Virus record (IMG/VR): IMGVR_UViG_3300042992_000069
Coordinates: 1 to 35,515 of that record
DNA length: 35,515 nt
Reading direction: 5' to 3' (one strand)
Origin: a virus
Within the stretch, counting starts at the first letter, position 1. Every line of letters begins with the position of its first letter. Positions 1 through 35,515 of this stretch are shown in pieces. Position numbers and translations under genes: made by a program. The notes beneath the pieces are model-generated. The model was not told the origin of the DNA. It made no database searches and saw nothing but the letters and a program-made list of their open reading frames with translations.

Positions 1-42
1 AGCCACACCTATAGAATGAATGATGTGTTAGGGCAAGAGCAT

Positions 43-90
43 TTACTAAGGCTTTAGTCTGAACGATAGAGAAGGCTAATGTCTTAGTAA
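43..90 (+). ncRNA. Long stem-loop, possible structured RNA element
   Basis: Bases 43-60 pair with 73-90 in 17 of 18 positions (two of them G-U), with one T-T mismatch at 53/80 and a 12-base loop at 61-72. Such a long, nearly perfect stem is unlikely by chance. No T-tract follows, so it is not a simple terminator. It belongs to no RNA family I recognise. Which strand is transcribed is inferred from the uniform direction of the genes. Confidence 0.45.
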
Positions 91-119
91 GGGCTCTGTG
101 CGTGTAGGGCAAAGGCAAG

Positions 120-158
120 AGAAGGCAAAGGGCTGAAGTATGAAGCAGCTTGCCTTCT
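120..158 (+). ncRNA. Bulged stem-loop, possible structured RNA element
   Basis: AGAAGGCAA at 120-128 is the exact reverse complement of TTGCCTTCT at 150-158. The stem continues with GCTG at 132-135 against CAGC at 146-149 after a three-base bulge (129-131), closing on a ten-base loop. It sits 30 bases after the hairpin at 43-90 and also lacks a T-tract. The two together suggest one folded RNA, but function and boundaries are unknown. Confidence 0.4.
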
Positions 159-230
159 GTGCGGTGGCTGTTATTAGTCACTTAGTCATAAGAATAGTAT
201 ATAAGTCTTGGCTTGGCATAGCATGCACCA

Positions 231-301
231 CCTTGCATCACTAGTCATGTAGCATGTACTTAGTCTTAGCATCCACATGTCCTTGCCTTGCATGCTAGTC
301 A
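231..301. repeat. Direct repeat pair and TAGTC-rich stretch
   Basis: CCTTGCAT-CA-CTAGTCA at 231-247 recurs as CCTTGCAT-G-CTAGTCA at 286-301. The pentamer TAGTC occurs at 55, 175, 183, 242, 261, 296 and 376, seven times in under 330 bases, where fewer than one would be expected by chance. These could be protein-binding sites or parts of a folded RNA. Confidence 0.5.
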
Positions 302-369
302 GAAACTTTTCTGCTGAGATTACATTTGTAAAATTATTTTGTAACACAGATCATTGCCTCAGATTTCAT

Positions 370-422
370 GGGGGGTAGTCCCATTTGGCTTGGCCCCCCG
401 GGGGTCAATTGCATATGACCCC
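370..422 (+). promoter_or_regulatory. Alternative (mutually exclusive) hairpins
   Basis: Four segments can pair in competing ways. G-run 370-375 can pair with C-run 394-399; that C-run can also pair with the adjacent G-run 400-404; and GGGGTCA 401-407 pairs perfectly with TGACCCC 416-422 around an eight-base loop. Overlapping 1:2, 2:3 and 3:4 pairings are the hallmark of attenuators and riboswitch-like switches. No ligand or leader peptide is evident, and this lies upstream of the promoter at 457-487. Confidence 0.4.
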
Positions 423-456
423 ACACCACCTCTAATATAAAATAATCTTACCCCCG

Positions 457-487
457 TTTGGAATTTTAAAATTTAGTTTTATATTTG
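457..487 (+). promoter_or_regulatory. Bacteroidota-type promoter
   Basis: TTTG at 457-460 is followed by a 19-base spacer and TATATTTG at 480-487, an exact match to the Bacteroidota primary-sigma consensus (-33 TTTG, -7 TAnnTTTG). Transcription should begin near base 494. A terminator hairpin starts only about 23 bases later (517-550), so the product is either a short RNA or an attenuated leader for the accessory genes from 571 onward. Confidence 0.65.
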
Positions 488-516
488 TCACGCTATAATA
501 AGGGGTTATTACTAGT

Positions 517-565
517 ACAAAGGTCTGGAGTTGAAAGCCCGGGCCTTTGTTATTTTATTATATTT
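517..565 (+). terminator. Intrinsic terminator or attenuator
   Basis: ACAAAGG at 517-523 pairs with CCTTTGT at 544-550, extended inward by a G-U and a C-G pair, and is followed by a T-rich tail (TTATTTTATTATATTT). It ends just before the lipoprotein start at 571 and follows the promoter at 457-487, so it may end upstream transcripts or tune readthrough into the accessory operon. Confidence 0.6.
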
Positions 566-570
566 GTCTC

Positions 571-702
571 ATGGATAAATGGAAACTATTTTGCCTATAT
601 ATATTTGCTGTATGTGTAGGAGTTGCTATAGGGTATCTTATGACTGGATGCAAGTCATCTGAGAAATGTGATGCTTATAGTAATACAGAGTTTGGAAAAT
701 AA
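571..702 (+). CDS. Small lipoprotein (43 aa)
   Basis: A 43-residue frame with a basic-hydrophobic start, a membrane segment at about residues 6-24 and a lipobox LMTGC ending at Cys27, then a short polar tail with a further Cys. This is the layout of a signal-peptidase-II substrate anchored in the envelope. It is the first gene after the non-coding region, directly behind a terminator, and is followed 15 bases later by the metallopeptidase-like gene. Small early phage lipoproteins often act in superinfection exclusion, but nothing here shows that. It could also be a lysis accessory. The frame and lipobox are seen; the role is unknown. Confidence 0.6.
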   Translation: MDKWKLFCLYIFAVCVGVAIGYLMTGCKSSEKCDAYSNTEFGK

Positions 703-717
703 TTTGTATATTAGTAT

Positions 718-1164
718 ATGAAGAAGTTTGACATGGGTAAGTATGTACTCTTAGTAGGCAATGATGCTACTGAGATTTTTGACTATTACAAAGTCCCGGA
801 GATGCATGGCTTGAACAGAGCAGATGCACAAGCTGAAGAAGTAGATAAGACCAAAGGCAATGGTGTATATATTTATGGCTGGACTAACTATGATCCCGCT
901 GATAAGAAGTTAACAGCAAAAGCTCCCCACAAACCTTTCTTGTTTTTGAACATGGGTACTTTTAAGAAGTATTCTACTACAGAGAAAGCCACAGCTGTTA
1001 TGCATGAAACTATGCACATGAGTATTCTATTAAATAACTGGAAGATCATGGACAAAGAAGAAGAAGCTATTCAGTTTGCTGAAGATGAAGCAAACAAGAT
1101 CATTGAGAAACTAAAGACTACTAAGGTAGAAGCACCAAAGAAAAACTTCTTCTCTAGAAAGTGA
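718..1164 (+). CDS. HExxH metallopeptidase-like protein
   Basis: The protein (148 aa) carries a zinc-binding HExxH motif, HETMH at residues 96-100, inside the amphipathic helix typical of zincins. A second helix rich in Glu/Asp at residues 113-128 could provide the third ligand, as in gluzincins. No signal peptide is visible, so it probably acts in the cytoplasm. Family and substrate are not recognised. The start codon lies four bases after the TTTGTATATTA element at 703-713, so a leaderless transcript is possible. The stop overlaps the GTG start of the next gene, so the two are probably translationally coupled. Catalytic activity is inferred from the motif only. Confidence 0.6.
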   Translation: MKKFDMGKYVLLVGNDATEIFDYYKVPEMHGLNRADAQAEEVDKTKGNGVYIYGWTNYDPADKKLTAKAPHKPFLFLNMGTFKKYSTTEKATAVMHETMHMSILLNNWKIMDKEEEAIQFAEDEANKIIEKLKTTKVEAPKKNFFSRK

Positions 1165-1829
1165 AAGTCTACTTTGATCACATTAATGGGTTTGGTAAAG
1201 TAAGTGATCTAGAAGTTATAGTCAATTGTGCTTATGGTATACTAGATCCTAATGAATCTTCTACAGATGCACTTAAACAAGGCTGGATTCCCTGGGAGGG
1301 TAGATGGTACAATGAAAGAAGTACCCGGATTAATTTATCTGAGTACTCCCCATCAAAGACAACTAAGAAATTATCAAAGAGAGTTATAGTTCAAGCAGGT
1401 AATGTAGCTGCTGAAAGAGAAAAGTATTCTGAGCTCTATGAGAAGTATTGTGACTATCATGGGTTTAAACGGGATATTAGTTTATCATCATTTGAAGATT
1501 GCTCTGTTATAGAATACTGGGATGGAGATCTAATAGGGATAAGTTTATACAAAACATTCAATGATCAATTTGTGGCATACCAGTTTATATGGGATTATGC
1601 TAATCCTAAATTATCACTAGGTACTGTAGCTCAAATGTATGAATGTGAAACAGCTAGAATATTAGGCTGTGAATATGTATATTTGTTGGGTGGGTATGAG
1701 CAGTGTTGTTTGTATAAATCTAATTATTCTGGGTTTGAGTTTTGGACAGGTAGAGAATGGTCAACAGATATAGAGTTATATAAGACACTAGTAGAGCGGG
1801 ATGAAAAAATTAAAATGGAACTACCATGA
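1161..1829 (+). CDS. Aminoacyl-tRNA-protein transferase-like (Bpt/ATE family)
   Basis: This 222-residue protein follows the leucyl/arginyl-tRNA-protein transferase pattern along most of its length. Residues 38-74 match the QGW-x-x-x-G-x-x-Y and R-x-x-x-x-x-Y/F-x-P-x-K/R-x-x-x-x region. Residues 92-112 match the LY-x-x-Y...F-x-x-F region. Residues 145-195 match the GNAT-like core: the D-Y-x-x-P-x-L-SLGT motif, the ETAR helix, EYVYLLGGY, and YKSNYSGFEFW. Known members add Leu or Arg to protein N-termini and so create N-degrons. The N-terminal cysteine cluster of bacterial Bpt is missing; Cys23 is the only Cys in the first 95 residues. The start is GTG, overlapping the upstream stop (GTGA). Family placement is good; substrate and activity are inference. 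Confidence 0.65.
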   Translation: MKVYFDHINGFGKVSDLEVIVNCAYGILDPNESSTDALKQGWIPWEGRWYNERSTRINLSEYSPSKTTKKLSKRVIVQAGNVAAEREKYSELYEKYCDYHGFKRDISLSSFEDCSVIEYWDGDLIGISLYKTFNDQFVAYQFIWDYANPKLSLGTVAQMYECETARILGCEYVYLLGGYEQCCLYKSNYSGFEFWTGREWSTDIELYKTLVERDEKIKMELP

Positions 1830-2023
1830 TCTATGAACCTACTAACAGAGTAGAAGTTATTACACCAAAAGGGCCGGGGGTTATTTGGTTAGTTACTGAC
1901 TATGGGCATGAAACAGATACTATATACACTGTAATAATAAATGAAACAGGAGAGTTCTGGCAGTATACTCATAAAGACATACGTGCAAAAAGTAATATAA
2001 CTTTTCACAGAGTGATTAAATAA
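1826..2023 (+). CDS. Small beta-strand (SH3-like) hypothetical protein
   Basis: A 65-residue protein predicted to be nearly all beta: VEVITPKGPGVIWLV, then DYGHETDTIYTVII, then a GEFWQYTHKDI segment. The pattern of a glycine turn, an aromatic strand and a conserved GE-x-W hairpin resembles small SH3-like barrels seen next to phage accessory genes. It overlaps the transferase-like gene by four bases (ATGA), so it is probably translated with it and could be a partner. Function unknown. Confidence 0.6.
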   Translation: MIYEPTNRVEVITPKGPGVIWLVTDYGHETDTIYTVIINETGEFWQYTHKDIRAKSNITFHRVIK

Positions 2024-2056
2024 TTTAGTATATTGTATAGTACTAAATAATATATC

Positions 2057-2194
2057 ATGGCAAAAATAAAAGAACTAACAACGAAACTAGTTACCACTAA
2101 AGTATCCCGTCCAGGCATACATGCTAAAACTAAAACTAGTCAGCTTAAGTCAAGCAAGAAATATAAAAAGTTATATAGAGGACAAGGTAAATAA
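2057..2194 (+). CDS. Conserved basic microprotein (45 aa)
   Basis: A 45-residue, strongly basic frame starting MAKIKEL and containing RPGIHAKTKTSQ and a lysine-rich KSSKKYKKLYRGQGK end. I recall near-identical RPG-(I/V)-HAKTKTS microproteins from many environmental phages, which supports a real gene rather than chance. The start ATG sits in the context TATATCATGG, like several starts here, and TTAGTATATTG at 2025-2035 lies just upstream. The charge suggests nucleic-acid or ribosome binding, but no function is established. Confidence 0.65.
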   Translation: MAKIKELTTKLVTTKVSRPGIHAKTKTSQLKSSKKYKKLYRGQGK

Positions 2195-2232
2195 ATTTTA
2201 TATATATTTGCTTGTAATTAAAAACCAATAAA

Positions 2233-2508
2233 ATGCAACTAAAAGGAAGACGGGTTTTATTAAATAAACCAGAAGTAAAAGAATCTCAATTTGAATTAAG
2301 TGAAGCTGACAAGCATGCACTTGAAATGGACATGAGAAAAACATGGACTAAACTAGAAGTTTATGCCATAGGGAATGAAGTAGAATCAGTAAAGGTAGGG
2401 GATAAAGTGTATATGGGAATCACTGGTCTACAAGCATCTGAAGCAGTAGAGCTAGAAGATGGAATGAAGTTAATGGTTGCTGAAAGAGACATTGCAATTG
2501 TATGGTAA
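2233..2508 (+). CDS. GroES-like co-chaperonin
   Basis: The 91-residue protein fits the Cpn10 fold. The start LKGRRVLLNK matches the PLGDRVLVK strand of GroES. Residues 12-36 form a longer polar loop where the GroEL-binding mobile loop belongs. The rest, VYAIGNEV, VKVGDKVYM, AVELEDGMKLMVAERDIAIVW, matches the VVAVG, VKVGDKV, DG-x-x-x-L-x-V-x-E-x-DI-x-AV signature. Phage co-chaperonins such as T4 gp31 replace host GroES so that GroEL folds phage capsid protein; a similar role is inferred. It overlaps the next gene by seven bases and follows a TATATTTG element at 2203-2210. Confidence 0.7.
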   Translation: MQLKGRRVLLNKPEVKESQFELSEADKHALEMDMRKTWTKLEVYAIGNEVESVKVGDKVYMGITGLQASEAVELEDGMKLMVAERDIAIVW

Positions 2509-2810
2509 ACTTTACAGAAGAATCAGAGAACTTGTATAACAGTAAGATGTATACACCCTTTGATAAGATAGTATCTAAACAGATACCATTGACAGATAGA
2601 TTGGTAAATCTTGATAGACCCAAGTATTATGGTGGAGCAGGAAATACTTATGAGGTATTTAATGTATTAGAAGCCTGGGGTTTAGATGAAGACTTTTATC
2701 TAGGGAATGTTATAAAGTATTTAGCACGAGCTGGTAAAAAAACTTCTAACAAAAAAGAAGACTTACAAAAAGCTTTAGTATATTTACAAAGAAGAATTGA
2801 TAGATTATGA
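2502..2810 (+). CDS. DUF3310-type protein
   Basis: Residues 40-100 show the DUF3310 signature: PKYYGG, a helix with YEVFNVLEAWGL, the core YLGNVIKYLARAGKK, and a closing helix EDLQKALVYLQRRI. This small helical domain is common in phages next to nucleotide-metabolism and accessory genes; its biochemical role is not established. The protein is 102 aa, usual for the family once an N-terminal extension of about 35 residues is allowed. It overlaps both neighbours by a few bases, so it belongs to the tightly packed accessory operon. Confidence 0.8.
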   Translation: MVNFTEESENLYNSKMYTPFDKIVSKQIPLTDRLVNLDRPKYYGGAGNTYEVFNVLEAWGLDEDFYLGNVIKYLARAGKKTSNKKEDLQKALVYLQRRIDRL

Positions 2811-3061
2811 GTGAAGAATTAGCATTTAGAGAAACTAAGATCTATTCCTTTGGGGATATCTTAGTTGGTTTAGACTCAGAAGAGATTAATGAGTCAGAAC
2901 AAATTATTGAACTTAGAAAAGTATTTTCTAAAGTAGCTGAAGATCTTAAGGACAACTATAATGAAAATAGATCTCCAGTAAAAAGTTTATTATTTGATCA
3001 GACAATTGGTGACTTGACAAGAGCTTTACTAATGTCTGAAAGATTATTAAATATGAAGTAA
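2807..3061 (+). CDS. Small helical hypothetical protein (84 aa)
   Basis: An 84-residue acidic protein predicted to be mostly alpha-helical after a short strand (KIYSFGDILVGL). Helices lie at about residues 30-50 and 58-82. No Cys, signal or membrane segment. It overlaps the DUF3310 gene by four bases (ATGA) and shares TAATG with the next gene, so expression is coupled. I do not recognise the family; a resemblance to small helical anti-defence proteins was considered and is too weak to use. Confidence 0.55.
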   Translation: MSEELAFRETKIYSFGDILVGLDSEEINESEQIIELRKVFSKVAEDLKDNYNENRSPVKSLLFDQTIGDLTRALLMSERLLNMK

Positions 3062-3252
3062 TGAGAATAGTTGCAATCATTGTGTTATTTACATGCATTG
3101 CCATGCTTTGGGCAATAGCACATATCTTATATAAACCAGTATTTGATAAGATATCACAACAGTATGTAATTAATGAAGATGATTTTAAAATTGCAAATAT
3201 TTGCATTGCAGTTATGTTAGCCCTTGCACTAACAATTGGCCTACTACTATAG
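3061..3252 (+). CDS. Small two-helix membrane protein (63 aa)
   Basis: Two hydrophobic segments, about residues 2-23 and 44-62, flank a polar linker containing Asp/Glu/Lys, giving a helical-hairpin inner-membrane protein. This could be a holin-like or exclusion protein, but the recognisable holin is at 7179. It is the last gene before a strong terminator, so it ends the accessory operon. The start overlaps the preceding stop (TAATG). The membrane topology is seen in the sequence; the function is unknown. Confidence 0.6.
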   Translation: MRIVAIIVLFTCIAMLWAIAHILYKPVFDKISQQYVINEDDFKIANICIAVMLALALTIGLLL

Positions 3253-3320
3253 CCTGTATCTCTCTTTCCAAGGTTAATACAAACAGGCTCGTCCCCAGTT
3301 GCAAAGCTGGGGATTTTTTT
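3251..3320 (+). terminator. Double-hairpin intrinsic terminator
   Basis: Two hairpins in series follow the membrane-protein gene. AGCCTGT (3251-3257) pairs with ACAGGCT (3283-3289) over a 25-base loop. Then CCCCAG (3293-3298) pairs with CTGGGG (3307-3312) around an eight-base loop and is followed by ATTTTTTT. The second is a textbook intrinsic terminator; the first may stabilise it or be a separate element. Confidence 0.85.
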
Positions 3321-3328
3321 GTATATTA
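3299..3328 (+). promoter_or_regulatory. Promoter nested in the terminator
   Basis: TTG at 3299-3301, in the terminator loop, is spaced by 20 bases from TATATTA at 3322-3328, matching the arrangement at the other promoters of this window. The ATG of the next gene is only four bases after the -7-like element, so initiation here would give a leaderless mRNA. The same TTTGTATATTAGT string precedes the ATG at 718. Confidence 0.5.
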
Positions 3329-3332
3329 GTGT

Positions 3333-3644
3333 ATGGCAGAATTTGTTAAACAAGGGGAAGTTAATGTAGCTGGTACAATACTATATATAGGTTCAGCTAA
3401 TCCAGTATTAACTAAGATAACAACCTTAAGGTTTTATAATCCTTTAGCATATGTGCTTACACTAGAAAGATATGATGCAATATCTGCTACTAGTGAAACA
3501 TTATATGAGTTAAACTTAGATCCTGGAGATACAGTTACTGATGATTTAATATATGCTCTAAAAGAAGGGGATGAGTTAGTTGTATACTCAGATATTCCTG
3601 GTACTACTTATTATGTATACGGTATAGATTATGCAAGTAGTTGA
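3333..3644 (+). CDS. Beta-rich virion-associated protein
   Basis: A 103-residue protein with alternating beta strands (VNVAGTILYIG, KITTLRFYN, AYVLTLERYD, DELVVYSD, TYYVYGIDY) and a Gly-Asp turn, with no Cys, signal or membrane segment. This looks like a single beta-sandwich such as a fibre base, adaptor or decoration domain. It is the first gene after the terminator and overlaps the fibre gene by 14 bases, so it is probably an adaptor or partner of that fibre. The fold is inferred from strand pattern only. Confidence 0.55.
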   Translation: MAEFVKQGEVNVAGTILYIGSANPVLTKITTLRFYNPLAYVLTLERYDAISATSETLYELNLDPGDTVTDDLIYALKEGDELVVYSDIPGTTYYVYGIDYASS

Positions 3645-4611
3645 TAATAATGGAAATGTATTTGGTGGTGGATTACAAATAAATGGTCCAGATGGTAAAC
3701 CAAAAACTAGTGGTGGAGGTGGGGGAGGTGCTCCTTCTGGTCCAGCTGGTGGGGATCTATCTGGTAGTTATCCTAACCCGGGAGTAGTATGGGCTAATGG
3801 TTTACCCACTTATGACTTACAGTATTATCCACTAAGTTTAAATCCAGCAGGATATATTACAACTGCAGCTCTGTCAGGTTATTTAACTGCAGCTACTGCC
3901 GCAAGTACCTATTATCCTCTTACAAATCCTAGTGGGTTTATCTCAGGTATAACAGGATCTATGGTTACTAGTGCTTTAGGATTTACACCTTATAATAGTA
4001 CAAACCCATCAGGATTTATAACTTCCTCAGCATTAGGACCTTATCTTACAGCAGCAACTGCAGCTAGTACCTATCAACCTACATTGGTATCAGGCACCAA
4101 CATCAAGACAGTGAACGGGAATTCACTGCTAGGTAGTGGGAATTTAACCATCGGCCCCAGGCTAATGGGATATAGTGGAATACTAGGCACTCCTACTACA
4201 GGCACAAGTATAACTATATGTCATTCATTACTCATCCCTGCCAATACATTAAACAGCAACAATATCCTGCAGGTAGTATTTAGGATGTACCGACAATCAG
4301 GCAATGTAGGGCAGATGTATGGACGTATCTACTTCAACACTACCAACAGCTTAACAGGTGCTACATTAATTAGTGGTATATTTAGTTTCAATGCTGGGCA
4401 GTTCATACTTTACTGCGAGCGTAACTATAGCTATGATGGCACAAGTCTTAGGGCAACAGGAGGAAATACAATTGAATATAATCCAGGTACCACTATACAA
4501 ACCACTGCATTCAATAGAACAGTTAATCAATATATCTTATTTACTATGCAATGTCAAAACATTGCCGATGTAGCTAACATAGATATGTATAAAGTATTTG
4601 CATATGTTTAA
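3631..4611 (+). CDS. Tail or head fibre protein
   Basis: The 326-residue protein is a modular fibre. A flexible GGGGGG linker (near residues 30-35) is followed by the GGDLSGSYPNP motif common in phage fibres. Two shaft repeats share LTAATAAST-Y and NPSGFI (about residues 70-150). The GTNIKTVNGNSLLGSGNLTI motif (about 159-178) usually precedes the last domain of phage fibres. The C-terminal 145 residues (SLLIPANTLN, RMYRQSG, RIYFNTTNSL) form a beta knob, probably trimeric and receptor-binding. Assignment as a fibre is solid; attachment to tail or head cannot be seen. Confidence 0.85.
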   Translation: MQVVDNNGNVFGGGLQINGPDGKPKTSGGGGGGAPSGPAGGDLSGSYPNPGVVWANGLPTYDLQYYPLSLNPAGYITTAALSGYLTAATAASTYYPLTNPSGFISGITGSMVTSALGFTPYNSTNPSGFITSSALGPYLTAATAASTYQPTLVSGTNIKTVNGNSLLGSGNLTIGPRLMGYSGILGTPTTGTSITICHSLLIPANTLNSNNILQVVFRMYRQSGNVGQMYGRIYFNTTNSLTGATLISGIFSFNAGQFILYCERNYSYDGTSLRATGGNTIEYNPGTTIQTTAFNRTVNQYILFTMQCQNIADVANIDMYKVFAYV

Positions 4612-4747
4612 TTACAATGGAATAGAGTATACAATCACAGGACCTATTGAAGTAGTGAGTGATACACAACTGCACGTAGAAACGGACAAGGGTATCATTC
4701 TAGTAGATGATACAATGGATATATATAAAGAATTAGTTTCTAATTAG
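4604..4747 (+). CDS. Small hypothetical protein after the fibre (47 aa)
   Basis: A 47-residue frame beginning eight bases before the fibre stop. It reads as a short beta hairpin protein: YNGIEYTITGPIEV, then QLHVETDKGIILVDD. The size and overlap suggest a translationally coupled fibre accessory such as a chaperone or cap. No family recognised. It is short and could be missed by gene finders, but it fills the gap exactly up to the next promoter. Confidence 0.5.
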   Translation: MFNYNGIEYTITGPIEVVSDTQLHVETDKGIILVDDTMDIYKELVSN

Positions 4748-4777
4748 TTTGTTATCTAAATAATTTTCATTATATTA
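4748..4777 (+). promoter_or_regulatory. Promoter of the knob-protein and lysis operon
   Basis: TTTG at 4748-4751, 19-base spacer, TATATTA at 4771-4777. The predicted start point lies near 4784 and gives a leader of about 36 bases before the ATG at 4820. No terminator separates this unit from the fibre gene, so it may add transcripts for the genes up to the terminator at 9184-9214. Confidence 0.6.
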
Positions 4778-4819
4778 TAGATATAGTGTATACAATTATT
4801 ATTTTAAAAACAAAAGATC

Positions 4820-5302
4820 ATGGATATTTTAAATTTTATTTCTTGGATTAAAGCCGGAAACTACAGAGAAACTCTTCCTACAGATGTTTCTAACTTATTA
4901 GCGGTTGGAGCTAAAGACCCTAGCAGAGATGATGCTTGGTTGCCTCTTGCAGTAAATGCAGCACCTTTACAATCTTTGTACGATACAGGTACTGTAACTC
5001 AATTAACAAATATTAATACGGCTGTTACTTTAAATACACATGCCGGAGTTATTAATACAGTAAATGCAGCTACTGCACCAGGTACACCGGATGTATTTGT
5101 ATTAAATAATACAAATATAGAAGCAAATTCAATTTTGCTTTTAAGTATTAATTATCCATCTGTTGGATCAGGTACTCCAGTAGTATCTTCAGAAATTAAT
5201 GCACTGGGTAATTCTGCAAGGATTATTATTAGAAATCCAGATGCTTCTGGCCCATTGGATCAACCATTAAACATTCATTTCTTGATTATTAATCCTGCAT
5301 AA
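4820..5302 (+). CDS. Beta-rich virion protein (fibre/knob-like)
   Basis: A 160-residue protein with a short helical start (MDILNFISWIKAGNY), a region with TVTQLTNINTAVTLNTHAGV, and a C-terminal beta part (VFVLNNTNI, SILLLSINYP, SARIIIRNPD, NIHFLIINPA). The TNI-x-TAVTLN-x-x-AG pattern is one I associate with phage fibre and decoration proteins of environmental phages. It is the first gene after the promoter at 4748-4777 and shares TAATG with the next. Role as a virion surface protein is inferred. Confidence 0.6.
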   Translation: MDILNFISWIKAGNYRETLPTDVSNLLAVGAKDPSRDDAWLPLAVNAAPLQSLYDTGTVTQLTNINTAVTLNTHAGVINTVNAATAPGTPDVFVLNNTNIEANSILLLSINYPSVGSGTPVVSSEINALGNSARIIIRNPDASGPLDQPLNIHFLIINPA

Positions 5303-5646
5303 TGTCAATAGGAAATTTAAAAGACTACGGAAACAAGGGAAATAATTTCCCTTTCCAATTAAAAGTGCTTGAAGGTATTCAAGCTGTTTTTAATGCATTA
5401 ACTGGAACTACTAATGGTCAACAAAGAACACCTCAAATTTTATATGATTTAGGACCTAATGCTACACCCCTAGGAGTTTATAGTTTTTCTATTGCTAATG
5501 TAGGAGCTGCTGCTGGTACTGTAGATGGTCAAATTCTACCAGCTGGAACAACTATAAATTATGATGCTGGAGCTTTAAATAATACCTTGGGCTCTATAAC
5601 ATATGATGCAACAGGCACAGCATTTTTAATCACTTGGATATCATAA
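5302..5646 (+). CDS. Virion-associated protein (MSIGNLKDYGN family)
   Basis: The 114-residue protein begins MSIGNLKDYGNKGNNFP, a start I recall from conserved environmental phage proteins, followed by a helix (LKVLEGIQAVFNAL), then a beta half ending GSITYDATGTAFLITWIS. The start overlaps the previous stop (TAATG). The location inside a block of fibre and knob genes suggests a surface or adaptor protein; its actual job is not known. Confidence 0.65.
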   Translation: MSIGNLKDYGNKGNNFPFQLKVLEGIQAVFNALTGTTNGQQRTPQILYDLGPNATPLGVYSFSIANVGAAAGTVDGQILPAGTTINYDAGALNNTLGSITYDATGTAFLITWIS

Positions 5647-5649
5647 GTA

Positions 5650-6198
5650 ATGAGCACTGAAATTTATTTGCGTGGACCTGCAGCTACTAACTATGGTTTA
5701 TTTGCTCAATTAGGAAATAGTCCAGTAATTACTGGTACAACAGCTGAGTTAACTTTAATTAATGGTGGAGTAGGTAGTTTGTCAGTTCCTGCAAATGGAT
5801 TCTCAGTTGGAGATACTTTCAGAGGAGACTTTGGTGGTTTATTATCGGCAAAAAATAATGATTCAATAAGAATAAGAATAAAAACCAATGGGGTTATTTT
5901 AGCAGATAGCGGATTACAAACTTTACCTGCTACTACAAATGCTGTTTGGTCTTTATCATTGGACTTTACTATTAGAGCCATTGGCACTGCGGGAGTAGCA
6001 TCAATTGTTACACTTGCTAATTTTTTAAGTTTAAAACAATCTAATAGTACATCAGAAGGATTTGGTTTTAATACAGTAAACAGCACAACCTTTGATACAA
6101 CAATACCAAACACATTAGATGTTACAGCACAATTTAGTAGTGCATCAGGACTCAATTCTATTTACTCAGATATATTTATATTAAATAAAATTTACTGA
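5650..6198 (+). CDS. Receptor-binding-like knob protein
   Basis: A 182-residue beta protein. It ends with FDTTIPNTLDVTAQFSS, then NSIYSDIFILNKIY, the hallmark of a jelly-roll/TNF-like trimeric knob found at the tips of phage fibres. The middle (VWSLSLDFTIRAIGTAGVAS) is the strand pair usual in that domain. There is no shaft region, so it probably attaches to another fibre or the capsid. The gene begins four bases after the previous stop. Knob identity is moderately supported; receptor unknown. Confidence 0.65.
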   Translation: MSTEIYLRGPAATNYGLFAQLGNSPVITGTTAELTLINGGVGSLSVPANGFSVGDTFRGDFGGLLSAKNNDSIRIRIKTNGVILADSGLQTLPATTNAVWSLSLDFTIRAIGTAGVASIVTLANFLSLKQSNSTSEGFGFNTVNSTTFDTTIPNTLDVTAQFSSASGLNSIYSDIFILNKIY

Positions 6199-6203
6199 TT
6201 CAA

Positions 6204-6692
6204 ATGAGTACATTAATTCAAATATCTAACCCGCAAAATCCAATTGTTTTAACAATGGATGGTAATCCTGTTGCAGGTACAATTGCAGAAACAGATTGTT
6301 CAATAATAAGAGTAGATCCGGGACAACTAAATTCTAGAGATATGTTTACTACTTTAGCTAAGCATAATATTATAGCTACAACTGGAACAAGTATCTATAG
6401 ATTATACTATAATAATGTACCAACATTTGTAGGCGGTAGCTTAATAGCAACATCTAGTGCTTTAACTCCCGGACTTAATTCAGGTTCTTTTTCTAGATTT
6501 TTTACAATTAGCGGTACTAATATTATTGGAGCTGATCCTATTGGTCAAGTTGAAACTGATTATAATCAAACAGATGATGCTATTACATTTATTGATTTAA
6601 CTAATACAATGTACTTTATTTTTACAATTGAGAATTCAGATGTAAGTATTATTGCAGATGTTCCAAAATTTGTTATCCAAATATTTAAATAG
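6204..6692 (+). CDS. Knob-like virion protein
   Basis: A 162-residue beta protein whose central segment (TLAKHNIIATTGTSIYRLYYNNVP, GGSLIATSSALTPG) aligns by eye with the C-terminal domain of the fibre at 3631-4611 (LLIPANTLN, GRIYFNTTNSLTGATLISG). It could therefore be a separate receptor-binding knob of the same fold. It ends one base before the spanin start, linking the fibre and lysis genes. Fold inferred; function as a surface protein likely. Confidence 0.55.
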   Translation: MSTLIQISNPQNPIVLTMDGNPVAGTIAETDCSIIRVDPGQLNSRDMFTTLAKHNIIATTGTSIYRLYYNNVPTFVGGSLIATSSALTPGLNSGSFSRFFTISGTNIIGADPIGQVETDYNQTDDAITFIDLTNTMYFIFTIENSDVSIIADVPKFVIQIFK

Positions 6693-6693
6693 T

Positions 6694-7182
6694 ATGAAAA
6701 ACTTAATTATACTTTCTTTACTACTAGTATTTATCACTTCTTGTTCATTAGAAAGAAGACTTGAAAAATACTGTCCATTATGTACTCAGAAAGATAGTAT
6801 AGTTACAATAACACAAATTAGAGATACAACTATTAATATCCCGGGAGAAACTGTATATATAGAAGACACATTATTCTGTGATTCACTAGGTAATGTATAT
6901 GCCTCTAGACTAGCAGAGAAAGATGGAACTATTATTAAGTTACAATCAAGAGTTAGAGACAATAAATACAAAGTAATTGCCCGCGTAGATACTATCTACA
7001 GAACTGTAAGAGGCAATACTATTTATAAAACTAGATTAGTAACAAAAACTCAAAAGCCACAAAAGATAAAATACATCCCAGGTTGGGTCAATTTCCTAGC
7101 ATGGTTGGGTGGTATATGGTTAATAATTATTATATTATATATTATATACCGTCTGATTAAAGCTCAAATACCTACAATATGA
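6694..7182 (+). CDS. Unimolecular spanin (u-spanin)
   Basis: A lipoprotein signal (hydrophobic residues 3-14, lipobox ITSC with Cys17) is followed by a periplasmic part of about 110 residues rich in Thr/Val/Arg with strand and coiled segments, and a C-terminal transmembrane helix at about 132-154. An outer-membrane lipid anchor plus an inner-membrane helix in one chain is the defining layout of a u-spanin, which fuses the two membranes in the last step of lysis. The start at 6694 is chosen because it gives the intact signal and lies just after the previous stop. It overlaps the holin by four bases. Confidence 0.8.
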   Translation: MKNLIILSLLLVFITSCSLERRLEKYCPLCTQKDSIVTITQIRDTTINIPGETVYIEDTLFCDSLGNVYASRLAEKDGTIIKLQSRVRDNKYKVIARVDTIYRTVRGNTIYKTRLVTKTQKPQKIKYIPGWVNFLAWLGGIWLIIIILYIIYRLIKAQIPTI

Positions 7183-7676
7183 AAACAAATATAACTTTAG
7201 GAATCTTGGCAGTTTCTTCTTTCTTTGCACCAATTGAAATTATGGTTCTTGTTTTAATGTTTATAATCTTTGTAGATACTGTAGTTAAACTAATTTCCCT
7301 TAGAAAAATAGCTAAACAGACTAATAGAAAATACAGAGATGTATTTCAATCTAGAATTCTTAGACAGGGATATGTGTACAAATCTCTAGGGTATTATATC
7401 ACTGCAGGTGTAGTGTTTCCATTAGACTATTATGCATTAACTCCATTTGCAAATAGCTTACTTGACTTCTTAGGTTTTTCTTTTGTAATTTCTGTACCAG
7501 CTATTTTAACTAATATCCTACTAGGCATATTCTCAATTATAGAACTAGCTTCTATTAATGAAAACTGGTTTGATATTACCGGAAACAATGTACTTAGAAA
7601 AACTTGTGATACTGTAAAGAAATTAAGAAAAGGTTTAAAAGAAGCATCAGACACTTACAAAGACATCAAGAACTAA
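7179..7676 (+). CDS. Holin
   Basis: The 165-residue protein has hydrophobic segments at about 5-37, 68-88 and 100-124 and a charged C-terminal tail (KKLRKGLKEASDTYKDIKN). The pattern, with FFAPIE near the start and FVDT in the first helix followed by a basic loop, matches the phage holin family common in Bacteroidota phages. It opens the inner membrane so the amidase can reach peptidoglycan. It lies between spanin and amidase, with ATGA and TAATG overlaps, which makes the assignment strong although the family is diverse. Confidence 0.75.
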   Translation: MKTNITLGILAVSSFFAPIEIMVLVLMFIIFVDTVVKLISLRKIAKQTNRKYRDVFQSRILRQGYVYKSLGYYITAGVVFPLDYYALTPFANSLLDFLGFSFVISVPAILTNILLGIFSIIELASINENWFDITGNNVLRKTCDTVKKLRKGLKEASDTYKDIKN

Positions 7677-8323
7677 TGAAACTGGATATTAATAAAATTG
7701 TTCAGGCAAGATTAGACAAAGATCAGTTCTATGCTGAAGAGTCTAAGAAGACACAAATCTACCTACATCATACAGCAGGTGGAGGCAATGCAGTAGCTGT
7801 ATCAAGATACTGGAATAGTAATGATACAAGAATAGCAACTGCATTTGTTATTGGTGAGAATGGGGACATTGTACAATGTTTCTCATCTAAACATTGGGCT
7901 TGGCATTTAGGTATAGATTCAGAAGACTTTACTAAGAATGGTGCAAAGTATCAGAACTTAAATAAACTTTCTGTAGGTATAGAAGTTTGTAATTGGGGTC
8001 CATTAAAACTCCGCAATGGCAAATACTATAACTATGTAAATGGTGTAGTTAAACCAGAGAATGTAACAACTCTTGAGACACCATTTAAAGGTACTAAATA
8101 TTGGTACAAATATTCAGATGCACAGATTGAATCTCTAAGACAACTAGTAGAATACTTATGTGAAACATATGATATTCCTAAGACTTATAGATCAGAAATC
8201 TGGGCAATTGATAGAGAAGCATTTAAAGGGGTTCCTGGAATCTATACACATAACTCTGTTAGAAAAGATAAGAGTGATATGTATCCAGATCCTAAAGTAA
8301 TAGACATGTTAAAAAACCTATAA
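7676..8323 (+). CDS. N-acetylmuramoyl-L-alanine amidase (endolysin)
   Basis: Amidase_2 family. Residues 27-35 (QIYLHHTAG) hold the first zinc histidine (His31 or 32). The core motifs ATAFVIGENGDIVQ and SVGIEVCNWG follow. Residues 191-206 (THNSVRKDKSDMYPDP) give His192, Lys199 and Asp201, matching the H...K-x-D zinc and catalytic residues of T7 lysozyme-like amidases. It cuts the bond between N-acetylmuramic acid and L-Ala. At 215 aa it has a single domain and no signal peptide, so release depends on the holin. An insert of about 30 residues around 111-140 enlarges the standard fold. Confidence 0.92.
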   Translation: MKLDINKIVQARLDKDQFYAEESKKTQIYLHHTAGGGNAVAVSRYWNSNDTRIATAFVIGENGDIVQCFSSKHWAWHLGIDSEDFTKNGAKYQNLNKLSVGIEVCNWGPLKLRNGKYYNYVNGVVKPENVTTLETPFKGTKYWYKYSDAQIESLRQLVEYLCETYDIPKTYRSEIWAIDREAFKGVPGIYTHNSVRKDKSDMYPDPKVIDMLKNL

Positions 8324-8324
8324 A

Positions 8325-8483
8325 ATGAAATTTAGAAACTCTTGGAAATCATCCACAAAACAATGGGATAAAATAATGATTAGAGTAAGAATCTCTTCAT
8401 TAGACTTCTTATCATTTGAGATAGATATATCCAGAAACTTTTACTTACTAACTATATTAAACTTAACTATAAAAAATCGGTAA
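8325..8483 (+). CDS. Small hypothetical protein (52 aa)
   Basis: A 52-residue frame that fits exactly between the amidase stop (8323) and the ATG at 8486, using stop TAA plus TC before the next start (TAATCATG). It starts MKFRNSWKSSTKQWDK and contains an amphipathic to hydrophobic second half (SSLDFLSFEID, NFYLLTILNL). It might be a lysis regulator, but there is no family match in memory. The exact packing is the main evidence that it is real. Confidence 0.5.
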   Translation: MKFRNSWKSSTKQWDKIMIRVRISSLDFLSFEIDISRNFYLLTILNLTIKNR

Positions 8484-8485
8484 TC

Positions 8486-9160
8486 ATGGCAGATCCAATT
8501 AATCCATCTAGAAAAAGAGTAGTCAAAAAAACTGACATTAAAAGCTCTGACAAAAAATCTACACTAGGAACAGAAACTAAAACTGTTTACAGAAAAGATA
8601 GAGTAACACCTAAGAAAGTTGTTACAACTGACTATGCAAATTATTATACACCAAAAGGTGGTATGATGGGTGGTAGTACAGTTTTAAAGAAAGAGAAAAA
8701 AAGATTTGATAGATCTGGAAATCTTAAAAGCACAACTACATTAACTCCAATTAAGAAAGTTGGTGGTGCAACAGATGAAAATTGTTGGCCAGGAAAACCA
8801 GGATGTGGTCATAAAAGAGCTAATAGAGTTAATAATAGAAGAGCTGCCGCTAGTAAAATTCCTGTAGGAAAAATTATTGGTGGTGTTGCAGCTGGTGTAC
8901 TTGGTGGATTAGCTCTTAAGAATAAAGATAAAATTAAAGAGAAATTAGGAATAGAAAGAGATGGTGGTTCTATTAAAAAACTTAAAAAAGCTGCATTAGG
9001 TATGTCAACAGAAGAAAGTTGTGGACCTGGAAGACCTAAGTGTGGTAAGACTAGAACTCTAAGAGGAAAAACTACAAGATCTAGAACAGGACCAGCTCCT
9101 GGTAGAACTTGGATGTCAAGCATGTCTAAAGGCGGTTCAGTAGCAAAAAGAAAAAAATAA
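8486..9160 (+). CDS. Basic Lys/Gly-rich protein with GGSVxKRKK tail
   Basis: A 224-residue, very basic protein. Two related cysteine motifs occur, CWPGKPGCG (100-108) and CGPGRPKCG (179-187), suggesting an internal duplication or two small metal or disulfide loops. A glycine-rich hydrophobic stretch (GKIIGGVAAGVLGGLALK, about 128-145) lies between them. GGSIKKLKK occurs at 160-168 and the protein ends KGGSVAKRKK. The same tail is seen on several basic proteins at 20964-25558, so this is an outlying member of that set. A role as a DNA-binding or capsid-internal protein is inference. It ends 23 bases before a terminator. Confidence 0.6.
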   Translation: MADPINPSRKRVVKKTDIKSSDKKSTLGTETKTVYRKDRVTPKKVVTTDYANYYTPKGGMMGGSTVLKKEKKRFDRSGNLKSTTTLTPIKKVGGATDENCWPGKPGCGHKRANRVNNRRAAASKIPVGKIIGGVAAGVLGGLALKNKDKIKEKLGIERDGGSIKKLKKAALGMSTEESCGPGRPKCGKTRTLRGKTTRSRTGPAPGRTWMSSMSKGGSVAKRKK

Positions 9161-9183
9161 ATTACTTTTCTGTAAGTAAGGTG

Positions 9184-9214
9184 ATCCAGGTATATACTAT
9201 GCCTGGATTTTTTA
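9184..9214 (+). terminator. Intrinsic terminator
   Basis: ATCCAGGTA (9184-9192) pairs with TGCCTGGAT (9200-9208, one G-U pair) around a seven-base loop and runs into TTTTTTA. It closes the fibre, lysis and basic-protein unit before the packaging block. Confidence 0.85.
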
Positions 9215-9221
9215 TTTAAAC

Positions 9222-9254
9222 TTGTTTTATTTAAACTTATTTTATATATATTTG
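9222..9254 (+). promoter_or_regulatory. Weak promoter candidate
   Basis: TTG at 9222-9224 and TATATTTG at 9247-9254 are separated by 22 bases, longer than the 19-20 of the other promoters. The -7 box is a full match to TAnnTTTG and it lies between a terminator and the first gene of the packaging block, so a promoter is expected here. Confidence 0.45.
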
Positions 9255-9280
9255 TGTAAACTAATATAAATTAACGTCTT

Positions 9281-9562
9281 ATGGAAACAACAAACCAACA
9301 ACCAGAAATGGAGATGACTCCAGAACAATTAGAAGAGCAAAAAGAAAAGATGCTTGAGTTTTACAGAAACTCTATGCCATATTTAAAAGCTCAACTAGAT
9401 TATGAAAAAATGCTTTTAGAAATTGATGAAACAAGATTTAAAAGATCTAGTATTCAATATCAGTTTGCTATGATGATGAATCCTCCACAAGAAGAAGGTG
9501 ATGATCAAGAAGAATCTTCTGAACCAACTAAATCTGAAGGCAGAAAGCTTAAGAGAGGGTAA
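9281..9562 (+). CDS. Acidic coiled-coil protein (93 aa)
   Basis: A 93-residue protein with an acidic start, a long helix at about residues 14-68 (EQLEEQKEKML, YLKAQLDYEKMLLEIDETRFKR) and a disordered acidic then basic tail ending GRKLKRG. It is the first gene of the packaging block and joins the next by TAATCATG. Small coiled-coil proteins of this kind are often assembly factors; no specific function is recognised. Confidence 0.55.
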   Translation: METTNQQPEMEMTPEQLEEQKEKMLEFYRNSMPYLKAQLDYEKMLLEIDETRFKRSSIQYQFAMMMNPPQEEGDDQEESSEPTKSEGRKLKRG

Positions 9563-9564
9563 TC

Positions 9565-9942
9565 ATGGCTATAGTAAATCAAGTACAGAAAAAAGTAAGA
9601 ATGCCCAAATGGGATGTGGTTAAATTCCAGATTCTTACACACTGCTACATTAAGAGAATTAATCTTAGTGACTCAGATCTTAATTGCTTGACTTTACTAA
9701 GTTTCAATGAACCAATAGAATTAACAGACTTTTGTTATGATGCATCTTCAGATGAAGAGCCAATCTTTAAATCTCCACAGACTGTTAGGAACAGTGTAAA
9801 TAAAGCTGAGAAAAACAATCTGGTAATTAAAGATGCATCTAACAAAAAGTTAATTAAACTAAATCCAGATTTAAAGATTCAGACAGAAGGAACTATTCTT
9901 TTAGATTACAAATTTTTAGGGGATGAATCCAAGGAAAGCTAA
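9565..9942 (+). CDS. Winged-helix-like protein
   Basis: The 125-residue protein looks like a winged-helix DNA-binding domain: helices KWDVVKFQILTHCYI and SDSDLNCLTLLSF, then a likely recognition helix FKSPQTVRNSVNKAEKNNLV, followed by a strand with KKLIKLNPDL. It lies upstream of the IHF-like protein and overlaps it by 20 bases. Such a gene at this position recurs in crAss-like genomes as I recall them, with unknown role. It might regulate transcription or act in packaging. DNA binding is inferred from the helix pattern, without a clear family match. Confidence 0.5.
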   Translation: MAIVNQVQKKVRMPKWDVVKFQILTHCYIKRINLSDSDLNCLTLLSFNEPIELTDFCYDASSDEEPIFKSPQTVRNSVNKAEKNNLVIKDASNKKLIKLNPDLKIQTEGTILLDYKFLGDESKES

Positions 9943-10297
9943 AAGAATCTATGATGTAGTATCTGAAGATCTAAACATTAAAAAAGATTTAGTTGAAGAC
10001 TTAGTAGAGTTTTATTATAAAGATGTTAGAAAGCTACTTACCAATCTAGAATATCCAAGAATAAACATAGATGGTCTTGGTCAGTTTGTAGCAAAACCAA
10101 AAGCAGTAACAGGTTCAATTGATAAGATAACTAAATCACTTGATAATCATGATACTTCTACATTCAAAGCATACCATAATAAAAAGGCAATGGAAAACAA
10201 ACTAGAGCTATTACTAAAGTTAAGCTCTAAGTTGGAACAAGTAAATAATAGGAAAGAAGAATTTTTAAAAACCAAGAATAATGAAAAACGTACTTAA
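9923..10297 (+). CDS. IHF/HU-like DNA-bending protein
   Basis: The 124-residue protein carries the HU/IHF-type alpha-helical N-terminus (RKAKRIYDVVSEDLNIKKDLVEDLVEFYYKDVRKLL) and the signature strand PRINIDGLGQFVAKP, equivalent to the I-x-x-x-G-x-G-x-F core. The DNA-binding beta arm looks shortened, and a helical basic C-terminal tail is added. IHF-like proteins next to the terminase module are a known crAss-like feature. It probably shapes phage DNA for packaging or transcription. It overlaps both neighbours (20 and 17 bases). Confidence 0.7.
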   Translation: MNPRKAKRIYDVVSEDLNIKKDLVEDLVEFYYKDVRKLLTNLEYPRINIDGLGQFVAKPKAVTGSIDKITKSLDNHDTSTFKAYHNKKAMENKLELLLKLSSKLEQVNNRKEEFLKTKNNEKRT

Positions 10298-10574
10298 TCT
10301 TATTTGGCAAAACAGATCACAGATTCTTGAAGGTATCAAGAACTCTGTAATTAGAGATGAGACAGTAGAAGAAATATCTAGACTTAGATATGACATCTGT
10401 GATGAGTGTCCTAGTAAAGGTAAGAAGTGTGCAGTAAAAGGTACAGCTCCTTGCTGTAATGAATGTGGGTGTTCACTTACATTTAAAACTAGATCATTAG
10501 CAGCTTCATGTCCATTGGGTAAATGGGATGCTTTAATTACTGAAGAACAAGAAGAAGAATTAGAGAAACTATGA
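10281..10574 (+). CDS. Zinc-binding cysteine-rich protein
   Basis: In 97 residues there are eight cysteines: 40, 43, 50, 58, 59, 62, 64 and 77. They form CDEC, a middle CCNECGC cluster and CPLGKW, which fit one or two zinc sites (C-x2-C, C-x2-C and neighbours). The flanks are helical (NLIWQNRSQILEGIK; EEQEEELEKL). I recall this arrangement as a conserved small protein of Bacteroidota phages, without function. Its position between the IHF-like protein and the nuclease suggests a role in DNA handling. Reading frames overlap by four bases at its end (ATGA). Confidence 0.65.
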   Translation: MKNVLNLIWQNRSQILEGIKNSVIRDETVEEISRLRYDICDECPSKGKKCAVKGTAPCCNECGCSLTFKTRSLAASCPLGKWDALITEEQEEELEKL

Positions 10575-11404
10575 GTATAGTATTTAATGCCAAAGATCAT
10601 AGCTATAAGAGCAATGATGGGTCAGAAATTAATTGGATAAGTGTTACTACACTAGTATCTCATTTTAAAAAACCTTTTGATGCAGAGAAGATTGCAAAGA
10701 AGGTATGCAAGAATAAGAGATCTAAGTGGTATGGCTTTTCACCAAAAGATATTATATCTATTTGGAATGCAGAATCAGAAAGAGCAGTTACTCTTGGAAC
10801 ATTCTATCATAACCAAAGAGAAGCTGACTTATGTTCTTTAGCTTCAATAGAAAGAGAAGGTGTTACAGTTCCAGTGTTTAAACCTAATGATTTAGCAAAT
10901 GGAATTAAGACAGCTCCTTTACAAAAATTAGAACCAGGCGTGTATCCAGAGCATATGGTTTATCTTAAATCAGCAGGCATCTGTGGTCAGTCAGATCTCG
11001 TAGAAGTAGTTAATGGTAAAGTGAACATTATTGATTACAAAACTAATAAAGAGATTAAGACTGAATCTTACAAAGATTGGGAGGGAGTTTCTGAAAAGCT
11101 ACTCTCTCCTGTATCTACATTAGATGACTGTAATTTTAATCACTACAGTTTACAGTTAAGTATCTATATGTATATGATACTAAAACACAATCCTAAATTG
11201 CAACCTGGGAAAATGTTTATCCATCATATACTATTTGAGACAGAGGGGGAAGATAGATATGGGTATCCTTTAACAAGCTATGATGACAATGGAGATCCAA
11301 TTGTTAAAGATGTAGTACAAATGGAGATACCATATCTAAAAGATGAAGTAACAGCTATTATGCATTACATACATGATAATAAAGATAAAATTAAAAAGAA
11401 ATGA
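10571..11404 (+). CDS. PD-(D/E)XK nuclease (RecB/Cas4-like)
   Basis: The 277-residue protein shows the RecB-family nuclease motifs: Glu127 in YPEHMVY, Asp142 in CGQSDLVE, Asp155-Tyr-Lys157 in IIDYKTNK, and Gln195 in SLQLSIYMYMI. These are the metal-binding E/D-D-x-K residues plus the motif V Q-x-x-x-Y. Such enzymes degrade or process DNA ends, and a nuclease of this type near the terminase is seen in crAss-like phages. It may trim replication intermediates or host DNA. It lacks a helicase domain and the Cas4 cysteine cluster. Family is confident; substrate unknown. Confidence 0.85.
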   Translation: MSIVFNAKDHSYKSNDGSEINWISVTTLVSHFKKPFDAEKIAKKVCKNKRSKWYGFSPKDIISIWNAESERAVTLGTFYHNQREADLCSLASIEREGVTVPVFKPNDLANGIKTAPLQKLEPGVYPEHMVYLKSAGICGQSDLVEVVNGKVNIIDYKTNKEIKTESYKDWEGVSEKLLSPVSTLDDCNFNHYSLQLSIYMYMILKHNPKLQPGKMFIHHILFETEGEDRYGYPLTSYDDNGDPIVKDVVQMEIPYLKDEVTAIMHYIHDNKDKIKKK

Positions 11405-11916
11405 TTGTAAAACTATTTGACATACAGAATGGTAAAGTAATTCCAACAGAGCATTGCTATACCTTAAAGGCACTTAAGGTAGTTATGGATAACTATCCTG
11501 ATGATTACATCAAGATATATCAGTACTTGTTTTATATGACATGTCCTAATCCAGACTTAAATCCATTTTTCTATACACCGGATTTAGATAAGGAGTCTTT
11601 AATTCTAGAACAAATAGACGCAGAGTTTTCTACTGAAGATCAAGATATATACATAGCATTACAGTTTTGCCAGAGAATGTATGAAACACCTACATCCAGA
11701 GCATACAAAGGTATTGCATCCATGTTAGATAGATTAGGTAGATATATGGAAACTACACCTATTACACACGGGCGGGATGGTAATATTACAGCTTTAGTAA
11801 ATGCTGCTAAGAACTATGAGGCAATTAGAGCATCATTTAAAGGTGCATATAAAGATCTACAAGAAGAACAATCTAGTAGAGTAAGAGGTGGTATTGGAAT
11901 GGCATATGATCAGTAA
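11401..11916 (+). CDS. Conserved pre-terminase protein (possible small terminase)
   Basis: A 171-residue protein, overlapping the nuclease by four bases (ATGA) and the large terminase by one (TAATG). It is mostly helical: HCYTLKALKVVMDNYP, IYQYLFYMTCP, then a C-terminal half with RAYKGIASMLDRLGRYM and LVNAAKNYEAIRASFKGAYKDLQEEQSS. A small gene directly upstream of terL is where terminase small subunits usually lie, and size and helicity fit, but I cannot see a DNA-binding motif. Small terminase is therefore a positional guess. Confidence 0.55.
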   Translation: MIVKLFDIQNGKVIPTEHCYTLKALKVVMDNYPDDYIKIYQYLFYMTCPNPDLNPFFYTPDLDKESLILEQIDAEFSTEDQDIYIALQFCQRMYETPTSRAYKGIASMLDRLGRYMETTPITHGRDGNITALVNAAKNYEAIRASFKGAYKDLQEEQSSRVRGGIGMAYDQ

Positions 11917-14117
11917 TGGAGATATTTGAAAACATACCAACCTATGACAATGGAACTTGGACTGTTACAGACTTTTCTTCAAGAGAAGAGTTTGCCAAGT
12001 TTGTAAGAGATATTTTTGATGAACCCGGTAAATATAATTTTGATGAAACTAGCTTATTATTTAATTCTGAATCAAGAAAGTTCAGAGAAAATGGATATTA
12101 CTGCGACTCTCCCTTTAAGTCCAAAGACTTCATCAATTACTGGGATGACCAAAAGCTTAGATGTAGAAGAGGAGTTATCTATAAATCAGGAGAAAGAACT
12201 TGGTATCTTACAAGAGATTACTACATGTGGCTTAATTTCTTACCAATATTTGATAAGGAGCAACAAATTTTTGACTTTGCTAAAATCAGGGATGCCCAGT
12301 ATCACATGGCCCTCTATGAACTATTGGCAGAGCTCAACTTTAAGCATGTAGCTATTCTTAAAAAACGTCAGATAGCCTCTTCTTATTTTCACATGGCTAA
12401 GCTATTAAATCAAATTTGGTTTGAGGCTGGGGTTACTCTGAAGATAGGAGCAAGTCTAAAAGACTATATAAATGAGAAAGGTTCATGGAAGTTCTTAGAT
12501 GAATATGCTGCTTTCTTAAATGAGCATACTGCATGGTATAGACCAATGACTCCACATAAAGTAATGATGTGGCAACAGAAGATTGAAGTAAGGAAAGGGG
12601 ATAGAAAGAATGAAGTTGGTCTCAAAGGTACAATGCAAGGTATGTCATTTGAGAAAGATCCAACAAATGGTGTAGGGGGTCCGGTAAAGTTCTTCTTTCA
12701 TGAGGAAGCTGGTATTGCACCAAAGATGGATCAAACATATGAGTATATGAGACCAGCAATGAGATCTGGTTTAATTACTACAGGTATGTTTATAGCTGCA
12801 GGATCTGTGGGGGATTTATCTCAGTGTAATCCACTTAAGGATATGATCTTAAATCCTACATCTAAAGATATCTATGCAGTAGAAACAAATCTTATTGATA
12901 AGAATAATACAGAAGGTCTCTCAGGTTTGTTTATTCCTGAGCAATGGTCTATGCCTCCACATATAGATCCATATGGTAATTCACTTGTAGAAAATGCATT
13001 AGAAGCATTAGATAAACAATTTGAAGAATGGAAGAAAGATTTATCTCCTGAAGATTACCAGTTAAGGATATCTCAGCACCCTAGAAATATTGAAGAAGCA
13101 TTTGCTCACAGATCTGTATCTATATTCCCACCACATCTTGTTGCAGCACAACAAAGAAGAATAGATGAGAAAGAATATGCTTATGAATTTCTAGATATAT
13201 TCTATGATGAGAATGGGAAACCTAAAGTAAAGGAAACTAATAAGTTACCAATTATGCAATTCCCTGTGTCTAAGAAACTAGAAGATAAAACAGGAACCCT
13301 TGTTGTATGGGAAAGACCAATTAAGGATCCAACCTTTGGACAATACTATGCATCCATTGACCCCGTGTCAGAAGGAAAGACAACTACCTCAGAATCATTG
13401 TGTTCCATATATATAATGAAAGCTCCAGTAGAAGTAACTAAAGTTACTGGTCCTGAAACAGAAACATATATAGAACAAGATAGAATAGTAGCTGCTTGGT
13501 GTGGTAGATTTGATGATATCAATAAAACACACCAGAGATTAGAGCTAATAATAGAATGGTATAATGCATGGGCACTTATAGAAAGTAACGTGTCTTTGTT
13601 TATACAATACATGATATCTAGAAAGAAGCAAAGATATCTTGTACCAAAAGGTCAGATTATGTTCTTAAAAGACTTAGGGGCAAACACTAACGTTTACCAG
13701 GAGTATGGTTGGAGAAACACCGGTACATTATTTAAAGGACATTTATTAAGTTATGCTATTGAATACTGTAAGGAAGAGTTAGATGTAGAAACAAAATCTG
13801 ATGGTACAATAGTAAGAACTAAGTATGGAATAGAAAGAATTCCTGACCCCATGTTAATTAAAGAAATGCAAGAATATGCAGATGGAGTTAACGTGGATAG
13901 ACTTGTAGCATTTACAGCATTAGTTGCATTCATGAGAATACAACAATCTAATAGAGGTTATGCAAAGAGAACTGTTATGGATGATGCTGCTAAAAACTTG
14001 CAAAAGTCAGAAAATTTGTTTAAATTAAATAGTAGTCCATTTAGGCATATGGGTAACAACGGTAGATTAACAAATGGTTCAGTATTTAAAAAATCACCAT
14101 TTAAAAATATAAAGTAA
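11916..14117 (+). CDS. terL: Terminase large subunit
   Basis: The 733-residue packaging motor has the usual two parts. ATPase: Walker A-like segment LKKRQIASSY (148-157), Walker B VKFFFHEEAG (257-266) with Glu263/264, and the coupling motif region IAAGSVGD (293-300). Nuclease (RNase H-like): Asp482 in SIDPVSEG, Glu556 in ALIESN and Asp661 in NVDRLVAF form the metal-binding triad. TerL pumps DNA into the prohead through the portal and cuts it. Length and divergent Walker A agree with crAss-like enzymes. It is followed two bases later by the portal. Confidence 0.93.
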   Translation: MEIFENIPTYDNGTWTVTDFSSREEFAKFVRDIFDEPGKYNFDETSLLFNSESRKFRENGYYCDSPFKSKDFINYWDDQKLRCRRGVIYKSGERTWYLTRDYYMWLNFLPIFDKEQQIFDFAKIRDAQYHMALYELLAELNFKHVAILKKRQIASSYFHMAKLLNQIWFEAGVTLKIGASLKDYINEKGSWKFLDEYAAFLNEHTAWYRPMTPHKVMMWQQKIEVRKGDRKNEVGLKGTMQGMSFEKDPTNGVGGPVKFFFHEEAGIAPKMDQTYEYMRPAMRSGLITTGMFIAAGSVGDLSQCNPLKDMILNPTSKDIYAVETNLIDKNNTEGLSGLFIPEQWSMPPHIDPYGNSLVENALEALDKQFEEWKKDLSPEDYQLRISQHPRNIEEAFAHRSVSIFPPHLVAAQQRRIDEKEYAYEFLDIFYDENGKPKVKETNKLPIMQFPVSKKLEDKTGTLVVWERPIKDPTFGQYYASIDPVSEGKTTTSESLCSIYIMKAPVEVTKVTGPETETYIEQDRIVAAWCGRFDDINKTHQRLELIIEWYNAWALIESNVSLFIQYMISRKKQRYLVPKGQIMFLKDLGANTNVYQEYGWRNTGTLFKGHLLSYAIEYCKEELDVETKSDGTIVRTKYGIERIPDPMLIKEMQEYADGVNVDRLVAFTALVAFMRIQQSNRGYAKRTVMDDAAKNLQKSENLFKLNSSPFRHMGNNGRLTNGSVFKKSPFKNIK

Positions 14118-14119
14118 CT

Positions 14120-16870
14120 ATGCAAGTATATAACGCATTACAGTTAAAGAAAGGTGCTAAGGTAGATCAAAACAGGATGGGTAGTGTTACCCAGCCTTTG
14201 CAGTTTTTATCTAAAAAAGATAAAGATGAAGAATGGGCTGCTTGGAACTTAGACTGGTTAGAATGGAATGGTCTTAAGCAAATCAGAAGAAATGCTAGAA
14301 GACTAATGAAAAACTATAAGCTTGCAAAAGGTATTATAGATAGAACAGATTATATCATTGAAGAGAATAATGAATATAAAGACATTGTAGAATTACTTAC
14401 AAGAGAAGAAGCTACAGCATTAGAGTTAAAGTTCTACCCTATTATCCCAAATGTTATTAATGTTCTTGTATCTGAATTTGCTAAGAGATCAACCAAACTT
14501 ACATATAGAGCAGTAGATGAGTTTTCATATAATGAGATGCTAGAAGAAAAAAGAAAGATGGTTGAAGAAACTCTTCTAGCAGATGCTCAAATGAAAATTG
14601 TTACTGCATTATTAGAGCAAGGATTAGATCCAAATTCTGAAGAGGCACAGCAACAAACATCTCCAGAAAATCTTAAAACACTTCCTGAGATAGAAGCTTT
14701 CTTTAAGAAAGATTATAGATCAATGATAGAGCAATGGGCTTCTCACCAACATAGAGTAGATGTTGAGAAGTTTAAGATGGATGAGCTTGAAGAAAGAGCA
14801 TTTAGAGATATGCTTATTACAGATAGAGAGTTCTGGCATTTTAATATGTTAGAAGATGACTATGAAGTAGAACTATGGAATCCAGTAGTTACTTTCTATC
14901 ACAAGTCTCCAGATGCTAGATATATTTCTCAAGGAAACTGGGTAGGTAAAATAGACATGTTTACAGTATCTGATGTAATAGATAAGTTTGGATATATAAT
15001 GAGTGAGGAGCAGTTAAAAGCTCTTGAAGCAGTATATCCTATTAGATCAGGTGGTTATATAGTTGGTGGTTATCAAAATGACGGTACATATTATGATGGA
15101 ACAAAATCTCATGAGTGGAATGTTAATATGCCTTCTCTTGCATATAGACAATATACTACAGCTAGAGCAAATTCAATTACTGATGGTGGTGATATTATAA
15201 ATCAGATACTATCACAGGGAGAAGATTACTTTGATCAAGGTACAGCATACTTACTTAGAGTAACCCAAGCATATTGGAAGTCTCAAAGAAAAGTAGGTCA
15301 CCTTACTAAAATAACTGAAGATGGTCAAGTTACTAATGAAGTAGTAACAGAAGACTACCAAGTTACAGATAAGCCAATCTATGATACTAGATTATTTAAG
15401 AATAAGACAAAAGATAATTTAGCATTTGGTGAACACATAGACTGGATCTGGATTAATGAAGTATGGGGTGGCATTAAGATTGGACCAAACATTCCATCTT
15501 TCTGGGGTATGAATAATCCTGGTGGATTCTCACCTATCTATATTGGTATCCAGAGAAACAAAATTGGCCCATTAAGATTCCAATTCAAAGGAGATCAAAG
15601 CTTGTATGGATGTAAGCTTCCTGTAGAAGGAGCAGTATTCTCAGATAGAAATACTAAGTCTACAGCTTTAATAGACTTAATGAAACCATACCAGATTGGA
15701 TATAACATTGTAAATAATCAGATAGCAGATATCTTAGTAGATGAGCTTGGTACTATTATCATGTTAGACCAGAATACTTTACCTAAACATTCACTTGGTG
15801 AAGACTGGGGTAAAGGTAACTATGCTAAGGCTTATGTAGCAATGAAGAATTTCCAGATGTTACCATTAGATACATCTATTGCTAATACAGAAAATGCTCT
15901 TAACTTCCAACACTTCCAAAAACTAGATCTATCTCAGACAGAAAGATTAATGTCAAGGATTCAGTTGGCTAATCACTTTAAGCAACAAGCTTATGAAGTA
16001 ATTGGTGTTAATGCTCAAAGAATGGGTCAGCAGTTATCACAAATGACAGCTACCGGTATTGAGCAAGCAACTTCTTCATCATATGCACAGACAGAAGTAT
16101 TCTTTATACAACATGCTGATTACTTAATGCCAAGAGTTCACCAAATGAGAACTGACTTGGCACAGTATTATAATGCAACTAAACCATCTGCAAGATTAAC
16201 ATATACTACATCAGCAGATGAAAAAGTTAATTTTCAAATTAATGGTACAGATCTTTTGATGAGAGATCTTAATATATTCTGTAGTACTACTGCAAACCAT
16301 AGAGCTGTTCTTGAACAGTTAAAACAAATGGCAATGCAAAATAATACCACAGGGGCATCTATTTATGATCTAGGTAAGATTGTTCAGTCTGATTCAATTG
16401 CTGAGCTTAATAACGCTCTTAAGTCATCTGAAGATAAACAGACACAGTTGAAACAACAAGAAATGCAACAACAACAGCAAATGCAAGAACAACAAACTAA
16501 ATCTCAACAAGAAATTGAGAAGATGAAGATTGATGCTCAAGCTGCTGAGAAAGAAAAAGATAGACAAAGAGATATCTTGGTTGCTGAAATTAGAGCTGCT
16601 GGATATGGATCTATGGCTGATGTTAATAAGAATGAGATGTCAGACTATGCAGATCAAATGAAAGAGATTAGATCTTCTGAACAATATCAAGAACAAACTA
16701 GCTTGCAAAGAGAAAAGCAGGTTAATGAGAATATGAGACAGTCTCAAAAGATGGATATTGAAAGGGAAAAACTTCAAGCACAAAAAGAAATAGCAGATAA
16801 ACAGCTACAGATAGCAAGAGAAAATAAGAATAAATTTGATAGTAAGAATAAGAATAAAGAAAAAGAATAA
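14120..16870 (+). CDS. Portal protein with glutamine-rich coiled-coil tail
   Basis: A 916-residue protein directly after terL. Residues up to about 750 are mixed helix and strand, with long helices, typical of the clip, wing and stem of a portal. From about residue 770 to the end there is a Gln/Glu/Lys coiled coil (runs of Q in EMQQQQQMQEQQ) suited to the barrel or crown reaching into the capsid. The portal ring is the DNA channel and tail attachment site. The protein is longer than most portals but long ones occur in crAss-like phages. Order terL-portal-scaffold-MCP supports the call strongly. Confidence 0.85.
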   Translation: MQVYNALQLKKGAKVDQNRMGSVTQPLQFLSKKDKDEEWAAWNLDWLEWNGLKQIRRNARRLMKNYKLAKGIIDRTDYIIEENNEYKDIVELLTREEATALELKFYPIIPNVINVLVSEFAKRSTKLTYRAVDEFSYNEMLEEKRKMVEETLLADAQMKIVTALLEQGLDPNSEEAQQQTSPENLKTLPEIEAFFKKDYRSMIEQWASHQHRVDVEKFKMDELEERAFRDMLITDREFWHFNMLEDDYEVELWNPVVTFYHKSPDARYISQGNWVGKIDMFTVSDVIDKFGYIMSEEQLKALEAVYPIRSGGYIVGGYQNDGTYYDGTKSHEWNVNMPSLAYRQYTTARANSITDGGDIINQILSQGEDYFDQGTAYLLRVTQAYWKSQRKVGHLTKITEDGQVTNEVVTEDYQVTDKPIYDTRLFKNKTKDNLAFGEHIDWIWINEVWGGIKIGPNIPSFWGMNNPGGFSPIYIGIQRNKIGPLRFQFKGDQSLYGCKLPVEGAVFSDRNTKSTALIDLMKPYQIGYNIVNNQIADILVDELGTIIMLDQNTLPKHSLGEDWGKGNYAKAYVAMKNFQMLPLDTSIANTENALNFQHFQKLDLSQTERLMSRIQLANHFKQQAYEVIGVNAQRMGQQLSQMTATGIEQATSSSYAQTEVFFIQHADYLMPRVHQMRTDLAQYYNATKPSARLTYTTSADEKVNFQINGTDLLMRDLNIFCSTTANHRAVLEQLKQMAMQNNTTGASIYDLGKIVQSDSIAELNNALKSSEDKQTQLKQQEMQQQQQMQEQQTKSQQEIEKMKIDAQAAEKEKDRQRDILVAEIRAAGYGSMADVNKNEMSDYADQMKEIRSSEQYQEQTSLQREKQVNENMRQSQKMDIEREKLQAQKEIADKQLQIARENKNKFDSKNKNKEKE

Positions 16871-16962
16871 GCACTTAGCCATATAGTGCAAAAAATAAAT
16901 ATTCTTATTATAAATTTTTCAAGTTTATTGCTTATATTAAATTATAAACAAAACCAACAAAC

Positions 16963-18204
16963 ATGGAAGAATTAGACAAAGTACTTGGTGAAGACCAAGT
17001 GCAAGCTACCACAAAGGTAGAACAGATAGATGTAAACATTGATGAGATGTTTGGAATGCCAGGAGCAGAGAATGTAATGCTCCCAGCAGATGAAGAAAAA
17101 CCTAAGTCTATGTTCTCTAAAGAGAATGTAGACACATCGTTCCTTGACAAGCCTACTTCTAAAGAAGAAGTAGCAAAGAAAGAAGAAGTAGAAGAAACTA
17201 TTGCTGAGTTAGATAGTTTAATTACTCAAGAAGAAGATGCTGGTAACAAAGGCAGACCAAAGGTTGATAAATCAGGTCTAGCAGAGTTAGCATCTAAAAT
17301 GATTGAGGAAGGATCTTTAGTACCTTTTGATGATGACAAACCATTAGAGGAGTATACTACAAAAGATTTCCGTGAACTATTTGAAGCAAACTTCCAAGAA
17401 AGAGAAAATGCAGTTAGAGAGAATACTCCAAAAGAGTTCTTTAATGCATTACCAGAAGAACTTCAGTATGCTGCTAAATATGTAGCAGATGGTGGTACAG
17501 ATCTTAAGGGTCTATTTAGAACTCTTGCTCATGTAGAGGAGATGAGAGAGTTAGATCCAAATGATGAATATGACCAGGAAGAAATTGCAAGACAATACTT
17601 GTTTACTACAAACTTTGGAACTCCAGAAGAAATTGAAGAAGAAATTAATGACTGGAAAGATATGGATAAGCTTGGTCAAAAAGCTAATCAGTTTAAACCA
17701 AAGTTAGATAGAATGCAAGAAGAGATTGTTGCTAGACAACTTGCAGAGCAAGAAGTAAAGAAACAACAACAAGAGCAAGCTGCTAGACAATACACAGATA
17801 ATGTATATGGAACTTTAGCAAATGGTGAAATTGGTGGAATTAAACTTGATAGAAAAGTACAAAGTATGTTATACTCAGGATTAGTTCAACCTAACTACCC
17901 TTCTATTTCTGGTAAACAAACTAACTTACTTGGACACTTATTAGAGAAGTATCAGTTTGTAGAACCAAGACATGATCTTATTGCAGAAGCACTTTGGTTA
18001 CTTGCAGATCCAGATGGATATAAATCTAAAATTAAGGATCAAGGAACTAAACAAGCTGTAGAGAAAACAGTAAGACAATTAAAGACAGAACAGTCAAGAA
18101 AGATCACATCTTCTGTAAATGATGACAGAGAGTATGATGCTAAGACTAGAACTAGTAAACCACAAAAAACCATCTCAAGAACTAATATGTTCAAGAGATT
18201 TTAA
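16963..18204 (+). CDS. Acidic protein in the scaffold position
   Basis: A 413-residue acidic protein. The first 100 residues are disordered and Glu/Asp-rich (EEVAKKEEVEETIAELDSL); the middle is helical, with a coiled segment EEIVARQLAEQEVKKQQQEQAARQY; the end is basic (RTSKPQKTISRTNMFKRF). Composition and place between portal and major capsid gene match a scaffolding protein that builds the prohead and binds capsid protein with its basic end. No protease motif is visible. It could instead be a retained internal virion protein. Confidence 0.6.
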   Translation: MEELDKVLGEDQVQATTKVEQIDVNIDEMFGMPGAENVMLPADEEKPKSMFSKENVDTSFLDKPTSKEEVAKKEEVEETIAELDSLITQEEDAGNKGRPKVDKSGLAELASKMIEEGSLVPFDDDKPLEEYTTKDFRELFEANFQERENAVRENTPKEFFNALPEELQYAAKYVADGGTDLKGLFRTLAHVEEMRELDPNDEYDQEEIARQYLFTTNFGTPEEIEEEINDWKDMDKLGQKANQFKPKLDRMQEEIVARQLAEQEVKKQQQEQAARQYTDNVYGTLANGEIGGIKLDRKVQSMLYSGLVQPNYPSISGKQTNLLGHLLEKYQFVEPRHDLIAEALWLLADPDGYKSKIKDQGTKQAVEKTVRQLKTEQSRKITSSVNDDREYDAKTRTSKPQKTISRTNMFKRF

Positions 18205-18232
18205 TTAAGTAACAAATAAAACAAATATAAAA

Positions 18233-19852
18233 ATGGCAACTCCAATTTTAAACAATGGGATATTCCTAAGAGATACAGCCTACCAAGCTTCATCGCATGT
18301 AGACTCTTATCACTTAGTGAATATGTTAAAAGATGCTGAACCTATGGATTTAGGTCCAGTTGATTTATGGGCTATGGCTCAGAAAGTAGAAATGCCGCTT
18401 TACCAGCTTTCTAGCTTTGGTGGCAAAAATGTAATTATGGTTGACAATGCTCGTGGAGAGTACAAGTGGCAGACTCCAGTCTCTACAGATCTTCCATATG
18501 TAATTGAAGATATTGAACCACTAAATGCTTTTAAAGGTGTTGATGGTACAACCTTCAAAATTAAAATTAGCCGCAGAGAGTTTGGACATGGTGATATCAT
18601 CACTTATGACAAATACAATGGTGTGGAAATGTATATTACAGATGAGGATATCTTTCCATTAGGTGATGGTTTTGTCTATACTGTTCAACTTGTAAACAAT
18701 GACAACACTAAATATTTGGATAACAAGTATTTGGCTAATGGTACAAGATTATTCAGAAAAGGTTCTGCAAGAGGTGAGTATGGTGAGAGATTCTCTGATA
18801 TCATCACTCAAGCAGGTTTCCGTGAATACTATAACTTTGTTGGTGGTGCAGAAGCTCACGTACATTATTCTATCTCTTCTAGAGCAGACTTAATGATCAA
18901 AGGTGGTATGAATGCAGATGGTACAGTTCCTGTAACTGAGATCTGGAGAACATTTGATAAAAACACTTTAGACCCATCAATCACATCTTTAGAGGATATG
19001 GTTAAAGTTATGGGTAAAGATGCTGTTAAGAAAGCATTTGATAACGGAGATTTGTCTAGAACTTTCTTGACAAACATGGAAGCAGCTCACCTTTCTAAAA
19101 TTGCAACTGACATTGAGACTTACTTAATGTGGGGACAAGGAGGTAAAGTTAAGCAAGATGGTCCAGATGATATCAGATTATCTGTTGGACTTTGGCAACA
19201 ATTGAACAATGCGTTCAAAAGAGTATACAACAAAAATAACTTTACTCTTGACTTATTCCGTGGAGAAATCTATAACTTCTTCAATGGTAAGGTTGAGTTC
19301 CAAGGACCAGATCCAAAAAGATCTCTTATTGTACAAACTGGTATGGGTGGTATGCGTATGGTTAATGAGGCCATTAAGCAAGAAGCTATCTCTTCAGGTT
19401 TGTTAATTCAGGCTGCTGATATAGGTGCTATCACTGGTAAAGGTATGGACTTGAACTTTGGATTTGCTTATACTTCATATGTAATTCCATTCTTGGCAAA
19501 TGTTAAGTTTGTTCTTAACCCAGCATTTGACAATGTTCATACAAATGATATTGAGAACCCAATCATTGATGGTTTCCCATTATCTTCTTACAGCTTTATT
19601 ATCTTTGATATCACAGATAACACTAATGATAACATCTTTATGTTGAAACTTTCTTGGGATAACCAATTGAAGTGGTGGTATCAAAATGGTACTATGGACT
19701 ACATGGGTAGAACTCAAGGGTTCCAGTCTTCTGGACAATTCAACGGGTACCGTGTGATGATGTCTCAAACAATGCCAGCTATTTGGGTTAAAGATCCAAC
19801 TAAAGTCTTGAAAATTGTTATGAGAAACCCAATCACTGGAGGCTCTCTATAA
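18233..19852 (+). CDS. Major capsid protein (HK97 fold)
   Basis: A 539-residue protein in the standard place after portal and scaffold, followed by its own terminator, as usual for the most abundant virion product. The N-terminal arm (about residues 1-60) precedes a beta-rich part (KWQTPVSTDLPYVIED, FKIKISRREFGHGD) and a helical part with MVKVMGKDAVKKAF, FRGEIYNFFNGKVEF. The C-terminal half (NFGFAYTSYVIPFLANVKFVLNP) fits the axial domain. HK97 fold is inferred from position, size and pattern; I see no insertion domain with certainty. Confidence 0.85.
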   Translation: MATPILNNGIFLRDTAYQASSHVDSYHLVNMLKDAEPMDLGPVDLWAMAQKVEMPLYQLSSFGGKNVIMVDNARGEYKWQTPVSTDLPYVIEDIEPLNAFKGVDGTTFKIKISRREFGHGDIITYDKYNGVEMYITDEDIFPLGDGFVYTVQLVNNDNTKYLDNKYLANGTRLFRKGSARGEYGERFSDIITQAGFREYYNFVGGAEAHVHYSISSRADLMIKGGMNADGTVPVTEIWRTFDKNTLDPSITSLEDMVKVMGKDAVKKAFDNGDLSRTFLTNMEAAHLSKIATDIETYLMWGQGGKVKQDGPDDIRLSVGLWQQLNNAFKRVYNKNNFTLDLFRGEIYNFFNGKVEFQGPDPKRSLIVQTGMGGMRMVNEAIKQEAISSGLLIQAADIGAITGKGMDLNFGFAYTSYVIPFLANVKFVLNPAFDNVHTNDIENPIIDGFPLSSYSFIIFDITDNTNDNIFMLKLSWDNQLKWWYQNGTMDYMGRTQGFQSSGQFNGYRVMMSQTMPAIWVKDPTKVLKIVMRNPITGGSL

Positions 19853-19866
19853 TAGATCAAAGTATG

Positions 19867-19895
19867 AGAGGGAGTGTAATAGCTCCCTCTTTTTA
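19867..19895 (+). terminator. Intrinsic terminator after the capsid gene
   Basis: AGAGGGAG (19867-19874) pairs with CTCCCTCT (19883-19890) around an eight-base loop, followed by TTTTTA. It lies 15 bases after the capsid stop and would limit readthrough into the genes downstream. Confidence 0.88.
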
Positions 19896-19925
19896 CTTAT
19901 TTTTAAATTTTAAAACCAACAAAAA

Positions 19926-20951
19926 ATGGAAACTACAGGATTTACAATGGTGGAAATTAATAAGGCTGCCACCAGCAGAAAAACAGCCATAGCTATTAGA
20001 ACGTTCTTTGATAGTAATTCTTCTAACATGGGATTAGAGAATTACCAACAGGTATTATTTGATGGTGTTAAGCACCATGAGCAGTTAGCTTGCTTAGAGG
20101 TTAATGGAGTAATTAGATATATCACAGGTTTAAATGAATTTGCACCTGAGATTAGAGTTTTGCCTACAGACCAAAAAGAAGCTAAGGTTAGAGAAATCAG
20201 AACAGCAGTTGCTGAGCTAGAAAGAGAACTAGCAGCAAATGTTGTAGATATTGAAGACAAAGAATTTTGGAATAAAGTAAAATTACTTAATCCAAATAAT
20301 AAAGACTTCTGGAATAAGATAGATTTAAAATGTGGTAATGAGCCAGTTTATCTTGATCCAAAAGATCCTTTTGATAGAATTAAAATTTATGCTATTGAAG
20401 CTGGAGGATTTTCAATTGTAGCAAAGAGCTATGAAGATGCAAGATCAAAAGCTAAACCGCCTAAGTTTTATTTAGATAAAGAAGAAGAAACTGTAATGAT
20501 CAGAACTGAGTACAAGAAAATGCGTAATAAAGCACTTTCTGAATTACAGAAGTTATTTGATAAGAACAGTACAAAACTATTCTATGTTGCTAAAGTAGTA
20601 GATATTAATAGCACACAGTATAGAAAACATACACCAAATGATGTCATTTATGAGAACATGGATATGTACATAAATGGTGAAGGAGGAGAAAGCAACAAAG
20701 AAAGAGCAGCTAAATCTTTCATGGATGCAGTAAATATGGATATGGAGACACTAAAAATTAAATCAGTTGTTAGAGATTCCGTATTTTTTAAGTATATTAT
20801 TAATAAGGCAGATGGTCATATTTATCATGCTAAGTCAAATAGCTTACTTGGTAGAAATGTAGCTGATGTTGTAGAGTACTTAAAGAACCCACTTAATGAG
20901 GATGTTCTTAAGGATCTTACAGCTTCTGTTGAGAAATTATGGAATAGTTAA
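19926..20951 (+). CDS. Hypothetical virion-cluster protein (341 aa)
   Basis: A 341-residue protein following the capsid terminator. It mixes helices (VREIRTAVAELERELAANV) with strands (YLDPKDPFDRIKIYAIEAGGFSIVAKSYEDA) and a C-terminal helical part (LKDLTASVEKLWNS). A duplicated short phrase, EFWNKVKLLNPN and DFWNKIDLKCGN, occurs near residues 112-137. I do not recognise the family. The position between capsid and basic proteins suggests a capsid-related role. No promoter is evident between the terminator and its start, so it may depend on leaky termination. Confidence 0.55.
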   Translation: METTGFTMVEINKAATSRKTAIAIRTFFDSNSSNMGLENYQQVLFDGVKHHEQLACLEVNGVIRYITGLNEFAPEIRVLPTDQKEAKVREIRTAVAELERELAANVVDIEDKEFWNKVKLLNPNNKDFWNKIDLKCGNEPVYLDPKDPFDRIKIYAIEAGGFSIVAKSYEDARSKAKPPKFYLDKEEETVMIRTEYKKMRNKALSELQKLFDKNSTKLFYVAKVVDINSTQYRKHTPNDVIYENMDMYINGEGGESNKERAAKSFMDAVNMDMETLKIKSVVRDSVFFKYIINKADGHIYHAKSNSLLGRNVADVVEYLKNPLNEDVLKDLTASVEKLWNS

Positions 20952-20963
20952 AATTAAAATAAA

Positions 20964-22082
20964 ATGGCCAAAAAAAAATCTAATGCCGGAAATGCTTATA
21001 TATTAAGCCAACTAAATTCTTATAAAGGTTTTAGTATGCCAAAAGTAAATGTAAAAGCAAAACCTAAAGCTGATGCATCTAAGAAAAAGGTGGAACCTAA
21101 GAAAAAGGTTGAAAATAAAAAATCTGGACCATCTTTATATGATACAACAGTTAAAGATCAATATGGAAAACCAGTAGTTAATAAACCTTCTGATTCTAAG
21201 AAAAAGCCATATGGCATGGCATCTAAAACTTCAGATAAAAAGAAAGTAGTTAAAAAAGTAGAAACTAAAAAACAAACTACACCTAGTAAACCTAAAGTAA
21301 CAGGTAATAGTTTTCTTGATGTAGCTACTGGTGCAAGGCCTGCAGATTATTATAGCGTTAAAACTAAACCAGCTGCACCTACTAAAAAAGTAGCTCCGGT
21401 TCAAAAACCTAAAGCTACTGTCAAAAAAGTAGAAACTAAAAAGGTGGTTACTAAAAAACCTGAAGTTAAAAAACCAGCTCCTATTAACAAAGATCTTCTT
21501 AACAAGATGACAAGAACTGGTCAAGCTTTTTATTTAGATACTAAGACTGGTAAACTTGAAAAAAATCCTGATTGGAACACTGAAGTTGGAGTAAAAAAAT
21601 TAATTAAAAAAACTGAAGATTTTAAAAAAGGACAATCTAAAAAAGTAAAATCTAAAATTGAATCTTTAAAAAGACCAGAGATTAGAAAGAAAGTAACTAT
21701 TCCTGAAGTTGTTGTAACGCCTCCAAAAAAATCTGAACCAACTGTATCACAGTTGTGGCAACAAAAAACTGGTACTAGTTGGTCTGAAGCTAAAAAGCAA
21801 GGATTAACTGATGGTTCAGCAAGTTCTAATATTGCTTTGATGAAGAAGTTAAAGTCTGGTGAAATAAGTAAAAGTAGTTTGTCAAAGCCAAAAACTGAGA
21901 CTACTCCAACTCCAGTTACAACAACTCCTACACCTTCTCCTACACCTAAACCTACTCCATATGCTGGATCAGGAATCGGTGCAATGGAAAGAGCAGATAT
22001 GGAATTTGAAGAACAAGGATTTAGAAGAGGAGGTTCAGTTAAGAAGATGCGTAAGAAGATTGCTGTTAAAAGAAAAAAATAA
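20964..22082 (+). CDS. Lysine-rich disordered protein with GGSVKK tail
   Basis: A 372-residue protein that is mostly low-complexity Lys/Pro/Ser/Thr: repeats like KKVETKK, KPKATVKK and KPEVKKPAP in the first 180 residues and a Pro/Thr stretch near 315-335. It ends RRGGSVKKMRKKIAVKRKK. It is the largest member of the basic gene set. Such histone-tail-like composition suggests DNA condensation in the capsid or a packaged cargo. No enzymatic motif is visible. Gene starts 12 bases after the previous stop. Confidence 0.6.
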   Translation: MAKKKSNAGNAYILSQLNSYKGFSMPKVNVKAKPKADASKKKVEPKKKVENKKSGPSLYDTTVKDQYGKPVVNKPSDSKKKPYGMASKTSDKKKVVKKVETKKQTTPSKPKVTGNSFLDVATGARPADYYSVKTKPAAPTKKVAPVQKPKATVKKVETKKVVTKKPEVKKPAPINKDLLNKMTRTGQAFYLDTKTGKLEKNPDWNTEVGVKKLIKKTEDFKKGQSKKVKSKIESLKRPEIRKKVTIPEVVVTPPKKSEPTVSQLWQQKTGTSWSEAKKQGLTDGSASSNIALMKKLKSGEISKSSLSKPKTETTPTPVTTTPTPSPTPKPTPYAGSGIGAMERADMEFEEQGFRRGGSVKKMRKKIAVKRKK

Positions 22083-22102
22083 TTTATATAAAATTAAATA
22101 AA

Positions 22103-22276
22103 ATGAAAAAGACAAAAACTGGAACTTATGTTGGTTTAAACAATAAAGTTTCTGCATTAAAATCTGCTGGTACAAAAGGTACAAAGTCTGGAGTTAACTC
22201 TAAAGTCTCTGCATCTAAAGTAGCTAAAGGACGTTCAGGTGGTGTATCTAAAGCTCCTAAAAAAGCAAACCCATAA
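22103..22276 (+). CDS. Conserved basic microprotein (57 aa)
   Basis: A 57-residue Lys/Ser/Gly-rich frame: NNKVSALKSAGTKGTKSGVN, SKVSASKVAKGRSGGVSKAPKK. I recall very similar phage microproteins from environmental genomes, which argues that this is real despite its length. It overlaps the next start by one base (TAATG) and follows an AAATAAAATG start context. Probably another nucleic-acid-associated or cargo protein; no function proven. Confidence 0.65.
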   Translation: MKKTKTGTYVGLNNKVSALKSAGTKGTKSGVNSKVSASKVAKGRSGGVSKAPKKANP

Positions 22277-22614
22277 TGCCAAAGGATTCTTGCTATCATA
22301 GTGTAAAAGCACGGTATGCCGTGTTCCCTTCAGCAAGGGCTTCTCAAGCTATTGCCAAATGCCGTAAAGGTAAAGGTCAAGTAAGAAAGACTGAGAAGGG
22401 TACAGAGCTAAAAAGATGGCAAGCAGAAAAGTGGCAGGATACTAAATCAGGAAAAGCTTGTGGTGCCGGTGGTAAAAATGAATACTGCCGGCCTACAAAA
22501 AGAGTATCTAAAGATACACCAAAAACAAAGTATGAACTAACTCCTTCTAAACTAGCTGCTAAAAAGGCAGAGAAGTCTAGAGTAGGAATGGGAAGAAGAA
22601 TTAAAAATGTATAA
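22276..22614 (+). CDS. DUF5872-like protein
   Basis: Residues 1-35 contain CYHSVKARYAVFPSARASQAIAKCRK, the signature of the DUF5872 family found in phages and large DNA viruses (two Cys and a K-ARY-x-V-x-PSA-x-AS core). A second Cys/Gly part (GKACGAGGKNEYCRP) follows, and the tail is basic (KKAEKSRVGMGRRIKNV). The function of the family is not established. In this cluster it is one of several small basic proteins with paired cysteines. Length 112 aa is usual for it. Confidence 0.75.
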   Translation: MPKDSCYHSVKARYAVFPSARASQAIAKCRKGKGQVRKTEKGTELKRWQAEKWQDTKSGKACGAGGKNEYCRPTKRVSKDTPKTKYELTPSKLAAKKAEKSRVGMGRRIKNV

Positions 22615-22615
22615 G

Positions 22616-23149
22616 ATGAAAGCTAAGAAACCAGTTAAAAAATTAGTTAAAGCACAAAGTGGTATTACTGTACCAGCTAGATCTAACAAAGCAGATAGGA
22701 TTGCAAAAAAAATGGCTAATCCTAATACAAATTTGAATAGATGGAAAAAATTAAAAGATAAGTATGATGAAGAAATGCAACCAAAAACTTCTAAACCATC
22801 TACAAGCACATCATCTTCTACTAAACCATCTTTTTCTGATAAAGTTTCTTTAGCTGGAAAAAGAATTGATAGAAATATAACTAATAGAAAAGCTGTTAAT
22901 CAATTACAAAGATCCCAAAAAGTTGTTAATTCAAATAAAGCAAAAGCCGATGCTTTATATGATAAAGCTGAGGCTACCTATAGTAAGGCAATTGATAAAA
23001 ATAAAGAAGTTAATAGATTTAAAAGAGAAAAAGGTTTTGCACCAGGAGGTGATGGTACTTATTTTGGAACAAGTAACTATTCTAAACCAGGTCCTATTTT
23101 TAGTAAACAAAAAAGAGGTGGAGTTGTAAAAACTAAAAAAAGAAAATAA
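22616..23149 (+). CDS. Basic protein with KLVKAQ motif and GGVVK tail
   Basis: A 177-residue basic protein. It begins with a VKKLVKAQSGIT phrase that recurs as VRKLVKAQKGIS in the gene at 23936, then has helices rich in Lys/Ala (NSNKAKADALYDKAEATYSKAIDKNKEVNRFKR) and ends KRGGVVKTKKRK. I chose the ATG at 22616, just after the previous stop at 22614; an in-frame ATG at 22607 would add three residues and an eight-base overlap. It shares TAATG with the next gene. Role as a capsid-internal or DNA-binding protein is inferred. Confidence 0.6.
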   Translation: MKAKKPVKKLVKAQSGITVPARSNKADRIAKKMANPNTNLNRWKKLKDKYDEEMQPKTSKPSTSTSSSTKPSFSDKVSLAGKRIDRNITNRKAVNQLQRSQKVVNSNKAKADALYDKAEATYSKAIDKNKEVNRFKREKGFAPGGDGTYFGTSNYSKPGPIFSKQKRGGVVKTKKRK

Positions 23150-23391
23150 TGGCAATTAGAAAAACAACAACTAGAAAATCAACACCAGCTAAGAAATCTT
23201 CTTCAGTTGGTATTTCTATTTTAGGTGGTAGCAAAGCAGACATGAGAAAGTGGGAAATTGAATCTGCTATGTCTACATTACAAAGAGCTGCTGAGATTCA
23301 GAAGAATGCTAAACTCATGAATGATGTAAAAAGACTTGCTGCTGAAAAAGCAAAAGAATTTAACAGCATTGCTGCTGGTAAAAAGTTTTAA
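23149..23391 (+). CDS. Small basic helical protein (80 aa)
   Basis: An 80-residue protein with a basic start (RKTTTRKSTPAKKSS) and a long amphipathic helix from about residue 28 to 75 (MRKWEIESAMSTLQRAAEIQKNAKLMNDVKRLAAEKAKEF). It could dimerise through this helix. No family recognised beyond its membership in the basic cluster. It is linked by TAATG upstream and TAATCATG downstream. Confidence 0.6.
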   Translation: MAIRKTTTRKSTPAKKSSSVGISILGGSKADMRKWEIESAMSTLQRAAEIQKNAKLMNDVKRLAAEKAKEFNSIAAGKKF

Positions 23392-23393
23392 TC

Positions 23394-23684
23394 ATGGCAC
23401 AGGCAAAAACAAAGAAAGTAAAAGTTACTGCCGGTGGAGAAAAACATGTAGTCTATAAAAAGACTACAAAAAAAGGTGAAGGAAAGGTTGGCAATATAAT
23501 GGTTAACCATCCTACCAAAGATAAAGGTCAGTGGGATACAATAGATCTTACTGCAAAAGGTAGAGCCAAGACAGTTGCGCAGGGTGTAGCTGCTACAAAG
23601 AAATGGCATAAGGACAACCCTGATTATAAATATAAAGGAAAAGGAAATGGCAAAGTCACCAGCATGGCAAAGAAAAGAAGGTAA
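23394..23684 (+). CDS. Basic protein (96 aa)
   Basis: A 96-residue Lys-rich protein with a short beta start (KKVKVTAGGEKHVVYKK), a central GKVGNIMVNHPTKDKGQWDTIDLT segment and a helix around VAQGVAATKKWHKDNP, ending KVTSMAKKRR. I recall similar small proteins in marine phages, without function. It overlaps the DUF6321 gene by 38 bases in another frame, which is longer than the other overlaps here; both frames look real because each carries recognisable sequence. Confidence 0.6.
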   Translation: MAQAKTKKVKVTAGGEKHVVYKKTTKKGEGKVGNIMVNHPTKDKGQWDTIDLTAKGRAKTVAQGVAATKKWHKDNPDYKYKGKGNGKVTSMAKKRR

Positions 23685-23919
23685 GAACCCAACAGGAGGT
23701 CTTAATGCTAAAGGTGTGGCTAGTTATAGAGCAGCTAATCCAGGAAGTAAACTTCAGACAGCTGTAACTACTAAACCATCAAAACTAAAAGCTGGAAGCA
23801 AGGATGCTAAAAGACGTAAAAGTTTTTGTGCTAGAATGTCTGGAATGCCAGGGCCAATGAAAGATGAAAAAGGAAGACCAACTAGAAAAGCTCTTTCTTT
23901 AAGAAAGTGGAATTGTTAA
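23647..23919 (+). CDS. DUF6321-like protein
   Basis: The 90 residues match the DUF6321 pattern widespread in tailed phages of water environments: SPAWQRKEGKNPTGGLNAKG, ASYRAANPGS-L, a run with AKRRKSFCARMSGMPGP and the last residues ALSLRKWNC. Two cysteines remain (in SFCARM and at the C-terminus). Its role is unknown, but it is usually encoded near structural genes. It starts inside the previous gene (38-base overlap). Confidence 0.85.
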   Translation: MAKSPAWQRKEGKNPTGGLNAKGVASYRAANPGSKLQTAVTTKPSKLKAGSKDAKRRKSFCARMSGMPGPMKDEKGRPTRKALSLRKWNC

Positions 23920-23935
23920 TTTATTATATATAATT

Positions 23936-24607
23936 ATGAAGACTTGTAAAATGGGTTGTGGTAAGATGAAATCTGGAGGCACAATCAAAAAAGTAAAAAA
24001 GATGGCCATGGGTGGGTCAGCTACTAATAAACTAAATGCTCCTAAAGCACCTACTAAACCTATGAAAGGTGGTGGTAATACTAAAATGGGAATCTATGGT
24101 GTTCCTAATGCAGGACCTACAGGACCAAACATTCAAGGTATTAATACCATGAAGAAAGGTGGTGCTGTTAGAAAATTAGTTAAAGCTCAGAAAGGTATTT
24201 CTACTGGTGGGGATAGACCTACTAAAGAAAGTAATAGAGATAAATTTACTAAAGAAAAAGGTTATAAAGAACCTGGAATTAATTCACCAGCATACAATAA
24301 ACTTTTTACCTCAACAGCAGCAAGAGATAGCGCAAACTATTACAGAAAAAAATCTGCAGAAATGTCTAATATGAGCATTAATGATAAGAACTTTGATAAA
24401 GTAATTGTAAATAATGCAAATTTAGAAAGACAATATAACAAAGGTAAAGCTGGTTATGATAAGATGGGTTATAAGAAAGACTCTGAAGGAAGATCATCTA
24501 CAAGCAAATGGTATGGTTTTGATCCAAAGACTAAGAAATATACTATGGGGCCTAACAAGGGTAAAACTCATGGTCAAGTAATGAAGTCAAGAACTACTAA
24601 AAAATAA
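23936..24607 (+). CDS. Basic protein with repeated GG-(S/T/A)-x-(K/R)K motifs
   Basis: A 223-residue protein. The N-terminus has a CKMGCGKMKSGGTIKKVKK stretch, followed by KPMKGGGNTKMGIYG and MKKGGAVRKLVKAQKGIS near residue 80, so the tail-like motif occurs internally here. The rest is Lys/Ser/Asn-rich and probably disordered with one helical stretch (YYRKKSAEMSNM). It shares KLVKAQ with the gene at 22616. It may be a cargo or DNA-binding protein. The gene follows a short AT-rich gap (TTATTATATATAATT). Confidence 0.6.
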   Translation: MKTCKMGCGKMKSGGTIKKVKKMAMGGSATNKLNAPKAPTKPMKGGGNTKMGIYGVPNAGPTGPNIQGINTMKKGGAVRKLVKAQKGISTGGDRPTKESNRDKFTKEKGYKEPGINSPAYNKLFTSTAARDSANYYRKKSAEMSNMSINDKNFDKVIVNNANLERQYNKGKAGYDKMGYKKDSEGRSSTSKWYGFDPKTKKYTMGPNKGKTHGQVMKSRTTKK

Positions 24608-24613
24608 TTAATC

Positions 24614-24652
24614 ATGTGTAGCTGTAGAAATAAAGGTAAAGTAAAAAAGTAA
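24614..24652 (+). CDS. Possible 12-residue microprotein (MCSC-type)
   Basis: A frame coding MCSCRNKGKVKK is exactly packed between the previous stop and the start at 24657. Its ATG has the ATCATG context of other starts in this cluster, and I recall short MC-x-C-(R/K)KK microproteins in other phages. The two cysteines and basic tail fit the composition of the neighbours. At this length chance cannot be excluded. Confidence 0.35.
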   Translation: MCSCRNKGKVKK

Positions 24653-24656
24653 GGTC

Positions 24657-25022
24657 ATGGCTAAACTTAGAAAAGTATCATCAATATCTAAAGAATTTGA
24701 TGGTAAAGAAGTTCAGGGAAAACTTATTACAAGATCTGGTTTACTGGGTAGTAAAATATCTAAGGAAGTTTTTAAAATGCCCGGTGGTGGAAAGCACATT
24801 GAAAAAACAAGAACTAATAAAAAAGGAGATGTAATATCTAGATCATCTAGAGATACAAAAGTAAACCCATATAAAAAAGGAGGATCAACTGATAAGAAGT
24901 GGATTCAAAAGGCAATTAATCCTGCACACAAAGGATATTGTACTCCAATGACTAAACCTACTTGTACTCCTAAAAGAAAAGCTCTTGCTATTACATTAAA
25001 GAAAATTGCTAAAAATAGATAA
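24657..25022 (+). CDS. Basic protein with WIQKA/CTPMTKPTC motif
   Basis: The 121-residue protein has a beta-rich first half (EVQGKLITRSG, SKEVFKMPGGGKHIEKTR), the motif YKKGGSTDKKWIQKAINPAH at about residues 73-92, and GYCTPMTKPTCTPKRKALAIT with a C-x6-C pair. The WIQKA...CTPMTK-x-TCTP-x-RKAL pattern is one I know from phages and large DNA viruses; its function is unresolved. GG occurs just before the motif, as in the other basic proteins. It joins the next gene by TAATCATG. Confidence 0.7.
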   Translation: MAKLRKVSSISKEFDGKEVQGKLITRSGLLGSKISKEVFKMPGGGKHIEKTRTNKKGDVISRSSRDTKVNPYKKGGSTDKKWIQKAINPAHKGYCTPMTKPTCTPKRKALAITLKKIAKNR

Positions 25023-25024
25023 TC

Positions 25025-25558
25025 ATGAAACATAATAAAAAAGTAAATCCGCTTACTCACTTTAATAATCTTAAAGCTGAGGCTGTTAAAAAGGGTAATG
25101 GGCAATTAGCTAATTACAAAAAATCATTAAAAAGATTTCAAGGAGATGTAACAGGTAGTCAAGTTACTTCTGCTGCTAGTGATAGTGCTAATAAAATTAA
25201 TATGAGCAATAACGTATATAATACTGGACTTGCTAATACACGTAAACTGATGGAGGAGGCTTATAAAAAGGCAGATTTGGAAGAACGTAACAACCAAGCA
25301 GTAGAAAGACTAAAAAATATAACTATCCCAACACCTGGTGTTCAAATTTCAAAACCAACTTCCCCACAAGGAGCATATGATGAATATAAGGCTTTTCAAA
25401 TGAGCAAGAGTAAAAAAGGTGGATCTGTAAAAAAAATGTCTAAAGGTGGATCACTTAAACCAGTTCCTTCTGATAAGGTAGGTCTTTCTAAATTACCAAC
25501 ACCGGTTAGAAATAAAATGGGATACCAAAAGAAAGGTGGCTCTGTAAAAAGAAAATAA
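25025..25558 (+). CDS. Basic protein with three GGSVKK-like motifs
   Basis: The 177-residue protein is helical and mixed-charge up to about residue 105 (MEEAYKKADLEERNNQAVERLKN) and then has KSKKGGSVKKMSKGGSLKPVP and the final KKGGSVKRK. Three copies of the motif in the last 50 residues are the clearest case in the window. It is the last gene of the basic cluster, four bases before the next virion gene. Function inferred as capsid-associated at most. Confidence 0.6.
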   Translation: MKHNKKVNPLTHFNNLKAEAVKKGNGQLANYKKSLKRFQGDVTGSQVTSAASDSANKINMSNNVYNTGLANTRKLMEEAYKKADLEERNNQAVERLKNITIPTPGVQISKPTSPQGAYDEYKAFQMSKSKKGGSVKKMSKGGSLKPVPSDKVGLSKLPTPVRNKMGYQKKGGSVKRK

Positions 25559-25561
25559 GAA

Positions 25562-26263
25562 ATGTTAAATAGTACTATAACTGTAAAGATTAAACAACGG
25601 CTAAATAAATTAGATAGCCAAGACTATGACAACTTAGAATGTTGGCAGATAGTTGAGGCATTTAATAAAGCCCAAGTAGAGTGGTCTAGAAGACAGTTGC
25701 ATGGTATTAACCTAACTAAAGAGGGTGATGAAGGATCAACCAGAAGAAAGGATGACATGCAAGTTCTTCTTAATAAAACTACTATAACTAATTTAACTGA
25801 TAAGGGAGATTATTCTTTTTTAAATATTCCTCAGAATTATTTACAGTGGAAAAGAGTAGATGTATATGCTCAAAGAGATTGCTGTGATAAAAGAAGAATG
25901 GTCATCTATCTTGCTGAAGAAGGTAATGTATCTATATTACTTAGAGACAAGTTAAAGAAGCCAAGCTTTGAATGGGCAGAAACATTTGCTACTCTTATAG
26001 ATGATACAATTAACATCTATACTAATGGAGAGTTTAATGTACCAGAGGTTGATTTAACTTACTACAGACAACCTAGAAAGATTGAAATCCAAGGTTGTGT
26101 AGACCCTTACACTACTCTACAATCTCCTGTAAATGTTACATGTGAGTTTAAAGATGATATAATAGAATTAATAATAGATGAAGCAGTAAGTATTATTGCT
26201 GGAGATATTGAGTCTGGAAACCAATTCTCTAGAGGTACTGATACTGCAGAACGCAACAACTAA
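25562..26263 (+). CDS. crAss-like connector/tail structural protein
   Basis: The 233-residue protein starts with KIKQRLNKLDSQDYDNLECWQIVEAFNKAQVEWSRRQL, a stretch I associate with a conserved crAss-like virion protein, followed by a TRRKDDMQVLLN motif and a beta half (YSFLNIPQNYLQWKRVDVYAQ). In Crassvirales, proteins of this kind form rings or stabilisers between portal and tail. Two adjacent Cys occur in RDCCDKRR. The identity as a virion connector is likely; which ring it forms cannot be told from sequence. Confidence 0.65.
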   Translation: MLNSTITVKIKQRLNKLDSQDYDNLECWQIVEAFNKAQVEWSRRQLHGINLTKEGDEGSTRRKDDMQVLLNKTTITNLTDKGDYSFLNIPQNYLQWKRVDVYAQRDCCDKRRMVIYLAEEGNVSILLRDKLKKPSFEWAETFATLIDDTINIYTNGEFNVPEVDLTYYRQPRKIEIQGCVDPYTTLQSPVNVTCEFKDDIIELIIDEAVSIIAGDIESGNQFSRGTDTAERNN

Positions 26264-26266
26264 AAA

Positions 26267-26725
26267 ATGGAAAAACCTAGAATGTTAAAAAGAGATGCAA
26301 TGACATCAGCATCTTATACAAGTGCCCCAAGTACTGGATCAGCTAATTGTGATACAATGACTGCAGCTTGTGTGTCAGAATTAATGAATGCTGCAACTAG
26401 TATTCACAAACTTCACTTAAAAGTAAAAGGAACAGGATCATATGCTGCACACAAAGCATTGAATGAATTATATGATGCACTACCTGGTCATGCAGATGAT
26501 CTTGCTGAAGGATACCAAGGTGCTGCAGAAAAACTTCTTGACTACAAAGAAGCTGCTCCAAGAACTTTAAATACAGTTGAAGAAGGTATTGCTTATCTAA
26601 GAGATATGTATCAAATGATAAATGCATTACAAGCTAAGATGCCTTACTCAGAAATTGTAAATTCATTAGATACTGTAAAAGATACTATTAACTCTGGAAA
26701 GTACAAATTACTTTTCTTAAAATAA
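26267..26725 (+). CDS. Dps/ferritin-like protein (DUF5856-type)
   Basis: In 152 residues a Dps-like signature is clear: IHKLHLKVKGTGSYAAHKALNELYDALPGH, then ADDLAE. His50, His62, Asp77 and Glu81 keep the exact spacing (12, 15, 4) of the Dps ferroxidase ligands His31, His43, Asp58 and Glu62 of Listeria Dps; the place of its Asp47 is taken by Asn66. A four-helix bundle is predicted. Dps proteins store iron and bind DNA. I recall a phage family (DUF5856) of this type without a proven role. It follows a virion gene, so the product may be packaged or may protect phage DNA from oxidation. Activity is untested. Confidence 0.7.
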   Translation: MEKPRMLKRDAMTSASYTSAPSTGSANCDTMTAACVSELMNAATSIHKLHLKVKGTGSYAAHKALNELYDALPGHADDLAEGYQGAAEKLLDYKEAAPRTLNTVEEGIAYLRDMYQMINALQAKMPYSEIVNSLDTVKDTINSGKYKLLFLK

Positions 26726-26726
26726 T

Positions 26727-26756
26727 TTTGGAGTTAGGAATATTTTTACTATATTA
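26727..26756 (+). promoter_or_regulatory. Promoter of the large virion protein gene
   Basis: TTTG at 26727-26730, 19-base spacer, TATATTA at 26750-26756. Start near 26763 gives a leader of about 25 bases before the ATG at 26788. No terminator is seen between the Dps-like gene and this promoter, so it adds to readthrough. Confidence 0.62.
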
Positions 26757-26787
26757 TAATATATATGTTTAACTAAAATTTAAAAAA

Positions 26788-28461
26788 ATGGCTTATTTTA
26801 ATCATGCTTTTCAAAAAGCTTTCCTTGCTACAGGAAAAAATTTAAGTAGTCAAACTATTACTAAACCTGATGGTTCTACTATTACAGGTGTAAGTACTAG
26901 TTATGGATATTTAAATACTCCTAGTGTACCAACTTATGGTCTTAATCAACTTTCTGCAACTGGTATTACCGCAAATGGTGAATACTTTGGTGGATATGTT
27001 GGTTGGTTTGATCCTAAAGATAATTTATCAGTTGCTGTTGGTGGTTCAACTGGATGTTGCCCACTTTACCTTGCAGGTTCTACTATCTATTGTAAAGACA
27101 AAATCAGTCCTTTCTTAGGTGGATACCAAGAGACTAACAAATCTAAAATTGTTAATCCTAAATATGTAAATACTATTTATGATGTTGATCCATGTCAACC
27201 ATCTAATAATGTAGTACACGTAGGTTCTACTTATTCAAGTTTAGGTGGTGGTGTTTTGACTGGTACTGCTGTAGGTGGTACTGGTTATGATCCAGCTCCT
27301 TCAACTAATATTGTAGTTGGAACAACTACAGTTACTGGTACAGGTACTGGTTTAACTTTATTTATTAATATTAGTGCTGGTAATGTACCAACTGTAGTTG
27401 GTATTGCAAGTCTTGGTAAAGGTTATAAAGTTGGTGATACAGTAAATATAAATAATGGTGATACTACTCTTCCTGTAACAACACCTTGCGTATATACTAT
27501 TAATAGTGTTACTCCTGCAAAACCTACAGTTATCCCTGGAACAGATTGTTGTAAAGAGTTCTTATGTGGTGAGACTTATAATCTTCGTTTAGATGTTAAA
27601 GGTTCTCCAGCATTAAGATTCTTAAATCACAATGCATACTATACTGCAACTGCTTATACAGGATGTTGTCTTCCAGGAACTATTGCTCCAACTCCAGTAG
27701 ATTCTACTGAAGTAATGATCCTTTGGGCTAATGATTTATTAAGATCACCAATTGTATCTCCATTTATTCAGATTGCTATTCAAGATGAGAATGGCGTTAT
27801 TTGGTATGCTCCAGGAACAAATGCTACTTTCTTAGCTGCTGAAGGTGCTAGTACTTGGGATAAATATGTATCTACAGGACACGTTGCTAACAAATGTGCA
27901 GGTTTAATCCTTAATGGTGCTTATGTAGATACTAGATTTGGAGATTGTACATTCCAAATTTCTGACTTCTATGAGAAACAACCAGTTAACTTATATGTAA
28001 GTGAAGTAGATTATAATGGTGATCCATGTGAATTTACTGGTCTTTGTGTAGTTAATGAGTGTTTAGGATCTCAAGCAATGGGTCTTGGAGAAACTGTACT
28101 TAGAGAGATGATCCTTTCTGAGTCTTACAGACAAAACTTCTTCTCTTCTGATTTCAGAATCCGGGAGATTACTCAAGGTAACCAAATTGTAAATGCTATT
28201 GACAGACAAGCATTATATTACAAAGTACATATCTTACACAGTGTTCCTAGATTTAATAATCCATCTAGTACATTTGATAATGATCAATACTTGTTAGAAG
28301 TTATCTTTACAGATGCTACTGCAGGAACTACTTTCTGGAATGCTGTTAAAGCATGGTTATCTCAAGCTGCTTGTTCAGTTTGTGAGGTTGGTGAGTATGA
28401 CTGTAAATCTACTTGTTCTTCAGTTGCTTTCCCTGCGCTTCCAGCTCAGTGTGGAATCTAA
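26788..28461 (+). CDS. Large virion structural protein with inserted Gly/Thr domain
   Basis: The 557-residue protein begins MAYFNHAFQKAFLATG, which I recall from abundant structural proteins of environmental phages. Core segments CCPLYLAGSTIYCKDKISPF, CGETYNLRLDVKGSPALRF and LREMILSESYRQNFF are conserved in style. A separate domain of about 90 residues (153-245), with GTGYDP, GTGTGLTLFINI and GKGYKVGDTVNI, interrupts it and resembles beta-repeat domains of fibres. Cysteines are numerous, including a C-terminal cluster. It has its own promoter and terminator, implying high expression. Whether it is tail or head protein is open. Confidence 0.6.
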   Translation: MAYFNHAFQKAFLATGKNLSSQTITKPDGSTITGVSTSYGYLNTPSVPTYGLNQLSATGITANGEYFGGYVGWFDPKDNLSVAVGGSTGCCPLYLAGSTIYCKDKISPFLGGYQETNKSKIVNPKYVNTIYDVDPCQPSNNVVHVGSTYSSLGGGVLTGTAVGGTGYDPAPSTNIVVGTTTVTGTGTGLTLFINISAGNVPTVVGIASLGKGYKVGDTVNINNGDTTLPVTTPCVYTINSVTPAKPTVIPGTDCCKEFLCGETYNLRLDVKGSPALRFLNHNAYYTATAYTGCCLPGTIAPTPVDSTEVMILWANDLLRSPIVSPFIQIAIQDENGVIWYAPGTNATFLAAEGASTWDKYVSTGHVANKCAGLILNGAYVDTRFGDCTFQISDFYEKQPVNLYVSEVDYNGDPCEFTGLCVVNECLGSQAMGLGETVLREMILSESYRQNFFSSDFRIREITQGNQIVNAIDRQALYYKVHILHSVPRFNNPSSTFDNDQYLLEVIFTDATAGTTFWNAVKAWLSQAACSVCEVGEYDCKSTCSSVAFPALPAQCGI

Positions 28462-28484
28462 GAATTAAAGGTTAATAAATAAAT

Positions 28485-28530
28485 AAAAGGGGAGAGTGAG
28501 TTTTTTAAGCTCCTTTCCCCTTTATTTTTA
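28485..28530 (+). terminator. Intrinsic terminator
   Basis: AAAGGGGA with further pairs at about 28486-28496 folds with TCCTTTCCCCTTT at about 28511-28523, and is followed by ATTTTTA. The stem has one G-U pair and a long loop. It closes the unit with the large virion protein, immediately before the start at 28541. Confidence 0.75.
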
Positions 28531-28540
28531 AAACATAGTT

Positions 28541-29110
28541 ATGGCAAATCATGTATTAAGTTTAGAGGTGCCTCAAGTAATGAATGAATGCATTCTTAAA
28601 ATACTTGACACAAGTGTATATCAGACATTAGATCCTGCTATTCCAATAGTATGTCCTACATTGAATATTACAGTACCTGGGTTTGGTTATTCTAACCAGA
28701 TAACAGGAACTGCAATGACTAATTTTGTTAATACAGGTCACATAACTTTAACTGCATGTGATTTGCAATTGCAAACTACAAACTGCGCAACAACTTATTT
28801 TAATTTACCAGACGGTATATATATTATAAAATACAGCGTGTCTCCTAATGAGACAGTATATGTGGAGTATAATCACTTAAGAGTTACAGCAGCACTAAAT
28901 AAATATTACAAGATTCTTTGTGATATAGATGTTGCAGCATGTGATCCTCCATTCAAAGTAAAACAGAGACTTGAAGAACTAAGATTAATTTTTATGTATC
29001 TTCAAGCAGCAAAGTCTAAGGTAGAGTTTTGTCTTGAGCCACAGAAAGGTATGAGCTTATACAACTATGCCGTTAAGCTTTTGAATAAAATGGAATGTAG
29101 AAATTGTTAA
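28541..29110 (+). CDS. Conserved phage hypothetical protein (189 aa)
   Basis: A 189-residue protein starting ANHVLSLEVPQVMNECIL, with an SVYQTLDPAIPIVCPTLNIT beta stretch, a likely carbohydrate- or fibre-like strand part, and a helical C-terminal region (KVKQRLEELRLIFMYLQAAKSKVEF) ending with CRNC. The layout of an N-terminal beta domain and C-terminal helices suggests an adaptor between fibres and virion. I recall relatives next to fibre genes of environmental phages, without proven function. Confidence 0.6.
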   Translation: MANHVLSLEVPQVMNECILKILDTSVYQTLDPAIPIVCPTLNITVPGFGYSNQITGTAMTNFVNTGHITLTACDLQLQTTNCATTYFNLPDGIYIIKYSVSPNETVYVEYNHLRVTAALNKYYKILCDIDVAACDPPFKVKQRLEELRLIFMYLQAAKSKVEFCLEPQKGMSLYNYAVKLLNKMECRNC

Positions 29111-29129
29111 ACTAATAAAACCAATAATT

Positions 29130-29288
29130 ATGTCAGCATGCTCTAATTGTAAAACAAGATTGTCCTGTGGATGTCAAAGAAGAACAGCTTCTAATGGTCA
29201 ATCAGTATGTTCTAATTGCATAGCCAGTTATGAAGCAAAATTAAAAGGTCCTCAACCAAAAGATAATTTACAGAAATTTACTAAATAA
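29130..29288 (+). CDS. Zinc-ribbon-like microprotein (52 aa)
   Basis: A 52-residue frame with six cysteines in the order C-x2-C, C-x-C, C-x2-C (CSNC, CGC, CSNC), which suits a zinc ribbon or a pair of metal sites. The stop overlaps the next ATG (TAATG), as for its neighbours, and it fills the gap between two virion genes exactly. It may be a small adaptor in the cysteine-rich fibre cluster. Confidence 0.6.
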   Translation: MSACSNCKTRLSCGCQRRTASNGQSVCSNCIASYEAKLKGPQPKDNLQKFTK

Positions 29289-31156
29289 TGGCCGCACCTC
29301 CAGCATTTTATTTCAGACTAGAATCCTGTTGTACAGGGGAGATATTATATTTTCAACCACCTACTACTCTTGGTGCTCCAATATTAGCTAATGGTTATAC
29401 TTTTCCTCATCAGTTTGTATATGATGCTTTTTCAACACTTGGTGATTATTATGGACTTAAGTCTGGTCAATGTTATATAGTAACCCAAATAGTTGGTGAT
29501 GGTTCAGCTTATCCAACATTGGGTTCAAACTGGCTATCATACACAGGAGATGCATTTACAGATTGTTCAGTATTATTTGGTGAATGTTTAGATTGTCCTC
29601 CATGTTATTTAGTTATGACATGTGATGGTAGTTTAGCTCCATTTACAACAAATCAAGATTTGTCAGCTTATGTTGGTCAGTCAGTAGTTCTTGTTGGTTC
29701 TGATTTTCCAGAGACATGTGTGCAAGTAATTATTGCACCACCAAATGCACAATGTGATTTAGTTACAAGTCCATTAACATATGTAGAAGATTGTGTTTGT
29801 GATTGCAACTGTTATCAAGTAATTGCAAATTCTAAAAACTGTTATTATTTAGATTGTGATGGTAATTTTCAAACTACCGGACCACTAACAGGTACAATGG
29901 TAGAAATACCATGTGCCTCTACTACACCTTGGATAGTAGGTAATGCATGGCCCGAGCCTTTTTATATAAATAATATTGGAGCTTGTGTTGACGGGGAATG
30001 CCCACAACCTTGTTATAGATTAGTAGACTGTGATGGTATTCAAGATCCTATTGATACTAATAAAGATTCATTAGGACAATATGCTATACTAGGACAAGTA
30101 GTTATTATAGAAGGATACCCAGATACTTGTTGGATAGTTAATGCAGCAATAGATTGTGAGTGTGCTATAGATGTGGTTGTACTTCAAGCATATGAAGATT
30201 GTCCAACATGTAAAAATCCAAGTAAGTATAAATTAGTAAATTGTGCTGACTCAGGTACAATAGTTTATACTAGTTCAAATTTAAGTGCTTATGTTGGGCA
30301 AGTAATAATAAGAGGAGAATGTCCAGGATGTTGGTATGTAGAAGAAATAGAAAATATACCATCTGACACAATAGTAACTGTAACTATAGCATATATAGAT
30401 TGTATAGAATGTGCTAGAGAATATTACCTACTTACAGATTGTACAGGATACAAAGATCCTATTATTACTTATACAGATCTTAGCCAATACTTAGGTTCTG
30501 TAATTAAGATTCAGTATTGTCCAGAAACTTGTTGGACTGTTGCTGCAACAAATACTCCTACTAATGCAGGTATAGTAATTCCAGAAGTAGAGTATATAAA
30601 CTGTCCAACATGTTTACTTACATTTCCATGTGTTTGTACTACAGTAAGAAATGACAGCACTACATCTAAGATATATAGATACTATGATTGTGAAGTAGTA
30701 GTGCAAACATTTACTCTTGCACCAGGAGAAACTTCTGAAAGATTCTGTATGCGCGTGTGGGCAGATTATTATCCTGAAACAGACTACATAGAAACTTTTG
30801 GAAATTGTACGGAAACATCAACTGATATTTGGGAATGTCCAGTAATTGTTTATCCAAGAAGAAGTGTACAACCAGGATATAATACACCAGCTTGTACTAT
30901 AGCAAAGTATGAAAAAATCTCATGTAAATCTGCAGAGGTTTATTATAAGCAAGTTCTTTATTTAAGATATGGCATAACAGATTGTTGTCCAGATGAAAAT
31001 GATAAATGGCTTATAAAGAAAGAGCTTATAGATATGGATGCATTAAGAGATCCTAACTATGAGTGTACTGCAGTAAATTCATGTTGTCCAAATACACCAT
31101 CATGTGGACAATCTTCTTGTGGATGTACTGCACTTATTCCTTGTAATTCTCAATAA
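29288..31156 (+). CDS. Cysteine-rich repeat virion protein
   Basis: The 622-residue protein contains at least four tandem modules of about 65 residues (about 106-173, 242-308, 314-375, 379-442). Each follows the pattern Y-x-L-x-x-C, then L-x-x-Y-x-G-x-V, then C-W/V-x-V, and ends C-x-x-C or similar. Residues 174-241 look like a degenerate copy. The C-terminal 170 residues are different and finish with many Cys. The module is one I have seen in environmental phage fibres. It lies in the fibre cluster, so a shaft or collar role fits. Disulfide or metal binding is inferred. Confidence 0.6.
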   Translation: MAAPPAFYFRLESCCTGEILYFQPPTTLGAPILANGYTFPHQFVYDAFSTLGDYYGLKSGQCYIVTQIVGDGSAYPTLGSNWLSYTGDAFTDCSVLFGECLDCPPCYLVMTCDGSLAPFTTNQDLSAYVGQSVVLVGSDFPETCVQVIIAPPNAQCDLVTSPLTYVEDCVCDCNCYQVIANSKNCYYLDCDGNFQTTGPLTGTMVEIPCASTTPWIVGNAWPEPFYINNIGACVDGECPQPCYRLVDCDGIQDPIDTNKDSLGQYAILGQVVIIEGYPDTCWIVNAAIDCECAIDVVVLQAYEDCPTCKNPSKYKLVNCADSGTIVYTSSNLSAYVGQVIIRGECPGCWYVEEIENIPSDTIVTVTIAYIDCIECAREYYLLTDCTGYKDPIITYTDLSQYLGSVIKIQYCPETCWTVAATNTPTNAGIVIPEVEYINCPTCLLTFPCVCTTVRNDSTTSKIYRYYDCEVVVQTFTLAPGETSERFCMRVWADYYPETDYIETFGNCTETSTDIWECPVIVYPRRSVQPGYNTPACTIAKYEKISCKSAEVYYKQVLYLRYGITDCCPDENDKWLIKKELIDMDALRDPNYECTAVNSCCPNTPSCGQSSCGCTALIPCNSQ

Positions 31157-31170
31157 TAATTAGTATATTA
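31141..31170 (+). promoter_or_regulatory. Promoter before the second cysteine-rich fibre gene
   Basis: TTG at 31141-31143, 20-base spacer, TATATTA at 31164-31170. The -33-like part is inside the end of the upstream gene. The ATG at 31176 is only five bases after the -7-like element, so transcripts would be leaderless or nearly so. Confidence 0.5.
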
Positions 31171-31175
31171 TAGAT

Positions 31176-32864
31176 ATGAAACCTATAAATTTAGATAACA
31201 GTCCATGTAGCCCAATATCAAGTAATTGCGTGATTTGGCAAGGTCCAGATATTCCATGCATTAAACTTTGTAAAGGAGATACAGTATCTGATGTTGTATA
31301 CAAGCTTGGTATGGAGCTTTGTAACATCATGGATCTTTTAAATGTTAATGGTTATGACTTATCTTGTTTTGACTTAGCAAGTTGTAAACCTCAAAATATT
31401 CAGGAGTTAATTCAATTTTTAATTGAAAGAATTTGTGCATTAGAGGCAGTAGATGCTGCAGCAGCCGCAACACCAACTACATCAGGAAATCAAGCAAGAT
31501 CTACAAGTGCAGATACATTAGTAACTGTTGCTTCTTGTTTTGTTGTTGGTACAACAACAGTAATGCCTGTAGCTGAATATGCTCAAGCAATGGGAACTAG
31601 AATCTGTAATATTATAGATCAGATTAATACCATTAATTTACAGATTAATGATCTAGACATTAGAGTAACTACATTAGAAACTACTCCAGCTCCTACATTT
31701 ACTATCCCATCTTTTACATTAGCATGTAATGTTGATAGTTTAATATCAGGATCTACTTATGGTATTGATGTTATTCTTGAAGAATATATAAATAATGTTT
31801 GGTGTGGTTTTTATGCTACTACTGGATCAATAACAGATTTATCTAATGCTATAGCTTCTCAATGTATTCTAGGTACTGACTTTACAAAAGTTAATCCTGC
31901 TGCTACATATGCTATGCAATATCCTACTTGGATTCAACCAACTGCTACTATTGCTGATTTATTAAATAATGCTTGGATTGTATTATGTGATATCTACAAT
32001 GGTTCTGTTGTTACAATAACTCCAGCAACCACAAATACAATTCAAACTATTGTAACTGGTGGACCAGCATATACTATATCTTCTAAGATTCTTGATACTG
32101 GATGGGTAGACTTAGATGGTTTTAGTTTTTATACCGGTGCTGATACAGATGCATTAAGACCAAGAGTAAGAAGAATTGGTAATGTACTGCACTTTAAAGG
32201 TCAAGTAATGATTCCTATTGATGATGGAGCAGGTGCACCATTATTATGGCAATATCAAAATGTTCCACCAATTGATACTTATTATTTATCAACTACAGTT
32301 ACTCCCGCATCTGTTGGACCAGGCTCTGTTCTTGCAAGTACTTCTGGATCAATTGTATTTAATCAAGGAAATATTGTTATTCCTACAAGTGTAATGGGAG
32401 TTGCTGAATTATTAGATGACAGTTATACTAAGAACTTTACAATAGGTTACAGAAGAACTCAAATTGATAATGCTCCTGATACAAGTACTATACTAACTAC
32501 TATGGGAAGTTTAAGTATTGCTAGTAATAAAACATTAGCATTTGCATTAGTTAAAAATGGAGAACAAAATATTTTCTCTGGAACAGCTGCTTATGATACT
32601 TCACATTTGAATTATATTATTTCACATGTACGCAATGGAGACTATGTTCCTAAATTTGATAATGCAAATACTAATGTAAATAGTAATGCAGCATCTGGAA
32701 CTATTGGCTTAGATATGGAATATAATGCAAATCTAAGATATCAGTTTGACTGTAATGCTAATGATGAATCAAATCTTGGAGGATTTATATTTCAATTAGA
32801 CGGGTTAATTGCTTATATAGATCCTTGTACTACTGATATACCAACACCAATTGTTTGTCCTTAA
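31176..32864 (+). CDS. Cysteine-module fibre protein
   Basis: The 562-residue protein has an N-terminal cysteine module, SNCVIWQGPDIPCIKLCKGDTV, with Cys18 and Cys28, ending in ELCNIMD (Cys49). The short ending recurs as RICNIID and VLCDIYN further on, giving three copies of an (L/I)C-(N/D)-I module in the first 300 residues. A coiled segment, INTINLQINDLDIRVTTLE, precedes the second half. The C-terminal half, with a GWVDLDGFSFYTG start, is beta-rich and probably receptor-binding. It is a fibre in the cysteine-rich cluster. Attachment site unknown. Confidence 0.65.
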   Translation: MKPINLDNSPCSPISSNCVIWQGPDIPCIKLCKGDTVSDVVYKLGMELCNIMDLLNVNGYDLSCFDLASCKPQNIQELIQFLIERICALEAVDAAAAATPTTSGNQARSTSADTLVTVASCFVVGTTTVMPVAEYAQAMGTRICNIIDQINTINLQINDLDIRVTTLETTPAPTFTIPSFTLACNVDSLISGSTYGIDVILEEYINNVWCGFYATTGSITDLSNAIASQCILGTDFTKVNPAATYAMQYPTWIQPTATIADLLNNAWIVLCDIYNGSVVTITPATTNTIQTIVTGGPAYTISSKILDTGWVDLDGFSFYTGADTDALRPRVRRIGNVLHFKGQVMIPIDDGAGAPLLWQYQNVPPIDTYYLSTTVTPASVGPGSVLASTSGSIVFNQGNIVIPTSVMGVAELLDDSYTKNFTIGYRRTQIDNAPDTSTILTTMGSLSIASNKTLAFALVKNGEQNIFSGTAAYDTSHLNYIISHVRNGDYVPKFDNANTNVNSNAASGTIGLDMEYNANLRYQFDCNANDESNLGGFIFQLDGLIAYIDPCTTDIPTPIVCP

Positions 32865-32875
32865 TAAATTAAATC

Positions 32876-33121
32876 ATGGCTCATAATACTTGTACAACTT
32901 GCGGATGCAAAAAATGTGGATGCTCAGATAATGCTCTGACTACTCCACCAGCATGTCCTACTCCAGCAGGATGCCCAACACCTTTAACATGTTCTGAAGT
33001 TTTTGATGCAGAATGTGTAGTATATACTGGAGATCCTATTCTTTGTGGTCTAGAGGTAGTTGTACCTACTAACACAAATATGGCAGAAGCACTTCAATTA
33101 ATTGTTGCTTACTTCTGTTAA
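32876..33121 (+). CDS. Small cysteine-module protein (81 aa)
   Basis: The 81 residues start with a Cys cluster (CTTCGCKKCGC) and end with ECVVYTGDPILCGLEVVV and a final C. The Cys47/Cys57 spacing of ten residues is identical to Cys18/Cys28 in the fibre at 31176, and both are followed by a helix ending in Cys, so the two carry the same small module. It is the last gene before a terminator. A likely role is a fibre partner or cap. Confidence 0.6.
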   Translation: MAHNTCTTCGCKKCGCSDNALTTPPACPTPAGCPTPLTCSEVFDAECVVYTGDPILCGLEVVVPTNTNMAEALQLIVAYFC

Positions 33122-33164
33122 AAATATAAAGTTGCAGTTTGTTGGTTTCTGTAACAACGGGTAG

Positions 33165-33195
33165 AACCCCTGCACTCGCGGGGGTTTTGCTTTTA
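33165..33195 (+). terminator. Intrinsic terminator
   Basis: AACCCCTGC (33165-33173) pairs with GCGGGGGTT (33178-33186), nine pairs including one G-U, around the loop ACTC, followed by TTGCTTTTA. It ends the cysteine-rich fibre unit. Confidence 0.88.
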
Positions 33196-33203
33196 TTACT
33201 ATA

Positions 33204-33234
33204 TTTGTTAAAGTCATTTATTTTTAGTATATTA
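33204..33234 (+). promoter_or_regulatory. Promoter of the connector/tail operon
   Basis: TTTG at 33204-33207, 20-base spacer, TATATTA at 33228-33234, located just after the terminator. The TTAGTATATTA string is identical to that at 31160-31170. The ATG at 33246 is 11 bases further on. Confidence 0.65.
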
Positions 33235-33245
33235 AATAGTATAGT

Positions 33246-33827
33246 ATGAAGGAGTTTAAGAGTCCTGATTTAACAGCACCAAGGTATAGACCAGAAGTGC
33301 ATACAATTATGAACAAAGAGTTCTTTGAAAGTTTTAAAAAGAAACATCCTAAGTATAAAGACTTAGATAATGTTGAGTTAAGGAAGATTGTAAAATACTT
33401 TAACAACACACTTTATCAGACAGTAATAGATACAAGAGATGGGGTTCAATTGCCTGAACAGATTGGATGGTTGTTTATTGGAACTTGTCAAAGTCCTAAG
33501 AAACAAAACATTGATTTTGTAAAGTCAAAAAAATATGGAGTAGCAGTTAGTAATAAGAACTGGGAAACAGATGGTAAGCTTGCTAAGATATTCTTTACAA
33601 GTTATGCATTAAAACACAAAATGAAGAATAGAGAGTTTTGGGGTTTTGTTGCTTGCAGAGAATTTAAAAGAGCAGTAGCCAAAACATATCCAGAAAACTG
33701 GAATATGTACTTAGTAGTTGAACCAACAAGAAAAATAAAACTTAACAGTACTAGAAACTATTTAGCCAGCTCTGCTAAAAAACAAGAAACAGAGGGCTTA
33801 AAACATTATAATGAATTTGACCTATGA
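33246..33827 (+). CDS. crAss-like conserved virion or assembly protein
   Basis: A 193-residue basic protein with DTRDGVQLPEQIGWLFIGTC near residues 62-81, followed by a SNKNWETDGKLAKIFFTSY motif and FWGFVACREFKRAV. I recall this RDG-x-x-LPE-x-x-G-x-LFIGTC pattern from crAss-like genomes just before the connector genes. It may be a tail or assembly factor, or a DNA-binding virion protein. It overlaps the next gene by four bases (ATGA). Confidence 0.6.
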   Translation: MKEFKSPDLTAPRYRPEVHTIMNKEFFESFKKKHPKYKDLDNVELRKIVKYFNNTLYQTVIDTRDGVQLPEQIGWLFIGTCQSPKKQNIDFVKSKKYGVAVSNKNWETDGKLAKIFFTSYALKHKMKNREFWGFVACREFKRAVAKTYPENWNMYLVVEPTRKIKLNSTRNYLASSAKKQETEGLKHYNEFDL

Positions 33828-34489
33828 CAACTATTGGTGAATCTATATCAAGAGTTAGAAATACTTTAAAAGCAGTAAAGGAAGATCCATTCTTAACTGA
33901 TAGAGTAATCTATAGCTCATTAATTAAATATGGGCAGACTCTTTTAAAGAGAGAGGATAACCAGTTTAAATTAATGAAGATTAGTTCTATCTTCCAAGTA
34001 CTTCCTTACATTGAACTTATAGATGTAGATAAAGTAGAAGCAGGTTGTGTAGGAGTTTACTCAGGATGTTATTTTAAAAGATCTAAAGATAAACTTCCAA
34101 CAATTCTTGAAGGAACATTTGGCCCTATTATACGTACTACATCTTCAATAGATGGTAGCATAGAAATGTTTAGAACAGATCCGGGTACTTGGGTTTCTAT
34201 GGTTAGAACAACAACATTTAAATATAACACAAGAAAATATTTCTGGTATCTTAATGGTTACTTATATGCACCTAACATTGATTGGGATGCTGTAAGAATG
34301 GAAGCTATATTCCAAGGAGTTACAGATCCATGTGATCCTAAACAAGAATGTGAAATAGCTCAAGATAAACCATTAACCATTCCAGAATATTTATTTTCTG
34401 AAGTAGAACAATTTGTAATCAAAGAACTATCTATGTCTATGCAGGTTCCTGCTGATGATGCAGATGATAGTCAAAACTCTCTTAGATAA
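33824..34489 (+). CDS. crAss-like ring/connector protein
   Basis: A 221-residue protein beginning TIGESISRVRNTLKAVKEDPFLTDRVIYS, then FQVLPYIELIDVDKVEAGC, then LPTILEGTFGPIIRTTSSIDGS and YFWYLNGYLYAPNIDWDAVR. This order matches, to my recollection, a conserved crAss-like structural protein of the portal-tail connector. A Cys pair near the C-terminus (CDPKQEC) is followed by a helical end with VEQFVIKEL. Its stop overlaps the next start (TAATG). Confidence 0.75.
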   Translation: MTTIGESISRVRNTLKAVKEDPFLTDRVIYSSLIKYGQTLLKREDNQFKLMKISSIFQVLPYIELIDVDKVEAGCVGVYSGCYFKRSKDKLPTILEGTFGPIIRTTSSIDGSIEMFRTDPGTWVSMVRTTTFKYNTRKYFWYLNGYLYAPNIDWDAVRMEAIFQGVTDPCDPKQECEIAQDKPLTIPEYLFSEVEQFVIKELSMSMQVPADDADDSQNSLR

Positions 34490-35515
34490 TGGATTTTAAT
34501 TATACTCTTAGATATAGAACATTTGATCAATTGTTAGAAGATGTAACAGTTGACCTAAATACATTTGCTCTAGAAAATATGATAGAGCCTCAGCAGCTTA
34601 TAAAGCTGACTAAAAAAATAAACTATGATCTTGGTTTAAGAGTAAATCAAACTAAGGAAGTTATATTAGAAGTATGTCATGGTAGAGTAAAACTACCGGA
34701 TGACTTTTATGTATTTAACTTTGCATTTGTTTGCGGTAACTATGAGCAACATGTTGGTTATGGACCAATGGCATCAGGAACACATATTATGGAAGTTCCT
34801 TATCAAGAAGTACCATCTACTGTAGATGTATGTGCTCCTGCAACGGTAAACTGCAGAACATGTAATTCTAATCCATGCAATCAAACTGCAGCCTGTGATC
34901 TTAACTTTCCTATAGTAGATCCAATACCTACAGAGTATGATCCTAATAATCCTTATGGTAATACATGTATTGCTCCAAGAGTATTCATGAACTGTAAAGG
35001 AGAAAAATGGGAACTTGTTCAAGTAATGAATAATTCTGGTGCATATACTACTAGAGTATACAGAGATCTCCTTCCATTAAGAATGAAAGCAAGTCAAGAG
35101 ATAGAATGTGACTGTCCAAATCTTTACTGGAATGCTGCAAACCAAGGATGGATTAAAGGAGGATTTTTATTTACCACATTTGAAACAGGAAGAGTATACT
35201 TAAACTATCAAGGACAGATGGAAGATGATAATGGAAACCTAATGGTTCCAGATCATGATCTTTTAAATGAATACTATGAGTATGCCTTGAAAGCTAGAAT
35301 CTTTGAAAACTTATATTTAAATGGTGAGGATGTAGCACAGAGAATGCAACTTGTAGAACAAAGACTTAAGGCTGCAAGAAACAATGCGTTGAGTGTAGTT
35401 AATACTCCAAACTTTAGAGAGCTAGAGCAAATGTGGTGGACAAATAGAAAAGCCATGTATGGTAAGTACTACAATATGTTTGAAAGTTATTCACCTAATG
35501 CAGGTTATTATAGAA
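34489..35515 (+). CDS. crAss-like connector protein, cut by window end
   Basis: The open frame starts at the ATG overlapping the previous stop (TAATG) and runs past the window end, giving at least 342 residues. The start (MDFNYTLRYRTFDQLLEDV, IEPQQLIKLTKKINYDLGLRV, HGRVKLPDDFYVFNF) resembles the conserved crAss-like structural protein that follows the ring protein upstream. A cysteine-rich insert (C115, C122, C125, C130, C136) is unusual for this protein type. The C-terminal region seen so far is helical (EYYEYALKARIFENLY) and ends in a WW-containing helix. The true end is outside the window. Confidence 0.72.
   Translation, partial: MDFNYTLRYRTFDQLLEDVTVDLNTFALENMIEPQQLIKLTKKINYDLGLRVNQTKEVILEVCHGRVKLPDDFYVFNFAFVCGNYEQHVGYGPMASGTHIMEVPYQEVPSTVDVCAPATVNCRTCNSNPCNQTAACDLNFPIVDPIPTEYDPNNPYGNTCIAPRVFMNCKGEKWELVQVMNNSGAYTTRVYRDLLPLRMKASQEIECDCPNLYWNAANQGWIKGGFLFTTFETGRVYLNYQGQMEDDNGNLMVPDHDLLNEYYEYALKARIFENLYLNGEDVAQRMQLVEQRLKAARNNALSVVNTPNFRELEQMWWTNRKAMYGKYYNMFESYSPNAGYYR

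Follow-up and report, generated by a model that had tools for sequence, protein, structure and literature searches.

A probable aminoacyl-tRNA-protein transferase of the ATE/Bpt superfamily and its SH3-like partner gene in crAss-like phages

The enzymes closest to the phage protein considered here are bacterial Bpt and eukaryotic ATE1. Bpt was reported to add leucine to N-terminal aspartate and glutamate for ClpS (PMC12493166). In yeast ATE1 the zinc site is composed of C20, C23, C94 and C95, and helix αf of the enzyme enters the groove of the tRNA acceptor stem (PMC10115844). On the phage side, ClpS itself is encoded by other phages, among them jumbo phages (PMC7824862), and phage SPO1 has a ClpCP modulator (PMC6873191). 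If the degradation reading discussed below holds, a phage transferase would resemble these proteins in steering the host Clp; however, phage Clp adaptors deliver substrates to Clp or modulate it, whereas the transferase would mark the substrate itself with the signal. In the limited set of open-access papers that was searched, no description of a phage-encoded ATE-type transferase was found, and the phage branch, the loss of the N-terminal metal region and the SH3-like partner appear undescribed there; the type of chemistry is familiar.

The window, i.e., the whole stretch of 35,515 nucleotides analysed here (positions 1 to 35,515 of the IMG/VR virus record IMGVR_UViG_3300042992_000069), encodes an aminoacyl-tRNA-protein transferase-like protein near its beginning, between two overlapping neighbours:

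718 to 1164, + strand: HETMH (HExxH) ORF of 148 aa, the overlapping upstream neighbour, a variable partner
1161 to 1829, + strand: aminoacyl-tRNA-protein transferase-like gene (ATE_C superfamily), 222 aa, GTG start
1826 to 2023, + strand: SH3-like small β-barrel protein of 65 aa, the conserved partner gene

The transferase frame shares four bases with the upstream ORF (stop at 1164) and four with the downstream one (start at 1826), and thus the complete ORF of 222 residues with overlapping neighbour frames, as read in the earlier note, is borne out by the coordinates and the translation. The same note held that the Bpt/ATE landmarks are kept and that the CxxCxxC cluster of bacterial Bpt is missing, and both can be seen in the translation, with GWIPWEGRWY at residues 41-50, RSTRINLSEYSPSK at 53-66, DYANPKLSLGT at 145-155, EYVYLLGGY at 171-179 and YKSNYSGFEFW at 185-195. 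One family scan of IMG/VR gave 494 relatives of the window transferase, the best 80 of which were retrieved; among the relatives from the two initial scans, identity to the window protein is 53-100%. In the alignment of 27 representatives of the phage family, about 60 columns show no variation. The gene is under purifying selection, with dN between about 0.12 and 0.19 and dS between about 0.7 and 2.3 in five of the six pairs compared (for the sixth pair dS was not estimable, so the figures are those of five pairs). Pfam ATE_C (PF04377) matches residues 108-193 of the window protein with 37.4 bits against the cut-off of 25 (E = 4.4e-9), and it matches all 27 representatives. Since such an E value, the matches in 27/27 members, some 490 relatives and dN below dS come together, the resemblance is no accident.

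PHROGs has no family for the transferase, a pattern scan of GTDB genomes with the phage transferase family gave no relative, and neither did a scan of viral contigs with the Bacteroidota-type ATE. None of the annotated phage records carries the phage transferase; the matches, in two records, are misassigned Acinetobacter contigs, one of which was inspected. This record, CAKLQH020000030.1 (L266), is labelled as Acinetobacter phage MD-2021a and contains the host chromosome genes ftsK, trxB, aat and bpt, and is therefore misassigned at least in part; the match lies in the host trxB-aat-bpt operon, and the record was rejected as an annotated-phage homologue.

Profiles and predicted structure lead to the same superfamily. 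The NCBIfam arginyltransferase models align with the window protein over residues 54-200, and the best score of the arginyltransferase/leucyltransferase equivalogs, 32.8 bits, is far under their cut-offs, which are 170 or higher. Searched against the PDB, a profile built from the phage family picked up yeast ATE1 (E 1.7e-4). The AlphaFold2 model built from the phage alignment has pLDDT 84.8 and pTM 0.83, residues 10-20 being poor, and Foldseek against the PDB placed human ATE1 at the top (E 8.2e-9, TM 0.60 by query length), followed by Kl and Sc ATE1 and then by FemX, LFTR and lysyl-PG synthases; all these best matches are users of charged tRNA as donor. With Aat (LFTR), FemX and lysyl-PG synthase the phage protein has in common the fold and, as it would seem, the use of charged tRNA, but their fold scores are weaker than those of ATE1, and Pfam Leu_Phe_trans gave no match in the window protein. 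The earlier note had looked for a match of more than 150 residues beyond general GNATs; this is found in structure and nearly reached in sequence, where the alignment covers 147 residues, and its view of a Bpt/ATE-kind transferase devoid of the cysteine cluster agrees with that alignment and with ATE1 as the top PDB fold. The window protein almost certainly belongs to the ATE/Bpt aminoacyl-tRNA-protein transferase superfamily, and very probably it is a real tRNA-dependent aminoacyl transferase, the use of charged tRNA being suggested by the enzymes that it resembles. Judged by its sequence, it is not a Bpt equivalog: the scores lie under the NCBIfam cut-offs, ATE_N was matched by 0/27 phage members, and the CxxCxxC / C-C cluster is missing in the alignment as well.

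The alignment, composed of the phage family, 17 Bacteroidota and five proteobacterial ATE_C proteins (22 cellular sequences in all), separates what is common from what is specific to phages. The elements that matter most are:

1173 to 1205, + strand: N-terminal FDHxxGFGKVS (residues 5-15), a motif with little variation across the phage family and not present in cellular ATE/Bpt
1356 to 1376, + strand: short basic helix KTTKKLS (residues 66-72), a helix in the model, aligned with the cellular SQRR/K region
1614 to 1622, + strand: SLG motif (residues 152-154), common to cellular ATE/Bpt
1692 to 1718, + strand: GY(x5)YK core (residues 178-186), with G, Y, Y and K invariant in phages and 22/22 cellular sequences

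Compared with Bpt and ATE1, the phage protein is alike in scoring over the ATE_C cut-off, in the GNAT-type fold and in the universal G, R, SLG, Y, GY..YK, E and W residues: G41, R56, G154, Y174, G178, Y179, Y185, K186 and W200 are common to the phages and all 22 cellular sequences, and E193 (91%) and S152 (77%) are nearly universal in the latter. It differs in having no recognisable ATE_N, no metal-binding cysteine cluster and a shorter loop before YK, and it possesses motifs of its own, i.e., FDHxxGFGKVSD at the N-terminus and WTGxEWSxD at the C-terminus, which, like the shortened loop, were seen in the phage family only. Model confidence is low over the FDHxxGFGKVS stretch; FDHxxG is retained also in the divergent L389 and L391 groups. 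Four cysteines (162, 170, 182 and 183) are invariant in the phage family and might conceivably make up a relocated metal site; the last two form a phage-specific CC within the GY(x5)YK core of the main family, a pair that is not universal, as the GC-rich, more distant phage group reads GGYENASIYK. The helix of residues 66-72 occupies the position of the ATE1 helix αf, and by analogy it may serve in binding of the tRNA acceptor.

The Bacteroidota ATE_C proteins have the core residues in common with the phage proteins, and neither group has CxxCxxC. Because all 17 Bacteroidota homologues are without the cluster, its loss is no phage peculiarity, and the idea of a phage novelty was rejected. In contrast, the Bacteroidota proteins form their own clade, and in the IQ-TREE tree, which is arbitrarily rooted and brings long branches together, the phage transferases make up one deep, separate branch (100/100) on a very long stem of about 4.7 changes per site. 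With all phage sequences in one such branch, the tree gives no support to transfer from Bacteroidota hosts as the origin of the gene.

The gene that keeps the transferase company is the one downstream. An SH3-like ORF lies directly after the transferase, 0-17 bases past the end of the match, in 80 of 82 non-redundant loci. The two apparent exceptions (L135 and L136/L137), contigs in which a T4-type portal but no crAss capsid was detected, have an SH3-like gene too; it is diverged, lies right beside the transferase and is divergently oriented. In a third group, seven contigs with GC of about 0.53-0.58, a more distant transferase (about 32-41% identity to the main family) is likewise followed by an SH3-like gene; two records of this group were tested for a T4 portal, and none was detected. 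Since the genes adjoin in crAss-like, T4-portal and GC-rich phages, the pair was kept through inversion and across phage types, and this conservation is the strongest evidence that the transferase and the SH3-like protein act together. The AlphaFold2 model of the SH3-like protein (pLDDT 84.7) contains five strands in SH3-like order that form a barrel. Foldseek with this model gave no significant match in the PDB; its top matches, with E of 0.2-1, include the KorB C-terminal, PcrA tudor and CarD SH3-like domains among unrelated ones. SH3-like loci with no transferase nearby were also seen (11/80), and in ten such records searched whole the transferase was found in 0/10. Some further arrangements were observed around these genes. 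In two crAss-like contigs (L345:2059-2436 and L338:2059-2436) a SET-domain protein (PF00856, E 2e-8) is encoded directly upstream of the SH3-like gene, at the usual place of the transferase, the 108.7-kb record having no transferase. A distant transferase-like protein of 268 aa with no Pfam match (L391:8001-8807; L432-L435) lies near a T4-type portal and a baseplate gene; in L391, the locus examined of this distant T4-portal group (four IMG/VR loci), no SH3-like partner was detected.

The upstream neighbour is less constant. The HETMH ORF has no family match in Pfam or PHROGs, and an HExxH ORF is placed directly upstream of the transferase in 28 of the 69 loci with enough upstream sequence; in some relatives it lies elsewhere, as in L104 and L100, where it is about 0.9 kb downstream from where the transferase starts, and other upstream genes occur, e.g., a PD-(D/E)XK nuclease. 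The three-gene module suggested in the earlier note is therefore retained for the SH3-like partner, with 80/82 loci and a barrel model, and given up for the HExxH peptidase, which was rejected as a fixed member. Several other ORFs of the window may be listed here. A nuclease-like ORF of the PD-(D/E)XK kind (PF12705, E 9e-6) is present at 10571-11404, and in several relatives a gene of related type immediately precedes the transferase. A 91-aa ORF at 2233-2508 shows weak likeness to phage co-chaperonin GroES (PHROG E 0.004) and lies near the transferase in many related loci, and a DUF3310 domain protein (2502-2810, E 4e-11) is frequently near it.

The window is crAss-like, with the Crassvirales-type capsid (Crass_capsid, 7e-31), two ring proteins (CrAss_Ring_2, 3e-21, and CrAss_Ring_1, 3e-10), portal (phrog_6547, 1e-94) and TerL (phrog_6681, 4e-59), and uncultured freshwater phages related to crAssphage carry the transferase, besides at least two other kinds of phage. 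The crAss-like order was reported as infecting Bacteroidetes (PMC10136315). A Shine-Dalgarno-like motif precedes only 1 of 45 gene starts in the window, which is rarer than at random positions (7%), and together with the crAss affiliation this points to a Bacteroidota host. A repeated TTTGTATATTA box before the ATGs at 718 and 3333 was considered and dropped, for it is not above chance (5 against 4.1 expected). As neighbours of the transferase, the window encodes appendage, holin, amidase, terminase and portal proteins. The lysis pair at 7179-8323 consists of a holin-like ORF (7179-7676), slightly under cut-off, and an N-acetylmuramoyl-L-alanine amidase (7676-8323, E 8e-21). The transferase is on the strand of the capsid gene and 8-28 kb upstream of it in the window and in 12/12 long relatives, i.e., the long contigs with a crAss capsid match over the cut-off.

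What could such an enzyme do in the infected cell? Among 296 Bacteroidota genomes sampled, ClpS was found in 284, Aat in 258 and ATE_C in 17. ClpS being common and ATE_C rare, in most cases the phage transferase would thus supply an activity missing from the host, in a cell able to read its product. We propose that the GNAT-type domain would bind the acceptor stem of a charged host tRNA and move the amino acid onto acceptor proteins, most likely at N-terminal acidic residues, as with Bpt and ATE1, and that the product would be an N-degron read by host ClpS and the Clp protease. The SH3-like protein would most likely provide acceptor or tRNA binding, which in cellular enzymes would be the job of the missing ATE N-terminal region. 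In this way the phage would add the missing N-degron branch to those Bacteroidota hosts in which ClpS and Aat are present but ATE is usually missing. A phage aminoacyl-tRNA-protein transferase that makes N-degrons for host ClpS/Clp with an SH3-like partner is the best overall explanation, which we hold to be about evenly poised between right and wrong; the degradation tagging step taken by itself, which the earlier note had also raised, is plausible and circumstantially supported, with the balance tilted slightly against it.

A link to proteolysis within the phage genomes comes from both main-family T4-portal contigs, in which a ClpA/ClpB-type AAA+ protein of 684-686 aa is encoded 2.4-2.7 kb upstream of the transferase:

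L137:3554-5608 and L135:3282-5342: ClpA/ClpB-type double-AAA+ unfoldase, apparently without N-terminal domain

The two contigs are related, so this linkage may be one event. The N-degron reading is weakened by the failure to recognise ATE_N, by the failure to find ClpP in any of the 16 records searched, by the confinement of the Clp unfoldase to this T4-portal pair (0/14 other records), and by the SH3-like genes that stand alone. Between the unfoldase and the transferase, L137:6383-7168 (− strand) and L135:5353-6138 (− strand) encode a 261-aa protein with M20/M42 metallopeptidase-like motifs seen by eye (HTDTV, GIGGDDKCG, EETGCxGS); it has no Pfam or PDB sequence match. A wider version of the proposal, which we regard as tentative and rather doubtful, is that the transferase and the SH3-like protein would constitute a mobile two-gene system of crAss-like, T4-portal and GC-rich phages writing N-terminal degrons, in which the SH3-like protein would stand in for the ATE N-terminal domain as the subunit that presents substrate or tRNA, and delivery would be to host ClpS/Clp or to the Clp unfoldase of the T4-portal phages.

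The main rival keeps the true aminoacyl-tRNA-protein transferase and changes its purpose: the targets would be phage proteins of the virion or of its assembly, or else host machinery, for instance RNA polymerase, and no degradation would follow. This is a possibility of some substance, though we would sooner bet against it than for it. The place of the crAss-like gene on the head-gene strand, upstream of the capsid, fits such modification too and thereby counts against the N-degron reading, and the structural and lysis genes around it in the window point the same way; the SET-domain gene, a protein methyltransferase gene, in the slot of the transferase in two contigs makes that slot look as if it were for protein modification generally. 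However, the T4-portal pair is beside a Clp unfoldase and, as far as the locus shows, not beside head genes, and N-degron work is what the ATE superfamily is best known for. Much less probable is that the transferase depletes charged tRNAs, or loads amino acids onto a small molecule, lipid or peptide instead of proteins. FemX and lysyl-PG synthases, which have other acceptors, are among the fold matches, and the phage-specific invariant FDHxxGFGK and WTGxEWSxD could form a different acceptor site, but the sequence relatives are the protein-modifying ATE/Bpt group and the neighbourhoods display no consistent linkage to lipid or cell-wall genes. Improbable, finally, is a diverged GNAT acyltransferase using acyl-CoA and resembling ATE in fold alone, for despite weak Acetyltransf_6 matches (E 0.0068 in the window protein; 6/27 members) and the generic GNATs that prevail among the lower-ranking viral fold matches, ATE_C gives much higher scores and matches every member (Acetyltransf_6 reaches 17 bits against a cut-off of 22), the best fold matches, ATE1 first, are aminoacyl-tRNA users, the ATE-universal GY...YK residues are invariant, and the segment in which acetyl-CoA GNATs have a Q/RxxGxG/A motif reads KLSLGTV, like the SLG of ATE.

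Returning to the N-degron reading, if the transferase is active, it would represent a viral post-translational modification with charged tRNA as donor, and a means by which phages generate degradation signals, in contrast to the Clp adaptors and proteases known from phages. An active enzyme would also be a test of ATE catalysis without the metal-binding N-terminal region, and the conserved SH3-like partner offers a tangible way to study what that region does in ATE.
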